Of a stretch of 64,000 bases of DNA, positions 1 through 64,000 are shown piece by piece. Source of the DNA: Candidatus Lindowbacteria bacterium RIFCSPLOWO2_12_FULL_62_27 (GTDB lineage: Bacteria > Lindowbacteria > 2-12-FULL-62-27); contig MFPR01000028.1 in NCBI GenBank assembly GCA_001784175.1, forward strand, positions 69,606 to 133,605. Direction: 5' to 3'. The notes below the pieces were generated by a model, which made no database searches, was not told the origin of the DNA, and saw only the letters and a list, made by a program, of their open reading frames with translations. The position numbers and the translations under genes are program-made. Each line of letters begins with the position of its first letter. Within the stretch, counting starts at the first letter, position 1.

Positions 1-2529
1 CTTGAAATCGATCGACTCGGCATACCGCCGGCGGGCGGACGACCGGAGATTCATAAAGAATTTCAAATCTGTTTTGTATTTCTTGATTTTCTCGGCCGGG
101 GTGTCGGTCAGGAATCTGGCGGTCGAAAGGGCGATTTCCAGCGTTCGGGCGAACGTGGACAGGCGGTCATAATATCGGTGCCGGAGCGGTTCATCCGCCA
201 AATGCCGCTCATACGCCTCTTCGTCGTATTTGTTTTTGATTCCATTGAAAATATCCCATAGGTCGGAATGTTTCTGTGGAAGCGTTTTGACCTCGTCCGT
301 CACGTTACACAGAGCCATTTCAATTTCGTCCTGCTGAAACTCGGACAACGCGCTGTATTTGGTCAACGCCTGATCCAGCTCTCCCAGAATACCGTAATAA
401 TCGACGATGTATCCGAAGTCCTTTCCTTCGTACAGGCGGTTGACGCGCGCGATGGCCTGAAGCAGCGAATGGTCCGTCATTTTCCGGGTCAGATAGAGAA
501 CGACATTCCGGGGCGCGTCAAAGCCGGTCAGGAGTTTGTCGACGACGATGATGATTTCCGGCCGGTCTCCGTTTTTGAAAGCGTTGATGAGTTGATCCTG
601 ATAATCCTTTTCCGAACCGTATTTATCCATCATCTTTTTCCAGAATTTTTGGACTTCCGCTTTGGGTTCATCGTAGACGTCCTCATAGCCCTCGCGGGCA
701 TCCGGGCCGGAGATCAGCACCTCGGAACTGACAAGGCCGAATTCGTCCAGATATTCCTTGTATTTCAAAGCCGCCAGTTTGGACGGCGCCGCAAGCTGTG
801 CTTTGAATCCCGTTCCCTGCCAGGTCTTGGCGAAGTGGGCGCTGATGTCGTATGCGACCTGTTTGATTTTCTGCTCGGTTCTGTTGAGTTGGTCCGCCGT
901 GCTGAACTTTTTCTTGAGGTCTTTGGTCTGCTCGTCCGTCAGCCCCTCCGACACCCGCTGAAACCAGCGGTCGATGGATTCCCGCGCTACATCCTGTTCC
1001 GCCAGCCGGCCCTCGTAAAGCCGAGGCACGACCGATTTGTCCCGCACCGCCTGGTCGATCGTGTAGGTATCGATCAATCCGCCGAATTTCTGCGCCGTGT
1101 TTTTCTCTTTTTTCATGAGCGGAGTGCCGGTAAAGCCGATGTAGCACGCGTTGGGAAACACCTGCTGCATTTGCGCGTGGGAAATCCCGTACTGACTGCG
1201 GTGGCTTTCGTCGACCAGGATAAACACGTCGCCTGACTCATTCTTGACGGAGCGTTGTTTGACCGCCGCCTGAAATTTGTCGATGACGGTTGTGATGACG
1301 GCGTCTTTGGGCGTGGTGACCAGATCGATCAGATGCTGGCCGGTACGGGCTTTGACCGGATCTTTTCCGCACTGGTGAAACGTTCTATAAATCTGGTCGT
1401 CCAGATCGATGCGGTCGGTGACCAGCACAATGCGGGGATTGGATATGGACGGCTCAAGCGCCAGCGCTTTGGCCAGCATCACCATGGTGAGAGATTTGCC
1501 GCTTCCCTGGGTGTGCCAGATCACCCCGCCCGTCCGGCGGCCTGTATCTCCGACCTTTGCGACGCGCTCGATTGTTTTTTTCACGGCAAAGTATTGCTGG
1601 TAACGCGCGACTTTTTTCTCGCCCGCGTCAAAGACGACGAATTGGTATGCCAGTTCCAAAAGCCTCCGCGGACGGCATAGGCAGTAAATGGCCTTGTCCT
1701 GTTCGGTCAGTTCGCGGCCGCCGGCCTGTTCCAGAGCGTCAAAATAGTCGCGCACGTAGGAAAAGCGGTCTGAAAAGAGGCGCTGTTTCTGGTCTCCACG
1801 GAGGGGCTTGTTCACCAGCCGGAGAAGTTCCGCTTCGTCCAACCCGGCTTCCCGCCAGACCGACCAGAATTTGGCGGCCGTTCCCGCCGTTGCGTATTTC
1901 GCTTCGTTTTTGGCGGCGGCCATCACAAGTTGGGAGTAAATAAAAAGTTTGGGAATTTCGCGGTCGCGCTGATTTCGAATCTGCTGGGATACAGCCTGTT
2001 CGAGCGCGTCTTTGATATCCGGGCGCTTGCACTCGATGACGCCGAACGGGATGCCGTTGACGAACAACACGATGTCCGGCCGGCGAGTCGCGTAACTGCC
2101 CGTGCGTTCAACTTCGAACTCCTCGCTGACGTGAAACACGTTGTTTTCCGGCCGTTTCCAGTCGATGAAATTCAGAGTGAAACTCTTGGTGTCGCCGTCG
2201 ATGGTCTGTTCCAGGCTCTTGCCCATCGTCAGCAGGTCATAGATTTTCTCGTTCGTCCGCACGAGCCCGTCGAACGGCACATCCTTGAGCGTCTGAATAG
2301 CGGTCCGAATGTTCGGAATGGAAAACCGGTATTCTTTCCCTTTGAAAAAAATCCGGTTGATCTCGCGGAGCCGCTCCTCCAGGATGTCCTCCAAAATAAC
2401 CCCGGACTTCTTGCCCCCCCGTTTGTCCAGCGCATCCGCGGGCGAAAGATACGAATATCCAAGGTTCATCAAAAGCTGAAGCGCCGGAATCTGCGAGATG
2501 TGGTCTTCTTTAAACGAAGGCGTATCCAT
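1..2529 (-). CDS. hsdR: Type I restriction enzyme subunit R, HsdR (partial, runs off the left edge)
   Basis: HsdR is the motor and nuclease subunit of type I restriction complexes; it translocates DNA using ATP and cuts far from the recognition site. Reading the minus strand from an ATG at 2529 gives an open frame of 843 codons to the window edge. Visible in it: an N-terminal nuclease motif (PDIVLFVNG followed by GVIECKRP, the D-ExK pattern), Walker A (HTQGSGKS), a DESHRSQYG helicase box, a TGTPL motif III and a late helicase region (LLTGFDAPRN, ARVNR). HsdR is usually about 1000 residues, so the C-terminus lies outside the window. The start is 2 bp after the hsdS stop, so the two are co-transcribed. 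It does not appear as a bounded ORF because no stop occurs before the edge. Confidence 0.95.
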   Translation of the reverse strand, partial: MDTPSFKEDHISQIPALQLLMNLGYSYLSPADALDKRGGKKSGVILEDILEERLREINRIFFKGKEYRFSIPNIRTAIQTLKDVPFDGLVRTNEKIYDLLTMGKSLEQTIDGDTKSFTLNFIDWKRPENNVFHVSEEFEVERTGSYATRRPDIVLFVNGIPFGVIECKRPDIKDALEQAVSQQIRNQRDREIPKLFIYSQLVMAAAKNEAKYATAGTAAKFWSVWREAGLDEAELLRLVNKPLRGDQKQRLFSDRFSYVRDYFDALEQAGGRELTEQDKAIYCLCRPRRLLELAYQFVVFDAGEKKVARYQQYFAVKKTIERVAKVGDTGRRTGGVIWHTQGSGKSLTMVMLAKALALEPSISNPRIVLVTDRIDLDDQIYRTFHQCGKDPVKARTGQHLIDLVTTPKDAVITTVIDKFQAAVKQRSVKNESGDVFILVDESHRSQYGISHAQMQQVFPNACYIGFTGTPLMKKEKNTAQKFGGLIDTYTIDQAVRDKSVVPRLYEGRLAEQDVARESIDRWFQRVSEGLTDEQTKDLKKKFSTADQLNRTEQKIKQVAYDISAHFAKTWQGTGFKAQLAAPSKLAALKYKEYLDEFGLVSSEVLISGPDAREGYEDVYDEPKAEVQKFWKKMMDKYGSEKDYQDQLINAFKNGDRPEIIIVVDKLLTGFDAPRNVVLYLTRKMTDHSLLQAIARVNRLYEGKDFGYIVDYYGILGELDQALTKYSALSEFQQDEIEMALCNVTDEVKTLPQKHSDLWDIFNGIKNKYDEEAYERHLADEPLRHRYYDRLSTFARTLEIALSTARFLTDTPAEKIKKYKTDLKFFMNLRSSARRRYAESIDFK

Positions 2530-2531
2530 CG

Positions 2532-3800
2532 TCAGACCTTCACCCGAATTTGACCCCTCAGGAGTTTTTGCATCAGACCTTTTTTCTGGAGTCTGTAAAT
2601 TTCCAAGCGACGCTCAAGAAGCCGAATTTCCAGCAGGGCACGATCAAGGAAGTCAGCACTTTTTCTTTGATAGGCGATATCCGGAACGGGAACTTTACAT
2701 GAGAAGAAATATTTGTCGTTTATGTTTAAGAGACCATTTCCTCTGGCACTGGAGCTGATTAGCGGGTGAAGCTGTCTATTCAGCGAGCCGACTTCGAAAT
2801 AATGGCGAAAATATCTCGGCTCAACGTCTTTGTTCAACTTGAAGCAGGTATAGACAAAAGGAATGAGCGCCCGGTTGGCCTCAAGCCTGAATATACACCC
2901 ATAAGGATAAGTTTTGGAATTGCCCCTATTATATGCGAACTCTCCCTTTTTTAGAAGGATATATTTTTGGAGACTCTCCCCCGTCATATCTCGGCCATAT
3001 TTCTCGCTCTGATCTATAAACCCACGCGTTGAAGAGATCATCATGGCAGACACGTCTGATCCGTCGTTTCTCCGAGTGATCTCAGATGAAATCTCCGAGA
3101 GCCTATATTTTTTCGAATTACCTACATTTGGCTTTTGGAGCAGCTCTATCCGATACCCATTAAAAGCAAGTCTTTTTTGTGAAAGTAAAGCAGCAGTCTT
3201 CTCGATGGCGTTGTCCCACGCGCTCAAAATCTCGGAGATTTTGTGTTGTTCAGGGAGAGTGGGGAGGGGAATCTGAAAATCCCGAAGATCGGTCAGTGAG
3301 ATATTGGGTCTGGCAGCATCTACTTGCATATCCAGTATTCGCTTGACTGTTTCGGGTGCTTGGAAAAAAAATTCTACAAATGGTACGGAATGGCTGTCAC
3401 GGACACGAAAAACCGCGACGGCTTGGTTTACATTAGCAGATCCCAAGTCCTGCTTCACTCGGCAGGATCGACCAATAGAGGCCCCAACAAGGTTAATGAG
3501 GATGTCTCCGCGGCGGAGTTGCGTGCGCTTGAGTTTCGTATGAAACGTAAGAGGAAGGAATTTAGGCACCGAAACGTCAAGGTAGCCATCGCGTACGTTT
3601 TCACTTGTGACGAAAAGCATTCCTGTCGCAACATAGTTGAAGCCCTGCCACTTTGGTGAGGCGCCTTTGCCGATCAGACTCGTGATCTCCGAGCCTTTGA
3701 CACATCCCCACCCCTCCGGAATCCACCCCACCTTGGTCTTCTTGTATCCGGGGCGGTTTTCGTTGGGCGACCGGCCGATCTCTCCTGCAGGGCGGGTCAT
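2532..3800 (-). CDS. hsdS: Type I restriction specificity subunit HsdS
   Basis: HsdS sets the DNA target of the type I complex through two target-recognition domains separated by long helices. The protein shows this twofold layout: a first TRD (around GRSCRV and SLTDLRDFQIPLPTLPEQHKI), a central helix (ILSAWDNAIEKTAALL), then a second TRD ending in a second conserved helix (DRALLEIRLLERRLEIYRLQ). The ORF is open to 3869, but I choose the ATG at 3800 (MTRPAGEIG): it overlaps the stop of the upstream transposase in an ATGA arrangement, and the preceding residues are just transposase-tail DNA in another frame. Translation is therefore probably coupled to the transposase. Its 3' end abuts hsdR. 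The cognate hsdM is not in the window. Confidence 0.93.
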   Translation of the reverse strand: MTRPAGEIGRSPNENRPGYKKTKVGWIPEGWGCVKGSEITSLIGKGASPKWQGFNYVATGMLFVTSENVRDGYLDVSVPKFLPLTFHTKLKRTQLRRGDILINLVGASIGRSCRVKQDLGSANVNQAVAVFRVRDSHSVPFVEFFFQAPETVKRILDMQVDAARPNISLTDLRDFQIPLPTLPEQHKISEILSAWDNAIEKTAALLSQKRLAFNGYRIELLQKPNVGNSKKYRLSEISSEITRRNDGSDVSAMMISSTRGFIDQSEKYGRDMTGESLQKYILLKKGEFAYNRGNSKTYPYGCIFRLEANRALIPFVYTCFKLNKDVEPRYFRHYFEVGSLNRQLHPLISSSARGNGLLNINDKYFFSCKVPVPDIAYQRKSADFLDRALLEIRLLERRLEIYRLQKKGLMQKLLRGQIRVKV

Positions 3801-4399
3801 ATATCCATCCACGATTGTTGGGGCGACGGGCGGCCGGCGCGGGATGGGTGTTCGCGGTCGATATCCCATTTTGCCGAATTGTCGGCGATGTATTGGCGAA
3901 TGCGGTTTAATTCACGTTCGTCGCGGATGACATGTTCATAATAATTTCGTTGCCAGACGCGTTTGCCGGGCGTGTTTCGTATCTGGTTAATCCGTTTCGT
4001 TGTGATGGATTTGAATTGACCGATGATCGCCCCGACCGATCCGGAAACGGGCCCGCATGGATTCACACCCGAACACGTAGGGGCGACCCGGCGGGTCGCC
4101 CCTACAATATCCGATGACGTTCCAATAGGATCCACGATGACAATAATCCCATGGAAATGATTCGGCATGCCGATCCATTCGTCCAATTCAACGGTCGGAC
4201 GTATGACCGCCGTTTTGGTCCATTCCTCGGCAACAATGTTTCCATATTCATTCAACTGTATTTCCGTGCCGACGACGTCTCCGAACAAACATTCCCGATC
4301 TTGGACACACAACGTCACAAAATATGCCCCCGCCGAGGAATAATCGTATCCCTTGAGGCGTATCGACCGGCGGTGGTGCGCGATAGGACTATATTTCAT
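3797..4399 (-). CDS. REP-associated tyrosine transposase (Y1/HUH, RAYT-like)
   Basis: A 200-residue single-domain HUH transposase of the IS200/REP-associated type. The N-terminal RRSIRLKGYDYSSAGAYFVT block and the C-terminal VWQRNYYEHVIRDERELN block are the RAYT signatures. The metal-binding HUH is the PNHFHGIIV segment (HFH) and the likely catalytic tyrosine is in NYYEHVI. These enzymes nick single-stranded palindromic REP DNA. The coding sequence itself contains a perfect 14-bp inverted repeat (4077-4105), translated as the VGATRRVAPT stretch, and a related half-copy lies near the 3' end (about 3815-3835). The stop overlaps the hsdS start by 4 bp, so the gene is embedded in the hsd operon. 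It could be domesticated rather than active. Confidence 0.88.
   Translation of the reverse strand: MKYSPIAHHRRSIRLKGYDYSSAGAYFVTLCVQDRECLFGDVVGTEIQLNEYGNIVAEEWTKTAVIRPTVELDEWIGMPNHFHGIIVIVDPIGTSSDIVGATRRVAPTCSGVNPCGPVSGSVGAIIGQFKSITTKRINQIRNTPGKRVWQRNYYEHVIRDERELNRIRQYIADNSAKWDIDREHPSRAGRPSPQQSWMDI
4077..4105. repeat. Perfect 14-bp inverted repeat inside the RAYT gene
   Basis: Two 14-bp arms beginning GTAGGGGCGACCCG, separated by one base, form a perfect palindrome within the transposase coding sequence and stay in frame. REP-type palindromes are substrates of RAYT enzymes, so this may be a cognate element captured by its own gene. Confidence 0.85.
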
Positions 4400-4436
4400 G
4401 ATCCGTTGTCGACGTGTCGGCCCGCCGTCAGACTCC

Positions 4437-5377
4437 TCATTTCTTTTTCTCCTTCGACTCCAGCATCTTTCTGGTCTTTTCCAATTCCTTTTCGATCAAT
4501 TTTTCGTTGGGCAGGACCGTTTTGTACTCAGCGGTGAGGACCTTGTTCGGCAGATTGTCCAGCGCATATTTGGCGACCGCCTCATTTTTCTGCGCGCACA
4601 GGATCAATCCGACCGGCTGGTTCTCGCCGGGCTGTGTCCAGTGTTCGCGGGCGTAATTCAGATACATGTGCATCTGGCCGGCGTCGGCGTGGGTGAATTT
4701 GCCGATTTTGAGGTCGATCACTACCAGACATTTCAGACGGCGATGAAAGAACATCAGATCCACGCGGTACCACTCATCGCCGATCCGAAGGCGTTTTTGC
4801 CGGCCGATGAACGCGAAATCGCCGCCCAGTTCCATCAGAAAATGCTCCAGGTGCCGGATCAATGCCTCTTCAAGGTCTGTTTCCGAATACTCGTCTTTGA
4901 GATTCAGAAATTCCAGAACATACGGGTCCTTGATTTCCTGTTCCGGCTCAATCCGGTCATCCGCCCGGGCTTTGGAACCTTTTTCCAACATGGCCGCTTT
5001 GTTTTTCGACAGCGCCGTCCGTTCATAAAACATGGAGTTGATCTGTCGATCGAGCTGGCGCACTGACCATCCGCCCCTTAGGGCTTCCTCTTCATAAAAC
5101 ACACGCGCCGATGGATCTTTTACACTCATTAAACCGACATACGCCGACCAGGGCAGAGGGAATCGGATTGCCATCGCCTTGATATTGAATTCGGCAGACA
5201 GCGTCCGCCGTTTTTCGGGCACTTGAGATTTGGCAGACAGTGTCTGCCGAATTGGCCATGACAAGTAAAATTGCCTCATCTGCCGCACATTTCTTTCGGA
5301 GAACCCCCGCCCGAACCGGCCGGTTAGGTCGACGGCCAGCCGTTTCAACAGTTCCTCGCCATATCCGGCCCTTCCCC
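4437..5377 (-). pseudogene. YhcG/DUF1016 PDDEXK nuclease-family protein, N-terminally truncated
   Basis: The family (YhcG, DUF1016) is often found in or beside type I restriction loci and carries a PD-(D/E)XK nuclease fold. The body is typical: YGEELLKRLAVDL, GFSERNVRQMRQFYL, FPLPWSAYVGLM, GGWSVRQLDRQI and the nuclease core WYRVDLMFFHRRLKCLVVIDLK with D-x(n)-DxK. Full-length members are about 340-380 residues; here the start is missing. The open frame has an ATG only at 5348 (303 residues), but homologous-looking sequence continues upstream to about 5377, where it meets the end of the MazG-like gene in a different frame. The first 30-50 residues appear to have been lost in a deletion joining the two genes. 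A short perfect palindrome (5233-5249) lies in the variable SAKSQ segment. Whether a truncated protein is still made is unknown. Confidence 0.8.
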
Positions 5378-5736
5378 TGCCGCTCCGTATATTTCTTGCG
5401 ACTGCCGTAGGCTTTTTCGACGGGATATTTCTTCTGATTCTTGGAAATCTTTTTATCGGCGGCGCGGACGGGGTCGATACCGAGTTTGTCGGCGAGGTTG
5501 ATGAGGTAGACCATGATGTCGCCGATTTCCTCTTCGATCTGGCGGAGTTTCTCCGGCGGGAGGGTGCGGCTCTCCTCGGGCGTCAGCCACTGGAAATGCT
5601 CCATGAGTTCGGCGGCCTCGACCGAGAGGGCCATGGCGAGATTTTTCGGGGAATGAAACTGCTCCCAGTTGCGGGCCTTGTTGAAGCGACAAATTTTTTG
5701 GCGGATCAGGTTCAGCTTGCGGTCTGCGGTGGTCAT
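5092..5736 (-). CDS. MazG-like nucleotide pyrophosphohydrolase with scrambled C-terminal tail
   Basis: The first 120 residues (about 5736-5380) are a complete MazG-like (iMazG/RS21-C6 type) all-alpha NTP pyrophosphohydrolase: WEQFHSPKNLAMALSVEAAELMEHFQW and EIGDIMVYLINLADKLGID provide the ExxE and ExxD metal-binding motifs. Such enzymes hydrolyse (d)NTPs, often as house-cleaning. The family normally stops after the KYPVEKAYGSRKKYTE segment; here the frame runs on for about 100 more residues, through the truncated YhcG gene in the wrong frame, which is a deletion scar rather than a real domain. I prefer the ATG at 5736 (MTTADRKLN) over 5754 because family members start about there. Confidence 0.82.
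   Translation of the reverse strand: MTTADRKLNLIRQKICRFNKARNWEQFHSPKNLAMALSVEAAELMEHFQWLTPEESRTLPPEKLRQIEEEIGDIMVYLINLADKLGIDPVRAADKKISKNQKKYPVEKAYGSRKKYTERQGKGRIWRGTVETAGRRPNRPVRAGVLRKKCAADEAILLVMANSADTVCQISSARKTADAVCRIQYQGDGNPIPSALVGVCRFNECKRSIGACVL
5233..5249. repeat. Short perfect palindrome in the YhcG-like gene
   Basis: GGCAGACA and TGTCTGCC are separated by one base, inside the linker of the DUF1016 gene (SAKSQ-type variable segment). A related, imperfect half lies just downstream, at about 5196-5210. Confidence 0.7.
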
Positions 5737-5844
5737 GATCGAGAATGAAATCAAGGACGGAGGGTTGCAGTCAATAGCCGTTTCTACTTGCCCGCGTTTC
5801 TACTTGCCTGAAGGCGATCGCCCGGAACGCCGTGAGCATTTCGC

Positions 5845-5869
5845 TTGACAGGTATATCACATCGTGATA
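5845..5869 (+). promoter_or_regulatory. Promoter-like -35 with adjacent palindromic operator
   Basis: A consensus TTGACA (5845-5850) is followed by the inverted repeat TATCAC-N3-GTGATA (5855-5860/5864-5869), and a longer GGTATAT...ATATACC pair brackets the region (5851-5887). It lies 30-55 bp upstream of the plus-strand gene at 5901. The -10 is not convincing. Confidence 0.4.
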
Positions 5870-5900
5870 GTTCTCGAGCAATATACCAGGAAGGGAGAAA

Positions 5901-6443
5901 ATGCAAATGCCTGACGACGAGAAGCGGCTCTATCTTTATGAAGCCCTGGAACTGCGGGGCGAATATGACGCGCGGATCAAGACGCTGAAAGAGAGTCTGC
6001 CGGAGACGAAGTCTAACCGGGACCGGGGGCTGTTTGGCCGGGATGAGGAGAGCCTACGGCGGCCGAGCGCCGGGTTTGATGCAGTCGGAGCCCGGGCGGA
6101 GCTGCGGGCGCTGGAGTTCAAGCGCCGGAAGCTCAACAGCGCGATTCAGAAGGCCAACTTTGAGCATCAGATTTCTCTGGACGGCGAAGCGGCGAATCTC
6201 AACGAGGCGCTTGAGAGCCGAAAGTCTCTGAACGAACGGATCGGCGAACTCCACTCGCAGGTCGTGGCGTCCGCTTATGAGCGGGTGATCTACAAGGAAG
6301 GGCGGGACATCGTCGAAAAGAGCGAAGTGCCGTACCCCGACGCGACCAGGACGCTCGACGAGGCTCGGGTCCGCTTTCGGAATCTGAACCGGCATCTTCG
6401 GAGATCGTCGTTCGAGGTGACGGTCGACTTTAAAGATGAATAG
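5901..6443 (+). CDS. DIP1984-like coiled-coil protein
   Basis: A 180-residue, largely helical, charged protein of unknown function. The pattern EALELRGEYDARIKTLKESL, then RALEFKRRKLNSAIQKANF, then LNEALESRKSLNERIGEL and a C-terminal LDEARVRFRNLNRHLRRSSFEVTVDF resembles the DIP1984 family, where two helical hairpins repeat the same layout. The first ATG at 5901 and another at 5907 are both possible; the purine-rich AGGAAGGGAG just upstream is better spaced for 5907. No signal peptide or membrane segment. The family assignment is by pattern only. Confidence 0.6.
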   Translation: MQMPDDEKRLYLYEALELRGEYDARIKTLKESLPETKSNRDRGLFGRDEESLRRPSAGFDAVGARAELRALEFKRRKLNSAIQKANFEHQISLDGEAANLNEALESRKSLNERIGELHSQVVASAYERVIYKEGRDIVEKSEVPYPDATRTLDEARVRFRNLNRHLRRSSFEVTVDFKDE

Positions 6444-6638
6444 CGCCGGAGGCAGGGGGGCATGCGCGAATGTTCTGGCGACGGGACATAGCCCAGGTGG
6501 CGACTGTGAGAGCCTAACTCCTTGGGGTGACGACCAAATCGTCCGGAAAAGCCGTTTCCAGAGGAAGCGACAAATCCACGCATCAGCACAAGCGCCTCAT
6601 CCTCAAAGCTCATGGGCCCCGCGCCTCCGGTTTTGTAA

Positions 6639-7079
6639 ATGACAGTGCGCAACCCGACCACCCGCACTTTTCTGTGCATCTATTTTCCGGAGCGGACGGA
6701 CCGGGGAGTTGAGACAAAAAACGTTTGTGTCGCATTTAACGGGACGACAGAGCGAGCGTTATATCGCGCGGTCGAGAGGTTGGGTTCAACGGAAATTAAG
6801 AAACGAATAGCGATTTTTTCGTATGACCATCTGGTCAAGGTCGCGGAGAGGGAGGACCGGGGGATCACGGAAGTCATCAAGATGCGGCTCGGCGATTCGG
6901 TCCTGCGGCGCGGCGGGCGGGTCCGGCGGACGGTGACTGTGAAGCGGGACGATGTTGCACGGTGGCGGCGGGCGTTGATGAGGGAGGCCGGAATCGGGCG
7001 ACGCGTCTTTCAAGAGATATTGGCATTTTTGGACGACCTCGATGGCGGGGAGAAACGCGCGAGCGGCGTGGCCGCTTGA
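6639..7079 (+). CDS. Hypothetical protein
   Basis: A 146-residue basic protein that I do not recognise. It has a predicted helical middle (TERALYRAVERLGSTEIKKRIAIFSYDHLVKVAERE) and an arginine-rich stretch (RRGGRVRRTVTVKRDDVARWRRAL) that could bind nucleic acid. No clear Shine-Dalgarno precedes the ATG at 6639 and an internal start is possible. It lies between the DIP1984-like gene and the AAA ATPase on the same strand. The 195 bp before it show nothing I can support. Confidence 0.4.
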   Translation: MTVRNPTTRTFLCIYFPERTDRGVETKNVCVAFNGTTERALYRAVERLGSTEIKKRIAIFSYDHLVKVAEREDRGITEVIKMRLGDSVLRRGGRVRRTVTVKRDDVARWRRALMREAGIGRRVFQEILAFLDDLDGGEKRASGVAA

Positions 7080-7242
7080 ATTTGATTTCGCGCCGATGCG
7101 GCGGTACAGTTCCCATATGTGGAATGACTCTGAAAGAAAAGAGCGTGGCTGAATCATGAAACGACTCGCGAGGTTCCGGAAGGAGGGACGCGCTATGCCG
7201 TTTTTCTAACGGGAAAACTCCATGAAGGGTGAGGTGAAGGGA

Positions 7243-8739
7243 ATGTTTTCGGTCAAGTTGAATATTTATGGTTTTTTTGTGCGAGCGGCCGGCGCCGGAT
7301 CCGTTGTGGGCGCTGTCGCCGTTGCGAGTTTGCTGGCATGTGAACGCACCTACATCCTTGTCGCGATCGCCGGGGTTTGGGCCGTCCTCTGTGTTACCGC
7401 TCTGATCTATGCCGTCTATCGGATTGATTTTCGACTTGCCTTGTATCTGTGGCCGCAATCGCAGTCCATTGAAGTTTTTGCACACGAATTCCCGAACAAC
7501 CGTCTGGTCGATCTGCATTTTGCGGCGCGGGATTATTGCGCGGCGGAGGGGTTTGATGTCTCCCTGAATAGTTCCCATCAATCGGAACTGCGCAGTCTCA
7601 TCGCCCTGCGGGTTTCCTGGTGGGACCGGAGAATTCATCGGGCGAAATGCATCCCGCGGGCGATCGACGAGGCGCAAGAGGTCTATGTTCCCGTGGACGA
7701 GTTTTGGATCAGGACGCCTTGGAACGCGCCAGGACACAACGCGGCGATCGTCCGGGTCTGGTATGACAAACGGGAAGAGGAGACCTGGCTTGAGATCGCG
7801 GCCGCGGACAAGGAGTCGGCGAGTGCGATTCATCGGGCCATCCGCGAGCGGGCTGACCAAAACAGCATCTACAAAAATAAGGTGATCGAGGCCGTCGTGA
7901 TGGAGCGGGATCGGGACCCATTCGACCTTGTGGAGTGTCCGGACCGGATGATCCTCCGGTTCAAGAAACTGCCGAAGGTTTCGGAAGGCGACATCATCAT
8001 CGAGCCGCATATCCGGCAGATCATCCGGCGGAACCTTTTTGATTTTCACAGGCACAAGGATGCGATCAAGGCGCGTGGAATTCCCTTGAAGAAAGGGCTG
8101 CTGTTCTACGGCCCGCCAGGCACCGGCAAGACCTACACGTGCCGCTACATTTACAGCGAGCTGGCCGACATCACGACCCTCATTATCACCGGCCATGCGC
8201 TCAAGGAAATCAAATCCGTATGCCGGCTGGCCCGAACCCTTCAGCCGAGCCTCGTTGTCCTCGAAGACGTGGACTTGGTCTTTTCATCCCGCGCGGACAA
8301 TTTTTACAGCACGTCGCTCGGCGATCTCATGGACCAGCTCGACGGCTTCAACGCGGATGACGCGGTGATTTTCATCCTGACGACGAACGACATCGTGCGT
8401 CTTGAGTCGGCGATCAAAGACCGGCCGGGCCGGATCAATCAGTGCATCTTTTTCGGCACCCCGAGCCCCGACGTCCGCCGCCGGTATTTTTTGCAGTCTA
8501 TGTCCGCGCACGATCACGCGGCGCTCGATCTGGACAAGTGGATTGCGAACACGGAAGGATGTTCCCACGCCTTTATCAAGGAGCTCATCTTCCGCGCCGT
8601 ACAGGTCTCTATGGAGGAAACCGGCTACACGGCCGGAGTCCTGCATCTGAAGGACGCGGATTTTCAGAAGGCGCTTGACGAATTGACGTCGTTTGACGAC
8701 CGGAAGGGCCACGCGATTCTGGGGTTCCGGGCTTGTTAG
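7243..8739 (+). CDS. Membrane-anchored AAA+ ATPase
   Basis: Two hydrophobic segments near the N-terminus (about residues 8-30 and 36-60) anchor the protein; a roughly 220-residue region of unknown fold follows. The last 230 residues are a classic AAA domain: Walker A GLLFYGPPGTGKT, Walker B VVLEDVDLVF, sensor 1 FILTTND and arginine-finger region DRPGRIN. The domain is closest in style to FtsH/Bcs1-type AAA modules, but no protease domain follows. I choose the ATG at 7243 because GAGGTG lies 6 bp upstream; an in-frame ATG at 7222 has no visible ribosome-binding site. It ends 10 bp before the left attachment site of the island, so it belongs to the chromosome flank. Substrate unknown. Confidence 0.85.
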   Translation: MFSVKLNIYGFFVRAAGAGSVVGAVAVASLLACERTYILVAIAGVWAVLCVTALIYAVYRIDFRLALYLWPQSQSIEVFAHEFPNNRLVDLHFAARDYCAAEGFDVSLNSSHQSELRSLIALRVSWWDRRIHRAKCIPRAIDEAQEVYVPVDEFWIRTPWNAPGHNAAIVRVWYDKREEETWLEIAAADKESASAIHRAIRERADQNSIYKNKVIEAVVMERDRDPFDLVECPDRMILRFKKLPKVSEGDIIIEPHIRQIIRRNLFDFHRHKDAIKARGIPLKKGLLFYGPPGTGKTYTCRYIYSELADITTLIITGHALKEIKSVCRLARTLQPSLVVLEDVDLVFSSRADNFYSTSLGDLMDQLDGFNADDAVIFILTTNDIVRLESAIKDRPGRINQCIFFGTPSPDVRRRYFLQSMSAHDHAALDLDKWIANTEGCSHAFIKELIFRAVQVSMEETGYTAGVLHLKDADFQKALDELTSFDDRKGHAILGFRAC

Positions 8740-8748
8740 AGGAAAAAT

Positions 8749-8794
8749 TCGGGGCGGCGTGATTTGAACACGCGGCCTCCTGCTCCCAAAGCAG
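8749..8794 (-). repeat. Left attachment site: 3' half of tRNA-Pro
   Basis: These 46 bp are identical to 29396-29441, the 3' half of the intact tRNA-Pro(TGG) gene (anticodon stem-loop, T arm, acceptor 3' strand). The homology stops exactly after the anticodon arm, and the D arm and 5' acceptor strand are absent, so this is not a functional tRNA but the duplicated att core left by site-specific integration. Together the two copies bracket 20.7 kb. Confidence 0.93.
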
Positions 8795-8853
8795 ATTGAG
8801 AACTTGCGTAATCTGCCTGACTGTCAATGGGATTACAACTTCGGGTAGATGCC

Positions 8854-8877
8854 TGTTCTAAGCGTGTTCTAAGCCGA
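8854..8877. repeat. Integrase arm-type site candidate, left end
   Basis: Two tandem 11-bp units TGTTCTAAGCG/TGTTCTAAGCC lie about 60 bp inside the left att core. A 22-bp stretch of it (8856-8877) is identical to 29306-29327 at the right end, and weaker similarity continues beyond. Position and tandem layout fit arm-type binding sites of the tyrosine integrase. Confidence 0.65.
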
Positions 8878-8920
8878 TTCGGCGAAATTTGGAAATTCTC
8901 GGCCATGTTGGATGTTTGAG

Positions 8921-9493
8921 TCATTTTCGTTTCTCCCCCAGAACCGGCAGCGTCGGCTCGATCTTCCTGGCCTCCGCTTCGCCGAACAGCCGCGCATAGG
9001 CCGCAAGAAAGTTCAGCCGAAACGTCCGTTTGTCGCCGATGGCGTGACTCATTTCGTTCGTGTAGAGCCCGATCAGTTTCTCGGCCGACAGCGGTGATGC
9101 CTCGTGAATGGCCTCGACACCCTCCAGGTCGCGGCCGATCCCCCGTAGGGTCTTCATCATCGCAAGATCATGTTTCTCCGGGACCATGACCTCAAGATGT
9201 TTTGCGCCGGGGATGGGGACGGCCTGTAACCGGTCCTCGTAGTTGTAGGGCGTATCCGCCACAGTCACAGGACTCACGATGACTTTCGATCCTGTCTCTT
9301 GATTCACCTTGTCACAGGCGACGAAAAAATCGCGGTCGGTTTCGATGGTATCGATGTCGACAGTTCCGTATCGTGGCGAGTACACCAGCGCGATCGCGCT
9401 GCCGCCGATGATCAGCGCCTTGGTTCGCTTGGCCAATTTTCTGTCCACGCGCTGAAGAAATTCAATCAGCCCCTTGCGCTCAAGCGGGTTCAT
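8921..9493 (-). CDS. Nucleotidyltransferase-fold protein (toxin-like, AbiEii/DUF6036 style)
   Basis: A 190-residue protein with the minimal nucleotidyltransferase signature GGSAIALVY...GTVDIDTIE (GG/S followed by DxD) near residues 28-50, then a helical C-terminal part (EKHDLAMMKTLRG, LIGLYTNEM). Such proteins pair with winged-helix regulators as type IV or type II-like toxin-antitoxin modules. The start at 9493 is chosen because its ATG overlaps the stop of the upstream winged-helix gene (ATGA); the open frame extends further upstream only in that gene's antiframe. It is the last gene before the left end of the island. Confidence 0.75.
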   Translation of the reverse strand: MNPLERKGLIEFLQRVDRKLAKRTKALIIGGSAIALVYSPRYGTVDIDTIETDRDFFVACDKVNQETGSKVIVSPVTVADTPYNYEDRLQAVPIPGAKHLEVMVPEKHDLAMMKTLRGIGRDLEGVEAIHEASPLSAEKLIGLYTNEMSHAIGDKRTFRLNFLAAYARLFGEAEARKIEPTLPVLGEKRK

Positions 9494-10245
9494 GAAAATT
9501 TCACCAGAAGATCCTTGAAGTCTGATTCCGGCACGTTCATGTAAAATCCCCACCGCCGGGCAAGCGGAGGCGTATGCCGGCGAGCCAGTTCTTCCTCGTA
9601 GCGGTTTTTCGGCATAAAAAAGTATTGGCTCCGATGGCGCCGGCCATCCCGAAAATCCGCGGCCCACTCCCGCAACCGCCTGGCCTCCGTGACCCTGCCG
9701 GTCAGATCGAGCAGATAGCCCATGGCCTGCTCGACATCGAGCCGATTGCATTCCTGCCAAAGCTTCTCTCGATCCAGTTTTTCGTGAAGCCGAAACAACA
9801 TGAGCGGCAGGACACGGAATACCGTCCCATCCTGACGGGCCTGCCTTGCCGCCACCGCCAGTGCGCGTTCGAGCGGCAGCCGACGTCCGACCTTGGCTCG
9901 CCGAAGAGGCGCGCCGTGCTCCATGAGCGTGGAAAGAGCCGCGTCGACATTCTCTTCGGCGCCGCCCCCGGTCTCAAATGATTGTGTCAGGAGCTCGCGT
10001 AAAACTCTGCACAACCGGTTGGTGGAATGCCATCCGTAGACCGCCGCTGCCCCGCGCCGCTGCTTGTGCACCAAGCCCGTCCGGACGAACTTGTCCAGCT
10101 CCCGGGCCACGGGATGGTAGGAGCGCCCCACCCGCCGGGAAAACCCCAGCGCGCTGTCTCTTGTCTCGTTCACCATCAGTTCCTGCAACAAGGCCACTCG
10201 TGTCTCGCTTCCAAAGAGTCCTTTGAGAACATTCGTATTATCCAT
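9490..10245 (-). CDS. Winged-helix transcriptional regulator paired with the nucleotidyltransferase
   Basis: The N-terminal 75 residues are a winged helix typical of NTase-associated regulators (LKGLFGSETRVALLQELMV, then HPVARELDKFVRTGLVHKQ). The remaining 170 residues are a helical domain common in this pairing (LERALAVAARQARQDGTVFRVLPLMLFR, MGYLLDLTGRVTEARRL). It is expected to repress its own operon and to neutralise or regulate the nucleotidyltransferase, with which it overlaps by 4 bp. A perfect 7-bp inverted repeat spans its start codon (10235-10259), a plausible autoregulatory operator. Some recognition residues of the HTH look degenerate, so DNA binding is inferred from the family. 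Confidence 0.75.
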   Translation of the reverse strand: MDNTNVLKGLFGSETRVALLQELMVNETRDSALGFSRRVGRSYHPVARELDKFVRTGLVHKQRRGAAAVYGWHSTNRLCRVLRELLTQSFETGGGAEENVDAALSTLMEHGAPLRRAKVGRRLPLERALAVAARQARQDGTVFRVLPLMLFRLHEKLDREKLWQECNRLDVEQAMGYLLDLTGRVTEARRLREWAADFRDGRRHRSQYFFMPKNRYEEELARRHTPPLARRWGFYMNVPESDFKDLLVKFS

Positions 10246-10259
10246 TTAATGAATAATAC
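10235..10259. promoter_or_regulatory. Palindromic operator over the winged-helix start codon
   Basis: GTATTAT-N11-ATAATAC is a perfect inverted repeat covering the ATG at 10245 and the AT-rich promoter region. Position and symmetry fit binding by the dimeric regulator encoded immediately downstream. Confidence 0.6.
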
Positions 10260-10285
10260 AACGATACGCCCGAACAAGTCAAATC

Positions 10286-11509
10286 TCAAGCCGCCTTGCG
10301 AGCACCCCTCCAAGTACGCATTTTCTCCCCAATGGACTGAATTTGCTCCTTGGTGGACGGTTTAGTGTAGTACCTGGCAATCGTCTCAGGCGTGTTGCCG
10401 GAATGTGTGGCAATCTCACGGTCTTTGACACTTGCCGATTGTAGTTCGCCGATCATGTTGTGTCTGGCGGAGAAGGGCGCGACATATTTCACCCCCGCCT
10501 TCTTCAAAACCCGGTTCCACGTCTGGCGCATGTTGCTCCGTTCTTTGGCTCGCAAAAGAAATGTTCCTTTCGCCGGTTGGCCATGTTCATCGATAAACCC
10601 ACGCTCTCGACTGAATTGAAACCCGATGTGCTTGGCATATACCTCCAGCAACTCATATACCTCGTCCGGCAAATACGAGTTCGAAGGTGTGCCGGCTTCT
10701 TTGAAGAATTTGCTCTTGTGGACTTCAGGTCGAATGTAAAGCAATCCTTCGGACGGAGAAAAATCCTCGAAGCGGAGGCGGTTGAATACGGATGGCCGAA
10801 GCCCCATCCAGACATTCAGTCCGATCCAGATGGCGCGCGGATCCCGCCACTGCTTTACAACGTCGCAGATACTGATTTTGTCCTCGTCGGAAATCGGCTG
10901 TCTCATGTTCGGAAATTTTCGTGGTTGCGGCCGCCGTCTGATCCTCGAAGCCAGGACTTCGTTGGACTTTGCTTCAAACACGGGATTGACGCGATACAAT
11001 TCACGTGCGACAGCAAGTCCGTACAGTTTGTGAAGCAGCCGCAAGCACATGACAAGCGTTCTCTCGCTCCTGCCGCTCTGGCGCATCCACCCCGCGAAAT
11101 CCACTATGGATGTTCCAGAAACAAAATGCTTTCGGTTGCAAGTCCGTAGATATTCGAAACAGAGGTTGAACAACGAGTAGTCCTTCCCGTCTGTGTACAG
11201 AACTGAGTATCGCGGCCGGTTCGTCTTTGACATGGATTTGCGTACATCACCCGTTTTGATCAGCCCTTCAACCATTTTTTCGAATGTGGTTATAGGCGAC
11301 CGGCGCGGTTCGACCTTGCCGTCGTTCTTCATGAGATTTGCTCGCTCAATAACGCGGGCATCACGAGCGTCGGTAGGCTTGGGATAACCACTACGCCATA
11401 CAGGTGTTCCCTTCCATTGAACACAATAAGCATACTTCTTGATCGAATCCTTCGGCGACTTCGCGTTCAAATACACGCCTTCGTACTTGGTCTTGATCCA
11501 CTGGTTCAT
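10286..11509 (-). CDS. Tyrosine recombinase/integrase (second integrase of the island)
   Basis: A 407-residue phage-type tyrosine recombinase. Catalytic-domain landmarks are GLRPSVFNRLRFEDF (first Arg), HKSKFF (Lys), APFSARHNMIGEL (box II Arg), THSGNTPE (His) and ARYYTK (Tyr nucleophile). In box II the usual His-x-x-Arg reads Phe-x-x-Arg, a departure that may lower activity or mark a subfamily. The start at 11509 is chosen for its ATGA overlap with the upstream HTH gene. It is internal, 1.5 kb from the left end, whereas the integrase next to the tRNA lies at the right end; the island may therefore be composite. Confidence 0.88.
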   Translation of the reverse strand: MNQWIKTKYEGVYLNAKSPKDSIKKYAYCVQWKGTPVWRSGYPKPTDARDARVIERANLMKNDGKVEPRRSPITTFEKMVEGLIKTGDVRKSMSKTNRPRYSVLYTDGKDYSLFNLCFEYLRTCNRKHFVSGTSIVDFAGWMRQSGRSERTLVMCLRLLHKLYGLAVARELYRVNPVFEAKSNEVLASRIRRRPQPRKFPNMRQPISDEDKISICDVVKQWRDPRAIWIGLNVWMGLRPSVFNRLRFEDFSPSEGLLYIRPEVHKSKFFKEAGTPSNSYLPDEVYELLEVYAKHIGFQFSRERGFIDEHGQPAKGTFLLRAKERSNMRQTWNRVLKKAGVKYVAPFSARHNMIGELQSASVKDREIATHSGNTPETIARYYTKPSTKEQIQSIGEKMRTWRGARKAA

Positions 11510-11961
11510 CGGGAGAGGCCCTCCACTACGTTGTTGGCAGCCCACCGATCGAGATCCTCCCGGCGAAACCGCTTGTGTTGATACCGGCCGTTGCCTTTCA
11601 CAACGCCGGTCACCGGCACAAATGGAATCCGACCCTTGGCAACCAGTTTCCTGAATTGCGAAAGCGTCGGCCCCAAATATTTAGCGGCCGCCGGAGCATC
11701 CAGCAGGCACCCCTCCCCGTGGGAAACCGAGTCTGCCTTAGGGCCGCCCGCCCGCGTCAAGGTATCGCTCTGACGCTGATACCATCCGAAATTTGACAGT
11801 GTCGTAATAATTTGCTGGAAGGGCGTAGAATCAATTTCATCCTGGTTGATCACTTCATAATCGAGAAATAGCGTTTCCAGATCCGCTTTGAAAAAAATCC
11901 TATCGCGTGGCGCCATTTGCTCATATCCGAAAAGTTCTTCAATTTCCTTTCGAGTTTTCAT
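11506..11961 (-). CDS. Helix-turn-helix protein, excisionase/AlpA-like C-terminus
   Basis: A 151-residue protein whose C-terminal 60 residues have the MerR/excisionase-type HTH layout: LLDAPAAAKYLGPTLSQFRKLVAKGRIPFVPVTG and then YQHKRFRREDLDRWA. Small proteins of this kind act as recombination directionality factors or as regulators of integrases. The N-terminal 90 residues are not recognised. It is translationally coupled to the integrase that follows. An AGAGGGG purine run upstream of the ATG may be the ribosome-binding site. Confidence 0.65.
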   Translation of the reverse strand: MKTRKEIEELFGYEQMAPRDRIFFKADLETLFLDYEVINQDEIDSTPFQQIITTLSNFGWYQRQSDTLTRAGGPKADSVSHGEGCLLDAPAAAKYLGPTLSQFRKLVAKGRIPFVPVTGVVKGNGRYQHKRFRREDLDRWAANNVVEGLSR

Positions 11962-12004
11962 TGCCGAAACATCCCCTCTCTATCGTTGGTTTCAATATCT
12001 ATCA

Positions 12005-12032
12005 AAACTTTCCCTTGCTGAAAGTTTTTTTT
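12005..12032 (+). terminator. Intrinsic terminator-like hairpin with T tract
   Basis: AAACTTTC and GAAAGTTT pair around a 7-nt loop and are followed by a run of T on the plus strand. No plus-strand gene lies just upstream, so it may block read-through into the replication region or act as part of the adjacent origin. Confidence 0.5.
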
Positions 12033-12054
12033 GTTTTGACAGCCCACACGCAAG

Positions 12055-12072
12055 TTATCCACAATATCCACA
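12055..12072 (+). other. Tandem DnaA boxes, candidate replication origin of the island
   Basis: TTATCCACA (12055-12063) is an exact match to the classical DnaA box and is directly followed by ATATCCACA (12064-12072), one mismatch. They lie in a 200-bp gene-free stretch with an AT-rich flank (12000-12040), a long hairpin (12127-12164) and a replisome-organizer-like gene next door. This layout resembles the origin of a replicating prophage or integrative element. Confidence 0.5.
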
Positions 12073-12126
12073 ACTCCCTCTTGGACCACCCCAGTCAGTT
12101 GGTTTGCATAGGTCGGTCAGACCGCT

Positions 12127-12164
12127 CCCTGATGGGACCGCCATGGAGTGGCGGTCCATCAGGG
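12127..12164. repeat. Long hairpin overlapping a gene end
   Basis: CCCTGATGGGACCGCC pairs with GGCGGTCCATCAGGG, with one bulged base, around a 7-nt loop. The stop codon of the minus-strand gene (12159-12161) lies inside the hairpin. It could stabilise or terminate the transcript, or be part of the origin; there is no T tract. Confidence 0.6.
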
Positions 12165-12623
12165 ACTTCTTGGACGCGAAGGCAGCACCGGTGATTTGGC
12201 CACGATAGAAGGATTAGGGCATTGCCCGGCCGATGCTTGGGCATTGCTTGAAGCATCGCCCGTAGCATTCTTCGCCCATTTTTTCCAACGTTCTTTGGCT
12301 GCGTGCTTTGCGCGTTTGTGAAATGCGGCCAGATGTCCGGAATGTTCGAGCCAGGCATGGATTCTGTACCCATTTTCTATTTTATCCAAAAAGCCAACTG
12401 TCAACATTGCTTCGACCATTTTACCCGCTTCGCCCCACCAGCCAACTGCCGCCTCTATCTCTTCTGGTGAATGGTCGGCCAATTTGCCATTCCGTGAATG
12501 GTGATTGCCCGTATAGCACCATAGCCGGATCGGTAGAATATCGGCGTTTTTCCCAAGCAACCCTACGAGTCGCATCGTCTTTCGATGTGAAAAGAAATTC
12601 AGGTCAAGATTGAAGTAGGCCAT
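12159..12623 (-). CDS. Phage replisome-organizer-like protein
   Basis: A 154-residue protein starting MAYFNLDLNFFSHRKTMRLV. This fits the N-terminal domain of phage replisome organizers and DnaD-like replication proteins, which begin with a wHTH describing how many and how large the changes are (IRLWCYTGNHHSRNGKL, VEAMLTVGFLDKIENGYRIHAWLEHSG). The C-terminus is a short basic and low-complexity tail. GGAG lies 9 bp upstream of the ATG at 12623. It is next to tandem DnaA boxes and under a leader with a terminator, so a replication role of the excised island is plausible. The call rests on pattern similarity only. Confidence 0.5.
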   Translation of the reverse strand: MAYFNLDLNFFSHRKTMRLVGLLGKNADILPIRLWCYTGNHHSRNGKLADHSPEEIEAAVGWWGEAGKMVEAMLTVGFLDKIENGYRIHAWLEHSGHLAAFHKRAKHAAKERWKKWAKNATGDASSNAQASAGQCPNPSIVAKSPVLPSRPRSP

Positions 12624-12681
12624 TGCCGGCGACTCCTGCGTTTGTTGAATCAGATCCCGACCCTGTGGTGTTGTGACGCAT
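12604..12681 (-). CDS. 25-codon upstream ORF in the leader
   Basis: An ATG at 12681 preceded by a perfect AGGAGG with 9-nt spacing (12691-12696) opens a 25-residue frame (MRHNTTGSGSDSTNAG...) that ends inside the start of the replisome-organizer-like gene (20-bp overlap). The strong ribosome-binding site is hard to explain otherwise. It may be a leader peptide that couples translation of the next gene. Too short to judge by composition. Confidence 0.45.
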   Translation of the reverse strand: MRHNTTGSGSDSTNAGVAGNGLLQS

Positions 12682-12702
12682 ATTCCCCCACCTCCTTATA
12701 GT

Positions 12703-12747
12703 GAAAAAAAAAACGCCGCGATGTGTCCCGGCAAGGACTCGCGGCGT
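12703..12747 (-). terminator. Rho-independent terminator/attenuator in the leader
   Basis: On the minus strand ACGCCGCGA and TCGCGGCGT form a perfect 9-bp stem followed by ten T residues, a textbook intrinsic terminator. It lies between the minus-strand promoter (12893-12921) and the genes it would serve, so it probably acts as an attenuator, or ends a short RNA of about 180 nt. Confidence 0.8.
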
Positions 12748-12869
12748 GGTAAACACCTAGGCCAAATGATTCATCTGCCGGGACACTGTCTGAAATATAA
12801 GCAATCGGGTCATCCGATGTCGAAAGTGATCCTTGTCCCAGATCCTTTTCGGCAACGGCCACTACAAAT

Positions 12870-12896
12870 CTATAGTCATCAATCTGCCGACTATAG
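12870..12896. promoter_or_regulatory. Palindromic operator in the divergent control region
   Basis: CTATAGTC-N11-GACTATAG is a perfect inverted repeat overlapping the -10 of the minus-strand promoter. It is a likely binding site of the XRE repressor encoded divergently at 13012. Confidence 0.65.
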
Positions 12897-12921
12897 TAAA
12901 CAACCTTGATATATTTGTCAA
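12893..12921 (-). promoter_or_regulatory. Strong minus-strand promoter
   Basis: TTGACA (12916-12921) and TACTAT (12893-12898) on the minus strand are separated by 17 bp. It drives the leader, the replication-like gene and probably the HTH-integrase operon, and is overlapped by the operator. Confidence 0.7.
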
Positions 12922-12943
12922 GATGAATTGGTAAATATTTCGC

Positions 12944-12972
12944 TTGCTATCAGTCTGCGACCGCGGTATTAT
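12944..12972 (+). promoter_or_regulatory. Plus-strand promoter of the XRE repressor
   Basis: TTGCTA (12944-12949), a 17-bp spacer and TATTAT (12967-12972) precede the XRE gene, diverging from the minus-strand promoter as in phage lysogeny switches. Confidence 0.6.
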
Positions 12973-13011
12973 ACTTTTACTCAAAACAGATTGTCGTGGA
13001 GGATAAAATCA

Positions 13012-13416
13012 ATGCGTTCTAAATCCAAACGGACGGCGATAGGGGATGCGGTGGCCGAGATCGAGGCAAAGGGTAGAAAATTTCAAACGTTTGGAGAATA
13101 TCTCAAATATTTAAGAAAAGAGGCGAGACTAAGTCTTCGAGAAGTTGAGGCAAAGTCCGAGGTTTCCAATGCATACATCTCTTTGCTGGAACGGAATAAA
13201 CGTGGTCGTCCGACTGTGGACGTGTTGAAAAACATTGCAAACGCTTACTCCGTGCCAGTAAGTGAAATGTTGATAATGGCCGGCACCAAGATGCCCACTG
13301 CGTATGAAAGGGCTGAAATGTCGCCGGACGAAGACTTTCTACTTGGCCGGTTTAGACGTTTATCGCCGGAAAAAAAATTGGCGCTAAAAGAATTTATTTG
13401 TTTTCTGGCTCGATGA
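13012..13416 (+). CDS. XRE-family repressor (CI-like)
   Basis: A 134-residue Cro/CI-type helix-turn-helix protein: FGEYLKYLRKEARLSLREVEAKSEVSNAYISLLERNKRGRPTVDVLKNIANAYSVPVSEML covers the five-helix HTH domain at about residues 25-85. There is no peptidase domain, so it is not a RecA-cleaved repressor. The start at 13012 has GGAGG with 9-nt spacing; the frame is open to 12928, but that part carries the promoter. It faces the replication and integrase operon across a shared control region with a palindromic operator and probably maintains the integrated state. Confidence 0.88.
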   Translation: MRSKSKRTAIGDAVAEIEAKGRKFQTFGEYLKYLRKEARLSLREVEAKSEVSNAYISLLERNKRGRPTVDVLKNIANAYSVPVSEMLIMAGTKMPTAYERAEMSPDEDFLLGRFRRLSPEKKLALKEFICFLAR

Positions 13417-13530
13417 AGCGATTCCGATTAACCATCGGTTCACGGATAGAACGGGAAATTCCTTTTTCAAGAGCGTGTCAAACCATCGGATTCTGCGGTG
13501 CATGTCTTCGATCCATTCCTGACAGAATTA

Positions 13531-14250
13531 TTATCGGCCATTCTTTGACCTCTTAATAAAATTCTCAATCGTTATGGGGCGGGCGCCGATGGATTGCAAA
13601 TATTTATTTTCCGAGGATTCTAATGTCAGCACGGATTTGCCGAGGGAAATCAAGGTGCGGCACAGTTTTTCAGTCAGGCCGCCGGGGGCCGCGTGGGCTA
13701 CGAAGACTTCGTGGGCCAGGGCGGCGATGAAGAGGTTGCGTTTTTCGGCTAGGTCGGAGGTGACGCGGCGGTGTTTGGCGGGGAAGGGAGAGACGATCAG
13801 GATGCGGCCGGAGTCCAGGCCGGGCTTCAGATGTTTGGGCGGGGGCATGCCCTCGATGCCCCGCGCGGGACAGAGGATGATGGGCTGTGAGCCGCGCAGG
13901 AGAAGATCGAGACATTCCTTCTCCATGGGCGTGTGAAAGCCGCCGATGATCGGGATGCCGGCGTCCCGGGCGGCTCGGACGAGGTCGTACAGTTTCAGAA
14001 TCAGGTCGCCGGGACAGCGGATGGAACAAAAGAGGGCCATGGGGCGGGATTTCAAAAGCTCCGCATTGCCGATCAGGGTGATGTCCGGTGGGCGCTTGCC
14101 GAAAAATTGCCGGACGGCCGCGGGATAGCCGGTGCTGTCGGACAATAACACGGACGGCGCCGCCAGGACTGGGTCGGGTGACTTCATCGCGCCTGACTTC
14201 CTGTCCACTTTGTCCCCTTTATGTCCCCTTTGCGCGGCTGGAGCTTTCAT
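13531..14250 (-). CDS. DprA/SLOG-like DNA-processing protein
   Basis: A 239-residue protein with a Rossmann-type DprA (Smf/SLOG) fold: VLLSDSTGYPAAVRQFFGKRPPDITLIGN, then LYDLVRAARDAGIPIIGGFHTPMEKECLDLLLRGSQPIILCPARGI and GRILIVSPFPAKHRRVT. Canonical DprA loads RecA on single strands during transformation; short standalone versions also occur in defence and mobile contexts, where SLOG proteins may sense nucleotides. The ATG at 14250 overlaps the stop of the NYN gene (ATGA), supporting this start although a GGGGACA-rich repeat makes the first 20 residues low complexity. Confidence 0.8.
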   Translation of the reverse strand: MKAPAAQRGHKGDKVDRKSGAMKSPDPVLAAPSVLLSDSTGYPAAVRQFFGKRPPDITLIGNAELLKSRPMALFCSIRCPGDLILKLYDLVRAARDAGIPIIGGFHTPMEKECLDLLLRGSQPIILCPARGIEGMPPPKHLKPGLDSGRILIVSPFPAKHRRVTSDLAEKRNLFIAALAHEVFVAHAAPGGLTEKLCRTLISLGKSVLTLESSENKYLQSIGARPITIENFIKRSKNGR

Positions 14251-14873
14251 GGCAGTTTTCTATAATCCCGACGATCGATGCAGGAATCATATAATTCCCG
14301 ATCGATTTTGAGCCAGTCCGTTTTGTTGATCCCCCTCGTGTTTCTTGTTCGGTCGCTGACGGGGAAAGCCGACGCCAATTTGATCCAGCGGCCATGCGCC
14401 CGGGATATGTCGCGAACTTCATCCACAACTTCGGACAGATCCTGATCCTGGCTCAAGAGGACGGCGACATCATAAACGTTATCGATGGCGAGGCGCAGGA
14501 CATCGAGGGCGATTCGAACGTCGATGCCCTTTTCCCGGCCGATCCGAACCTTCGTTTCACGGCCATCCGGCAACCGGACCGGTTCGTGCCTGTACTTGAG
14601 CGTGCGCCGGAAGGTGTGGACTCCGATTCGTCCCATGTGATCCAGTTTGGCGTTCCAGAATTGCCGCCACATGGGATTGTCCGTCTCGTCCGGAATGCCG
14701 GTGTAAAATCGGGTTTGGGTCAGGGACCAGGACTTGTCAAGACAAATCCGTTGGGCCAGCTTGAGCGGGTCGTAGTTCGGATAGGTAAACCCGAAGGCTT
14801 CTTTGGCGGCGAAATATAGATTCTGTCCGTCAATAAAAACTACGGCCCGCTTCGTGGCAGGTTCAGTCAGCAT
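14247..14873 (-). CDS. NYN-domain (PIN-like) ribonuclease
   Basis: A NYN/LabA-type domain spanning nearly all 208 residues: RAVVFIDGQNLYFAA (first Asp), GREKGIDVRIALDVLRLA (second acidic cluster) and DVAVLLSQDQDLSEVVDEV (third). NYN proteins are PIN-fold metal-dependent RNases. I use the ATG at 14873 (MLTEPATKR) as the natural domain start; the frame is open to 14909. It is coupled to the DprA-like gene and lies at the 3' end of the large minus-strand cluster that holds the helicase and methyltransferase. Its part in defence is inferred from context. Confidence 0.85.
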   Translation of the reverse strand: MLTEPATKRAVVFIDGQNLYFAAKEAFGFTYPNYDPLKLAQRICLDKSWSLTQTRFYTGIPDETDNPMWRQFWNAKLDHMGRIGVHTFRRTLKYRHEPVRLPDGRETKVRIGREKGIDVRIALDVLRLAIDNVYDVAVLLSQDQDLSEVVDEVRDISRAHGRWIKLASAFPVSDRTRNTRGINKTDWLKIDRELYDSCIDRRDYRKLP

Positions 14874-15177
14874 GGAAATTGCACCAGGACAAAAAATAAC
14901 CCCGCCCAAGGCCAGTAGTTAAAACCAGCGTGTCGAGCGGGGAACAAGTATCTGTTACCTTTGCTACACCGGTATTATCGGCCACTGAAATGAAAAAGTC
15001 AAGAATTCCGGAAGATATCCCGGCGTGGCGGTCGGACGCGGGAAGGTCCTCGAACAAAAAGACGCTGAAAAATCGCCGCAGTAAGGCGTCGCCGTCCACG
15101 AAGTCGCGAAGCGCCCGCCGTTCGGCCGCGAATTCCTTCTGCACGGAACTGATGAAGAGACGCAGTTTCCCGGTCAT
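14863..15177 (-). pseudogene. DUF4062 fragment (N-terminal remnant of an ATP-binding protein)
   Basis: The first 50 residues (LRLFISSVQKEFAAERRALRDFVDGDALLRRFFSVFLFEDLPASDR) match the N-terminus of DUF4062 proteins, which normally continue into an AlbA_2/RecG-like ATP-binding protein of 400 or more residues. Here the homology breaks off at about 15040 and the rest of the frame is unrelated, overlapping the NYN start. It is best read as a decayed gene inside the island. Confidence 0.75.
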
Positions 15178-15205
15178 TTGGAAATCACGGGGCCAGTTCT
15201 ACGAT

Positions 15206-17152
15206 TCAAGGGGTTATTGTAAGGCGAATTACAAATTCTTCCGGCCAAAATTCTTCGGCCGTGACAAAAACTTTCAAATAAAATGCCCTCTCGGAATCAA
15301 CATTTAATTTGAAACTAATTGTTTGTTGTTCCGCATATTTTGCATCGAAAGCCGATGCGTGTAGCGAATATTCATTGTTTTTGGAATCATGTGAAAAATT
15401 GTCTTTAATATAACCAGTGGGGGGCAGATCAAAATAATCTGGGAAGAGGCAGCGCAACCGCAGATTATGCAAATTGATCAGACCAGTATTGTTGATGGAC
15501 ATTTCTAAGCGGTTATCGCTTTGTTTGAGTTGCCGATTAAGGATCGAAATGGACAGAAGACTGTATTGCTTTTTAACCGTATAGGTATTGCCTATGAATT
15601 CAGAGCCCATTTTATCGATATGTTCGCCCGTCTCACTCTGAACGGCAATGTCCCTATTGCCGTAATAGTGCCCCCCGCCATCCTGCCAGAACAAATCTTT
15701 TGGCATTGATATCAACAACTTCTCAAACTCATCAGGTGAGAATTGTCTTCCAAAAATGATCTCGGCAATATTGATAGAAAATCTGCCCTTACTTGAAGTT
15801 TCGGCAAATAATTTCCCGTCAATACCGACTGTAGATTTATAAATGTTGTACGTTTTTTGAAATCTCCACAATTCGAATAAGAATGTTTTCTGATTTTGTG
15901 ACAAGTTGAGTAATCGTGCTTTTGTGTTGTCGATTGTTGATGCGCCAACAAGTTCATTCGCTTTTCCTGCTGAATCCTGCGTGACGGATTGTGGGGGAAA
16001 AAAGTGATTTAAGATTCGTTCGAGACCCCATTCATATGTCACCCCGACCGTGGTGACTAGTGCGGTTACCAGAAGTGAGGATATTATTGTAATTGGACGC
16101 CATTTCTTGCGCACATATTGCAGTAGGCGTTTTAATTTATTTGGTTGCGGCGTTCCTCCAACGCTGGTTTGTAGTGGAGGGAAGTCTGGAGTGCGAATAT
16201 CAGGAGCATTTGATTTCGTATGAATACCGACCTCAGTTACATTAAAGAGTGTGCGATCTACCTTTTTCAATATCCCGAGAAAATATTCGCTATTTTCAAA
16301 ATCGATGTATAAACGGGTCCACAAAGTTTTATCTTTGGCAACAATACTAATTAATGACGATTCACAGGCTTTAGCACCGTCCAAGTATTGACTCCATTCT
16401 GGATTGTGATCGTAGGCATCAAGTCCCTTCTGTCTTGCCCCGATTATGTATCGGATCGCCGTGACTAAAATGTGATATTCTTTTGAATCGGCATCAATTT
16501 TTCGAATGGATTTGAGTTTTTCGATGGTATGTCGGGCCAGAGTTTGTGATGAGTTCGTCAACATACCTGAAATGTTTCCCTTGGTTATACGAATTATGTG
16601 TGGTTCAAGATTATTTGCTTGGGCATATTCTAATGTCTGCTCATAAATGGTGATTGTCTTGCGATACATATCCAAGGCGGTAATAAAATCGTCATTGTTC
16701 CATGCCTGTCTGGCAAGGATTGCAAATTCTTGGGCATTAACTTCAAGCTGATAATATTTCAGGCTCTTCAGTCGTTCGGATAAATGTTGTTTAGTTCTTT
16801 CGGTCAGAGTTGGCGGCGGGGCCTGAATAATCTCTATAGTTTCTGTTACGATTTGTTGTGCCTCCTTGTTGCATTTTAATGCCACTTCGATGTCATTGCC
16901 GCTGTAGTGAAAAGAACTTTGGCAGTAATAACTGTCGTATGAATAGTATTTGCTAAAAACCCGGCTTTGAAAGCGAGTGTCTATGTTTTGTGTTGTGTCT
17001 TTGGCTACTTGATCGGCCAAGACCGAAGCCTCTCTATAAAGGTGCGCTGCTTGCTCATATAAAGGATAGTTATCTTCCGCTATGCGTGCTTGGTCTTGTA
17101 ACTTCCCGGCTTGGTCATACAGTTGTTCAATCTGATCTAATTTGTTTTCCAT
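15206..17152 (-). CDS. AT-rich single-pass membrane protein with helical-repeat N-terminus (unknown)
   Basis: A 648-residue protein I do not recognise. The first 330 residues are helical with TPR/MIT-like character (YPLYEQAAHLYREASVLADQVAKD, ALDMYRKTITIYEQTLEYAQANN). One membrane span lies near residues 352-375 (PITIISSLLVTALVTTVGVTYEW), and the last 230 residues look beta-rich (SISILNRQLKQSDNRLEMSINNTGLINLHNLRLRC), i.e. an Ig-like outer part. Base composition is visibly much more AT-rich than its neighbours, pointing to separate transfer. It lies 80 bp after the methyltransferase on the same strand, so it may be a third component of that cluster or a cargo gene. Confidence 0.75.
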   Translation of the reverse strand: MENKLDQIEQLYDQAGKLQDQARIAEDNYPLYEQAAHLYREASVLADQVAKDTTQNIDTRFQSRVFSKYYSYDSYYCQSSFHYSGNDIEVALKCNKEAQQIVTETIEIIQAPPPTLTERTKQHLSERLKSLKYYQLEVNAQEFAILARQAWNNDDFITALDMYRKTITIYEQTLEYAQANNLEPHIIRITKGNISGMLTNSSQTLARHTIEKLKSIRKIDADSKEYHILVTAIRYIIGARQKGLDAYDHNPEWSQYLDGAKACESSLISIVAKDKTLWTRLYIDFENSEYFLGILKKVDRTLFNVTEVGIHTKSNAPDIRTPDFPPLQTSVGGTPQPNKLKRLLQYVRKKWRPITIISSLLVTALVTTVGVTYEWGLERILNHFFPPQSVTQDSAGKANELVGASTIDNTKARLLNLSQNQKTFLFELWRFQKTYNIYKSTVGIDGKLFAETSSKGRFSINIAEIIFGRQFSPDEFEKLLISMPKDLFWQDGGGHYYGNRDIAVQSETGEHIDKMGSEFIGNTYTVKKQYSLLSISILNRQLKQSDNRLEMSINNTGLINLHNLRLRCLFPDYFDLPPTGYIKDNFSHDSKNNEYSLHASAFDAKYAEQQTISFKLNVDSERAFYLKVFVTAEEFWPEEFVIRLTITP

Positions 17153-17232
17153 GTGATTCTATTTATACAACAGTAGTTGATTCTTCGGGGCACTGTCGTC
17201 TAACGCATCGGTTGTCATCGTGACAAGCCGAG

Positions 17233-20200
17233 TCACGCGTCGTCGGCACCATCGTCCTGCCCCATCCGGTACTTGATGTCGTAATTCACGATGAAGTCCA
17301 GCTCCTCGTCCGTGAATCCGTAATGCTTCGCCAGAATACTGTCGATTTCGTCGATCACGGGCTTTGAAAGTAGAGCTTTTATTTCGTCATATTCGATTTT
17401 ATGCCCTTGGCTGGTATTGATCGTTTTACGTTTTGAGTTTGCAACAAGATCCTTCTGCAGTCGATTGTAGATTTTCCCCCACTGCGAAGTCTCCCATATG
17501 CGTGGGATTGGAGCCTCACGGAGCAGAACGTCGTTAATATGCTCGCAATCCGAGAAGACGGAATAAAACCAGTAGAACAGTGAAGAGTTTGCCAAGCAAG
17601 TTGCGAAACATGATGACTCTCTTGATACAAAACAGAGGGTTCTTCCGTGCGGGGGGGCGATTTGTTTGCCGTTTCTTTTGAAAAATGGCATACCCACGCA
17701 GGCTTTAACCCAATAACGACAGGCTTCCTGGTAGTACAAAAGATGGTCCGATTCGTTTTGCGTCAATCTCGACAAAACTTGTTCTTGCGTTCCGACCTTT
17801 TGGTGGATGACCTGTTCGAGATCGCTTCCTATTTTAGCAATCCGATGACCATCTTTACGAATGCCGTGCTGGGTCAAGGACAGGGTGGCCAGCGCGTGAT
17901 TGCGCTCTTCTGTATAGAACCGGCATACGCGGGAGCTCAGTATCACCGATTTTGGATCGACCGAAGAAAGTAATATCGATACGGGCATCTCCACGCCATC
18001 GAATACAGATTCTGGGCGACGCGGGAATGAAACTGTATAAAGACTACCGCGCTTCAGCAATATATTCTGTAATGAATCCATTCGTTCTGCAGAAAGCACC
18101 GTAAGCTGCACAATCAATCCGACGCGAGAAATGTTGTGACCGAGTTCTATCGAACGTTCACAGACATAAGAATAGAGATTCTTTGTTTCAAAGGTCTGAT
18201 AACTCTTTGGCAAAATAGAATAGGCAACCTTTGCAGGAGCATATACTACATACGGTGGATTCCCGATAATCACGTCGAACCCGCCGCCGCTCATGATCCC
18301 GTAGAACTCGGCGAACCAGTGGAACGGCAGATGCGATGAGCGCCATTTTTCGAGGAGTTTTGGTTTGTCCGCGTCGACACCGTATTCCTTGGCGAGCAGG
18401 TGATCGATTTCCGTTCGGAGTTTGTTCAGGCGTTTGCGGAGTTCGATTTTTGCGTCGGCGAATTTGGCGGCGTCCATGTCGTGCTCGGTCTGCATCTCAT
18501 GGAATTTCTTGAACGCGCGGTCCACAAGTTCCGCGTCCTCCTCGATGCGCCTGATTTGGTCGTGAAACAAACCCAGCGTGCCTTCTTCGGAGATTTTTAT
18601 CTGATCAAGCGTGGCGTACCCCACAAGCGTGTTGCCCGGGCGGATGTTGAAGTCGATGTCGGGGAGGGGCTCAATCTGGCGGTGGTCGTCGACTTGGGCC
18701 ACGAGTTTCAGGAACAGCCGCAGTTTGCAGATTTCGACGGCTTCCTCCATGATGTCCACGCCGTAGAGGTTGTTCACGACGATGGATTTCAGGATGTAGT
18801 ACCGGCGGTTGGGATGTTTGGCGACTTGTTCGAGCGTTTTCCGGAAGTCGGCGAACTTTTCCGGGCGGTGTTTTTCGCCGGATCGCACAAGGTCGTACAG
18901 AAAAGCCTGCATACGGTCGAGGCAGGCGTCGTAGAGCGGTTCAAGGATATTAAGCGAGGCGAACAAAAACGCGCCCGAGCCGCAGGTCGGGTCGAGCACC
19001 GACACGCGCTCGATGGCCTGCCAGAATGCGCGCAGGACTTCCGGCTCCTCGCAATTCTCAACGGCATCTTCGGCGAACTGGCAGATGTCGAGATTGTACG
19101 TGATGAGGTCGTTGATCGAATGGATGTCGCCCGACTTGAGCTTCACGCGGAGTTCTAAGCACCGATTTCTCCGCGCGACGTATTCGCGCCAAGTTTCAGT
19201 CGGCAGAGTCAGTTTCTTTCCGTCGGCGGCCAGATCGGCTTCACCGAGGTTGTAGCGGCGGTCGAACATTCGTTTTTTAGGGTCGCGCATTCCTTTTTGA
19301 ACGAAATCCGGCAGGGCCGACTCCGGAATGATTTTTCCCTTTTCGTCAATGACGCCCCGGCGGACCGGCTCGTAGATGTATCGGTCGGGATCGGCCGCCA
19401 ATAGTTTCCAGAGGACGCTTCCGGGTTTGAACGCGGCCGCGCATTTTTTCTCGGCGGCGTCGAACAGAAACGGGATGATCGTGTTTCGGGCGATGTATCC
19501 GGTGATGTCCTCCTTGGTATAGTAGGCGCCCATCTGTTTCTGATTGATATATTTTTCGAAGATGTATCCGAGCACGTCCGGATTGATCTCATTGTCGGCG
19601 CGGAGCGGGCGCTCGTCGAGGTGCCACTGGTATTGATCGAAAAAATTGAACAGCCGCTCGAACGCCTCATCGGGGATGTCGATGCCGGTGTGCGTTTTCT
19701 CCAGGTCGTGAACGTCGAAGAGGCCGCCGTTCAAGTAAGGAATTTCCCCGAGAAGCGCCTCGAAATCTTTCTGGCGCGCGCCGGGGGGTTTGCCCAATCC
19801 TTCATGAAACAGACGCATGAGGAAAAACCGGTAGAACGACAGAAACTTGCCCTTGCCCTTTTGCTCCTGAACTTTTGCCATTCGACTGCGCAGATAATTC
19901 GAATCGCCGTCGAGGTAGCCTTTCTTCTGGATGAAGTAAACGAACATGAGACGGTTGAGCATGAGCGACGCATACCAGTCGCGGTCGGATTCGGTCGGAA
20001 TGTTTTTGACGAATTTCAGAAAGGCCGCATGTTCTTCTTTGAAATGCTCGTAAAACCGTTTTGTGACCCGATCGACGTCGAATGCCTGCCGGACGCGGCC
20101 GGCCAACTGCGGCAGATTGACACGTTCTTCTTCGGCCAGTTCGACGGACAGTATTTGCAGTTTCTGGATCAGCGCATCTCCCGGCTGATCTCTGTGGTAG

Positions 20201-20553
20201 GTAGGCTCACGGCAGGCCAGAGGGCGATTCGGTTCGCGCTTGACCCACTGCCACGTCTGCATCGCTCTGTCGGAATCCGTGAAGATAATGATGTGCTCGT
20301 AGGCGGATTTGGTCACCTGGCGTTCAATCTTTCGTCGGACGGCGGAGTTCGGAAACGCCTTCGGGCTTGGCGCCTGGCACTCAAAAACCTGGAAGCCCCG
20401 CTTTTGGGCAACCGCCCGAAGCGCATGCGACTGACCGTCCACCGTGACGTCGATGCCGCCCTGATGTCGGTCCCATCCCAGTTCCTCGATGAACAATGCG
20501 CGAAAGTCGGCCGCTTTCAGGAATTCACGGATGCGGGACGGATTCGCGGGCAC
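17233..20553 (-). CDS. Eco57I-type N6-adenine methyltransferase (DISARM/BREX-like)
   Basis: A large (1106-residue) class I methyltransferase. SAM-binding motif I is VLDPTCGSGAFLFA near residue 519 and catalytic motif IV is FDVIIGNPPYVVYA near residue 762. A helical region specific to this group precedes them (MLNRLMFVYFIQKKGYLDGD, NEINPDVLGYIFEKYINQKQMGAYYTKEDI). The N-terminal 170 residues (FRALFIEELGWDRHQGGIDVTV...GFQVFECQA) are a separate domain, possibly nuclease-like, whose catalytic residues I cannot assign. The gene starts 3 bp after the helicase stop, so they form an operon. Related methylases mark self DNA in DISARM class 1 (DrmMI) and BREX (PglX) or act as type IIG enzymes; no drmABC or BREX genes are present here. 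Confidence 0.88.
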   Translation of the reverse strand: MPANPSRIREFLKAADFRALFIEELGWDRHQGGIDVTVDGQSHALRAVAQKRGFQVFECQAPSPKAFPNSAVRRKIERQVTKSAYEHIIIFTDSDRAMQTWQWVKREPNRPLACREPTYHRDQPGDALIQKLQILSVELAEEERVNLPQLAGRVRQAFDVDRVTKRFYEHFKEEHAAFLKFVKNIPTESDRDWYASLMLNRLMFVYFIQKKGYLDGDSNYLRSRMAKVQEQKGKGKFLSFYRFFLMRLFHEGLGKPPGARQKDFEALLGEIPYLNGGLFDVHDLEKTHTGIDIPDEAFERLFNFFDQYQWHLDERPLRADNEINPDVLGYIFEKYINQKQMGAYYTKEDITGYIARNTIIPFLFDAAEKKCAAAFKPGSVLWKLLAADPDRYIYEPVRRGVIDEKGKIIPESALPDFVQKGMRDPKKRMFDRRYNLGEADLAADGKKLTLPTETWREYVARRNRCLELRVKLKSGDIHSINDLITYNLDICQFAEDAVENCEEPEVLRAFWQAIERVSVLDPTCGSGAFLFASLNILEPLYDACLDRMQAFLYDLVRSGEKHRPEKFADFRKTLEQVAKHPNRRYYILKSIVVNNLYGVDIMEEAVEICKLRLFLKLVAQVDDHRQIEPLPDIDFNIRPGNTLVGYATLDQIKISEEGTLGLFHDQIRRIEEDAELVDRAFKKFHEMQTEHDMDAAKFADAKIELRKRLNKLRTEIDHLLAKEYGVDADKPKLLEKWRSSHLPFHWFAEFYGIMSGGGFDVIIGNPPYVVYAPAKVAYSILPKSYQTFETKNLYSYVCERSIELGHNISRVGLIVQLTVLSAERMDSLQNILLKRGSLYTVSFPRRPESVFDGVEMPVSILLSSVDPKSVILSSRVCRFYTEERNHALATLSLTQHGIRKDGHRIAKIGSDLEQVIHQKVGTQEQVLSRLTQNESDHLLYYQEACRYWVKACVGMPFFKRNGKQIAPPHGRTLCFVSRESSCFATCLANSSLFYWFYSVFSDCEHINDVLLREAPIPRIWETSQWGKIYNRLQKDLVANSKRKTINTSQGHKIEYDEIKALLSKPVIDEIDSILAKHYGFTDEELDFIVNYDIKYRMGQDDGADDA

Positions 20554-20556
20554 GGG

Positions 20557-23500
20557 TTACGGGGCCTTCCTGGTCAGTGATAGACCCATGGAGCAAATGA
20601 GTTGCGGCTCCTGGACATGCTCGGATTCCTCGACCACGCAAAGCCGTCCTTCTTCCCGCAGGTCCACGACCATCTCGGCCAACTGCTCATTCGAAATTCC
20701 GGCGCGCAGTTGGCGGTTAAGGGCGTCCACCGCGGTTTGCCGCAACGGATACCGATAGATGTCTTCGACGGCCTTGGACAATTGATCCGAGGAAAAAAGG
20801 GTCCCCTTGATTTGTTCGGCATAATGTTTGAGGCGGTCATAGGTGCGGAATCTGGCGCCGGCGGGTCGGCCGAGTTGTCCGCCCGCTGATGATGATTCCT
20901 CTTTCATAATCTGTTCGACCGCCTTATGGACAAGCTCGTGATGGTTCTCCTCGCGCGGCAGGGGCGTCGTGTCGGGCGCGCATTCCGCCGCCTTCAAAAT
21001 AGCGAACTGGGATTCTGTCACGCTGTTGCCGTTTCTATCCATCCACGCAAGCGCGTCGTTTCCCTCGCCTGTTCGCATATAAACCAGGGCGCCGTCCGGT
21101 TCTTTTTCCGTCGGCTTGAACGCGCGCGTCGCGTAGACCACGGGCGGCAAGTCGGGGATGGTTTTTTGAAGACGCGGATCGGCGGTGACGGCGTTTTTCC
21201 AGATTTGGTAGGCATAGGACGCCAGATCGACCTCGGAATCCGCATCGCCGTCGAGCGTCCCGGCCTTTTCCGTAAACAGGTCGCGGATGACCTTCGGATC
21301 CGGCTCGTCCTCAAAAAAACGCTCATCGGCGCCGACGACTTCGGCGTTTTCCTTGAGCCGCCTGCGGACGCGCTGGCGCAAACGGATGATTCGTTCCACG
21401 CCGTCGGCCGGCAGAAAAGAATAGCACAAAATATTTTCCGCTTTTTGTCCGATGCGGTCCACGCGGCCCGCGCGCTGGATGAGCCGGATGATCGCCCAGG
21501 GAAGATCGTAATTGACGACGATCGCGGCGTCCTGAAGATTTTGGCCTTCGCTCAAGACGTCGGTGGCGATCAGGACGCGCAGTTCGTCGTCGGGCCGGAC
21601 ACGGCCGCGCTTTAGGTTGCTTTCGGGACTGAACCGCCATGCGAGTGCGGTCGGATCGTCGTTGTCGCCTGTCACGCCGGCCGCGCCGGCCAACCCGCGC
21701 GCGCGAAGCCGGCCATCGAGATAAAGCACGGTATCGGCAAACTGGGTGAAGACAAGGACTTTTTCTTTTTGATGGTGCCCGCTCAACAATTTCCAGAGGG
21801 CGTCCAGTTTGGCGTCCTTGGCGGGGTCCCACTCGCCGCAGATTTTCAATACGTTGAGGAGCGCCTTGACGTCATCGCGCAATGCTGTGGAGAGATCGCC
21901 AGTGAAGAATTCAGATGGAAGCCACTTGAACCGGCGCTTGAGTGGGCCCGTATATTCAGCGTAAACATCGACCGCGCGCGCCTTGAAATCCGCGGCCGTC
22001 CGGAGAGTCGACGTTTGGGATTTGTTCCGGCGGGTTTCCGTTTCCTCGTCGTCCTGCTCAAGCAGATCGTCTTCATCGTCATCCGAGAAGCGCGTATCGA
22101 GGAGTTCCGCGTCCTGCGTGCCGATGGGGAGAGGCAAATTATTTTCGATGGCGTGGAGATAGACGCAGTTTCGGAGAATGTGCCGCTCGATGGACTGCAA
22201 AAATGCCTGACCGCTGCTCTCAAGGCGCTTGAAGAGATTTGTCCGGCAGAATCCCATCAGCCGCTTGCCGGCCTTGGAAAGATCATCCAGAGTCTTTTTT
22301 TCAGTGGGCGTTGGCGGAGACGGGGGCGAAGGAGCGATGTAGTTCGCGAGGCCGTAGCGAGGCACGGTCAGGCCATTGATGGCGCCGACGACGTTGTCGT
22401 CGTACAGGCGCGCGTATTGATCCGCCGAATCCTTGTCATTGATCTTGAACTTGACCGTCTTGGGCAGGCGGGTCGGGAAGTGGGAGCGAGTGCCGTCTTC
22501 AAACAAAAGATATGGCCGGGCGCTTTTCGGCCTGGGTTTGGCGCACTTGGGGCATGCGCCGTCCGTGGCGGCGATGGGTGATTTGCATGCCGCGCAGTCC
22601 ACGATGGCGTAATTCTCTTGAATGAAAGTCCGAGTCCGCCGGACCAGATAGAGCCGCATGAGTTCGCGCCAGTCGTCGGCGTAGTCGCTTTTCTCAAATG
22701 CGGAGAGCGACCGGACGGGGCATTGGTGTTTGCGGATAAATTCAATTTCGCCGATCGTTCGGAGAAGCTGTTCCGGCCGGATGCTCAATTCGTGATCGTC
22801 GGGAATGAACAGGCGCAACTGATTCGCCAGATCGAGATATGTCTTGTTGTAGGGCGTGGCCGACAGCAGAATGCACTTGCTGTCATTACCGGCGATGTAC
22901 TCCTGAATGGCGCGGTATCGTTTGCCTTCGCGATTGCGTAGGTTGTGGCTCTCGTCGATGATGACAAGCCGGTACCGGCGAAGATCAGGCAGTTCCCGGA
23001 TGGCGCGGCTTATCGAGAGAACTTTGGCGTGCAAGCGGTATTGATCCCGATGGTCCTCCCACATGGACACGAGATTTTTCGGACAGAGGATCAGGGTCTC
23101 CAGACCGAAATCATCCTCGAAGACGCGCGCGAGGGCCGTGGCCATGAGGGTTTTGCCGAGGCCGACGACGTCGCCGATCAGTACGCCACCGCGCTTGTTG
23201 ATGTGATGGGCGGCGATTTTCACGGCCGCCTTCTGGAACTCAAAAAGCCTGTTGCCGAAATCGGTCGGGATTCGAAATTCCGTGAGACCCGCCCGGGCCT
23301 CCTGGGAAAGATGATAGGCCATTTTGATATAGATGTGGTACGGGGGAATGAGGTCCTCTCGCGCCCAGCTTTCCTCGATGATCTGGACCAGCTCGTCGGA
23401 AATGTCGATGCACCTGTTGTCGTTCCAGCGATCCTCGAACCACTTGGACAATTTCTTGCAGGCGTCGTGGTCGAGCACGTCCACGTTCAGCTCGCCCTGC

Positions 23501-24009
23501 TTGGACAGTCCGGCCATGGTCAGGTTGCTGCTGCCGAGGTAGCTGACGATGGGGTTGATTGGGTCCGGCCGGAAGAGCAGATAGAGTTTGGCGTGAAGCG
23601 GATGACGGAGAAACAATTTGACGACAACTTTTTTGGATTTGATCTGTGCGGCCAGGCGGCGCAGGCCGGCTTCGTCCTCGTTTGTCGGGATGCCGATGGT
23701 CAACTGGTCGCGGAAATCCTGCGCCAGTTTTTTCTTGATTCGAAGGACCGTCTGATTGTCCAGTTGGGCGTCATCGTGCGCCAAAGTCATCAGAGTCCGC
23801 AATTCTTCCTGCGGGGGGCGCTGCATGCCGACCAATAACCGGCAACAATGGCCGTCGCCACCGGACCAGCGTTCGACGCGCCGGTCGAGTTGTTTCCAGC
23901 CGCGCAAATTGAAATAGCCGACGCAGAAGTCGGCGCGGTCGGTGATGTCGAGGGTCTGCTGTAAGGCCGTGATGAGGTGGTCGTCGATGTTGTCAAATAT
24001 TCTTGGCAT
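20557..24009 (-). CDS. SNF2-family helicase with N-terminal phospholipase D domain
   Basis: 1150 residues. The N-terminal 250 carry a PLD-type nuclease-like domain (VGYFNLRGWKQL, HPLHAKLYLLF as the HxK motif, GSSNLTMAG). Next comes an SF2/SNF2 motor with DVVGLGKT (Walker A), VIIDESHNLRN (box II), LLSATPYNK (III), a CxxC...CxxC zinc knuckle between the lobes, and motifs V-VI in LIATDVLSEGQNLQDA and RLIQRAGRVDRIGQ. The start at 24009 (MPRIFDNIDDH) fits where the PLD domain begins; the extra upstream frame to 24180 lies in the structured repeat. Paired with the methyltransferase it looks like a restriction-type anti-phage module similar to DISARM drmD-drmMI, but with the PLD function fused in. 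Confidence 0.9.
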   Translation of the reverse strand: MPRIFDNIDDHLITALQQTLDITDRADFCVGYFNLRGWKQLDRRVERWSGGDGHCCRLLVGMQRPPQEELRTLMTLAHDDAQLDNQTVLRIKKKLAQDFRDQLTIGIPTNEDEAGLRRLAAQIKSKKVVVKLFLRHPLHAKLYLLFRPDPINPIVSYLGSSNLTMAGLSKQGELNVDVLDHDACKKLSKWFEDRWNDNRCIDISDELVQIIEESWAREDLIPPYHIYIKMAYHLSQEARAGLTEFRIPTDFGNRLFEFQKAAVKIAAHHINKRGGVLIGDVVGLGKTLMATALARVFEDDFGLETLILCPKNLVSMWEDHRDQYRLHAKVLSISRAIRELPDLRRYRLVIIDESHNLRNREGKRYRAIQEYIAGNDSKCILLSATPYNKTYLDLANQLRLFIPDDHELSIRPEQLLRTIGEIEFIRKHQCPVRSLSAFEKSDYADDWRELMRLYLVRRTRTFIQENYAIVDCAACKSPIAATDGACPKCAKPRPKSARPYLLFEDGTRSHFPTRLPKTVKFKINDKDSADQYARLYDDNVVGAINGLTVPRYGLANYIAPSPPSPPTPTEKKTLDDLSKAGKRLMGFCRTNLFKRLESSGQAFLQSIERHILRNCVYLHAIENNLPLPIGTQDAELLDTRFSDDDEDDLLEQDDEETETRRNKSQTSTLRTAADFKARAVDVYAEYTGPLKRRFKWLPSEFFTGDLSTALRDDVKALLNVLKICGEWDPAKDAKLDALWKLLSGHHQKEKVLVFTQFADTVLYLDGRLRARGLAGAAGVTGDNDDPTALAWRFSPESNLKRGRVRPDDELRVLIATDVLSEGQNLQDAAIVVNYDLPWAIIRLIQRAGRVDRIGQKAENILCYSFLPADGVERIIRLRQRVRRRLKENAEVVGADERFFEDEPDPKVIRDLFTEKAGTLDGDADSEVDLASYAYQIWKNAVTADPRLQKTIPDLPPVVYATRAFKPTEKEPDGALVYMRTGEGNDALAWMDRNGNSVTESQFAILKAAECAPDTTPLPREENHHELVHKAVEQIMKEESSSAGGQLGRPAGARFRTYDRLKHYAEQIKGTLFSSDQLSKAVEDIYRYPLRQTAVDALNRQLRAGISNEQLAEMVVDLREEGRLCVVEESEHVQEPQLICSMGLSLTRKAP

Positions 24010-24117
24010 GGGCAGACGATAGCTTTGGCGGCGGGAGAGGGCAACGGTGAAAAATGCGGCTTGTGTTTTGAAGGTCGCCTGTATATTATCCGAATTGCGG
24101 CAGATTGCCGCGAAGTT

Positions 24118-24256
24118 GTCGACTGGGAACCATACAGCCTTCCTGCCTGGAGGGGAATGCTCTGTCCACGATGAATACACGTGGACGAGCGTCCTTTTTC
24201 GAACCCGTCCAGGCTTCCCAGTCGACGACGAAGTTCAGGGCGCTCGTCCTTTGCCC
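24118..24256 (+). ncRNA. Structured repeat element, copy A (three nested stems)
   Basis: Outer stem GTCGACTGGGAA/TTCCCAGTCGAC (24118-24129/24215-24226), middle stem GCCTGGA/TCCAGGC (24145-24151/24208-24214) and inner stem GTCCACG/CGTGGAC (24164-24170/24180-24186). Unpaired or flanking blocks TGCTCTG, GCGTCC, GAACCCGTC and CGACGAAGTTC are shared with copy B (45208-45342), whereas the stem sequences differ on both arms. A GGGC...GCCC hairpin follows just upstream of the ribosome-binding site of the gene at 24270. No known RNA family was recognised. Confidence 0.65.
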
Positions 24257-24269
24257 ATGGGGAACACAG

Positions 24270-24398
24270 ATGAAAATACCGGAGTGGATCCGATACGACC
24301 CAGAGGATCCGAAGCAGAGGCATGATGCGCGAATCGCGCTGGCGATTCTTGCCCTCGGCGCGGTGCTGGCGGTACTGCGGCAGTTCGGGTTGCTCTGA
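24270..24398 (+). CDS. Small single-span membrane protein
   Basis: A 42-residue peptide MKIPEWIRYDPEDPKQRHDA followed by one hydrophobic helix (RIALAILALGAVLAVLRQFG). A GGGGA motif sits 7 bp before the ATG, directly after the structured element. Its stop overlaps the next start (TGATG), so the two small genes are translationally coupled. Function unknown. Confidence 0.5.
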   Translation: MKIPEWIRYDPEDPKQRHDARIALAILALGAVLAVLRQFGLL

Positions 24399-24592
24399 TG
24401 GCGGAGTTTTGTCTCGCGTGCTATCTGTCGCAAATCAAGCCCGAGGATGTCGATACGGCGGCGGTGGCGCTGTCCGAGGGCGAGGAGCTTTGCGAGGGGT
24501 GCGGGGAGTTTAAGCAGATTGTCGAGACGGTGGCAGAGCCGGTCCCGAGAAGGCGGACATTTCGGGAGATATTCTTGCGGTGGAGGATTTAG
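24398..24592 (+). CDS. Small CxxC zinc-ribbon-like protein
   Basis: A 64-residue peptide with two cysteine pairs, FCLACYLSQ and LCEGCGEF, about 30 residues apart, a small zinc-ribbon layout, then a basic C-terminus (RRRTFREIFLRWRI). It starts in the TGATG overlap with the preceding small membrane protein gene. Function unknown; the pair may be one regulatory or structural unit under the upstream structured element. Confidence 0.5.
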   Translation: MAEFCLACYLSQIKPEDVDTAAVALSEGEELCEGCGEFKQIVETVAEPVPRRRTFREIFLRWRI

Positions 24593-25388
24593 ACGGGCAC
24601 CGGGCATGAACGTGTTGTGGATGCAAAAAAACGCCTTTTCTCAAAGATAGAGCATTTTCCAGAAAATTCAAGTGGTTAGGCTAAGTCGCTCTGCCTACAC
24701 GACTTGATGTTTTTGACCCCCCGAAATCTCGAAGATAGCCAAAATCATTTTCAGCTTTCTAGGCGTGTTAGGCAGTTCAAGAAAAAATAATATCGGGCGG
24801 ATTTGCATGGGTCTTCCCGGCGGTAGGGGTTTCAGATTTGTCCTACCGGGGCGGGAGGGTTGTGGTGCTTTTTTTCGCGCGGGACACGATGTCCCGCGGC
24901 AAAAAAATACCATGGATGGTCCGACAGCGGTTTCGCCGCGCCGGACGTTTTTGCTCGGAGGTCAGACTGGCCCGCGTTCCCGGGGAGTCCGGGGCGGAAC
25001 GGCAAGGCCGGAGTTCCGGAGCCGGTGGCGCACAGGATGTGCGCCACGTCTTCGGCGGAGGAACGGAGGCCGCCGCCGTAGCTCCCCCCAAGAGCTGGTT
25101 CTCCTCCCCTCATTCGATACTTCCTTGTTGGGGGATGCCAAGGAGAGGAGGGGTTGAGGGGAGGAGAACCTGCGGCGGGGGGAGCGGTCCGCCACGCTCG
25201 TCGTCGGAGCGGCGGACGGGCGACGTGGCCGCCGATTTTTGCGGACACGGCGCGAGAGTACGCCGCGCTCTACGTCACCTTGGTCATCCGCCCACAATTC
25301 GAGTGGGCCAGTCCTCAGTTCTTTCTCAGGCGCGGCGATATAAATGCATTTGATTTTTGGTTCAGGCAACCGGTTGTTGGCATCATGC
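24593..25388. repeat. Gene-free, palindrome-rich stretch
   Basis: About 800 bp without a credible gene. It contains several perfect inverted repeats: a 9-bp pair at 24878-24886/24890-24898 (CGCGGGACA/TGTCCCGCG), a 10-bp pair at 25025-25034/25038-25047 (GTGGCGCACA/TGTGCGCCAC) and a 15-bp pair at 25097-25111/25156-25170 (GGTTCTCCTCCCCTC and its complement) enclosing a smaller one. Open frames here on both strands are arginine- and proline-rich shadows. Confidence 0.7.
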
Positions 25389-25424
25389 TTGACAGTGAAC
25401 GGTCGTTCACCTAATAATAGAGAC
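25389..25424 (+). promoter_or_regulatory. SOS promoter with LexA operator in the spacer
   Basis: A consensus -35 TTGACA (25389-25394) and an AATAAT/TAATAA -10 (25412-25418) flank a perfect palindrome GTGAACGGTCGTTCAC (25395-25410), which contains GAAC-N4-GTTC, the Gram-positive-type LexA box. Bound LexA would occupy the spacer. The -10 ends only 6 nt before the lexA ATG, so the transcript should be leaderless or nearly so. Confidence 0.85.
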
Positions 25425-26018
25425 ATGAGTAACCCACTGCCGGCAGAGACATGGAAAGAACGGATCGAGGACATATCGGATTTTTACTGCCGCAACGGCC
25501 GGATGCCCAGCTACTCGGAGATTGGAGTACTGCTGGGGATCAAGTCTAAAAATGCGGTATCAAAGGTCGTGGACAGGCTTCAGAAACTGGGAGCCGTCGC
25601 GCGCGACCGCCGGGGGCGGATTCTGCCCCGCTCGATCGCCAGACCCCTTCGCGTCCTCGGCACCGTGGAAGCCGGATTCCCGAGTCCGGCTGAGGAGGAG
25701 CTTGTCGATACGCTGTCGCTGGACGACTTTCTGGTCAAAAACCGGCAAGCCTCTTTTCTGCTGAAAGTTTCCGGCGATTCGATGTCAGGCGCCGGCATCA
25801 TCGCCGGAGATCTGGTGATCGTGGATCGGTCCAGAACGCCAAAAAATGGCGACATTGTCATCGCGGAGGTCGACGGGGAGTGGACCATGAAATATTTGAA
25901 AAAGACGGCGGCCGGCGTCGTCCTTGTTCCCGCCAACCCAAACTACAAACCGATCAAGCCCAAGACTGAATTGAAAGTCGCAGGGGTCGTTACGGCCGTT
26001 GTCAGAAAGTATGGCTAA
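25425..26018 (+). CDS. lexA: LexA repressor
   Basis: A 197-residue LexA: N-terminal winged helix (FYCRNGRMPSYSEIGVLLGIKSKNAVSKVVDRLQKLGAV), Ala-Gly cleavage site in VEAGFPSP, and an S24 serine peptidase domain with the nucleophile in VSGDSMSGAGI and the general-base Lys in WTMKYLKK. DNA damage would trigger RecA-stimulated self-cleavage. The HTH and the self-cleaving core are both present, so it is a full LexA rather than UmuD. A perfect LexA box lies in its own promoter (autoregulation). The stop overlaps the dinB start by 8 bp. This copy is on the mobile island, so the host may have another. Confidence 0.9.
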   Translation: MSNPLPAETWKERIEDISDFYCRNGRMPSYSEIGVLLGIKSKNAVSKVVDRLQKLGAVARDRRGRILPRSIARPLRVLGTVEAGFPSPAEEELVDTLSLDDFLVKNRQASFLLKVSGDSMSGAGIIAGDLVIVDRSRTPKNGDIVIAEVDGEWTMKYLKKTAAGVVLVPANPNYKPIKPKTELKVAGVVTAVVRKYG

Positions 26019-27327
26019 CGATCAGCCCATCACGCTGTCATCCTGGCCGCGCGCCATCCTGCATGTTGACGTCGACGCATTCTTCACCTCCTGCGAACAG
26101 GCCATCCATCCGGAACTGAAAGGCAAGCCCCTCATAACGGGCAAGGAACGCGGTATCGTCGCCGCAATGAGTTACGAAGCAAAGGCGAAAGGCGTTGTCC
26201 GGGGCATGCGGATATTCGAAGCCAAAAAGGCGTGCCCGCGGCTGATCGCCCTGCCGTCCGACTACGAGACCTACAGTCTTTTTTCCGTTCGGATGTTCGA
26301 CATTCTCCGGCGGTTTTCGCCGGACGTGGAAGAGTATTCGATCGACGAAGCCTTTGTGGATCTGACGGGCCTGCGGCGCATCCATCATACCGGCTATCCC
26401 GAAATTTCCGGACAAATCCAGGAAGCCGTCCAGAAAGAGCTGGACCTGTCTGTCTCCTGCGGCGTGAGTCTTTCAAAGGTTCTCGCCAAGATCGGCTCCA
26501 AGCTGAACAAGCCCCACGGCCTTGTTGCCATCCCCGGCGACCGGATACATGTTGTCATTGCCCAGGTGCCGGTGGAAAAGGTCTGGGGCATCGGACCCAA
26601 TACGTCCGCGCTACTCCGGAAGTTTGGCGTGACGACGGCGCTGGACTTCGCAAGAAAAAATGAGGCGTTTGTTCAGAAGCATCTCTCCAAGCCATATCAG
26701 ATCATCTGGAATGAACTGAACGGCCGCGCGGTCCTCCGCGTGGAGACTGAGGCCAAGACCGAATATCAGTCCATCAGCAAGACCCGGACGTTCACGCCGC
26801 CGAGCGGCGACAAGGAATTTGTCTTTGGACAGGTGTCGAAAAATCTTGAAAACGCCTGCATCAAAGCGCGGCGGTACAAACTCGCCGCAAGGCGCCTGCT
26901 TATTTTCCTGCGCCGGCAGGATTTCAAGGAGTCCGGAGCGGAAGTCAAACTCGACCGGCCGAGCGCATATCCCTCGGAACTCATGGGTCCAGCCCGGATT
27001 GGATTTGAGAGCATTTACCGGCCCGAGGCCCTGTACCGTCTGACCGGTATTGTCCTTGCGGGATTGGTCCGGCGGGATGAGATTCAACACACCCTGTTCG
27101 ACGAGCCCGCGCAGATCGAACGGATGCAGCGAATTTATGAGTGTATCGACAATCTGTCAGATCGCTTCGGCAAGCACGTTGTTCTGCACGGCTCCAGCCT
27201 GCCGGCCAATCAGCAGGCCCAGCACGAAGGCGACCGGGGAGATGTCCCGCAGAGGAAAACAGAATTGTTCAAGGGTGAAACTGAGCGGCAGCGTTTGGGG
27301 ATGCCGGTGTTGAAAATTAAAGTTTAG
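26011..27327 (+). CDS. dinB: Y-family DNA polymerase IV
   Basis: A 438-residue translesion polymerase. Catalytic motifs are ILHVDVDAFFTSCEQ (first Asp), YEAKAKGVVRGM, and EEYSIDEAFVDLTGL (Asp-Glu), followed by a helix-hairpin-helix (VWGIGPNTSALLRKFG) and little-finger domain. The start at 26011 overlaps the lexA stop, so the two are cotranscribed from the SOS promoter. The last 40 residues are a polar tail with a possible clamp-binding segment I cannot define. Its 3' end overlaps the convergent SRAP gene by 11 bp. Confidence 0.93.
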   Translation: MANDQPITLSSWPRAILHVDVDAFFTSCEQAIHPELKGKPLITGKERGIVAAMSYEAKAKGVVRGMRIFEAKKACPRLIALPSDYETYSLFSVRMFDILRRFSPDVEEYSIDEAFVDLTGLRRIHHTGYPEISGQIQEAVQKELDLSVSCGVSLSKVLAKIGSKLNKPHGLVAIPGDRIHVVIAQVPVEKVWGIGPNTSALLRKFGVTTALDFARKNEAFVQKHLSKPYQIIWNELNGRAVLRVETEAKTEYQSISKTRTFTPPSGDKEFVFGQVSKNLENACIKARRYKLAARRLLIFLRRQDFKESGAEVKLDRPSAYPSELMGPARIGFESIYRPEALYRLTGIVLAGLVRRDEIQHTLFDEPAQIERMQRIYECIDNLSDRFGKHVVLHGSSLPANQQAQHEGDRGDVPQRKTELFKGETERQRLGMPVLKIKV

Positions 27328-27988
27328 CAACCGGCGCGATACATTCCGGCCGGTCATTTTTCGCCGAATTGACCATCGTCGAGACCTTGTATGCCTCCAT
27401 CCGATCCGGCGGATAGGGCGTGAGATAATCCTGCAGTTTGGCGGTATCTTTCAGGTTCGGATCCAGCCATGCCTCCTCATTCTCGCGAAGCAAAATGACC
27501 GGCATTCGTTCGTGGACCGGTTTAATCAGGTCGTTTGCGTGAGTCGTAATAATCGTGAATGACAAAAGCTCTTCACCGCTGGGTTTCTTCCACGTCTCCC
27601 ATAATCCCGCGAAAGCGAATGTCTCCCGGCTTTTGAGTACGAACCGAACCGGTAATTTCAGCCGCCCCTCCTTCAGCCATTCATAGAATCCGTCCGCCGG
27701 AACCAGGCATCTGCGTCGCTCAAACGCCTTGCGATACGCCGGCTTTTCGGCCAGCGTCTCGGCGCGGGCGTTGATCATCTTGTATCCGATCGCTTCCTCC
27801 TTGGCCCACGACGGGATGAGACCCCACTTGTGTGATCTGAGAAGCTTTCCGCCCCCGGTACGCACGACGACCGGCGAATCCTGCCCGGGCGCGATGTTAT
27901 ATCGTGGTGTCACACAGAGCTTTTTTGGGAGATCGACTTCAAATCGCTCTTCAATATCCTCTCCGGCACAAGAGAAACGACCGCACAT
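27317..27988 (-). CDS. SRAP/HMCES-type abasic-site protein
   Basis: A 223-residue SOS response-associated peptidase (YedK/HMCES) domain. Cys2 of MCGRFSC is the residue that crosslinks to abasic sites in single-stranded DNA. The rest is canonical: RYNIAPGQDSPVV, KWGLIPSWAKE, INARAETLAEKPAYRKAFERRRCLVPADGFYEW and ERMPVIL. It protects abasic sites from nucleases and error-prone repair. Together with lexA and dinB it forms an SOS cassette on the island, though convergently transcribed. Confidence 0.93.
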   Translation of the reverse strand: MCGRFSCAGEDIEERFEVDLPKKLCVTPRYNIAPGQDSPVVVRTGGGKLLRSHKWGLIPSWAKEEAIGYKMINARAETLAEKPAYRKAFERRRCLVPADGFYEWLKEGRLKLPVRFVLKSRETFAFAGLWETWKKPSGEELLSFTIITTHANDLIKPVHERMPVILLRENEEAWLDPNLKDTAKLQDYLTPYPPDRMEAYKVSTMVNSAKNDRPECIAPVAKL

Positions 27989-28223
27989 GAGCGGATGGTA
28001 CCATCATTTTCCGGTGACGCTCTCCCCAATTCGCGCGGATCTCTCGCTCGTATTCCTCCGGGCCGAGTTCTTCAAGGAGTTCCTTCTTCATCTTCTCGGT
28101 CAGGTTCGGATTCTCTTCCGACGAAAAATGAAACTCCTTGAATCCCATTTCCGAATCCGTACAGGCGCGGTAGAAGTATTCACGCCGGCCGGTATGAGGG
28201 TGAGGGACCTCGTTGGAGGACAC
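27951..28223 (-). pseudogene. Remnant resembling the C-terminus of a phage terminase large subunit
   Basis: A 90-residue frame whose core (PHTGRREYFYRACTDSEMGFKEFHFSSEENPNLTEKMKKELLEELGPEEYEREIRANWGE) resembles the segment of terminase large subunits between the ATPase and nuclease domains. No ATPase or nuclease motifs follow. It overlaps the SRAP start by 38 bp and ends in unrelated sequence. Probably a phage-derived fragment; alternatively a small uncharacterised gene. Confidence 0.4.
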
Positions 28224-28229
28224 ATGACT

Positions 28230-29306
28230 TCAAAATGATTCATGAACCGATGGAGATGGCGACACGCTTGGCGTGACCAGGTAGCCGGCGATCGTTTTCG
28301 CGGCGGCGCCGGCCATGTCCTTTCGATTGTCGTCGTAACGGAGGATTGTGTCCATGTTTGTATGTCGAGCGAACCTCTGGGCCAAGCGAGGATCTTTGGT
28401 CACGTCCAACACGTGGGTGATCGCCGCATGACGGATTCCGTGCGGCCGTACTCTCATCCCGCATTTTGCCCCCAGTCCGCGAATCACGGCGTAAATCATG
28501 TCGTCGCTCATTCGGTTTCCAGAAAAGGCGCCGCGAGCCACGTTCGTGAACAGCGGGCCTGATCGGCGGTCACCCAACCATGCGCGGAGTGCTTGGATCG
28601 TTTCAGGCGGGAGACCGATCTTTTCCTTTTGAAGTCGCATTTTGCCGAGAACCCAAATGAACTCCCCTTCGAAATCGACATCCGAAACATCCAAACGCAC
28701 GACCTCGCCTCTGCGAAACCCCAAATCCCAGAGAACGCGAAGCAAGGCGACATCGCGTAGTCCCCTTGGTCCGGGTTGCCTGGCGGCTTCGTTGATCATC
28801 TTTTGCACGCCTTCAAGACCCGGGCCTCGCGTATCGCGAAGCGACAGGTAGGGAAGACGCCTGAGCGAAAATTTCCAGTTGAGGATCCCGGCCATGCAGG
28901 CAAAGGTCGAGAACTGCCGAATCGCGCTGATGTGGCCGTTGATGGTGCCGGACGAGCGCCCACTTTTCAGCAGATGATTTCGGAAATCTAAGAGCATGAC
29001 GTGCGCCTTCCCCGCCCCGACTCGGTAGAGAAGGCCGAGGAGTTCGGAAATCGTGCGTACGCCCACAAAGGCGCAAAACTGTCGCAGAGCGTTGGCATAT
29101 CCGCGCTGGGTGTTGGGCTGCAGATTGCCGAAAAAAGTTTCTGCGATTTTCCGCAACTCGTCTCTTGTCAGAGCCGTTTCCTGAAAAGCCGAACGCTTCA
29201 CCAGGCCAACCGCTTCATCCTCGATGTCAAACCCAAGGACGGCCTTGACTGGAGATACACGTCGTCGTTTCACACGGGATTCAACGCGGATCTGTTCGAT
29301 TTTCAT
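28230..29306 (-). CDS. Tyrosine integrase next to tRNA-Pro
   Basis: A 358-residue tyrosine recombinase. The SAM-like core-binding domain covers residues 45-150 (TFFGNLQPNTQRGYANALRQFC) and the catalytic domain carries LGFRRGEVVRLDVSD (Arg), GKMRLQKEKIGL (Lys region), RPHGIRHAAITH (His-x-x-Arg), RHTNMDTILRYDD (His and Tyr). It begins 90 bp from the tRNA-Pro 3' end and its start codon is inside the right-end 22-bp repeat, so binding of integrase there could regulate its own expression. It very likely catalysed the 46-bp att duplication. Confidence 0.93.
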   Translation of the reverse strand: MKIEQIRVESRVKRRRVSPVKAVLGFDIEDEAVGLVKRSAFQETALTRDELRKIAETFFGNLQPNTQRGYANALRQFCAFVGVRTISELLGLLYRVGAGKAHVMLLDFRNHLLKSGRSSGTINGHISAIRQFSTFACMAGILNWKFSLRRLPYLSLRDTRGPGLEGVQKMINEAARQPGPRGLRDVALLRVLWDLGFRRGEVVRLDVSDVDFEGEFIWVLGKMRLQKEKIGLPPETIQALRAWLGDRRSGPLFTNVARGAFSGNRMSDDMIYAVIRGLGAKCGMRVRPHGIRHAAITHVLDVTKDPRLAQRFARHTNMDTILRYDDNRKDMAGAAAKTIAGYLVTPSVSPSPSVHESF

Positions 29307-29327
29307 TCTAAGCGTGTTCTAAGCCGA
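29306..29327. repeat. Integrase arm-type site candidate, right end
   Basis: This 22-bp sequence is identical to 8856-8877 and lies about 70 bp inside the right att core. It overlaps the integrase start codon and upstream region. Confidence 0.65.
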
Positions 29328-29395
29328 CATGGCAAAATTCGGCTTTTTTCGGCGAATTGTGGAAAACCTCAAAGTTGTAAGTCGAAGAAACTAAA

Positions 29396-29469
29396 TCGGG
29401 GCGGCGTGATTTGAACACGCGGCCTCCTGCTCCCAAAGCAGGCGCTCTTCCAAGCTAAGCTACGCCCCG
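29396..29469 (-). tRNA. tRNA-Pro (anticodon TGG), integration target
   Basis: The minus strand folds as a complete 74-nt tRNA: acceptor CGGGGCG/CGCCCCG, anticodon stem CCTGC/GCAGG around TTTGGGA giving anticodon TGG, T arm GCGTG/CACGC with TTCAAAT, discriminator A. CCA is not encoded. Its 3' 46 bp (29396-29441) are the right att core, duplicated at 8749-8794. Confidence 0.95.
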
Positions 29470-29482
29470 GTCTAAGACTTAC

Positions 29483-29508
29483 GTATACCACACCAACCGT
29501 TGGTATAC
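29483..29508. repeat. Hairpin upstream of tRNA-Pro
   Basis: GTATACCA (29483-29490) and TGGTATAC (29501-29508) form a perfect 8-bp inverted repeat between the tRNA 5' end and the convergent end of the metallophosphatase gene. No T tract. A GTATACC/GGTATAC hairpin at 49144-49160 uses the same stem sequence. Confidence 0.5.
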
Positions 29509-29528
29509 ACGTCGTACATGTGGTGGTG

Positions 29529-30164
29529 TCATTCGACGCCAAGTTCCAGGACCACCGGCTTGTTTACGGGGTCGTAGGATGCGTTGCAGATCGAGGCGTT
29601 GACGAAAATAGTCCGCGTGCCCTTGCGCTTGTGCACGCCGTAACCCTCATGGATATGACCGAACACGTGAATTCTTGGGCGTATCTTCAGCACGGCCCGC
29701 GACAGGTCCTCGCAGCCCGCCTGTTCGCCCGCCTCGGTTTTGTCCCCGATGCCGTGCGGCGGGCCGTGCGTGATCAGAATGTCCGTGCCGGTGGGGATGA
29801 GATCCCACTTGGCCTTGAGCGGGGCGCCCCGTTGGAGGTTGAACGCCCAGTCCATGAACCACGGTTGCCAGGGAGTGCCGTAAAACTTCAGCCCGTCGAC
29901 CACCGCGGCCTCGTCCTCAAGGTAGACGACCCCTCTGGCCAACTTGCGGGCCTGCTCGGCGCTGAGTTGAAACAGCCAGTCGTGGTTGCCGGCGATCACC
30001 AGTTTGCGTCGATGCGGAAGGCGCCGGAACCAGTCGAAAAAATCTGAGAGCTGGTCGGCTGTTCCGGAGCCGCTCATGTCTCCGGCATGGACGATCATGT
30101 CGCCGTCCGGAACTTCCACGTTCCAGTGTTCATTATGCGTGTCCGCCAGAAATACGATTCGCAT
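29529..30164 (-). CDS. Calcineurin-like metallophosphoesterase
   Basis: A 211-residue dimetal phosphoesterase with the five signature blocks: IVFLADTHN (D-x-H), VHAGDMSGSG (GD), VIAGNHDWL (GNHD), ILITHGPPHG and HVFGHIHEGYG (GHxH). It resembles the MPPED1/2 group of cytosolic phosphodiesterases more than YfcE. Substrate unknown. First gene beyond the island's right end. Confidence 0.9.
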   Translation of the reverse strand: MRIVFLADTHNEHWNVEVPDGDMIVHAGDMSGSGTADQLSDFFDWFRRLPHRRKLVIAGNHDWLFQLSAEQARKLARGVVYLEDEAAVVDGLKFYGTPWQPWFMDWAFNLQRGAPLKAKWDLIPTGTDILITHGPPHGIGDKTEAGEQAGCEDLSRAVLKIRPRIHVFGHIHEGYGVHKRKGTRTIFVNASICNASYDPVNKPVVLELGVE

Positions 30165-30244
30165 GGTCAGGATGGTATGATCCGATAGAGAGATTGCAAA
30201 GGCCGATGGCGTGGTCTGAGATCGAGGGTTCCGGAGAAACCGGT

Positions 30245-31336
30245 ATGAAAGTTGCGTTTCTGTTGTCCCGGCAGCTGCGGGTTGTCGCGGCCGACACTTG
30301 GTGGCTTTGCGCGGCGCATGCGGCGGCGGGGTGGGCCGCCTGGCAGGGCTGGACGCTTGTTTCCGGATCGGGGATCCTGCCGATCGATTTTGTTTGTTGG
30401 TCTTATCGCCAACACGGAGGTGCTGTGGCGCCGGTGTCCATCACGGGGGCCGGATCCAATCGGCGTGAGCGGATGCGGGATCGAGACCGGGATGTGATCG
30501 CAGCCGCGGACGTGCTCGTGGGGATTGCGATCCGTCGTGGCGGGATCATGGAGGAGGAGGGGAAGAGGGCCATCCGTCAAGGCAAAGTGGTCCATGTGGC
30601 CGTGCCACCCTTCAAACAAAAGGCAACGTTCGGGAATTTTGAACTTCTGAACCTGGGTGCCCGGCCGCTGGAATTGCCGGAGTTCGATTGCAAGCAAGCG
30701 GGACTCGTGTCCGGGACCGGAGCCCGCACTTCTCAGAAGCGCCGCTCCCTGGTCTTCATCTGCCCTGATGGCGCTTCATCCGCACAGCCGCCCGCCGATT
30801 ATCTCTGGCACTACACCCGCGCCTGTCCCGGGCCTTGGCCGGGCCAGACCCCGGATGAATATTTCCACAGCCTTGTCCAGAACGATCCCGGATGCGGGCA
30901 TACCGGGTTTGACACGCTGGCGAGAATTCTCGCCGGGCAAAAAATCCGCGCGTCCGGAAAAATCATTCGCGGCCAATATGAAGTCGTGTCGTTCAGTTCC
31001 GCGCCTCCCGAAGATCTCCTGGCGCGCCGGCGGTTTCGGTCCACTCTGGCCCGATGGGATTTCGAGCCCTATGCGGTTGGGGTGAGGATGGCGGCCGCCA
31101 AGGCGCTGGGCGTCCGGCCGGTTTCGTATTTGCCCTCGTCCGATTTCGCGCGCCTTTCCACCGAAGATAGGCCGTTTTTTCAAAGGTCGGACGAGGATGC
31201 GCTGGACTGGCGGCACGAAAACGAATGGCGGCACATCGGCGATTTCGATCTTTCGGCCATGCTGCCGGCGGACCTTGCGGCGCTCGCGCCGTCCGGGGAA
31301 GCGGAACAGCTCCGCCGATTATTGACACGGTGTTGA
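30245..31336 (+). CDS. SLOG-like N-terminal domain fused to a possible ADP-ribosyltransferase-like domain
   Basis: 363 residues. The first 150 resemble a SLOG/DprA-like Rossmann fold (ITGAGSNRRERMRDRDRDVIAAADVLVGIAIRRGGIMEEEGKRAIRQGKVVHVA). The C-terminal 170 begin LWHYTRACPG and continue with HTGFDTLARILAGQKIRASGKIIRG, VVSFSSAPPEDLL and DALDWRHENEWRHIGD; the H-Y/T start, the central V-S-F-S strand and the late E recall ADP-ribosyltransferase folds, but this is a pattern inference. The start at 30245 (MKVAFLL) has a GGAG upstream. It ends 22 bp before the methyltransferase gene. It may be a nucleotide-sensing effector. Confidence 0.5.
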   Translation: MKVAFLLSRQLRVVAADTWWLCAAHAAAGWAAWQGWTLVSGSGILPIDFVCWSYRQHGGAVAPVSITGAGSNRRERMRDRDRDVIAAADVLVGIAIRRGGIMEEEGKRAIRQGKVVHVAVPPFKQKATFGNFELLNLGARPLELPEFDCKQAGLVSGTGARTSQKRRSLVFICPDGASSAQPPADYLWHYTRACPGPWPGQTPDEYFHSLVQNDPGCGHTGFDTLARILAGQKIRASGKIIRGQYEVVSFSSAPPEDLLARRRFRSTLARWDFEPYAVGVRMAAAKALGVRPVSYLPSSDFARLSTEDRPFFQRSDEDALDWRHENEWRHIGDFDLSAMLPADLAALAPSGEAEQLRRLLTRC

Positions 31337-31358
31337 GCGGAACATAAGGTTTGCGGCC

Positions 31359-32447
31359 ATGAAACACGCAGTCATGGATTTACTGGTGTGCCCGCTCTGC
31401 AAGTCCGCCCTTCATCTCAAAAGTTTCGCGGGAGATTCGAACTGGACCCAGGAGGGCGTTTTGGAGTGCGATCGGGGCGACCGGTTTCCGATTGTGGAAG
31501 GGATACCGGTTTTGATTGAACCGCATCTTCGTCAGGACGTTCTGGGCGGGGAGGAGGACCGATTCTGGTCGAAATATCCCTCGCACCGACCTATGGGATC
31601 CGCGGCGCCGGCGGTCGAGCAGGTGCGGTCACCCAAGAAATCCGCGGCGGAGGTGTGGGGCTACCAGTGGCAGTATTTTCATGAACTCTGGAAGGACGAA
31701 GCGAGCGAGGAGCAGTTTTACCGGTGGATTCAGCCGCTGCGCCCGGAGGATCTGAAGGGCCAACTGATCCTCGACGCCGGATGCGGGACCGGGCGGCACG
31801 TGTGGTTTTCCGCGAAGCACGCCCGGACCGTCATCGGCATCGATCTTTCCTTCGCCACCCGCGTGGCGGAACGGCTGTCACACGATCTTCCGAATGCCCA
31901 CATCGTGCAGGCGGACATCTACCGGCTGCCGTTCCGGCGCGCGGTGTTCGACCGGTTGTTCTGTCTGGGCGTGGTCCATCACCTGCCGGACCCCAAGGGC
32001 GCCTATTTCAGTTATCCCGAGTACGTCAAAAAGGGCGGCTCAGTCACCATCTGGGTCTACGGGCGCGAGAACAACTGGTTTGCGGCCTGCGCGCTGGAGG
32101 TTGCGCGGTCTGTCGTCACGCGCCGGCTTCCGTTGCCGATCCTGAAAACTCTCTCCATTATTCCGGCAAGCGTTCTGCGCTTGGTGATTGCGTTCATCTA
32201 CGCGCCGCTGAACCATGTGGCGCCTGCGCTCGCGAAAAAACTTCCCTACAACACGTTCTTCATGCTGTTCCATCGGCTGTCATTCCGAAATCTCTGGTCG
32301 ATGGTATTCGATCAGTTGAACGCGCCGATCGCGCATTACTATCGGGGCGCGCTGATGGAGGAGTGGTTGAAATCTTCCGGGCTGGCTCGAACCCAACTGA
32401 GCCACACGAACGACATGAGCTGGACGCTGCATGGGATCAAGGAGTGA
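31359..32447 (+). CDS. SAM-dependent methyltransferase with Trm112-like zinc N-terminus
   Basis: 362 residues. The N-terminal 55 form a Trm112-like domain (LLVCPLCKSALHL, then VLECDRGDRFPIVEGIPVLI). The class I methyltransferase core follows, with motif I LILDAGCGTGRHVWF, post-I TVIGIDLS and motif IV LFCLGVVHHLPDPKGA. The C-terminal part is helical and hydrophobic (LRLVIAFIYAPLNHV), suggesting membrane association or a lipid substrate. Target unknown. Confidence 0.87.
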   Translation: MKHAVMDLLVCPLCKSALHLKSFAGDSNWTQEGVLECDRGDRFPIVEGIPVLIEPHLRQDVLGGEEDRFWSKYPSHRPMGSAAPAVEQVRSPKKSAAEVWGYQWQYFHELWKDEASEEQFYRWIQPLRPEDLKGQLILDAGCGTGRHVWFSAKHARTVIGIDLSFATRVAERLSHDLPNAHIVQADIYRLPFRRAVFDRLFCLGVVHHLPDPKGAYFSYPEYVKKGGSVTIWVYGRENNWFAACALEVARSVVTRRLPLPILKTLSIIPASVLRLVIAFIYAPLNHVAPALAKKLPYNTFFMLFHRLSFRNLWSMVFDQLNAPIAHYYRGALMEEWLKSSGLARTQLSHTNDMSWTLHGIKE

Positions 32448-32473
32448 CGAATAGCGTGCCGCGATCTCTGTGC

Positions 32474-32539
32474 GTCCCTGTTGCTTTAGATCGGAGGGTT
32501 CGCCATCCTTGGCGAACCTTGAGCTGAGGCAACAGGGAC
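32474..32539. repeat. Nested palindrome between the methyltransferase gene and tRNA-Arg
   Basis: Outer arms GTCCCTGTTGC/GCAACAGGGAC (32474-32484/32529-32539) enclose inner arms GGTTCGCC/GGCGAACC (32497-32504/32511-32518). A small GTAC...GTAC pair follows (32541-32554). It could serve as a bidirectional terminator between convergent units, although no T tract is present, or be a REP-like repeat. Confidence 0.7.
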
Positions 32540-32553
32540 TGTACATCCCTGTA

Positions 32554-32627
32554 CGCGCCCAAGAGGAGTCGAACCTCTGACCTTTGCCTCCGCAGGGCAA
32601 CGCTCTATCCAGCTGAGCTATGGGCGC
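32554..32627 (-). tRNA. tRNA-Arg (anticodon GCG)
   Basis: 74 nt on the minus strand: acceptor GCGCCCA/TGGGCGC, D arm AGCTCAGCTGGATAGAGC, anticodon stem TTGCC/GGCAA with loop CTGCGGA giving anticodon GCG, T arm AGAGGTTCGACTCCTCT, discriminator G. CCA is not encoded. Bacterial tRNAs for CGN codons usually have A34 (edited to inosine), so G34 is unusual. Confidence 0.9.
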
Positions 32628-32731
32628 ACGCGGGTTGATTCACGCGCGATCATCCTACAACATTTTCCCGAATGCATCAATCCGGCCGTCTGGATTTTGC
32701 GGGGGGACTGGGTTATACTGCAACCGATAAC

Positions 32732-33553
32732 ATGAACAGCCAGGAGAAACTTCAGGTCGAATTGTCCGAGTGCCTTAAAAACGGAAAGGCGGTCGCGGTG
32801 GCCACGGTGATTGCCGCGGACCTGTCGACGCCGCAGGGGCCGGGCGCCAAGATGCTGGTCTATCCCGACGCCGCGATCTCCGGCACGGTGGGCGGCGGGC
32901 CGGTGGAGGCTTTCGTGAAGAAGGAAGCGCTCGAGGCGCTGCGCGAGGAAAAGCCCCGCCTGACCGAATACCGGCTGGTCATGTCCGAAACCGGGATGTA
33001 CTGCGGCGGAAAAATGCAGTTCTTCATTGAGGTGTATCCCGCCAAACCGGCGCTCTACATTTTCGGCGCCGGCCACGTGGGCCGGGCGACCGCGCGGCTG
33101 GCCGAATTTCTGGGCCAGCCCGCCGTGATCGTGGACGACCGGCCGGACTATGCGGACCCGAAACTCTATCCAACCGCGACGGTCGTGTGCGAGGCGTACG
33201 ATTTCGTGTTTGACCGCCTGCCGGTCCGTGAGCGGGACTCTGTGGTGATCGTGACGCGCTGTCACGCGCACGACGAGGTGTGCCTCGAGAAGGCGATGAA
33301 GACGCCGGCCGGTTACATCGGTGTGATCGGCAGCCGCACCAAGATCAAGACGCTGTTCGGCCATCTCAACAAGCGCGGGATCAAACCCCAGTCGGACCCG
33401 CGCGTGTTCGCGCCGATCGGGATGGATCTCGGAGACGAAACGGTCGAGCAGATTGCGCTGTCGATCCATGCCGAGATCGCGAAACTGAAAACCGGCCGCA
33501 CCGGCAGGCACATGCGCGAGCGGCTGGCGGAGCGAGAGGAAAAGGCCGGTTAA
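32732..33553 (+). CDS. XdhC/CoxI-family molybdenum-cofactor maturation factor
   Basis: 273 residues. XdhC proteins bind molybdenum cofactor and insert the sulfurated form into xanthine dehydrogenase-type enzymes. The N-terminal CoxI domain has TVIAADLSTPQGPGAKMLV and SGTVGGGPVE; the C-terminal Rossmann domain has ALYIFGAGHVGRATARLAEF, VDDRPDYA and YIGVIGSRTKIK. The start at 32732 (MNSQEKLQ) fits better than the open frame back to 32672, which reads through the tRNA flank. It is followed 15 bp later by the molybdenum subunit and is clearly part of that operon. Confidence 0.9.
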   Translation: MNSQEKLQVELSECLKNGKAVAVATVIAADLSTPQGPGAKMLVYPDAAISGTVGGGPVEAFVKKEALEALREEKPRLTEYRLVMSETGMYCGGKMQFFIEVYPAKPALYIFGAGHVGRATARLAEFLGQPAVIVDDRPDYADPKLYPTATVVCEAYDFVFDRLPVRERDSVVIVTRCHAHDEVCLEKAMKTPAGYIGVIGSRTKIKTLFGHLNKRGIKPQSDPRVFAPIGMDLGDETVEQIALSIHAEIAKLKTGRTGRHMRERLAEREEKAG

Positions 33554-33568
33554 CCACCGTTTCATTTC

Positions 33569-35818
33569 ATGCCCGACGTTCTGACCACGCCTGCCTACCG
33601 GTGGGTGGGGCACAATCCGCCAAGAAAAGAATCTCTTGAGAAAGTCACCGGATCGGCCAAGTACCTCGACGACCTGAAATTCGAAGGATGCCTCCACGGC
33701 AAGACCGTCCGGTCGACCGTGCCGCACGGCCGGATCAAGAAAATCTCTTTCGAGCCCGGCGTGCCCTGGGATGAATTCACCGTCGTGACCGCCCGGGACA
33801 TTCCCGGAAAAAACGTCGTGAGCCTGATCGAACTCGACCAGCCTTTTCTCGCGGACGGCCTTGTCCGGCACATGGCCGAACCCGTCGTTCTTCTGGCGCA
33901 TCCCGATAAGGGGATGGCCGAAAAAGCGGTGAAGCGCGTCCACATCGAGTACGAGGAGTTGCCGGCGATCCTGACGATCGAGGAAAGTCTCGCCGGCGGA
34001 AATATCCAGTACGGGAAAGACAACATTTTCAAAAAGTATCACATCCAAAAGGGCGATCCCGAGAGCGTCTGGCCAAAGGCCGACGTCGTGATCGAGGGCG
34101 AGTACTGGACCGGACCTCAGGAACAGCTCTACATCGAGCCCCAGGGGGTCGTCGCAGTGGCGTCGCCTACCGGTGGCGTGACCGTGTGGGGATCGATGCA
34201 GTGCCCGTTTTATGTGCATAAAGGTCTCAAACCTCTTTTCAATTTGCCGGACGATCGCGTCCGCGTGATCTACACCGTGACCGGCGGGGGCTTTGGCGGC
34301 AAGGAGGAATATCCGACGCTGCCGGCGGGCCATGCGGCGCTGCTCTCGTGGAAGGCGGGCGGCCGGCCCGTCAAAATCGTCTATGACCGGATGGAAGACA
34401 TGTGGGCGACGACCAAGCGGCATCCGTGCAAAACGCGGGTGAAGGCGGCATTCACGAAGGACGGGAAACTTCTGGCCCTGAAAGTCGACGCGACGATGGA
34501 CGGCGGCGCCTACGTGACGCTCTCGACGGTGGTCCTGTCCCGCGGCACGCTCCACGCATTCGGGCCGTACGCCTGCGATCATGTCGTGATCGATACCCGG
34601 GCGGTCTTCACGAATTCTCCGCCCTACGGCGCCTTCCGCGGGTTCGGCGCGCCGCAGACGATTTTCCCGCTCGAACTCCATCTTCATCGCGCCGCCTGCG
34701 AACTCGGGATCGAACCGCACGAGCTCCGTCGCCGTAATCTTCTGCATCAAGGCGACCGCATGGCCACCGGCCAGGTCATGCAGGAGGAGACGGGTCTCGA
34801 GGGTCTCATGTGGAAGGCGATGGACGAGTCGAAGTATCTTGAAAAAACGAAGGCGTATCGTGAGCACAACCGGAGCTCGACCCGGATCAAAAAAGGCGTT
34901 GCGTTGGCGCTCTTCTTTCACGGCGCCGGATTCACCGGCAGCGGCGAGGTCTTTCTCGATTCAAAGGCCGGCCTGGAACTGACGCGGGACGGCGCCGTCC
35001 GGATTCTCTCGGCCAACACCGAGATCGGCCAGGGGTCCTTCACCACGCACAGCCAGATCGTGGCGGAGGAGCTGCGAATCCCGTACGAGATGGTCGAGGT
35101 TGCCGTGCCCGACACCGCCGTCGTGCCGAACAGCGGCCCCACCGTCGCCTCGCGGACGTGCATGGTGGTCGGTGAGCTTCTCCGGCGCGCGGCGTCTGAC
35201 CTGAAGGAGGTCCTGGTCAAATCCGGCGCGCTGGCCGGGAACGGCCACACGCCGTCCGAGTTTCGAGCGGCCGCGGGAAAATATTTGCAGAGGTTCGGAG
35301 AACTGAAAGTCTATTCCAAATACAAGCCGCCTCCGGACGTGAGCTGGGACGACAAAACCTACACGGGCTCCGCCTACGCCGCCTATGCATGGGCATGCTA
35401 TGTAGCCGATCTCGAAATCGACATGGCGACCTATCAGGCGCAGATGAAGGATTTCGTCGCGGTCCAGGAGGTGGGTCGCGTGATCCATCCCGTGATCGCC
35501 GCAGGCCAGATCGAAGGCGGCGTGGCGCAGGCGATCGGCTGGGCGCTGTACGAAGACGTGGCGCTGAAGCAGGGCGTCATGCAGAACTGCCAGTTGACCA
35601 ACTACATTCTGCCGACCACGGCCGACACGCCGCCGATTCGCGTCTTCTTTTATGAGAACCCCTATCAGAACGGTCCGTTCGGCGCGAAAGGTCTCGGGGA
35701 ACTGCCGATGGACGGCCCGGCGCCGGCCATTGCGGCCGCGGTCGCATTTGCGCTGGGGGACCGCATCATTCCCCGAATTCCGATTTTGCCTGAAACCATT
35801 CTCGACGCGATTTCATGA
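33569..35818 (+). CDS. Xanthine dehydrogenase-family molybdopterin-binding subunit
   Basis: A 749-residue catalytic subunit. The aldehyde oxidase/xanthine dehydrogenase a/b hammerhead domain occupies the first 150 residues; the molybdopterin-binding domains include VTGGGFGGKEEYPTLPAGHAA, YGAFRGFGAPQ and the C-terminal GAKGLGELPMDGPAPAI with the catalytic Glu. The active-site loop reads AFRGFGAPQ, typical of xanthine or aldehyde-type hydroxylases, rather than the AYxCSFR loop of CO dehydrogenase. It hydroxylates an aromatic heterocycle or aldehyde with water; the exact substrate is not readable. Its stop overlaps the next start by 4 bp. Confidence 0.92.
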   Translation: MPDVLTTPAYRWVGHNPPRKESLEKVTGSAKYLDDLKFEGCLHGKTVRSTVPHGRIKKISFEPGVPWDEFTVVTARDIPGKNVVSLIELDQPFLADGLVRHMAEPVVLLAHPDKGMAEKAVKRVHIEYEELPAILTIEESLAGGNIQYGKDNIFKKYHIQKGDPESVWPKADVVIEGEYWTGPQEQLYIEPQGVVAVASPTGGVTVWGSMQCPFYVHKGLKPLFNLPDDRVRVIYTVTGGGFGGKEEYPTLPAGHAALLSWKAGGRPVKIVYDRMEDMWATTKRHPCKTRVKAAFTKDGKLLALKVDATMDGGAYVTLSTVVLSRGTLHAFGPYACDHVVIDTRAVFTNSPPYGAFRGFGAPQTIFPLELHLHRAACELGIEPHELRRRNLLHQGDRMATGQVMQEETGLEGLMWKAMDESKYLEKTKAYREHNRSSTRIKKGVALALFFHGAGFTGSGEVFLDSKAGLELTRDGAVRILSANTEIGQGSFTTHSQIVAEELRIPYEMVEVAVPDTAVVPNSGPTVASRTCMVVGELLRRAASDLKEVLVKSGALAGNGHTPSEFRAAAGKYLQRFGELKVYSKYKPPPDVSWDDKTYTGSAYAAYAWACYVADLEIDMATYQAQMKDFVAVQEVGRVIHPVIAAGQIEGGVAQAIGWALYEDVALKQGVMQNCQLTNYILPTTADTPPIRVFFYENPYQNGPFGAKGLGELPMDGPAPAIAAAVAFALGDRIIPRIPILPETILDAIS

Positions 35819-36282
35819 GCGCCCCGGCCGAAGAAAAGTCGTCGTTTGTCATCAACGGAAAATCCTGGTCCGGCGCCGTGCATCCCCTCAAGCGTCTCCT
35901 CGACACGATCCGGGAAGACGTGGGGCTCACGGGAACGAAAGAGGGCTGCGGGGAAGGCGAATGCGGCGCCTGCACGGTCTTTCTCGATGGGCAGGTCGTC
36001 ATGAGCTGCATGGTGCCGACGTGCCAGGCGGAGGGAAAACAGATCACGACCATCGAGGGACTGGCTGAAAACGGGCGGCTCCATCCCATGCAGGAAAGTT
36101 TCGCGCAGGAGGGCGGCGCGCAATGCGGGATTTGCACGCCGGGCATGATCATGGCGGCCGTCGCCTACGCGCGCGATCCCGGCTCCGCGGAGGACATGCG
36201 CGAAGCCCTGGCCGGCAATCTCTGCCGGTGCACCGGCTACATCCGGATTTTTGAAGCGGTCAAGAAGGCGATGGCAAAATGA
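35815..36282 (+). CDS. (2Fe-2S) subunit of the xanthine dehydrogenase-family enzyme
   Basis: 155 residues with both clusters of the family: the plant-type 2Fe-2S motif (CGEGECGACTVFLDG...MSC) in the first half and the helical 2Fe-2S motif (QCGICTPGM...NLCRCTGY) in the second. It passes electrons from the molybdenum centre to FAD. ATGA overlaps on both sides show tight operon coupling. Confidence 0.95.
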   Translation: MSAPAEEKSSFVINGKSWSGAVHPLKRLLDTIREDVGLTGTKEGCGEGECGACTVFLDGQVVMSCMVPTCQAEGKQITTIEGLAENGRLHPMQESFAQEGGAQCGICTPGMIMAAVAYARDPGSAEDMREALAGNLCRCTGYIRIFEAVKKAMAK

Positions 36283-37196
36283 AATCGTCCATCGCCGATT
36301 TCGCCGTCATCAGCCCGCGGACGCTGGCTGAGGCATTGGCCTCCCTCCGGCAGACGCCGCCGCCGGTCCCGCTGGCCGGCGGGACCGATATCATGGTCCT
36401 GTTGAACGCGGGGCAGCTTGAGCCGGGTGTCTATTTGAATTTGTATTCGGTCCCGGAACTGCGGCGTCCCATTGAAGTGTCGGCCGGCGTCAGAGACGCC
36501 GGCACTTGGGGCGCCGGAGGCGCTGACCCGCCCGGCGAAGTCCGGTTGAGCGCGCTCACGACCTATGCGGACGTGCGGCGTCATGCGGAGGTCCGGCGCC
36601 TCCTGCCGATGCTGCCGCTGGCCGCGCGGGAGATCGGCGCGGTTCAGATCCAGTCACGGGCGACCTGGGCCGGCAACATCGCCAACGCGTCGCCGGCCGC
36701 GGACGGCGTTCCGCCGCTCATGGCCTACGACGCAACGGTCGAGCTTTCGTCCGCCGCCGGCGTGCGTCAGGTCGCGCTGAGCGAATTTTATTCCGGATAC
36801 AAGCAGACCGCGCGCCGGCCCGACGAGCTGATCACCGGCATCCGGATCCCGGTTCCGGCGCCGGGCAGCATCGATTATTTTCGCAAGGTTGGCACGAGAA
36901 AGTTTCAGGCGATCTCGAAGGTGCTTCTGGCCGGCCTCGTGGAGCTGGGCGGCTCGCGCGAGATCCGAAAAATCCGGCTCGTCTTTGCGAGCGTCATGCC
37001 GTTCACCTATCGGGCCCGCAAAACCGAATCTGTCCTGGAGGGGCGCAGGCTGGAGCCAGGCGCCGTGTCCCTGGCCGTGGAAACGCTGCGAACGGAACTC
37101 AAGCCCATCGACGACATCCGGTCGACGGCTCGATACCGCCTGAAGGTCGCATGCAATTTGTTGGAGGAATTTCTGGGAACCACGATGGGCTGTTAA
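36279..37196 (+). CDS. FAD-binding subunit of the xanthine dehydrogenase-family enzyme
   Basis: 305 residues of the CoxM/XdhB type. FAD-binding motifs are PVPLAGGTDIMVLLNAG and VQIQSRATWAGNIANASPAADGVPPL; the C-terminal CO-dehydrogenase-flavoprotein domain begins near residue 195. Between residues 66 and 86 (SAGVRDAGTWGAGGADPP) is an extra segment absent from the usual family layout. It is encoded by a palindrome (36484-36504) and stays in frame, so it looks like a repeat inserted in the coding sequence. Confidence 0.93.
   Translation: MKSSIADFAVISPRTLAEALASLRQTPPPVPLAGGTDIMVLLNAGQLEPGVYLNLYSVPELRRPIEVSAGVRDAGTWGAGGADPPGEVRLSALTTYADVRRHAEVRRLLPMLPLAAREIGAVQIQSRATWAGNIANASPAADGVPPLMAYDATVELSSAAGVRQVALSEFYSGYKQTARRPDELITGIRIPVPAPGSIDYFRKVGTRKFQAISKVLLAGLVELGGSREIRKIRLVFASVMPFTYRARKTESVLEGRRLEPGAVSLAVETLRTELKPIDDIRSTARYRLKVACNLLEEFLGTTMGC
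36484..36504. repeat. Palindrome inserted in frame in the FAD subunit gene
   Basis: GCCGGCGTC and GACGCCGGC, separated by AGA, form a perfect 9-bp inverted repeat within a segment that adds about 18 residues to the protein. Confidence 0.75.
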
Positions 37197-37258
37197 GAAG
37201 TGTTCTGGCATGAATGCCGACGGTTTGATACAATGGGGATGATGGGGGTGAAGGACGT

Positions 37259-37654
37259 ATGAGTAAACCTGTTCGCGAAGTCGAGGTGACAACCACGGAG
37301 GAATGCAAAGGCCGGGTGCGGGCGCTCGTCGATTCGGGGTCATATCATACCTTTATCCGGGAGGACAAAGTCCCCGCCGGCGCCCTGGTTGTGAAAATGA
37401 AGTCTCCCAAATTGTTCGGGCAGGCCGAATTGGACACGAAACTCGTCGCCATCGGCACGATCTATCTTCAAATCCACATTGAAAACCATGACATCGATGC
37501 GCATGCGTTCGTTTCGCCGAAATTGACGGTCGACATGATTATCGGGGCCGGCGACATGCAACGTTGGGACATTTCCGTTGTCAACGATAACGGACATACC
37601 TCCCTCCGTATCGGCCACGACCTCAACGACCCCGACGTCCAAACGGTGCTGTGA
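37259..37654 (+). CDS. Retropepsin-like (clan AA) aspartic protease-family protein
   Basis: 131 residues with the single-lobe aspartyl protease pattern: VRALVDSGSYHTFIRED (D-S-G catalytic motif) and a hydrophobic-hydrophobic-Gly strand near VDMIIGAGDMQRWDISV. Such bacterial retropepsin-like proteins act as homodimers; natural substrates are mostly unknown. It follows the xanthine dehydrogenase operon after a 62-bp gap on the same strand and may be independent of it. Confidence 0.7.
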   Translation: MSKPVREVEVTTTEECKGRVRALVDSGSYHTFIREDKVPAGALVVKMKSPKLFGQAELDTKLVAIGTIYLQIHIENHDIDAHAFVSPKLTVDMIIGAGDMQRWDISVVNDNGHTSLRIGHDLNDPDVQTVL

Positions 37655-37738
37655 TGAGTATGATGTCCCTTAGATCATAAATGACTTGGGGCTGACTCCG
37701 TTCCCGTCTCTGCCCCACCCCCCGCCCGAATTTTTCGC

Positions 37739-38455
37739 CTACGATCCTTCCAAGTCGATCAGGATGTCAACCCGCCGGTTGACTTCCTTGCCTTCCTCGA
37801 AATGGTCTTTCAGCTCATACGTCATGGGATCGAATTCCGCCCGGCCGGAAATCGTGACCCGCGAAGGATCGACCCGGTGCCGGTCCATCAGGTAGTGTCC
37901 GACGGAGGTGGCCCGGGCCGTGCTGAGTTCCCAGTTGGAGGGATAGAGTGGCGAGGAGGACGGCGCGTCGTCCGTGTTTCCCTGGATGGTGAATCTGTTC
38001 GAAATGAGGTTGAGAAACGATCCGACGCGGTCCAGGACTTCCTGGGCGCTCGGCAGAAGCTCGGCGGAGTTTGGGCCGAAGAGCAGGAGACCCGACACGC
38101 GGATCACGAGCATCTTCCGTTTGGTTTCGACGTTGATCCCTTTTGTTCCGACCGCCTCCAAGTGCGACGTCAATTTCAGGCTGACGTCCTGGGACGGCCG
38201 GCTGTACGGCAATAGTCCCTTCCCGCTTCCCATCGCCACGGAAATGTGTGTCTTGCTGCCGGCCGGAAAAACTCCGAAGACCCTCGAGAGCGCGACGCCC
38301 AGCGATTCGATCTTTTTCTTTTCCGGATTCGAGATGGCCGCGATGACGATGAAAAACACCAGGAGCAGCGTGATGAGATCCGCGTAGGTCAGAAGCCACC
38401 GCAGACCCCCGGCCGCGTCATGCCCGCCTCCGCCATGTCCCTTCTTTTTAGACAT
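37739..38455 (-). CDS. motB: MotB/OmpA-family stator protein
   Basis: 238 residues. One N-terminal membrane span (WLLTYADLITLLLVFFIVIAA) carries the Asp of the proton/sodium channel; the C-terminal OmpA-like domain binds peptidoglycan (LLFGPNSAELLPSAQEVLDRV, RFTIQGNTDDAP, LSTARATSVGHYLM, GRAEFDP, NRRVDILI). It is the partner of the MotA gene immediately upstream (33-bp gap). Together they power flagellar or another torque-driven motility system; no flagellar structural gene is in the window. Confidence 0.92.
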   Translation of the reverse strand: MSKKKGHGGGGHDAAGGLRWLLTYADLITLLLVFFIVIAAISNPEKKKIESLGVALSRVFGVFPAGSKTHISVAMGSGKGLLPYSRPSQDVSLKLTSHLEAVGTKGINVETKRKMLVIRVSGLLLFGPNSAELLPSAQEVLDRVGSFLNLISNRFTIQGNTDDAPSSSPLYPSNWELSTARATSVGHYLMDRHRVDPSRVTISGRAEFDPMTYELKDHFEEGKEVNRRVDILIDLEGS

Positions 38456-38488
38456 ACGCTACAAGTATATGGCTGCGGAAACCGGATT

Positions 38489-39283
38489 TCAACCTTCCTT
38501 CTCGACCTTCTTCTCCAGTTTCTTCGCCTCGTCCGGCGGCAGATACGCGAGGAGGCGGATCTTGACGATCGCGGGGTTTTCGCCGTGCTCGATGGCGAGG
38601 ATGCCGTCGATGGTCATCTTCCGGTACAGCATCTCCGCCTTGTGCTTGGATTTCAGCTTTCCGCCGACCGGCAGGAAGAATACGTTGGCCGAGAAGATTC
38701 CGAAAAACGTGGCCAGAAACGCCAGCGCAATTCCGGCGGCCAGCTTGCCCACGTCGCCGCCGGATTCTTCAATGCCCCCCAACACGTGGACGGTTCCCAT
38801 GACCGTGCCGATGATGCCCATGGTCGGCGCGTAGCCGCCGGCCGTGGTCCAGATCTCGCCCAGCCCGCTGTGCCGCTCGTCGATGATGTCAAGCTGGGTC
38901 TCCATGATGCTCTTGGTGACTTCCGGTGCGGTGCCGTCCACCACGAGCTGCAAGCCGTTTTTCAAAAACGCATCGGCCAACTGCTCGATGTCCTCCTCGA
39001 GCGATATCACGCCCTCGCGCCGCGCCTTCTCAGCCAGGCTCACGATGACTTCGATCAGTTCCGTCGGCTCAAACTTGATCTCGGTAAATGCGATCTTGAG
39101 CATCGTCCACGCTTTTTTGACTTCCTCGGTCTTGTGATTCAGCAGTGTGGCGCCGATGGTTCCGCCGAAAATGATGGCCCAGGCCGAAGGGGCGTACAGC
39201 ACGTGCATGATGTGCAGCCCCTCCATTTTCATCATGATGATCAGGCCGGCCATTGCAATGCCTAAGCCCAATACGCTTGACAT
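38489..39283 (-). CDS. motA: MotA/PomA-family stator protein
   Basis: About 264 residues with four hydrophobic segments. Conserved MotA features are LGIAMAGLIIMMKMEG, the cytoplasmic loop LAEKARREGVISLEEDI, and the last two helices with IWTTAGGYAPTMGIIGTVMGTVHVLG and GIALAFLATFFGIFSANVFFLPVGGKLK. I start it at the ATG at 39283 (MSSVLGLG); a GTG lies two codons earlier, and the frame extends upstream only as unrelated sequence. Confidence 0.92.
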   Translation of the reverse strand: MSSVLGLGIAMAGLIIMMKMEGLHIMHVLYAPSAWAIIFGGTIGATLLNHKTEEVKKAWTMLKIAFTEIKFEPTELIEVIVSLAEKARREGVISLEEDIEQLADAFLKNGLQLVVDGTAPEVTKSIMETQLDIIDERHSGLGEIWTTAGGYAPTMGIIGTVMGTVHVLGGIEESGGDVGKLAAGIALAFLATFFGIFSANVFFLPVGGKLKSKHKAEMLYRKMTIDGILAIEHGENPAIVKIRLLAYLPPDEAKKLEKKVEKEG

Positions 39284-39466
39284 GTCCACAGACTCAGTCC
39301 CTCCAGAACCGTTTGTCTCTCTTTTCGGCAAATGGCACGAGCAACATAAACTTAGCGCTTCGGCCGACCCACGGTCGGGCCCGGTTCCCATTGCCTTCCG
39401 AACGGTTTCGGTTACAATAATTCAAGTATTTCTCTGATTTCAAGGTTGCCGAATCGAGGATGCCTG

Positions 39467-40552
39467 ATGAAAGCGAAAGACATGCTGGAACGCCTGTTGT
39501 CTCTGCCAACCGCTCCTTTCCACGAGACTGAGATCATCCAAGAAGTCGAAAAAAGTCTCGGCCGAATGAGAGTGAATTTGAGAACGGACCGGTACGGCAA
39601 CAGAATCGCGCGGTTGAAACAGGGAGGACCCTCCGGCCCGCCCCTTGCGCTCGTGGCCCACATGGATCATCCGGGCTTTGTCGTCCGGCAATCCCGGCCC
39701 GGGTCGGCGCTCGTTCAACTGCTGGGCGGCCTTGGTCACCGGCTCGCGGGCCGGCGTCTGAAATTTGTGTCGTCGCCCGAATGCGTCGGCGTGATCAGCC
39801 GGGTTGCCCGCAAGGATGCTTCCGGACGGCCGACGCACGTGTGGGTTCGGACCCCCCTTCAAAGGGGGTTCCGACTGCCGCACGGGACGTTTGGCGTGTG
39901 GGACGTGCCGGCCTTTCGCCGGCGCGGGTCGAAAATCCACGCGCGGTCGATCGACGATGTCTGCGGCGTGGCCGTCATGCTGGAAGTCCTGCGCCGGCTC
40001 GGCCGGTCCCGGCGGCCGGTCGATCTTTACTGTTGTTTCACGCGCGCGGAGGAGGTCGGATTCGTGGGTGCGGCCGGCCTTGCGCGCACGAACATTCTTC
40101 CGCGGCGTGCCAAACTCATCTCGATCGAAATGAGCCGGGAATTGCCGGGAAAGGCTGACCAGGGAAAAGGATTTGTCATCCGTGCGGGCGATCGCGCGAG
40201 CCTCTTCGATCCGGGGCTGGTGGGGTTCATGATCTGGATCGCGCGGCGCATGCAGGCGGCCCGAAAGACGTTTCAGTTCCAGACGGCCATCCTGGACGGC
40301 GGCACATGCGAGGCCACGCTGTTCAACGCCATGGGTGGCTGCGCCGCCGGCGTGGCCCTGCCCCTGCGCAACTATCACAATCAGGCGCCGGACGGACACA
40401 TCGCGCCGGAATGTATTGATATGCATGATCTGAACTGCCTGGTGGATTTTCTTGAGGAACTTGCGGGGCAAATGAGAAATTGGGGACAGGATCGCCGGGC
40501 GCTTCGATCTCGACTGGACCGGAATTTCAGGACTTGGAGGAAATACCTGTAA
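39467..40552 (+). CDS. M42-family aminopeptidase/glucanase
   Basis: 361 residues, a dimetal metallopeptidase of the M42 family (tetrahedral aminopeptidases). Metal and catalytic motifs: LVAHMDHPGF (H-x-D), KIHARSIDDVCGVAVMLEVL (bridging Asp) and CCFTRAEEVGFVGA (Glu-Glu). It starts at 39467 (MKAKDMLERLL). A near-perfect palindrome (39848-39873) is embedded in the coding sequence at TPLQRGFRLP. The 3' end overlaps the convergent alcohol dehydrogenase gene by 26 bp. Confidence 0.88.
   Translation: MKAKDMLERLLSLPTAPFHETEIIQEVEKSLGRMRVNLRTDRYGNRIARLKQGGPSGPPLALVAHMDHPGFVVRQSRPGSALVQLLGGLGHRLAGRRLKFVSSPECVGVISRVARKDASGRPTHVWVRTPLQRGFRLPHGTFGVWDVPAFRRRGSKIHARSIDDVCGVAVMLEVLRRLGRSRRPVDLYCCFTRAEEVGFVGAAGLARTNILPRRAKLISIEMSRELPGKADQGKGFVIRAGDRASLFDPGLVGFMIWIARRMQAARKTFQFQTAILDGGTCEATLFNAMGGCAAGVALPLRNYHNQAPDGHIAPECIDMHDLNCLVDFLEELAGQMRNWGQDRRALRSRLDRNFRTWRKYL
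39848..39873. repeat. Near-perfect palindrome inside the M42 peptidase gene
   Basis: A 26-bp stretch centred on CCCCCTTCAAAGGGGG is almost self-complementary and in frame, encoding the TPLQRGF part of the protein. Confidence 0.6.
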
Positions 40553-41546
40553 CCTCCAGCACCGCCGCGCCCTGTGTCTCCCGCCGGCGGATCCGGTCCA
40601 GCGCGGTGTTCGCCTCCGACAGATCGTACCGTTCCACGCTCACCCGGATGGGGATGCGGGCGGCCAGATCCAGAAATTCGGTCGCATCCCGGCGCGTGCA
40701 GTTGGTGACGCTGCGGATGCCGCGTTCGCCGTAGAGGAGGGCGTACTCGAAGGCCGGGATGTCCCTCATGTGGATGGCATTGACGGCAACCGTCCCGCCT
40801 TTTCGAATCTGCCGCAGCGCTTGAACGACGACCGCGCCGGCCGGCGCAAAGACGGCGGCGCAGTCCAGCGGCGCCGGAGACGGATCGCCGGTGTCGCCGG
40901 CCCACGCCGCGCCGAGCGTCCGCGCCATCCGGCGATGCGCGTCGTTTCGGGTAAACGCGTATACTTCGCATCCCCACGATCGGGCCATTTGCAGCGCAAG
41001 GTGCGCAGACGCGCCGAACCCGAACAACCCGAGCCGGTCTCCTTTTCGGACGCCGGCGATACGGAGCGTGCGATACCCGATGACGCCCGCGCAAAGAAGC
41101 GGCGCCGCTTCGAGATCGTCGAACGCGGCGGGAATCGGCGGCGCGAAGTCCGCGCGGGCGACGAGATATTCGGCGAAGCCGCCGTTCACGTGGTATCCCG
41201 TGAATCGCGCGCCCTCACAGAGATTCTCGTCGCCCTGCCGGCACCGGTCACATTCGCCGCAGGCGCTGTGAAGCCATGGAACCCCCACGCGTGCGCCAAC
41301 CAGATGCGCCTCAACTCCCTCGCCGGCGGATTCGACGACCCCGACCGCCTGATGCCCCAAAATCACGGGCTGCCGGCCGGCCGGAATCTCGCCGTCGACG
41401 ATATGCAGGTCCGTGTGGCAGACAGCGCAGGCATGAACTCGAATCAAAATCTCACCCGGTCCCGGCGTTGGGCGGGTCTGCTCATTCAACGTCAGCCGTC
41501 CGGCCTCATACACCATGGCCCGCATCCGCTTCGCGCTTTCGGTCAT
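40527..41546 (-). CDS. Zinc-dependent alcohol dehydrogenase
   Basis: 339 residues, medium-chain dehydrogenase/reductase. Catalytic zinc ligands lie in HACAVCHTDLHIVDG and GHQAVGVVES (GHQ in place of GHE, as in some subfamilies); the structural zinc cluster is CGECDRCRQGDENLC. The nucleotide-binding fold is RLGLFGFGASAHLALQMARSWG. It oxidises alcohols or reduces aldehydes with NAD(P). Its start overlaps the stop of the upstream CBM9 gene by 4 bp. Confidence 0.92.
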   Translation of the reverse strand: MTESAKRMRAMVYEAGRLTLNEQTRPTPGPGEILIRVHACAVCHTDLHIVDGEIPAGRQPVILGHQAVGVVESAGEGVEAHLVGARVGVPWLHSACGECDRCRQGDENLCEGARFTGYHVNGGFAEYLVARADFAPPIPAAFDDLEAAPLLCAGVIGYRTLRIAGVRKGDRLGLFGFGASAHLALQMARSWGCEVYAFTRNDAHRRMARTLGAAWAGDTGDPSPAPLDCAAVFAPAGAVVVQALRQIRKGGTVAVNAIHMRDIPAFEYALLYGERGIRSVTNCTRRDATEFLDLAARIPIRVSVERYDLSEANTALDRIRRRETQGAAVLEVTGISSKS

Positions 41547-42256
41547 CTGAAATGCGCCGACCCGAATTTCTCCGGCGCGTGAAACCAGCGGTACGTCGGC
41601 GACCAGGCCTGATAGTGATGTTTCCCCTCGATGTGATCGACGCGGGTGAGGTTGAGCCGGAACGTCCCATGGATTTTCGCGGGAAGCTCAGTCAATGGAA
41701 TCGCGATTTCGCACGTCCAGCTTTTCATGACTCCCGCGCGGCCCCGCCGCTGGACCTGCGCGGCGACCCGGACCGACGCCAGGTCAAACGCTTTCGCCCG
41801 GTCAAAATCGATGTTGGGCCCGTACTCGACCCAGCCGTCGTAGAGCGCGCCCCGCGGATTCACCTCGATCTCCAGATACTCCCGCCCCTCTCCGGTCGGG
41901 TCCAGGAAAATCTCCACCGCCTCCTCCCGCCACAACTCGTCGTCCCGTTTCGTCATCTCCGCCTTCGCCTCATCATCGGCGCAGAAAAATCCGACATACA
42001 GGACATCCTGCCGGCGAATCAACCGGACGATCGTGGGATGCGCGAGTTGTCCGCCCGTGTGGTTGTCCCGGAGAACCACGCGGGCGGCCTCCCGCCAGGA
42101 CCCTTCGGTCAGGCGGCCATCCACGTGGATCGTCTCCAGCGTCGAAGGAATCCACATGGCGGGCAACGGCTGCTCCCCGGCCTGCAGGCGGCCGGAGAGC
42201 AGAAGGAGCGTTAACAGAATGAAGGAGAACATTCCTTTCGGCAACTTTTGTTTCAT
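41543..42256 (-). CDS. Secreted carbohydrate-binding (CBM9/DOMON-like) protein
   Basis: 237 residues. The first 26 form a signal peptide (KGMFSFILLTLLLLSGRLQAG). The rest is a CBM9-like beta sandwich: IHVDGRLTEGSWREAARV, VLYVGFFCADDEAKAE, EEAVEIFLDPTGEGREYLEIEVNPRGALYDG and WTCEIAIPLTELP. The module binds carbohydrate ends when attached to glycosidases; here it stands alone, so its role is unknown. Confidence 0.85.
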   Translation of the reverse strand: MKQKLPKGMFSFILLTLLLLSGRLQAGEQPLPAMWIPSTLETIHVDGRLTEGSWREAARVVLRDNHTGGQLAHPTIVRLIRRQDVLYVGFFCADDEAKAEMTKRDDELWREEAVEIFLDPTGEGREYLEIEVNPRGALYDGWVEYGPNIDFDRAKAFDLASVRVAAQVQRRGRAGVMKSWTCEIAIPLTELPAKIHGTFRLNLTRVDHIEGKHHYQAWSPTYRWFHAPEKFGSAHFR

Positions 42257-42355
42257 ACGGGTCTCTGATATAGACGTTACTATGCAGGCCAGAAATTTTC
42301 ATGTCCGTCAGGCCGGTCGCCGGCCCGCCTGAAGGAAAGGCGAGGATCGGCGGCC

Positions 42356-44143
42356 GTGCGGGACCTCCGCAGGTTTAGAACCCATGTCGAAATCTTAAAA
42401 CACAGCCACCCGGAACTGGTGGTCGAACTCGCCCCGGAGCCGCCCGTCCAGCCGGCGGAAATTTCCGGCACTGCCGACCAGCCCGTGTTGAAGTGGAACG
42501 GCAAGACCATGCACAGCGTCAAATCGCCGGAAGGCGAGGCCCAACAAGTGGCCGATCGGATGTCGCCGGAACCCGCCCGCGCCTATGTGGCGTTCGGGCT
42601 GGGGCTCGGCCATCTGGCGGAGGCGGCGCGGAAGCGGCTGCCCGAACGGTCGGCCCTGATCGTGATCGAGCCGGACCTCCGGATTCTGAGGGAAACGCTG
42701 ACCTGCATCGACCTGCGGCCGCTCCTGTTTGACAATCGCATCCGGTGGGTGTCCGGAAAAAACTGGCCCGAGTATTTTCGGCGGGCTCTGAGACAGGCGG
42801 ACGAGTCCGGGTGCCGGCCGGTCACGGCCATTCTCAATCTCCCCGCCTACGGAATCTATTTCGGGCCGGCCCTGACGGAGACGCGCGGGATTCTCGCGCA
42901 ATTTATCAACGAGCGGGACATCGACACGGGCACGCGCAAGGAACTCTGGCACCTCTGGAATGCCAATCTCGCCAATAATCTGCCGGCCCTCCTTTCATCC
43001 GCGCCGGTGAGAAACTTCGTTGCGGCGTTTGATCAAATCCCCGTCGTTCTGGTCGGCGCGGGTCCAAGCCTGGACGCGTGCCTGCCGGAGATGCGCCGGC
43101 TGAGGGAGCGCGCGCTCATCGTGGCGGTCGATACCGCGCTCGCGCCGCTCCTCGACGCGGACTGCAACCCCGACCTTGTGCTCGCGATGGACGCGCAGGA
43201 GGAAAACGCCCGCGATTTTTTGAACCTTCCGAATCACTCGGCACGCCTTCTGTTTGACGCCTTTTGCTATCCATCCATTCCATGCCTCTATCCGGCCGCG
43301 GCCCGGATCGCGTCCCAGACCGGCCATGTGCTCAGCGACATCCGGGGCGAGACGGTCGTCCGCAATGGTTTTTTGCCGGCGCTCGAATATCTGCTTGATT
43401 TCGAATTCGGTTTCCTGCAAAACGGCGGGTCCGTCATTACCGCCGGATACGATCTTGCGCGCATCGCCGGATGCGCGGCTGTCGGACTGGTCGGAGTCGA
43501 TCTGTCGTTTCCCGGCTACCGGATGTACAGCCGGGGGACGAACCGGTCGCGATACCACATGTCGATCGTGAACCGCCACGAGACCTGCGAGTCGAAGTTT
43601 TTCGACGAGCTTTCCGAAAAGGCCAAGCTGCGGGTGGAAGGGATCGGCGGCAAGCCCGTGTGGTCCGACCGGGTTTTGATTCTGTACAAGCACTGGATGG
43701 AAGACGCCGCCGCGAAAACCAGACTGCCCTCCTGCATCGTGGGGCCGGCCCACGGATTGGCGCTCAAAGGCTACGCGCAGGTGTCCGTCGACGAATTTCT
43801 GGGCCGGTTTTCATCCTCCCGGGATCAAATCGAGACACGCTTGAACCGTGCAACCGCCGCCCGACCCGAGTTCAACCAACCGGCGGCCCGGGCGCGTCTG
43901 GCGGAACTCCGGCGCGATCTTTCCGGCCTGGAAACCAACCCGGCGATCGACAAAATCGGCCCGTTTGATCTCGTTCGCTGGGTCGATATGGCCTCCTACG
44001 AGGTGGGTGAGCGGCTCCGGACGGTTTGTTCTGTCGAACCGGAATCCGAACATCTCAAACGGCGGCAACAGGCGTCGCGCGCCTGTCTGCAGTGGGCGCG
44101 GCTGTTTCTCGACGGATTGGAATCGGCGCTCGATCAGGTGTAA
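42356..44143 (+). CDS. DUF115/Maf-type motility-associated glycosyltransferase
   Basis: 595 residues of the MptE-like DUF115 family. These proteins, called motility accessory factors, glycosylate flagellins with nonulosonic acids. The N-terminal Rossmann part has AYVAFGLGLGHLAEAARKRLPERSALIVIEPDLRIL; the central domain has IPVVLVGAGPSLDACLPEMRRL, LIVAVDTALAPLLDADCNPDLVLAMDAQEEN and CAAVGLVGVDLSFPG. The gene lies on the plus strand after convergent and divergent genes, 5 kb from motAB, which supports a motility link. No signal peptide. Confidence 0.88.
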   Translation: MRDLRRFRTHVEILKHSHPELVVELAPEPPVQPAEISGTADQPVLKWNGKTMHSVKSPEGEAQQVADRMSPEPARAYVAFGLGLGHLAEAARKRLPERSALIVIEPDLRILRETLTCIDLRPLLFDNRIRWVSGKNWPEYFRRALRQADESGCRPVTAILNLPAYGIYFGPALTETRGILAQFINERDIDTGTRKELWHLWNANLANNLPALLSSAPVRNFVAAFDQIPVVLVGAGPSLDACLPEMRRLRERALIVAVDTALAPLLDADCNPDLVLAMDAQEENARDFLNLPNHSARLLFDAFCYPSIPCLYPAAARIASQTGHVLSDIRGETVVRNGFLPALEYLLDFEFGFLQNGGSVITAGYDLARIAGCAAVGLVGVDLSFPGYRMYSRGTNRSRYHMSIVNRHETCESKFFDELSEKAKLRVEGIGGKPVWSDRVLILYKHWMEDAAAKTRLPSCIVGPAHGLALKGYAQVSVDEFLGRFSSSRDQIETRLNRATAARPEFNQPAARARLAELRRDLSGLETNPAIDKIGPFDLVRWVDMASYEVGERLRTVCSVEPESEHLKRRQQASRACLQWARLFLDGLESALDQV

Positions 44144-44198
44144 GGAATCAGGTAACGATACACTCTCGTGCGGCGGCTCGACGACTTCGGGTTTGTTT

Positions 44199-44381
44199 TT
44201 ATCTTTGGCTGGATGGCTGCGGAGTGGAGACAGGACCGGGATTTTCGGCGATCCAGCGTTCGGATTTCTTGTTGATGTATTCAATCCGCTCCTTGGACGT
44301 CATGCCTTTCATTTCCTGGCTCATTCTGTCCCGGATTTCCCGCATCATTTTGACCGCATCAAAATCCTTCAACGTCTCCAT
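44199..44381 (-). CDS. Small antitoxin paired with the PIN toxin
   Basis: A 60-residue charged, helical protein (METLKDFDAVKMMREIRDRMSQEMKGMTSKERIEYINKKSERW). It overlaps the 3' end of the PIN-domain gene by 23 bp and follows it on the same strand. The pattern matches small antitoxins found after PIN genes, reversing the usual antitoxin-first order. Confidence 0.7.
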   Translation of the reverse strand: METLKDFDAVKMMREIRDRMSQEMKGMTSKERIEYINKKSERWIAENPGPVSTPQPSSQR

Positions 44382-44841
44382 AGCCGAGAACCTCCTTCGG
44401 TGAACGAATATCCAGCATCGGATATCCTCGCTTCAGATTCGCCGCATTGAACATTTGAATCCGTCTCAAGTTTACAATGTGCCTGAAATTCCAACTGACC
44501 AGCACATTCGCCCGGAACACGGTGGCCGCCGCGATGTGCTGCGCGTCCGTCAAACTGTTTCGCGTAACCACGCCTTCCTGAATGTAAGCCTCGGCCAGCC
44601 CGTCGGCCTCATCGTCAAATTTGACCTTCTCGGCGGTTTTCAATTCCGGCCGCTCCAGAAGCGCGCGGACCTCGGCGCTCGGAGCCGCCAAAACCTCGTC
44701 AATGGTCAGGTTCGACAGCACCGGCCGCATTTTTCCGCTCGCAAACAACTCCATCAACTTCAGGCTGTCTTCCTGCCACTTCTCCTCGAGACACCCGCTG
44801 ACCACTGACGTATCAATATATACCCGAAGAATGGGTCCCAT
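44359..44841 (-). CDS. PIN-domain ribonuclease toxin (VapC-like)
   Basis: 160 residues with the PIN-fold acidic residues: LRVYIDTSVVSGCLE (first Asp), NLTIDEVLAAP (Glu), SLTDAQHIAAATVFRANVLVSWNFRHIVN (late Asp and N-F motif). It is a metal-dependent RNase likely held inactive by the neighbouring small protein. Confidence 0.85.
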   Translation of the reverse strand: MGPILRVYIDTSVVSGCLEEKWQEDSLKLMELFASGKMRPVLSNLTIDEVLAAPSAEVRALLERPELKTAEKVKFDDEADGLAEAYIQEGVVTRNSLTDAQHIAAATVFRANVLVSWNFRHIVNLRRIQMFNAANLKRGYPMLDIRSPKEVLGYGDVEGF

Positions 44842-44870
44842 GCAAATTACACCTTCTGCAGCGGCAGCCG

Positions 44871-44890
44871 ACCCTTAAAGGTCGGCTTCG
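44871..44890. repeat. Small GC-rich hairpin
   Basis: GCCGACC and GGTCGGC pair around CTTAAA, followed by a short T run 8 nt downstream on the plus strand. It lies in the 515-bp gap between the PIN gene and the next plus-strand gene and may terminate transcription from the left. Confidence 0.35.
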
Positions 44891-45065
44891 AACTTTTTGG
44901 GCCACAGCCGTTCTCCTCTTTCAAAGAGATTCCACTTAGGCCTTTCAGATGCAGTCATTATCTCAATAGGCGTGTTCCAAAACAAGGGAAAGGTGAAAAA
45001 CTCGCCGAACGGATTGAGGTGAGGGGGTGGATGGCGCCGACAAGGGACTGCCGCCTTCACCCCAA

Positions 45066-45092
45066 CCCTCTCCCGCCCACGGTGGGAGAGGG
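45066..45092. repeat. Dispersed palindromic repeat, copy 1
   Basis: CCCTCTCCC and GGGAGAGGG form an imperfectly spaced hairpin preceded by a CCCCAAC-type run. A longer version, with the same outer sequence, lies at 49240-49266. Confidence 0.7.
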
Positions 45093-45207
45093 GAACACGA
45101 CGCGCCGTTTGACGGAGGGTGTGGCGGTTTCATGATTCGGATTTGTCTTGTATTTCGCCCGGAGATTTGTGAAAATCTGATTGTCACAGCTCTAGTCGTG
45201 ACGGTTT

Positions 45208-45342
45208 GTCGCCGAGCAAGCGATACCATATCGAACGCACAGACGGAACTGCTCTGCCTACAGTGTGGGCGGGGCGTCCGAAGTGGAACCCGTCTGTGCC
45301 TTGCTCGGCGACGACGAAGTTCTGGGCGTCCTGCCCTTTTTT
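45208..45342 (+). ncRNA. Structured repeat element, copy B (three nested stems)
   Basis: Outer stem GTCGCCGAGCAAG/CTTGCTCGGCGAC (45208-45220/45300-45312), middle stem GCACAGACGG/CCGTCTGTGC (45237-45246/45290-45299), inner stem GCCTAC/GTGGGC (45256-45261/45265-45270, one G-U pair). Spacing, stem order and the abutting 3' arms equal copy A, while the stems are different sequences. A GGGC-GTCCT-GCCC hairpin plus T6 (45324-45342) follows, immediately before the GGAGG of the gene at 45357, as an attenuator would. Confidence 0.65.
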
Positions 45343-45356
45343 ATGGAGGTAGAGAC

Positions 45357-45770
45357 ATGCCAAACATCGGCGCTCGACGGTATCATCGCGAAATTTCCGA
45401 GTTCCTAATTCGACAGAATCACCAAGAAATTGTGAATTATATAAAAGGCGCGACTTTTTCCAGAAATGCAACCGGGAAACAACGTAGGCTCTTTACCGGT
45501 GCAATTTCAATTTTAGGACTGAAAGACGTATTTTTAAGTGAAACAAGGCGTGGTTTACCCGATAACACAGAAAATATCGAATCCGAATTCACCCGCCTTT
45601 TAAACAGTTTCAACCATCCTTCAAGACTTGGCGACCCTAGACAATTCTCGGAGTGCAAACAGCATGTCGAGGATTACTGCAGGAAGACTAAATTTCAAAA
45701 GGATGATGGACCATCTGTGATAGGGCCTCTTAAAAGAGGAATTCCGTACAAGGTTACGATCATTTTTTGA
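45357..45770 (+). CDS. Hypothetical AT-rich gene
   Basis: A 137-residue polar protein I do not recognise (MPNIGARRYHREISEFLIRQNHQEIVNYIKG ... GPLKRGIPYKVTIIF). GGAGGT lies 6 bp before the ATG at 45357. The coding sequence is visibly more AT-rich than its neighbours, suggesting recent transfer. It is preceded by a structured repeat that may control it. The frame is open further upstream but that part is the repeat. Confidence 0.65.
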   Translation: MPNIGARRYHREISEFLIRQNHQEIVNYIKGATFSRNATGKQRRLFTGAISILGLKDVFLSETRRGLPDNTENIESEFTRLLNSFNHPSRLGDPRQFSECKQHVEDYCRKTKFQKDDGPSVIGPLKRGIPYKVTIIF

Positions 45771-45774
45771 CAAG

Positions 45775-47808
45775 ATGATGAATCGCAAACGAGCATTGAG
45801 CTTGGCGGCACTTATCATCATTATCTGCGTCGCTCTGGCCTATGCTTTCCTCACATCGACCAACAACCAGATCACCGAGCCGGTTCTCGATGGCGGCGGC
45901 GACACTCTCGCATCCGCCGGACACATCTTCCAGACCTCCGTCGGACAGGTCGGCGTGGATACGGCTTCGAGCGCCGGTTACGCGTTTCGACCCGGGCTGT
46001 TTTACATGCGGTTGGGAATTACGGCGTCGGCCACGCGAGGAGACTCCCTCATCGTCGTGAGCGGCAATCACCAGGTCATTGCCAACGGAGAAACAGCGAC
46101 GTTCGTGATTGACGTCAAGGATTCCGGCACATGCGGGCCGATCTCAAATGCCCGCGTTGATTTTATGGTCGAATACGAGGGAACCGCCGTCGGAACGACC
46201 GAGACTGCCGCGTCGGACGCCGCCGGGCGTGTCAGCAAATCGATTGTGCTTGCAAGCGGCGACGGGTTTTATCTCGTCACGGCCACGCCAGCCGCCGCGC
46301 CCAATCAAAAAACTCAACTGGCGGTCTACACCAACCAGCGCAAGATTCTGGTGAGCACGGATACGAATAAGAAATGGACGATGTTCGCGCCGTTTGCGAA
46401 ACCGGTGGCGGGGGTGAACGGGATCGGCGTAAACGGCGTGGCAGGGGTTGGCAGTCTCATCATTTACCGGTGGGACCCGAAGGCGACGCCCGACGCGGCA
46501 TTTCAACAATATCTGTCCGTTTCCGGCCAGGCATCGCCCAACAATTCGACCGTCGGGACATTCAGCGATTTTATCGCTGGCCGGGCGTATTTCGCGCTGT
46601 CCAAAGGTGCGGACGCGACCGTCGGCCTCTCCGCCGGCTCTACCGCGTCGGATTCGCCGTATCAGATTCTCGTTCATCCCGGCTGGAACATGATCGGCAA
46701 TCCGTTTCAACACTATATCGACTGGACGGTGGACGTGAGGCTCGACACCGATGCGTCGGACACGATGCTATCCAAATCCGTCCAGATGTCGAATCTCGAC
46801 GCGAACTCCTATCACACGAAAATCTACTGGCGAAAAGAATCAGCGGGCGGCGGGTATGTGTTCGGTCCGGCGACGGGGTCGATCAGCACGGCGCTGACGA
46901 CGTTCGACACGACGGTGCAGATGAAACCTTGGTCGGGATTCTGGATGAAGATCCCTGACGCCGCGCCGGGGTGCGCTACCGGATGCACACTGGCGTTTTA
47001 TCCAAACAAGCGTCTGCCGCAGACGACGAACGTGAAAATGCAGGCGCCCACGTATCGAGAGGGAACAGGAACAGTCGATCAATGGATCATTCCGTTAAAG
47101 GCGACCGGGCCGAACGGCGCCGTCGATGACTACAATTACGTGGGTGTGGCTCCGGGGGCAAGAGAGGGCCGCGACGGGTACGACGCGTACAAAGCGCCGG
47201 CGATCGGTGATTTTGTTCAGGTTGGCATCCGTGAATTGGCGGGAAATCCTCAATCCCCTTTACTGGCGGCGAGCTTGATTCCGCAAATTTCAACAACGGC
47301 GGCATGGGATGTGGTGGTGAGCGCCGGCGCCTCCTGGCCGGTGACGCTGGCGTGGGACGCGGGGGCAATACCGAATGATTACGGAGCGTATCTCATCGGG
47401 GGACCGGAGGGCGTGGTCGATCTTCGGAAGAAATCGTCGACGGTCGTGCAGTTGAACTCGGAGGCGACGTTGACCCTCGTTGTGAGAACTCCGGAATATT
47501 TATCGGCGTTTTTGTCGGCGCCCTTGTCGAAAGAAAATACGTTTGTCTATCCGAATCCCGGCCCGGACGCCTCCGGGAATATGACGTTCAAATACAATTT
47601 GCAAAGCGCGTCCGGCGTCAAACTCAAAATCTTCGACGTGGGTGGAAAGCCGGTGAAGGAACTGGCGCAGAGCGGGTCGGCAGGTTCAAACGGCCTGACG
47701 TGGGACACTACGAACAAGAACGGGCAGAAACTCGGAACAGGCGTTTACATTTACATTCTGGAATCCGGCGGGGTCAAACTCGTCGATAAATTGGCGATTA
47801 CAAGATGA
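45775..47808 (+). CDS. Large secreted surface protein with FlgD-like C-terminal domain
   Basis: 677 residues. An N-terminal hydrophobic segment ([20 protein letters not shown]) serves as signal or anchor. Next comes an Ig-like domain (residues 95-185, [32 protein letters not shown]), a central beta-rich part with [14 protein letters not shown], and a final 80 residues resembling the FlgD Ig-like / sorting-type module ([44 protein letters not shown]). Such domains end many extracellular proteins of Gram-negative phyla. Function unknown. It overlaps the frame of the next gene only outside that gene's real start. Confidence 0.8.
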
Positions 47809-47870
47809 GTGTCTTCGTCGCTGCGTTGCGGCATTGCTGTATTGAACCGTTCCGGGGAGGTCGATGTAAG

Positions 47871-49109
47871 ATGAAAAAGTCGGCATTGAGGTTTCGATTC
47901 TTGTTGGTTTTATTGTTCAGCATCTGCGCGGCTGACGCTGAAGCGGACGTGCCCAAATTCATTTCATTTCAAGGCGAGTTGACCGACTCGCAGGGCACGC
48001 GGATCACGAGCGCCAGGACAGTGACGTTGAAAATATACAACACGGCAACCGGCGGAAGTTTTCTGTGGTCGGAAGTACAGACGGTGACTCCCGCCAACGG
48101 CATCGTGAGCGCCATCCTCGGGAGCCAAACAAGCGGCGGCGTGAATCTGGCCTTCGACACCCAATACTGGCTCGGCGTGACCGTCTCCCCGGACGGCGAA
48201 ATGTCACCGCGTATTCGTTTGACGACCTCCCCCTACGCATTCATCGCCAAGTTCCTCGACACAGGCGCGCAAGCCTACGGTTCGCTCTCGGTGGCCAACA
48301 CAGTCACAGCAAGCAATTTTGTCGGCAACGGGTCGGGCCTGACCGGCATCACACCGGGACCCAAGGGCGACACCGGACCGAAGGGTGATACGGGTGCGGC
48401 AGGTGCGACGGGTCCGCAAGGACCGCAGGGACTCACGGGCGACACCGGATCGAAGGGTGACACAGGTGCGATGGGCGCGGCGGGTCCGCAGGGTACCAAA
48501 GGCGACACCGGATCGAAGGGCGATACGGGCGCGGTAGGTGCGACTGGAGCGCAAGGGCCGCAGGGACTCACAGGAGACACGGGACCGAAGGGTGATACCG
48601 GGTCCTCTCCATTCACGCTGAACGGGGCGAACGCTTATTACACGGCCGGCAATGTCGGCATTGGGGATACAAGTCCTGGCGGGAAGTTGGTTGTGAAGGG
48701 CAATCTCATGATCCGGGACACGATGACGGTGGGAGATACGTTTTGGGTTGTGAAGGAAAACGGTTATGTCGGCATCGGGACTACGTCTCCAAATGCAAGA
48801 TTGGATGTTGCAGGCGGAATCAAACTTGGGAGCGAGACAATATGTGATACTCCTCATGCAGGAATCCTCAGATACAATTCAAGCACAAAATCCGTTGAGT
48901 ATTGCAACGCTAACGCGTGGGGTGCGCTTTATGGTAACGGTTCCGTCCCCTCCGGCACATGGTGCGGATTTTACAATCCGCGTAATAGCACTTTGTATGC
49001 TTATTGCCAAGGATTGGACCCGAACACCTCATGTCCCACCGGCTACACAAGGATAGGCAGTCCTGACAGCAATGGATATACGATTATCATAACTTGCGTC
49101 AAAGATTGA
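47871..49109 (+). CDS. Secreted collagen-like repeat protein
   Basis: 412 residues. Signal peptide [19 protein letters not shown], then a beta-rich domain common before such repeats ([43 protein letters not shown]), a run of about 28 uninterrupted Gly-X-Y triplets rich in GDT, GAT and GPQ (48358-48602), then pseudo-repeats with NVGIGDTSP and [18 protein letters not shown], a motif seen in phage-tail-like and surface proteins. The C-terminal 90 residues contain paired cysteines. The start at 47871 has GGAGG upstream. Probably a cell-surface fibre. Confidence 0.82.
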
Positions 49110-49143
49110 CATTTTGGGACACCCCAAAAATTTCGGTAAAGCC

Positions 49144-49192
49144 GTATACCACGGGTATACCTATCAATCAGTGGATGCCTGCAACTGATTGA
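49144..49192. repeat. Two consecutive hairpins after the collagen-like gene
   Basis: GTATACC-ACG-GGTATAC (49144-49160) and TCAATCAGT...ACTGATTGA (49164-49172/49184-49192) lie in the gap after the plus-strand gene. No clear T tract; they may stabilise or weakly terminate the transcript. Confidence 0.45.
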
Positions 49193-49239
49193 CGATCTAC
49201 GAAGGTGATGGTGGCCATGAAGCGCCACCCTCACCCTGA

Positions 49240-49266
49240 CCCTCTCCCGCCGAGGGCGGGAGAGGG
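49240..49266. repeat. Dispersed palindromic repeat, copy 2
   Basis: A perfect 12-bp inverted repeat CCCTCTCCCGCC/GGCGGGAGAGGG with a 3-nt loop, preceded by a CCCTCACCCTGAC run. Its shorter relative is at 45066-45092. REP-like position, between convergent genes. Confidence 0.75.
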
Positions 49267-49282
49267 GATACCGGGTACGAAA

Positions 49283-50491
49283 TCATCTCTCGCACCGTTT
49301 CGCGGCGCCGGTGGCGATCACAAGGATCGCCATGCATAGAACGGCCGTGACCAGCCAGAGCTTCCGCCGGTCAAACGCGGTGATCATTCGCTTTCCGCCC
49401 GCGCTTTCGTAATCGGGTGTGAGCGCCTGCCGGGACGCGAGAAGCCCCTCCCGTTCCCGCGCGCGTTCCCGCCAGCCGCAGCGCCGGCTGCCGGCCATCA
49501 AGGCGGGGAAGTAGCGTTCGAGAATGCGGTTTTCCATGACCGCGACGTGGAGGTGCCCGAGTCTCTCCTGTTCATCGGCCGTGCCGGTGTCCTGGGATTT
49601 CCGCAAATACCGGTCCCGGCGAAAAAGATGCACCCGCGCCTCGTGGATGTAGGGATCCTTCTTCGATGTGTAGGTCCGGAGGAACTTGCCGTAAGACGTG
49701 TCATCCGTCGTGTCGATCAGCGCCGCGCCTTCGGCGCCTCGCTCGGCGTCCACGCGGGCGAGGTCCGATTTCGTAAACGCGGACCGGAAGAGGCCGATGT
49801 CCGGGTCCTCGATCTTGTACCCGAGCTCGGAGATCGTGTGGATGAAGAGCGCGCAGGCGATGAGCGCGGCGATCCACAGCCCGCCGGCGACCTGGACGTG
49901 CCGCCGACGCAGGGCGACGCCCGTTTCGTCGGGAACCCACGCCCGGTGGATCCCGAGGAGTGCAAGCCCGACCGCGAGCAGATTCCACAGCGTGTCGGCG
50001 ATTTCACCCACGCGCGGGGGACTCAAAGACTGGATGTACTCGTCGGAAAGACCAATCAGGTAGCCGGCGGCCACAACGGCTGCATACGTCGGTCGATTCG
50101 GAAACCAGTGGCGGCCGGCCCGGAACATGAGGATCGCCAGGATGCCGTATTCCGGGAAGTGAATCTTTTCCGCCGGTATCTCCATCCTCCACATGAAATA
50201 CGCATAGACGCCCAGGATCGCCGCCAGCCACACCCCTCGCGCCGCGCCGAATCCCGGGCGCCGGACGGTCTTCCAGGAAAAAACGCCCAAGAGTCCGAAC
50301 ACAAGTACGGCAAACAGCGGGTTGAGAACCGGGTCGCCGCCGAGATTGCGGCCCAGAAACTGCATGAACGGCTGCATGTAGGGAATGGTCGCGTAGATGA
50401 CCAAGCTCCACAGGATCACGTACAGGATGTCCCGTTTCGCGGATGGGTCGGTCTTGCCGGTCTTGGTTGCGGTCTCGTCCGTCGGCGTCAC
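49283..50491 (-). CDS. VanZ-like multi-pass membrane protein
   Basis: 402 residues with about five membrane segments and a VanZ-type core (PAEKIHFPEYGILAILMF, GYLIGLSDEYIQSLSPPRVGEIADTLWNLLAVGL), where the P-x-E-x-x-H and DE-x-x-Q residues are typical. A soluble part follows in the middle, and one more span lies at the C-terminus (LWLVTAVLCMAILVIATGAA). VanZ proteins are linked to low-level teicoplanin resistance in some Gram-positives; here the role is unknown. Confidence 0.8.
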   Translation of the reverse strand: MTPTDETATKTGKTDPSAKRDILYVILWSLVIYATIPYMQPFMQFLGRNLGGDPVLNPLFAVLVFGLLGVFSWKTVRRPGFGAARGVWLAAILGVYAYFMWRMEIPAEKIHFPEYGILAILMFRAGRHWFPNRPTYAAVVAAGYLIGLSDEYIQSLSPPRVGEIADTLWNLLAVGLALLGIHRAWVPDETGVALRRRHVQVAGGLWIAALIACALFIHTISELGYKIEDPDIGLFRSAFTKSDLARVDAERGAEGAALIDTTDDTSYGKFLRTYTSKKDPYIHEARVHLFRRDRYLRKSQDTGTADEQERLGHLHVAVMENRILERYFPALMAGSRRCGWRERAREREGLLASRQALTPDYESAGGKRMITAFDRRKLWLVTAVLCMAILVIATGAAKRCER

Positions 50492-50557
50492 ACCCCTCCC
50501 TTATCATATTCCCTTTTTCCTTGACAGCATCCGGCGCGTTCGACATAATGGGTCGAT

Positions 50558-52315
50558 ATGGCTACACCTGCGAAAGCGTTTGAGACGGGAATGCAGCCGG
50601 CCCCCGCGCCGGAGGCCGCGACCAAAATGAAGGGCGCCGACATTCTGGAAGAGGCGCTGGTGCGCGAGGGCGTCGAGGTGATCTTCGGATATCCGGGCGG
50701 CGCGTCCATGGAAATCCATCAGTCCCTCACGCGAAAGGCCCGCATCCGCGTGGTCCTCCCGCGGCACGAGCAGGGCGGCGGGTTTGCGGCGCAAGGGTAT
50801 GCGCGCGTGACCGGCAAGGTGGGCGTGGCGCTGGCGACGTCGGGTCCCGGCGCGACCAATCTGGCCACGCCGATCGCGGACGCCAAACTCGATTCGATCC
50901 CGCTCGTGGCGATCACCGGACAGGTGCCGACCCCCGTGATCGGCAGGGACGCGTTTCAGGAAACCGACGTGGTGGGGTTTTCCAGGACGCTCACCAAGCA
51001 CAACTACATGGTCACGGACGTGAACGACCTCGCCCGCATCGTCAAGGAAGCGTTTCATATCGCGTCGACCGGCCGGCCGGGGCCGGTGTTGATCGACATT
51101 CCAAAGAACGTCCAGCAGGCGCACACGATCCCCAACTTTGACGAGCCGATGGACCTGCCCGGTTACCGGCCGCCCCGGGAGCCGAACCCGGCGCAGGTGC
51201 GGGCGGCGGCGCAGGCCATCGCCGAGTCCGAACGGCCGGTCCTTTACATCGGCGGCGGGTGCATCCATTCGGAGGCGCACGACGCGCTGATCAGGCTGGC
51301 CGAGAGGTGCAACATTCCGGTGGTGTCGACGGTGATGGGTCTCGGGTGTTTTCCGTCGAACCATCCCCTCTTTTTCGACATGCTGGGCATGCACGGCTCC
51401 GTGTATGCCAACTGGGCCGTGAGCCGCGCGGACCTGTTGATCGCGGCCGGGGTGCGCTTCGACGACCGGGTAACGGGCAAGGTTTCGGAATTTGCGAAAC
51501 ACGGAAAAATCATTCACATCGACATCGACGCCTCCGAGATCAACAAGAACAAGCCGGTCCAGATCCCGATCGTCGCCGATGCGCGCCTCGCGCTCGAAGC
51601 CATCCTGGCGCTGGCGAAACCCAAGGACCACCGGGACTGGATTTCGCAGATCGAGGAGGAGAAGAAAAAATTTCCGTACAAATACGACACGCAGGAAAAG
51701 GATATTCTGCCGCAGTTCGTGCTCGCTGAACTCAACGGGCTGATCGAGGGCCGGAACGTCATCATCACCATGGGCGTCGGCCAGCACCAGATGTGGGCCG
51801 CGCAGTGGCTGAAGATGCGCACGCCCCGGACGTTTCTCTCATCGTCGGGGCTCGGCTCGATGGGATTCGGCTACCCGGCGGCGCTCGGCGCCAAGCTTGG
51901 CCGACCTAACTTCGAGGTCGTCGACGTGGACGGCGACGGATCCTTCCTCATGAACATCCAGGAACTGGCCACCGCCTACGCCGAGAACATTCCGGTCAAG
52001 GCGCTCATCCTGAACAACCGGCACCTTGGCATGGTCGTGCAGTGGGAGGACCGGTTTTACGAAGCGAAGCGGGCGCAGACCTTCATCGGCGATCCGAACA
52101 ATCCCGAACAGGATTACCCCGATTTCACCGCCATCGCCGCCGCCTGCAAAATCCCCGGCCGGCACGTGACCCGCAAGGGCGACGTGCGGCCCGCGCTCGA
52201 GGAAATGCTCGCGGCGCGCACGCCCTACGTTCTGGATGTGTCGGTCAAATACACCGAACACGTTCTGCCGATGATTCCGGCCGGCAAAACGTTTGCCGAT
52301 ACCATCTACGAATAG
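50558..52315 (+). CDS. ilvB: Acetolactate synthase-type thiamine-diphosphate enzyme, large subunit
   Basis: 585 residues with the three ThDP domains: pyrimidine-binding (VEVIFGYPGGASMEIHQ with the activating Glu in PRHEQGGGFAAQGYAR), central domain and PP-binding (DVDGDGSFLMNIQELATA then LNNRHLGMVVQWE). It is expected to form acetolactate or acetohydroxybutyrate in branched-chain amino-acid synthesis. No small regulatory subunit (ilvN) follows; instead a ubiE-like gene overlaps its stop. Confidence 0.9.
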   Translation: MATPAKAFETGMQPAPAPEAATKMKGADILEEALVREGVEVIFGYPGGASMEIHQSLTRKARIRVVLPRHEQGGGFAAQGYARVTGKVGVALATSGPGATNLATPIADAKLDSIPLVAITGQVPTPVIGRDAFQETDVVGFSRTLTKHNYMVTDVNDLARIVKEAFHIASTGRPGPVLIDIPKNVQQAHTIPNFDEPMDLPGYRPPREPNPAQVRAAAQAIAESERPVLYIGGGCIHSEAHDALIRLAERCNIPVVSTVMGLGCFPSNHPLFFDMLGMHGSVYANWAVSRADLLIAAGVRFDDRVTGKVSEFAKHGKIIHIDIDASEINKNKPVQIPIVADARLALEAILALAKPKDHRDWISQIEEEKKKFPYKYDTQEKDILPQFVLAELNGLIEGRNVIITMGVGQHQMWAAQWLKMRTPRTFLSSSGLGSMGFGYPAALGAKLGRPNFEVVDVDGDGSFLMNIQELATAYAENIPVKALILNNRHLGMVVQWEDRFYEAKRAQTFIGDPNNPEQDYPDFTAIAAACKIPGRHVTRKGDVRPALEEMLAARTPYVLDVSVKYTEHVLPMIPAGKTFADTIYE

Positions 52316-53028
52316 TTTCTCCCGTCCCTAACACGACTGCGGCTTTCCGTGGCCCCGACCCGCGGGCCGTTCAGGATCTCTTTGCCCGGATCGCGCCCCG
52401 GTATGATCTCCTCAATTCGCTCCTCTCGCTGGGACAGGACAACCGCTGGCGGCGCAAGGCGGCGGAGATGGTCGTGCCGGCCGCCGGCGAGCGGTTCCTG
52501 GACCTTGCGGCGGGCACCGGCGCGTTTTCTCGGGCGCTCCATGCGGCGCAGCCGGCCGTCCGGATCGTCGCGGCCGATTTCTGCGTCCCGATTCTTCGCC
52601 GGATGCCGGCCGGGGTCGCGCATCGCATCGGATCGGACGCGCTGCGGCTTCCGTTCCGCGCCGGCGCGTTCGACGGTTTCGTCGTCGCGTTTGGCGTGCG
52701 GAATTTCGCGGATCCCGCCCGGGCTCTTGCGGAACTGCGCCGCGTCCTGCGCCCATCCGGCCGGGGCCTGATCCTGGAATTCATGCGGCCGGAGCGTTCC
52801 TGGTTCGGCGCGGCCTATCGGCTCTACCTCGGTCTTTGGGTTCCGTTCCTCGGCGGCCTCTGCTCGGGATCGTTCGGCGCCTACCGGCACCTGACGCGGA
52901 CGGTCCGGTCATTTTTCACGCGGGACGAGTTCGTGTCGCTGCTGGCCGGCGCGGGGTTTTCGGTGGTGGCCCGGCGCGAGATGACGGCGGGCGCGGCGAC
53001 GGCGTTTCTCGTTCAAAAAGATTCCTAA
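52312..53028 (+). CDS. UbiE/MenG-type quinone methyltransferase, start codon uncertain
   Basis: About 238 residues of the demethylmenaquinone/2-polyprenylphenol methyltransferase family: VQDLFARIAPRYDLLNSLLSLGQDNRWRRKAAE, motif I RFLDLAAGTGAFSRAL, DALRLPFRAGAFDGFVVAFGVRNFADP and RPSGRGLILEFMRPE. It methylates the quinone ring using SAM. No ATG, GTG or TTG occurs in frame between the end of ilvB and the conserved core. The listed start is an ATA overlapping the ilvB stop, and the true start may be an unusual codon or a long upstream extension inside ilvB. Confidence 0.8.
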   Translation: MVSPVPNTTAAFRGPDPRAVQDLFARIAPRYDLLNSLLSLGQDNRWRRKAAEMVVPAAGERFLDLAAGTGAFSRALHAAQPAVRIVAADFCVPILRRMPAGVAHRIGSDALRLPFRAGAFDGFVVAFGVRNFADPARALAELRRVLRPSGRGLILEFMRPERSWFGAAYRLYLGLWVPFLGGLCSGSFGAYRHLTRTVRSFFTRDEFVSLLAGAGFSVVARREMTAGAATAFLVQKDS

Positions 53029-53098
53029 AGTTTCAAGGCGATCCGGCCGAAGAGTGGACAAGCGGGGGTGTCACTCTGTCACCTGAGAGGTGAGACGT

Positions 53099-53884
53099 AT
53101 GGGCCATCGAACATGGATATACATTGGACTAATCCTTCTTATTGCGAACCCCGCGTTTGCCAAGGTCAAGGACTTCCAATTCATCGAAGATCTTTCCTTC
53201 GCCATGCCCGGCGAAATTTCCGTCACGCAGGGCCTCAACAAGGCCGAGGTGCGGCGCCTCGCGTCCAAGACCCTGATCGACGAGGGCATCTGGGCGCAGA
53301 CCACCAACACCCTAAAAGCCAAATCGATCGTGCCGACCCACCTCACGTACGGCGTGAGCGAGCGGTTTGAGTTGTCTCTTGAAGTTCCCTATGTTTTCTT
53401 GGATAATGCCGTGACCGATTTCGACGGGATCGGCGATGTGGTGCTCCAGCAGAAGCTCCGCGTGAGCGATCAGGCCGGAGGCCGGCGCTGGCTGTCAAGC
53501 GCTTTCGGGATGCGGGTCGAACCGCCGACCGGCGACGCGTCCAAGGGAATCGGGAACGGCAAAACCGACGTCGAATTTTTCGGCGTCGGGATGAAGGAAA
53601 TCGGGTTTACGAAGTGGCTGGTCAACGTCGGCTACAATTTTGTGGGCGGCGAAAGGTACGGCAACGAGTTGAAATACAATGGTGGCGTCAACGCCTCGAT
53701 CCGGCCCGGCGTATCATTTCTCATGGAGTTCAATGGAATCGCCGGCACCAAGAACGAGGTGTATCTCGCGCCGGGGTTCCTCATCGAAACGCGCGGCATC
53801 TCGTTTCGCGTCGGCACCCAGTTCGGCATGAGCGACGACAGCTACAAGTACCGTTGGAATTTCAATTTGAGCAACAGCTTCTGA
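53099..53884 (+). CDS. MetA-pathway-type outer-membrane channel protein
   Basis: 261 residues with a signal peptide (TWIYIGLILLIANPAFAKV) followed by alternating beta-strand sequence typical of the MetA/phenol degradation transporter family: FELSLEVPYVFLD, DGIGDVVLQQKLRV, AFGMRVEPPTGDASKGIGNGKTDVEFFGVG and a terminal aromatic residue (NFNLSNSF). The ATG at 53099 has a GAGAGGTGAG site upstream. Probably a porin-like outer-membrane protein; substrate unknown. Confidence 0.75.
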   Translation: MGHRTWIYIGLILLIANPAFAKVKDFQFIEDLSFAMPGEISVTQGLNKAEVRRLASKTLIDEGIWAQTTNTLKAKSIVPTHLTYGVSERFELSLEVPYVFLDNAVTDFDGIGDVVLQQKLRVSDQAGGRRWLSSAFGMRVEPPTGDASKGIGNGKTDVEFFGVGMKEIGFTKWLVNVGYNFVGGERYGNELKYNGGVNASIRPGVSFLMEFNGIAGTKNEVYLAPGFLIETRGISFRVGTQFGMSDDSYKYRWNFNLSNSF

Positions 53885-53910
53885 CGCGCTGACCGCCGCG
53901 TCGAGACAGG

Positions 53911-54543
53911 GTGGATGGGATGGAAGTGCTGGACAAAGTTCGAGCCTATATAAAAACGAACCCGGAGGCGGCCAAACGGATCCTGATCCTGCTCGTGATT
54001 CTGGTCGTCGGTCTGCCCGCAGGGTTGTGGTATATCCGGTCGGCGGAGGAACGGGCGTACGCATTCTTTACCCAGGGCTATTATGCCTATCGCAACCGGA
54101 ACTACGGGCAGGCGGCCGGGCAGTTCAACCAACTGGTCAGCCTGCATCCCAACTCCAAATTCGCGGCGCTCGGGAGGTACTATCTCGGCATGACCCACTT
54201 GGCCAACAACAACGTGGACGAGGCGGCGGGGCAGTTCAAGTATTTCATCGACGAGAGCGGCCGGCACTATCTTCGTGAACGGGTCTTCACCATCTGGATG
54301 GCGCTGGAACTCAACGCCGGCCGGACCGAAAACTGCGTCTCGCTTGCCGACCGGTTCCTCACCGAGTTCGGCCGCACCTCCTCTTCGTCGCCGGAGGTGC
54401 TCTATCGCAAGGGCGTCGCGCTTCTGAGGCTGGGCCGCGCGGACGAGGCTGGGGCCAGTTTCAAGGAAGCGGCGGAATCGAAGGAGAACAATATTTTCGG
54501 GAGCCTCGCGTTTTACGCGCAAACCGCCCGCCCACAGTTGTAA
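53911..54543 (+). CDS. Membrane-anchored TPR protein
   Basis: 210 residues: an N-terminal membrane span (RILILLVILVVGLPAGLWYI) and about three to four tetratricopeptide repeats (AYAFFTQGYYAYRNRNYGQAAGQFNQLVSLHPNSKFA, VLYRKGVALLRLGRADEAGASFKEAAE). The start may be GTG at 53911 or ATG at 53920. It lies between the channel protein and the PASTA protein on one strand; a scaffold role in the envelope is likely. Confidence 0.75.
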   Translation: MDGMEVLDKVRAYIKTNPEAAKRILILLVILVVGLPAGLWYIRSAEERAYAFFTQGYYAYRNRNYGQAAGQFNQLVSLHPNSKFAALGRYYLGMTHLANNNVDEAAGQFKYFIDESGRHYLRERVFTIWMALELNAGRTENCVSLADRFLTEFGRTSSSSPEVLYRKGVALLRLGRADEAGASFKEAAESKENNIFGSLAFYAQTARPQL

Positions 54544-54566
54544 CCCCGCAACCGGAGCGTTGAACG

Positions 54567-55538
54567 ATGCCTTGGAAACGGTGGATCAAGTCGCTATGTA
54601 AATTTTTGGCTGTGACCTTTCTCGCCCTCAGCGTCACCTGGATCATGCTGACCCGGACGGTCGGACACCGCGTGGTGCCGGCGGTCAAGGGCCTGCAGGA
54701 GGCGGACGCGGTCCGGATTCTTGACCGGGCGGACCTCGAGCCGGTGGTTGAGCGCAATTACAGAAAAACCGATCCGGCCGGCGTCGTCTACGACCAGCGG
54801 CCGGCGGCCAACGCCAAGGTGCATGAGGGCCGCCGCGTCAAAGTCTTCGTGTCGCTCGGACCGGCCCGCGCCGTCATGCCGGATTTGCGGGGGCTGAGTT
54901 TGACGGAGGCGAAAAACAGAATCCGCGCGGTGGGCGAGGAGCGTCAGGTCCGGGGCGGACTCACGCTCGACATGCTCTCGAGAACCTCCCACCCCACCGT
55001 CCCGCCTGAACATGTCATTTCGCATTTTCCGCCGCCGGGCCAGGAGGTCGTCATCGGGGACAAGGTACAGCTTCTGGTTTCGACCGGACCCAGCCGCACG
55101 ACGGTTGTCGTGCCCAATTGCGTCGGCATGACGCAGTCGGCGGCGGAGGAGGAGATGACCAACGCGGGGTTGGCTGTCCAGCGGGTGACGCGGGAGTATT
55201 CCAGCCAGGAGCCGGGATTGGTCCTGCGGACGGTTCCCGAATCCGGCACGCCGCTGGCCACGGGCGACTGGGTCAACCTCGTCATCAGCGCGCCCCGTGG
55301 GCCCCGGATTTCAACCAAACCCCGTTTCATCCTGATCCGGTATGTCGTGCCGCTGCTCATGGAGCCGATGCCGTTCAATCTCGTCATCGCCGATCGCGAA
55401 GGGCCCCGGACCATTTACACAGGCACGCCGACGCCCGGCAAGATCCTCGATTTCGCCGAACGCGTCGTCGGCGACGCCGAACTCAAGGTCTACGTCGACG
55501 GCATTCTCTCCAAGACCATCCCGTACAAGACTCCCTGA
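54567..55538 (+). CDS. PASTA-domain membrane protein without kinase
   Basis: 323 residues with one N-terminal span (CKFLAVTFLALSVTWIML) and three PASTA domains: VPAVKGLQEADAVRILDRADLEP, MPDLRGLSLTEAKNRIRAVG and VPNCVGMTQSAAEEEMTNAGL, each ending in a VxVxVSLG or VNLVIS strand. A further 75-residue C-terminal part ends in KVYVDGILSKTI. PASTA repeats usually sit on Ser/Thr kinases or penicillin-binding proteins and bind muropeptides; here no kinase is fused. Confidence 0.85.
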   Translation: MPWKRWIKSLCKFLAVTFLALSVTWIMLTRTVGHRVVPAVKGLQEADAVRILDRADLEPVVERNYRKTDPAGVVYDQRPAANAKVHEGRRVKVFVSLGPARAVMPDLRGLSLTEAKNRIRAVGEERQVRGGLTLDMLSRTSHPTVPPEHVISHFPPPGQEVVIGDKVQLLVSTGPSRTTVVVPNCVGMTQSAAEEEMTNAGLAVQRVTREYSSQEPGLVLRTVPESGTPLATGDWVNLVISAPRGPRISTKPRFILIRYVVPLLMEPMPFNLVIADREGPRTIYTGTPTPGKILDFAERVVGDAELKVYVDGILSKTIPYKTP

Positions 55539-55580
55539 CACGTCTTACGACCGGCCCCCGATTCTGCCGATAAGGGGGAT

Positions 55581-56471
55581 ATGGAGAAGTATGCAGAGGT
55601 CGAAGACTTCTTGAAGTACCTGTCGGTTGAACGCGGGATGGCGCTCAACAGCGTTTGGGCCTACGGGCGGGATTTGCGGACTTTCATGAGCCACGCAAAA
55701 AAGGACGGCCGGGCCCTCGCCTCGGTCGACGGCCAGTGGATCCAGGATTACCTCGCCGCAGTCCAGCAAGAGGGCCTTTCGGCGCGGAGCGCCACTCGGG
55801 CCCTGTCAGCCATCAAATCATTTTTCCGGTACCTGGTGTCGACCGGACAGATCGCGGCGGACCGCGTGGCCGAGGTGCAAAGCCCGCGGCTGAGGAAATC
55901 GGTCCCGGGATTTCTGGAATTGCCGGAGATCACCCGGCTGATCCAATCCGTCCCGGAGGATTCGCCGGTCGGCATCCGGGACCGCGCGATGCTGGAACTC
56001 CTCTACGGCGCGGGCCTCCGGGTGACCGAGGTGTGCGACTTGAGTATCTCCCAACTCGATCTGGAAAATGGATTTGTCACCGTCATCGGCAAGGGAAACA
56101 AGGAGCGAACGGTTCCGATCGGCCGGCAGGCCCTGAAGGCATTGGCACGATACTTGAAAGAGGGCCGCGCGAATTTTCTGAATGGAAAACATACCGATCG
56201 CGTCTTTCTCTCCGGCCGGGGGCTTGGCTGGACGCGGCAGGGGATCTGGAAATGGCTACGCGCGATCGCGAGGTCGGCGGGAATGCCGAAAACAATTTAC
56301 CCGCATCTCATTCGCCACACGTTCGCGACGCATGTCCTCTCGGGCGGCGCGGACCTCCGCAGCGTCCAGGAACTGCTGGGCCACGCCGATATCTCGACCA
56401 CCGAAATCTACACGCACATCAACACGCCGCGGCTCCGCCAACTCCACCGGCAGTACCATCCGCGCGCCTGA
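55581..56471 (+). CDS. xerD: Tyrosine recombinase XerC/XerD
   Basis: 296 residues, the usual length for the chromosome-dimer recombinases. N-terminal SAM-like domain (YLSVERGMALNSVWAYGRDLRTF), catalytic residues in LYGAGLRVTEVCDLSISQLD (Arg), GKGNKERTVPIGRQA (Lys), HLIRHTFATHVL (His-x-x-Arg), LGHADISTTEIYTHI (His and Tyr). It is unlike the island integrases and adjoins housekeeping genes, so it is likely the host XerD or XerC. Confidence 0.92.
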   Translation: MEKYAEVEDFLKYLSVERGMALNSVWAYGRDLRTFMSHAKKDGRALASVDGQWIQDYLAAVQQEGLSARSATRALSAIKSFFRYLVSTGQIAADRVAEVQSPRLRKSVPGFLELPEITRLIQSVPEDSPVGIRDRAMLELLYGAGLRVTEVCDLSISQLDLENGFVTVIGKGNKERTVPIGRQALKALARYLKEGRANFLNGKHTDRVFLSGRGLGWTRQGIWKWLRAIARSAGMPKTIYPHLIRHTFATHVLSGGADLRSVQELLGHADISTTEIYTHINTPRLRQLHRQYHPRA

Positions 56472-56474
56472 GTC

Positions 56475-57722
56475 GTGATCGGCCGGCTGAACAAAATCCT
56501 TACGGCGGAGATGCGCGAGATCATCGCCCGCCTCGGCCGGCTCACGGATGCGCCGCTCTATCTCGTCGGCGGGCCTGTGCGGGATCTTGTGATGAACCGG
56601 AAAATCCTCGATCTGGATATGGCCGTCGAAGCCGATCCGGCGGATCTCGGCGCCAGACTCGCGGCCGACCTGCACGGGACGGTGCTGGTCCATCCCCGGT
56701 TTCATACCTGCAAAATCACAACGCCGGCCGGCACGGTCGTCGACCTCGCCCAGACGCGGCGCGAATCCTATCCCGAACCGGCCCGGCTCCCGGTGGTCGA
56801 ACCGGGCGCCTCCATCGCCGACGATCTCGCCCGGCGGGATTTCTCGATTCAGGCGATGGCCATGCGGCTGAACGGATCGGACGCCGGACAGATCGTCGAT
56901 CCGTTTCAGGGCCGCCGCGACATCGATCGCCGGCTCATCCGTATCCTCCATCCGAACAGCTTCCGCGACGATCCCGTTCGAGCATTCCGCGCGGCGCGGT
57001 ACTCGGCCCGATTCGGATTTCGATTGGAACGTCAAACCGCCGCCGCCTTGCGCGATCTGACCCGCCGTCCGGAATGGCTGCGCATCGCGTCGGATCGCGT
57101 CATGGACGAATGGCATCGGGCGTTCGAGGAGGAGAAGTGGATCGCGGCGCTCCGGGCGCTCGGCCGGATGGGGCTTCTGGCATGGTTGGGCATCCGCTGG
57201 CCGGTGGACTTGAAAGCTCTGCGGCGAATGGACGGCAGTTTTAAAACAGTGCGAACCTGGTATGATCCACCGACGCCTTTCCCTCTTTGGGCCTCCCGAT
57301 TCGTGGCTTTCCTGTCATTGGTCCCCGCACCGGTTCGGCTTCGGATCGGCCGGAGTCTCCCCTTTTCAAAAATAATCAAAAAACCGTTTCAGGCCGCCGT
57401 GGACGCCGCACGGCTGGCGACAACCTTGAACGCGGATCTGCGGCCCAGCCGCATCGTCGATCTCCTGGAGCGGGTCCCGCCCGAATGGATGCCGGTTCTC
57501 CACGCGCGCGCGGCTGGCCGGGCCCGCCGGCATATCCAGCGGTATATATATATATGGAGAGGCGCCCGGCCCCCGGTGACAGGCGACGACCTCCGGAACT
57601 GGGGGGTCCCCCCGGGTCCGGCCTATCCGCGCCTCCTGCATCGCATTCGAGCGGCGGCGCTGGACGGCCGGATTCGCGTCCCGGAAGACATCCGCCGTAT
57701 TGTGGAGCGGGCCAAAATCTGA
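56475..57722 (+). CDS. CCA-adding tRNA nucleotidyltransferase / poly(A) polymerase
   Basis: 415 residues starting with GTG at 56475. The class II nucleotidyltransferase head has LYLVGGPVRDLVMNRKILDLDMAVE (GG...DxD), RRDFSIQAMAM, RLIRILHPNSFRDDPVRAFRAARYSARFGF. Since neither tRNA here encodes CCA, such an enzyme is needed. An uninterrupted TA dinucleotide run (57543-57553) lies in the C-terminal half and might be slippage-prone. Confidence 0.88.
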   Translation: MIGRLNKILTAEMREIIARLGRLTDAPLYLVGGPVRDLVMNRKILDLDMAVEADPADLGARLAADLHGTVLVHPRFHTCKITTPAGTVVDLAQTRRESYPEPARLPVVEPGASIADDLARRDFSIQAMAMRLNGSDAGQIVDPFQGRRDIDRRLIRILHPNSFRDDPVRAFRAARYSARFGFRLERQTAAALRDLTRRPEWLRIASDRVMDEWHRAFEEEKWIAALRALGRMGLLAWLGIRWPVDLKALRRMDGSFKTVRTWYDPPTPFPLWASRFVAFLSLVPAPVRLRIGRSLPFSKIIKKPFQAAVDAARLATTLNADLRPSRIVDLLERVPPEWMPVLHARAAGRARRHIQRYIYIWRGARPPVTGDDLRNWGVPPGPAYPRLLHRIRAAALDGRIRVPEDIRRIVERAKI

Positions 57723-57734
57723 CATACTTCCGGC

Positions 57735-57980
57735 ATGACCCTGACGCCCGGGACATCTTTAAACGGGTATGTGATCTACAAGAACCAGCAGGATAATCCT
57801 GGAAAGTTTGTCGTCCGTGTCCGGCGCAATGTCGGCGCCGACTCGATCGTCGACCCCGTCCCGCTCGCGGTGGTGGACAGCCTCGACTCGGCCCGCCATG
57901 CGATCCGGGATACGGACTGCCTTCTGTGCCTGCCGCGCGGACCGCAGGACGACCCGAACGTCGTCGAGACGTGGGTCTAG
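57735..57980 (+). CDS. Hypothetical small protein
   Basis: 81 residues, not recognised (MTLTPGTSLNGYVIYKNQQDNPGKFVVRVRRNVGADSIVDPVPLAVVDSLDSARHAIRD...). It fits neatly between the CCA enzyme gene (12-bp gap) and the next secreted protein (2-bp gap), so it is likely translated as part of this operon. Confidence 0.6.
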   Translation: MTLTPGTSLNGYVIYKNQQDNPGKFVVRVRRNVGADSIVDPVPLAVVDSLDSARHAIRDTDCLLCLPRGPQDDPNVVETWV

Positions 57981-57982
57981 CC

Positions 57983-59038
57983 ATGTCGAACCGGCGTCTC
58001 TGGTCTGCGCGCATCTTTCTGCTCGCCGCCGTTCTTCTTGCGTCGCCTGTCGCCCCTCTTGAGGCGCGGGAGTTTGAACTGGACAGCAAGGAGGACAAAG
58101 TCACGTTTCAGTTTCAGCCGAAAGGTCCCGGCAAGGTCGTATTGACCGGCAAATGGGAGGGAACCGCCAAAGTCCTCGATGTGGGGCTTTACATGCCGAC
58201 CGCTTGGCTGGCGCACCGGCGCACCACGGTGAAACAGAATCCATTCGAAATGACGTGGGACCTGAACGAAAAAGAGTTGGAAGAGGGAACCAATCGGCCG
58301 TGGAAGATCGTCCTTCGGACGACCGGCGGCTCCGCCAAGGGCGAGGCGGACGTCACCGGCGACGCGCTCCAGACGGAGGAGGAACGCGCGTCGAAAACGA
58401 AAAAAGACGCGCCTCGCTCCGAAGCCGATCCCGGACTGAGCGCGCCGGTCCGAGAGGAAGGCCCCCCCATCGCGCTCGACGATTTTGGGCTTCGGGTCCG
58501 CCGGGGATTTCTCGAAACGCCCTATTATAAACCATGGGTGGATAAAATCACCTCAGGCAAAAAAAACGCCAAAATCGATATTCGTCCCCTTGGACTCACC
58601 GTCACGCCCTCGATTAGAAAAATACAGACTCGCTACGGCAGCCTCTCCCTCACTGTCCGTAACATCACATTGACGCCCGCGCAGAATGTCTCGCTCGTCG
58701 AATCGATCAGCGGCGGCGTTGAAACCCGCATTGAACTGCTCATCCGCGTCGAACTGCCGGGCTGGCATCTTCTCGCGGTCCAGCTCTCGCCCTTTACGGC
58801 GTACACCGGCGAGCCGCCGCGCCTGACGTCGATGCAGATCGAAACCCGGTCCCTGTCGCGGGGGGAGGTCATTCCGTCGACGTCCTACCCGCTCGCGAGC
58901 GGCGAAAGCATTTTGCTGGTGCCGATCATCCTGTCCCAGCCCGGGGAATATCTCGTTTCGGCGCAGCCCATCGCGCGGGAACCGAGCGAAGTTCTGTTTA
59001 TTCTTGGTGGAATTGAGCTGTATCGCCTGTCCAATTAA
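57983..59038 (+). CDS. Secreted hypothetical protein
   Basis: 351 residues with a signal peptide (LWSARIFLLAAVLLASPVAPLEAREF). The mature part is beta-rich with a low-complexity charged hinge around residues 130-165 (EEERASKTKKDAPRSEADPG). No known domain was recognised. The ATG at 57983 is 2 bp after the preceding gene. Its last bases precede the glycosidase start by 4 bp. Confidence 0.7.
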   Translation: MSNRRLWSARIFLLAAVLLASPVAPLEAREFELDSKEDKVTFQFQPKGPGKVVLTGKWEGTAKVLDVGLYMPTAWLAHRRTTVKQNPFEMTWDLNEKELEEGTNRPWKIVLRTTGGSAKGEADVTGDALQTEEERASKTKKDAPRSEADPGLSAPVREEGPPIALDDFGLRVRRGFLETPYYKPWVDKITSGKKNAKIDIRPLGLTVTPSIRKIQTRYGSLSLTVRNITLTPAQNVSLVESISGGVETRIELLIRVELPGWHLLAVQLSPFTAYTGEPPRLTSMQIETRSLSRGEVIPSTSYPLASGESILLVPIILSQPGEYLVSAQPIAREPSEVLFILGGIELYRLSN

Positions 59039-59042
59039 TGAC

Positions 59043-60527
59043 GTGAGCACCCTGCCCCGGCATCCGCGCCTTTACGAAATCAACACCCGCGTCTGGCTGC
59101 GCGAGAATCGCTGGAAAACCCTGGCGGACGTGCCCGACCCGGTGGTCGACGCGTGGGCCGGCCGGTTCGACATCGTCTGGCTCATGGGCGTGTGGTGGCC
59201 GAGCGTCAAGGGGCGGCAACTGGCGCAGACGCATCAGGGCCTGGCCGCGGAATTTCGGGCGGCGCTCCCGGACGTGACGCCGGAAGACGTGGTGTCGTCC
59301 CCGTACGCAGTGAAGGACTACCTCGTCAGCCCGGCGCTCGGCGGCGACGACGCGCTGGCGGATCTTCGGCGGCGGATGAAGCAGCGGGGACTCAGGCTTA
59401 TGGTGGACCTCGTGCCGAATCACGTGGCGCGCGACCATCCCTGGGTTTCGTCCCACCCCGACCGATTCGTGTCGGGAACGGCCTCCGATCTTGCGCGGGA
59501 GCCTCAGAATTTTTTCAAAGTCAAAACGTCGGCCGGCATGAAAATCCTCGCGCACGGCCGCGATCCCTATTTCGACGGCTGGCAGGACACGGTTCAAATC
59601 AACATCTTCTCGGCGCCCATGCGCAAGGCCATGACGCAGCTCCTGCTCAAGCTCGCCGCCTGCTCCGACGGCGTCCGGTGCGACATGGCCATGCTGCTTC
59701 TCAATCAGGTGTTCAAGAATACATGGAAAAACAAGGTGTCGGACATTCCGCCGACGGAATTCTGGAGCGACGCGGTTTCGGCGGTCAAGGCAAAATTCCC
59801 CGACTTCATCTTCCTCGCCGAAGCCTACTGGGACATGGAGGCGGAATTGCAGGGCCTCGGGTTCGATTTCACCTACGACAAAAAATTGTATGACCTCCTT
59901 CGCAAGGGTGAGGCGTCGCACATCCGGCAGCATCTCAAGGCCGCCGCGGCCTATCAGAGCCGGTCGGCGCGGATGATTGAAAATCACGACGAACTGCGCG
60001 CCGCCGCCGTGTTCGAGGGAGATCGCGCCCGCGCTGCCGCCCTGCTGACCTTCGGCGCGCCGGGCATGCGGTTTTTTCACGAGGGACAGTTCGACGGCCG
60101 GCGGATCAAGGTCCCGGTCCAGCTTCGCCGGCGCCGGGAGGAATCGGCGGACCGGCCGACGCAGGAGTTTTACGGGCGCCTGGTCGCTGAACTCTCCGCC
60201 GATTCGCTCAAGAACGGCGAGGGGCGGATGCTCGAGAGCCTTCAGACGTGGAACGAGAATTCCAGTCACCAGCGAATCTTTGCGTTCTGGTGGCAGGACG
60301 GCGATCGTGGCCGGCTGGCGGTCGTCAATTACGCGCCAGATCCGTCCCAGGCGTATGTGAAAATACCGCTTCCCGCTTCGTCAGGCCGGTCGGCCCGGTT
60401 CAAAGATATGTTGAGCGACCGGTCCTACGATCGAAACGTGGAGGAGGTCCGGACCCGCGGGATGTATTTCGCCATGACGGGATACGATGTGCATCTGTTC
60501 GAGGTCGGGCGGAATGCGGCGCCTTGA
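59043..60527 (+). CDS. Alpha-amylase-family (GH13) glycoside hydrolase
   Basis: About 494 residues with a (beta/alpha)8 amylase fold. Catalytic sites are VRCDMAMLLL (nucleophile Asp), FIFLAEAYWDMEAEL (acid/base Glu) and RMIENHDELRA (transition-state Asp), plus the conserved LVPNHVARDHPW. A C-terminal beta domain follows (RIFAFWWQDGDRGRLAVVNYAPDPSQ). The start is a GTG at 59043. No signal peptide, so it is intracellular; the exact specificity (hydrolase or transglycosylase) is not clear. Confidence 0.87.
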   Translation: MSTLPRHPRLYEINTRVWLRENRWKTLADVPDPVVDAWAGRFDIVWLMGVWWPSVKGRQLAQTHQGLAAEFRAALPDVTPEDVVSSPYAVKDYLVSPALGGDDALADLRRRMKQRGLRLMVDLVPNHVARDHPWVSSHPDRFVSGTASDLAREPQNFFKVKTSAGMKILAHGRDPYFDGWQDTVQINIFSAPMRKAMTQLLLKLAACSDGVRCDMAMLLLNQVFKNTWKNKVSDIPPTEFWSDAVSAVKAKFPDFIFLAEAYWDMEAELQGLGFDFTYDKKLYDLLRKGEASHIRQHLKAAAAYQSRSARMIENHDELRAAAVFEGDRARAAALLTFGAPGMRFFHEGQFDGRRIKVPVQLRRRREESADRPTQEFYGRLVAELSADSLKNGEGRMLESLQTWNENSSHQRIFAFWWQDGDRGRLAVVNYAPDPSQAYVKIPLPASSGRSARFKDMLSDRSYDRNVEEVRTRGMYFAMTGYDVHLFEVGRNAAP

Positions 60528-60564
60528 CGCCCGCCGCATGCTGGGATAAACTTCGGTCACTCTG

Positions 60565-60924
60565 ATGGAGACGACACTCACGCAACCGGTCGAAAAAATG
60601 GCGCCCATGTCGCCCGGAGACGGAAAAAGCGTCCGGAAGAAAAAGCCCAAGCAGATCGCTTACATCATGGAGAACTGCACCGGCTGTTCCGGCGCGCCCG
60701 CCTGCATCCAGTACTGCCCCATCGATACCTGCATGTACTGGGTCCCGGACCGGGACCATCCGCCGTTCGGCACCATCCGCGTCGATCCCAACCTCTGCAT
60801 CGGATGCAAAAAATGCACGACCCAGGGGCCCAACGACACCTTCCTCGAAGGCTGCCCGTGGGACGCCATCGTTATGCTCCCCTCCGAAGAATATGAGGCC
60901 CGGTTCGGGACGGTGAAACCGTGA
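60565..60924 (+). CDS. Ferredoxin-like [4Fe-4S] protein
   Basis: 119 residues with two iron-sulfur sites: CTGCSGAPACIQYCPIDTC and CIGCKKCTTQGPNDTFLEGCPWDAI. The second has its fourth cysteine in GCP after an insertion. An N-terminal polar tail precedes them. The stop overlaps the start of the next gene. Electron-transfer partner unknown. Confidence 0.85.
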   Translation: METTLTQPVEKMAPMSPGDGKSVRKKKPKQIAYIMENCTGCSGAPACIQYCPIDTCMYWVPDRDHPPFGTIRVDPNLCIGCKKCTTQGPNDTFLEGCPWDAIVMLPSEEYEARFGTVKP

Positions 60925-61547
60925 GAGCGTCCACTTTTCTGTGTGCGAGTTTGTTTCTGTTCGGAACCGTAATATCGCTTCGAGCAGAAGAGGCGTCCGG
61001 CCCGGCATCCGTCGAGGAGGTTTGGCAGGGCATGGATCAGGGCATGAACACGCTGAAGGTCGACGTCAAGAAGCGCGATTTTTCGCGCATCAAGGAGGTC
61101 GTTTCCAAAATCAATCAGCTCGCAAGATGGCTGGTCGATCATCCCAAATCGCCCGACCCGGCCTATGTCAAATACCTGCAGGGCGTCGAAGCGCATGTAA
61201 AAATGTACGCGGAAACCCTGGACCGCGAGGCGGGGAGGAACAACGGGCCCAACGCCGACTATGCCCTGAGGCTGCTCGGCCAGCAGGTGGACAACATTCG
61301 AAACAGTTACAACAGGGTTCCGGAGCCGAAACCGGAAACAGTTCCGGCGCCGGTCGCGGCGGCGACGGAACCTGCGCGGGCCGATACGGAATCCAAATCT
61401 TCGGATACGGCGCCGGCTTCGGACACGAAACCCGTGGCCGCCCCTGACACAAAGACGGCAGCGCCGCCCGCTCCGGTCGAAAAACCAAAAGCAACCGCGC
61501 CTCGCGACACCGCACCCAAACCGGCACCCGCTAAAAAGAAAAAATAA
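60921..61547 (+). CDS. Secreted helical protein with Ala-Pro-rich tail
   Basis: 208 residues, GTG start overlapping the ferredoxin stop by 4 bp. Signal peptide (STFLCASLFLFGTVISLRAEE), a helical middle with a cytochrome-c'-like helix pattern but no CxxCH haem site (VDVKKRDFSRIKEVVSKINQLARWLVDHPKS), and a disordered tail rich in Ala, Pro and Lys. Function unknown. Confidence 0.7.
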   Translation: MRASTFLCASLFLFGTVISLRAEEASGPASVEEVWQGMDQGMNTLKVDVKKRDFSRIKEVVSKINQLARWLVDHPKSPDPAYVKYLQGVEAHVKMYAETLDREAGRNNGPNADYALRLLGQQVDNIRNSYNRVPEPKPETVPAPVAAATEPARADTESKSSDTAPASDTKPVAAPDTKTAAPPAPVEKPKATAPRDTAPKPAPAKKKK

Positions 61548-61552
61548 CGGCG

Positions 61553-62794
61553 TTGGGAAATCCATTTCTGATCTCCGCCGTTTTTCTTGTTGTCCTCCTG
61601 GCGATGTCAGGATTAGCCTGGCTGGTGGTCCGCAGGCGCTCGGCTCAGGACCGCGAGGCTCTCACGGCCGCCATCGCCGATTTTGAACGCCGGGTGACGG
61701 ACTCCGTCTCGCGGGCCGCCACGGACATGGCGGCGCGGCTGGAGCAGGTGAAGGGCGACTTGCGCGCCGACCTGATTCGCGGCCTTCAGGAGGACGCCCG
61801 GCAGGCGCGGGCGGAACTCTCAGCGGCCATGTCGCAGCTCAATTCCGGATTGCAGACGAAGTTCGAATCGCTCGAGGGCCGCACCTCGCAGAATCTCGAG
61901 TCGATCCGCTCGAAGGTGGACGAGAAGCTGCAAAACATCAGCGACCAGGTCCAGCAGAAACTCGAAAAAAATATTCAGGAGGGTTTCGCGCACTTTCAAA
62001 AAGTCCAGGAACACCTCAAGGCCGCCGAGGAACAGCTTCGCAACGTCGGCACGGTCGGGCAGTCCATCAACGAGCTCAACAGCCTCCTCAAAATGCCGCA
62101 CCTGCGCGGCAGGTTCGGCGAGGCGGAACTCGGGCGCATCCTTTCCGATTTCCTCCCGGCCGACGCCTACGAGGAGCAGGTGGCGATCGTGCCCGGCTCG
62201 GCGGAGGCGGTGGACGCGGTCGTCAAGTTTCCGAACGCGAAACTGCCGATCGACAGCAAATTCAACCGCGAGCAGATCCTGCCGTTGTTTGAGACGTCCG
62301 ATCCCTCGATGTTGAACGAAGCGCGCAAGCAGCTTGCGGCGATCATCAAACAGCAGGCCCGGAGCATCAGCGAAAAATACATCCATCCCGAATACGGCAC
62401 GTCCGACCTCGCGCTCATGTTTCTTCCGAGCGAGACGATTTATTTTGAAGTCATCCGGAATCTGGAACTCTGCGAGGCGATGCACAAGCTCAAAGTGTTT
62501 CCCGTCTCGCCCAATACGCTGGCGGTCACGCTCAAGTCGATCGCGCTCAGCTACGACTTCTACCAGTTTTCCATCGGCGTGGAAAAAACGATGGAACAGA
62601 TCCGGATGGCGCAAAAGAGCTTCGCCTTCTTCCAGAAAAAATTTGACGCCATCGGCGCCGGCCTCCAGAAAGCCCAGGAGGCCTACGGCACCGCCGCCAA
62701 CCACCTCAACCGCTACGCCGGCCGCGTAGTCCAGCTCACAGGCGAGCCGGCGCCGGAAATGCCGGAGGAGGAACCGAAAGTCCTCTCACCCTGA
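61553..62794 (+). CDS. rmuC: DNA recombination protein RmuC
   Basis: 413 residues starting with TTG at 61553. N-terminal membrane span (FLISAVFLVVLLAMSGLAWLVV), a long coiled coil (residues 30-165), then the RmuC nuclease-like core: LNSLLKMPHLRGRFGEAELGRILSDFLP, VDAVVKFPNAKLPIDSKFNRE, SDLALMFLPSETIYFEVIRN and VFPVSPNTLAVTLKSIAL. RmuC limits DNA inversions and rearrangements. Its end overlaps the convergent DUF4236 gene by 82 bp. Confidence 0.92.
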   Translation: MGNPFLISAVFLVVLLAMSGLAWLVVRRRSAQDREALTAAIADFERRVTDSVSRAATDMAARLEQVKGDLRADLIRGLQEDARQARAELSAAMSQLNSGLQTKFESLEGRTSQNLESIRSKVDEKLQNISDQVQQKLEKNIQEGFAHFQKVQEHLKAAEEQLRNVGTVGQSINELNSLLKMPHLRGRFGEAELGRILSDFLPADAYEEQVAIVPGSAEAVDAVVKFPNAKLPIDSKFNREQILPLFETSDPSMLNEARKQLAAIIKQQARSISEKYIHPEYGTSDLALMFLPSETIYFEVIRNLELCEAMHKLKVFPVSPNTLAVTLKSIALSYDFYQFSIGVEKTMEQIRMAQKSFAFFQKKFDAIGAGLQKAQEAYGTAANHLNRYAGRVVQLTGEPAPEMPEEEPKVLSP

Positions 62795-63036
62795 GATGTT
62801 TTTTCGTTCAGAGGATCGTTTGCCGGCGCTGTCGCCGGCGTCTTGCTCGACCGGAAAAAGTAGTACCAGTACAATCCCGTCCCCGGGATTCCCAGCGCGA
62901 TGTATTTGCATCCGGTGGCGGATATGCCGGTCCGGATGCCCGGAACGCCGACACTGCCGCCGATGCCGGTTTTGCTCAAATTCAGGCGGAATGGTCCCCC
63001 CGCCAGAACTTTTCTCCATCTCCAGTGCCAACCCAT
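62713..63036 (-). CDS. DUF4236 protein
   Basis: 107 residues. The N-terminal 60 match DUF4236, seen in many small proteins and in front of peptidase domains: MGWHWRWRKVLAGGPFRLNLSKTGIGGSVGVPGIRTGISATG and YIALGIPGTGLYWY. The C-terminal 40 are polar. Function unknown. It lies 1 bp after the vWA-WD40 gene on the same strand. Confidence 0.75.
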   Translation of the reverse strand: MGWHWRWRKVLAGGPFRLNLSKTGIGGSVGVPGIRTGISATGCKYIALGIPGTGLYWYYFFRSSKTPATAPANDPLNEKTSQGERTFGSSSGISGAGSPVSWTTRPA

Positions 63037-63037
63037 G

Positions 63038-64000
63038 TCAGATCACCTCCGCTTTCCGATTGGCTCGCGTCCAGCAGATGACGCGGCCGTCTTCGCCGCA
63101 GGACGCCAGTTTCTCGCCGTCCTTCGAAACCGATATGCCGCGCACGGCGCCGTCATGGCCGTCGAGCGTTCCGATTGTGCGGCCGGTCCGGACATCCCAA
63201 CAGCGGATCATCCGGTCGGCGCCGCCCGAGATAAGGAAGGCGCCGCTGGGATCAAACGCCAGCGCATGCACAGGCGCGCCAGCTGTGATTTTTACGGCGG
63301 GCTTGAAGGACGCCGCATCCCACACAAAGATCACGCCATCGTCGCCGGCCGAGGCTATCCATTTTCCGTCCGGCGAAACGTGGACCGCGTTAACGTCGTT
63401 GGTGTGGCCGTGCAGAACCGCATCGCAGGTTCGGTTGGCGATGTTCCATATACGAACGCTCATGTCCGCCGACCCTGAAACGAGCGTTCGACCGTCGGTG
63501 GAAAAAGCGACGGACAGGACCTTGCGCCGGTGGCCTTCGAGGCAGGCTGCCGAGGACTGCGCCGCTACGTCCCAGACAATGATGTCTCGTTTGCCCAGGC
63601 CGAGGGCGATATATTTCCCACCCGGATCGGCCGCAATCGAATAGAAGCGGGTTTTTGAGTTCAGTACAAACGACTTTTCAACCTCGCCCGACCTGGAGAT
63701 GGTGTACAGCAATTTCGAAAACTCGTCCGGCAATGTCGCATCCGTATCGGCGAACTCGACAGGTGTGGCGCCCTTGGACGAAACGTGAATGTTGAACAGC
63801 AGCACGCCGCCGTCCTTGCTCGCGAGGTTCTTGAGCGCGTTGGCGGGGCTCGTCGGATCGCCGTCCGTCGCCTCTCCGTCCGTGATGTTGATCACGATGG
63901 TGGAAAGCCGTTCGGATGCTGGGCGATCCACTCGGTCAGCACTCGCTCGGCCTGCGTCAGCGCCTGGCACATGGGCGTGCCGCCGTTGGCGACCGCGTCA
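63038..64000 (-). pseudogene. vWA-WD40 protein, frameshifted and running off the right edge
   Basis: The last 220 residues form WD40 repeats (WDVAAQSSAACLEGHRRKVLSVAFSTDGRTLVSGSADMSVRIWN and four similar units). Upstream is a von Willebrand A domain: TIVINITDGEATDGDP in the main frame, and DAVANGGTPMCQALTQAERVLTEWIAQHPNGFPP in another. A single missing base near 63895-63903 separates these two parts. It is either a true frameshift mutation, a sequencing error, or a pseudogene. The 5' end of the gene lies beyond the window. Probably a surface or cytosolic scaffold. Confidence 0.75.

Follow-up and report, generated by a model that had tools for sequence, protein, structure and literature searches.

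Leader-peptide attenuators of the trp and his type are built from three mutually exclusive helices, the final one a terminator hairpin. The c-di-GMP-I (GEMM, RF01051) RNA Bc2 precedes the collagen adhesion gene cap in Bacillus thuringiensis and is reported to be an 'on' switch that works by anti-termination (PMC4933901). For guanidine-IV (GGAM-1) the criteria were conserved bases, a pseudoknot, a terminator and several non-homologous downstream genes (PMC7736828). According to a study from 2026, expression platforms are so diverse that it is usually difficult to demonstrate covariation in them (PMC13273304).

The leader described here occurs twice in the window, the whole stretch of 64,000 nucleotides that was analysed, which comes from a 4.39 Mb Candidatus Lindowbacteria genome (G000). 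We read it as a putative cis-acting mRNA 5' leader that acts as a transcription attenuator, with a probability of roughly 70%. Like the trp and his attenuators it has three mutually exclusive helices with the terminator hairpin last; unlike them, it has its competing strand in a hairpin that is itself enclosed by two long stems. On reading through the leaders and the lists of ORFs we noticed no conserved short ORF inside the element, over P3 or elsewhere, that carries a ribosome-binding site (RBS) of its own. As in the c-di-GMP-I adhesin leaders, a predicted terminator/anti-terminator RNA lies directly before a surface adhesion gene, but the Lindowbacteria element has no RF01051 match. A genome-wide search with RF01051 also gave no matches, but the controls were equally silent, so absence is not proven. 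As the Lindowbacteria genomes hold 12-15 GGDEF-domain matches, c-di-GMP signalling is available, though nothing ties it to the leader. With guanidine-IV the leader shares pseudoknot or loop contacts, combined with a terminator stem and U-run, and a position upstream of non-homologous genes, but the structure is different, as here long, sequence-variable stems (P1 and P2) carry the switching hairpin. In contrast to the platforms of the 2026 study, the expression platform of this leader is itself conserved. The leader is an RNA family new to Rfam, but of a known kind, the leader-RNA attenuator, and is perhaps an orphan riboswitch.

The first-pass annotation had proposed an undescribed element of three nested stems, present at 24118-24256 and again at 45208-45342, the copies sharing conserved blocks (TGCTCTG, GCGTCC and others), differing by compensatory changes and ending just before a ribosome-binding site. 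Both copies are present, with the blocks as quoted. All four changed P1 pairs and all three changed P2 pairs between the copies are double-sided with pairing kept, and in each copy a Shine-Dalgarno-like sequence and an ATG follow only a few bases after the end. The stems stand as described, but the element is longer than noted, with a fourth hairpin, P0, and a promoter-like sequence at a fixed distance. At the 3' end, the position before the RBS was correct, but a terminator-like hairpin (T) that competes with P3, and an alternative pairing (r:T), had been overlooked, although these two features say most about function. The copy number of two was too low, as a covariance model and genome search found further homologues with covariation, giving at least nine in total. 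The element is indeed unlisted in Rfam 15, which gave no match at the gathering threshold over the whole window; and, with relaxed settings, copy 1 matched nothing up to E 10, copy 2 gave only a chance McaS score (E 2.6) and the other leader loci returned tRNAs only.

At least nine leader copies are known, all in two Candidatus Lindowbacteria genomes, that of the window and that of Candidatus Lindowbacteria bacterium nzgw232 (G001), which we take to represent two related genera. The window genome carries copies 1 and 2 (c1 and c2), c3 (L006), C11 (L080) and C26 (L081), and nzgw232 carries g1 (L082), gC3 (L079), C124 (L116) and C89 (L117). BLAST and a pattern search identified a third copy on the window's contig and one more in the second genome. 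A covariance model trained on four copies (R1) and run over 290 genomes then identified three further, untrained copies (E 7e-33, 2e-27 and 4e-12), and a model trained on seven copies (R2) identified another two (E 8e-9 and 1e-5). A weak R1 match in an unrelated genome (E 0.0055) was not accepted, and weak R2 matches at G000:C28:331799 and G001:C337 were dropped, as they read like protein-coding sequence. The model search found no copy in a third Lindowbacteria genome (81% complete) and no convincing copy in 287 other genomes, and the element was absent from the phage and plasmid BLAST collections. Viral contigs held 56 exact GAACCCGTC..ACGAAGTTC matches, none embedded in the element on inspection, and one P3-pattern match with weak model scores. 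A P3-pattern scan of genome contigs returned 20 loci, among which the two from nzgw232 are the only members; the others had E-values of 0.05 or worse, had no reported match or were unconvincing by inspection. In bacterium isolate AUK090 an apparently intergenic P3-like hairpin, GCTCTGCC..GGGGCGGGGCGTCC, lies directly before a gene (L085 6020-6065, reverse strand); its model match is unconvincing and it is probably a chance occurrence. As the family is carried by two genomes, every statistic given here is computed from nine sequences, of which several are related by descent.

Copy 1 is matched by the covariance model at 24094..24254 on the forward strand, with 115.4 bits under R1, of which it is a training member, and 115.7 bits under R2. 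A promoter-like sequence, TTGTGT - 17 bp - TATTAT (24061..24089), precedes it in the arrangement seen in all nine copies. The P0 hairpin, TGCGGC/GCCGCG (24096..24112), is compensated in copy 2. P1 (24118-24129/24215-24226) has Watson-Crick pairs at 12 of 12 positions and is followed by a hinge that starts CCATA (24130..24144), by P2 (24145-24151, continued at 24152-24155, with 24204-24214), which has one bulge, and by P3 (24158-24170/24180-24190), whose 5' strand holds TGCTCTG. On the 3' side P2 and P1 adjoin without a gap (24204..24226). Strand r, the P3 3' strand plus GCGTCC (24183..24194), is complementary at 12 of 12 positions to T (24238-24249), at -23.8 kcal/mol for the cognate pair against -8.4 with shuffled T, and a GAAC at 24201..24204, complementary to the GTTC at 24233-24236, would lengthen this helix. 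The T hairpin, GGGCG..CGTCC, runs into a short U-run, TTT (24238..24252 together). Downstream we read an RBS-like GGGG and a 42-codon ORF (24259..24398, ATG at 24270) with a membrane-helix-like tail and no Pfam match, overlapped by a 64-codon ORF at 24398-24592; copy 1 precedes these two small ORFs only. With its U-run reading UUUG, copy 1 looks partly decayed. Divergent from it, at 17233-24012 on the reverse strand, are an HKD/Snf2-like helicase and a type IIG restriction-methylation enzyme (1028 bits), which are likely to be a defence pair.

Copy 2, also on the forward strand, extends from P0 through the hinge to T at 45183..45341 (145.8 bits under R2), behind a promoter-like TTGTAT - 17 bp - GAAAAT (45148..45176). 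Its stems are P0 (45183-45202), P1 (45208-45220/45300-45312), P2 (45237-45246/45290-45299) and P3 (45251-45259/45267-45275). Strand r, GGGCGGGGCGTCC (45267..45279), is complementary to T at 13 of 13 positions, at -26.4 kcal/mol. The T hairpin, GGGCGTCCTGCCC (45324-45336), is followed by TTTTTT (45324..45342 together) and is also found by a terminator scan. An RBS, GGAGG, and a first ORF of 137 aa without a family (45345..45770, ATG at 45357) lead into the rest of a likely operon (45775..49109), encoding a 677-aa surface protein and a collagen-like/adhesive-trimer-like protein (47805-49109).

The leader segments were cut by hand and then checked against the sequences. The order is the same in all nine copies: promoter-like sequence, P0, P1, one-sided hinge, P2, P3, T hairpin, RBS and ORF. 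In each, the promoter-like TTGNNN-17-N6 ends 4-7 bases before P0, a GC-rich 5' hairpin. P1 is 11-13 bp long and P2 about 11 bp, with one bulge in copy 1 and C124; the hinge is a bulge of 13-42 nt on the 5' strand only, with a (C/G)ATA-like start in most of the nine. P3 is followed by a short block and then by the P2 and P1 3' strands, 0-4 bases apart, and a linker of 6-13 bases leads from P1 to T. The T hairpin, of at least 4 bp, is kept in all nine copies and is weak in some (-2.9 to -7.1 kcal/mol); a U-run of at least five follows it in seven, and is poor in copy 1 and C89. A Shine-Dalgarno-like RBS and an ORF lie within about 10-35 bases of T throughout. The minimum-energy folds of the nine copies show the helices, with z from -4.5 to -8.6 against dinucleotide shuffles (-6.2 for each of the window copies). 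The unpaired bases (GACGAA and loop bases) are conserved in six of the nine but eroded in C26, C124 and C89, which argues against one invariant ligand pocket. In C124 and C89 (L116 and L117) the 5' arm of T could also pair just past the U-run (GGGCGTCC..GGACGCCC; GTTCCCG..CGGGAAC), which would form a fourth helix near the RBS.

The stems covary. In a model-fitted alignment of the nine copies 95.8% of cells are paired and 24 of the 45 pairs are altered on both sides, a number equalled in 0 of 500 shuffles. Pairing falls to 41-51% once the partner is shifted by 1-3 columns. As a model-fitted alignment is biased toward the structure, a plain MAFFT alignment of seven copies was used as a check; it gave 91.3% paired and 16 double-changed pairs, again unmatched in 500 shuffles. 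All 113 P1 pairs in the nine copies are Watson-Crick, with no G-U, and at orthologous loci every changed P1 pair is double-sided (4/4 for c2/gC3, 3/3 for c3/g1 and 9/9 for C26/C124). P3 and r:T, on the other hand, hold conserved G-U pairs. The lack of G-U in P1, together with exclusively double-sided changes in the compared pairs, is odd for an RNA stem that changes one mutation at a time. It might hint at some process, acting on the DNA itself, by which a perfect inverted repeat is maintained.

Strand r (the P3 3' strand plus GCGUCC) is complementary to the whole of T over 12-15 bases in all nine copies. This complementarity was first spotted by eye and then tested, with r and T segmented by hand. 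Pairing is 12/12 in copy 1 and C124, each one base shorter on both r and T, and 13/13 in five others; C26 pairs at 13/14 positions, and C89 at 15 with an A bulged out. The pair listing omits this A and the bulged base of C124 P2. The energies of r:T are -22 to -26 kcal/mol, whereas shuffled versions of T average -8 to -15 and the T hairpin alone has -3 to -7. Shuffles match the cognate energy in a fraction of 0.008 for C26 and of no more than 0.002 for the other copies. Among the five divergent r/T types, joining each r to its own T is the best of the 120 permutations. The T loop reads UCC, UCU or CUU, pyrimidines only, so that G-C or G-U pairing with r is preserved. As about a fifth of the r:T pairs (21/103) are G-U, the constraint on this helix acts on RNA. 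On the MAFFT alignment alone support for r:T is modest, because C26 is misregistered there: four pairs are double-changed (1 of 500 shuffles as high) and the covariation score is reached by 16 of 500. In the core copies GGAAC:GUUCU lengthens the helix, while in C26 and C89 this extension is weak or absent. The extension covaries, reading GGAAAC/GUUUC in C11 and GAGUCC/GGACUU in C124, and the GAAC/GTTC entry is paired in 82.9% of cells (seven copies). In all nine copies r:T ends exactly at the U-run boundary. The T hairpin of C26 shows A-U compensation, and its outer 5' arm falls outside r:T. As read from the sequences, P3, the T hairpin and r:T are mutually exclusive, the layout that marks transcription attenuators and riboswitches.

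While the anatomy, covariation, exclusiveness of the helices and arrangement of promoter and ORF come from sequence, we infer from them how the leader may work. Transcription would start at the conserved promoter, just before P0, and the nascent RNA would fold P1, P2 and P3. T could then form flush with the U-run and stop RNA polymerase ahead of the RBS; alternatively, r would pair with the whole of T, often lengthened by the GGAAC:GUUCU extension. We lean towards T as the terminator and r:T as the read-through state, since the arms of T are preserved even in a copy, C26, in which r:T skips them. With P1 and P2 closed, r:T would be a pseudoknot, and on geometric grounds the linker of 6-7 bases after P1 could span it only if P2 (about 11 bp) folded back along P1 (about 13 bp) at the hinge. 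The need for this bend would couple r:T to a conformation open to stabilisation by a ligand or protein, and the trigger would come from outside the RNA. A more specific and tentative version, to which we give less credence than to the general one, is a new class of ligand-sensing riboswitch, in which binding, possibly of a second messenger, bends P2 onto P1 and the pseudoknot between tail and r cancels the terminator, controlling adhesin and partner-switching operons.

The logic could be the reverse, with r:T the true terminator stem, P3 an anti-terminator that hides r, and the T hairpin secondary. In general, a duplex that forms immediately before a U-run can take the place of a terminator hairpin, and r:T is far stronger than T and lies flush with the U-run in every copy. 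Yet T is self-complementary in all nine, in C26 with arm bases outside r:T, and r:T requires a pseudoknot across P1 and P2. We consider the reversed roles rather unlikely.

Judging by its position, the leader probably controls the gene just downstream. c3 and g1 precede a REC response regulator (with a PF00072 match for that of c3), followed in the c3 operon by STAS-like and HATPase-like ORFs and at g1 by a HATPase-like ORF, all identified by reading. c2 and gC3 precede small first ORFs, then a surface protein 82% identical between the two loci, then adhesive-trimer-like proteins; the surface protein at gC3, with its leader copy upstream, has a T9SS-type C-terminal match. The first ORFs at these two loci (window 45357-45770 and L079 2690-3273) are unrelated though the leader and surface-protein gene are kept in two genera, as if the slot after the leader had been exchanged. 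C26 and C124 lie directly upstream of GIY-YIG-like ORFs (by reading; L081 5489-6205 and L116 464-1015, both on the reverse strand) that are 70% identical to each other, the L081 protein having no Pfam match; at C26 an adhesive-trimer protein and a T9SS-tail protein follow. C11 precedes an ORF without an assigned family and then a beta-helix surface protein, and C89 two ORFs and then an adhesive-trimer-like protein (by reading). Most of the first ORFs were not assigned to any family by searches of Pfam and NCBIfam. Three leaders occupy loci common to the two genera (c2/gC3, c3/g1 and C26/C124), and it is clear that the promoter was copied together with the leader to sites in front of unrelated genes. 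The output is likely to be surface-adhesin operons and one REC-STAS-HATPase signalling operon. With 28, 15 and 13 surface-protein family matches in the three genomes, most members of the family have no leader. Tyrosine recombinase genes lie within about 4 kb of copy 1 (window 28230-29306, reverse strand) and within 2 kb of C26 (L081 8057-9046, reverse strand; the latter by reading).

The diversity of these downstream genes would suit a stand-alone small RNA of roughly 160 nt, acting in trans or on a protein, with r:T part of a mature pseudoknot and the ORF incidental or reached by leaky read-through. The complete transcription-unit anatomy fits such an RNA, and P0 and T would shield its ends. 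However, an independent small RNA gene has no need of the RBS and ORF that follow T so closely in all nine copies, and three leaders have both their loci and their downstream genes in common between two genera. An independent small RNA therefore seems improbable to us, and a cis-acting attenuator fits better.

Of the two roles offered by the first-pass annotation, riboregulator or mobile structured element, the first has gained ground, as the homologues covary and promoter, leader, terminator and ORF are alike in all nine copies. The second has lost it, with three leaders at loci of two genera, no ends or target-site duplications seen and r:T rich in G-U. A site for recombination or mobility that acts as structured single-stranded DNA, of the integron attC or REP-like kind, would share with attC folded stems of variable sequence and conserved structure, and could account for P1 with its 0/113 G-U pairs and purely double-sided changes, as well as for the recombinase genes near copy 1 and C26. 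Unlike attC, though, the element sits at the 5' end of a gene with a promoter; the RBS and U-run are conserved as well, and P3 and r:T keep their G-U pairs. No attC core sites (RYYYAAC / GTTRRRY) were recognised by eye at the element ends and no repeats were noticed, nor was the element in the phage and plasmid collections searched. We regard a DNA site as very improbable. Chance resemblance of two hairpins, common as these are in a GC-rich region, can be set aside in view of untrained-copy E-values down to 7e-33, nine copies and the fold z-scores.

The putative attenuator leader thus represents an RNA regulator family without an Rfam counterpart, so far confined to one candidate phylum, with covariation backing both its sensor-like body and its switching helix. 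It provides an ordered, testable regulon of adhesins and a signalling operon in a little-known group of organisms. Its switch geometry may also be new, with the strand on which termination depends forming part of a hairpin borne on two long, freely evolving stems.
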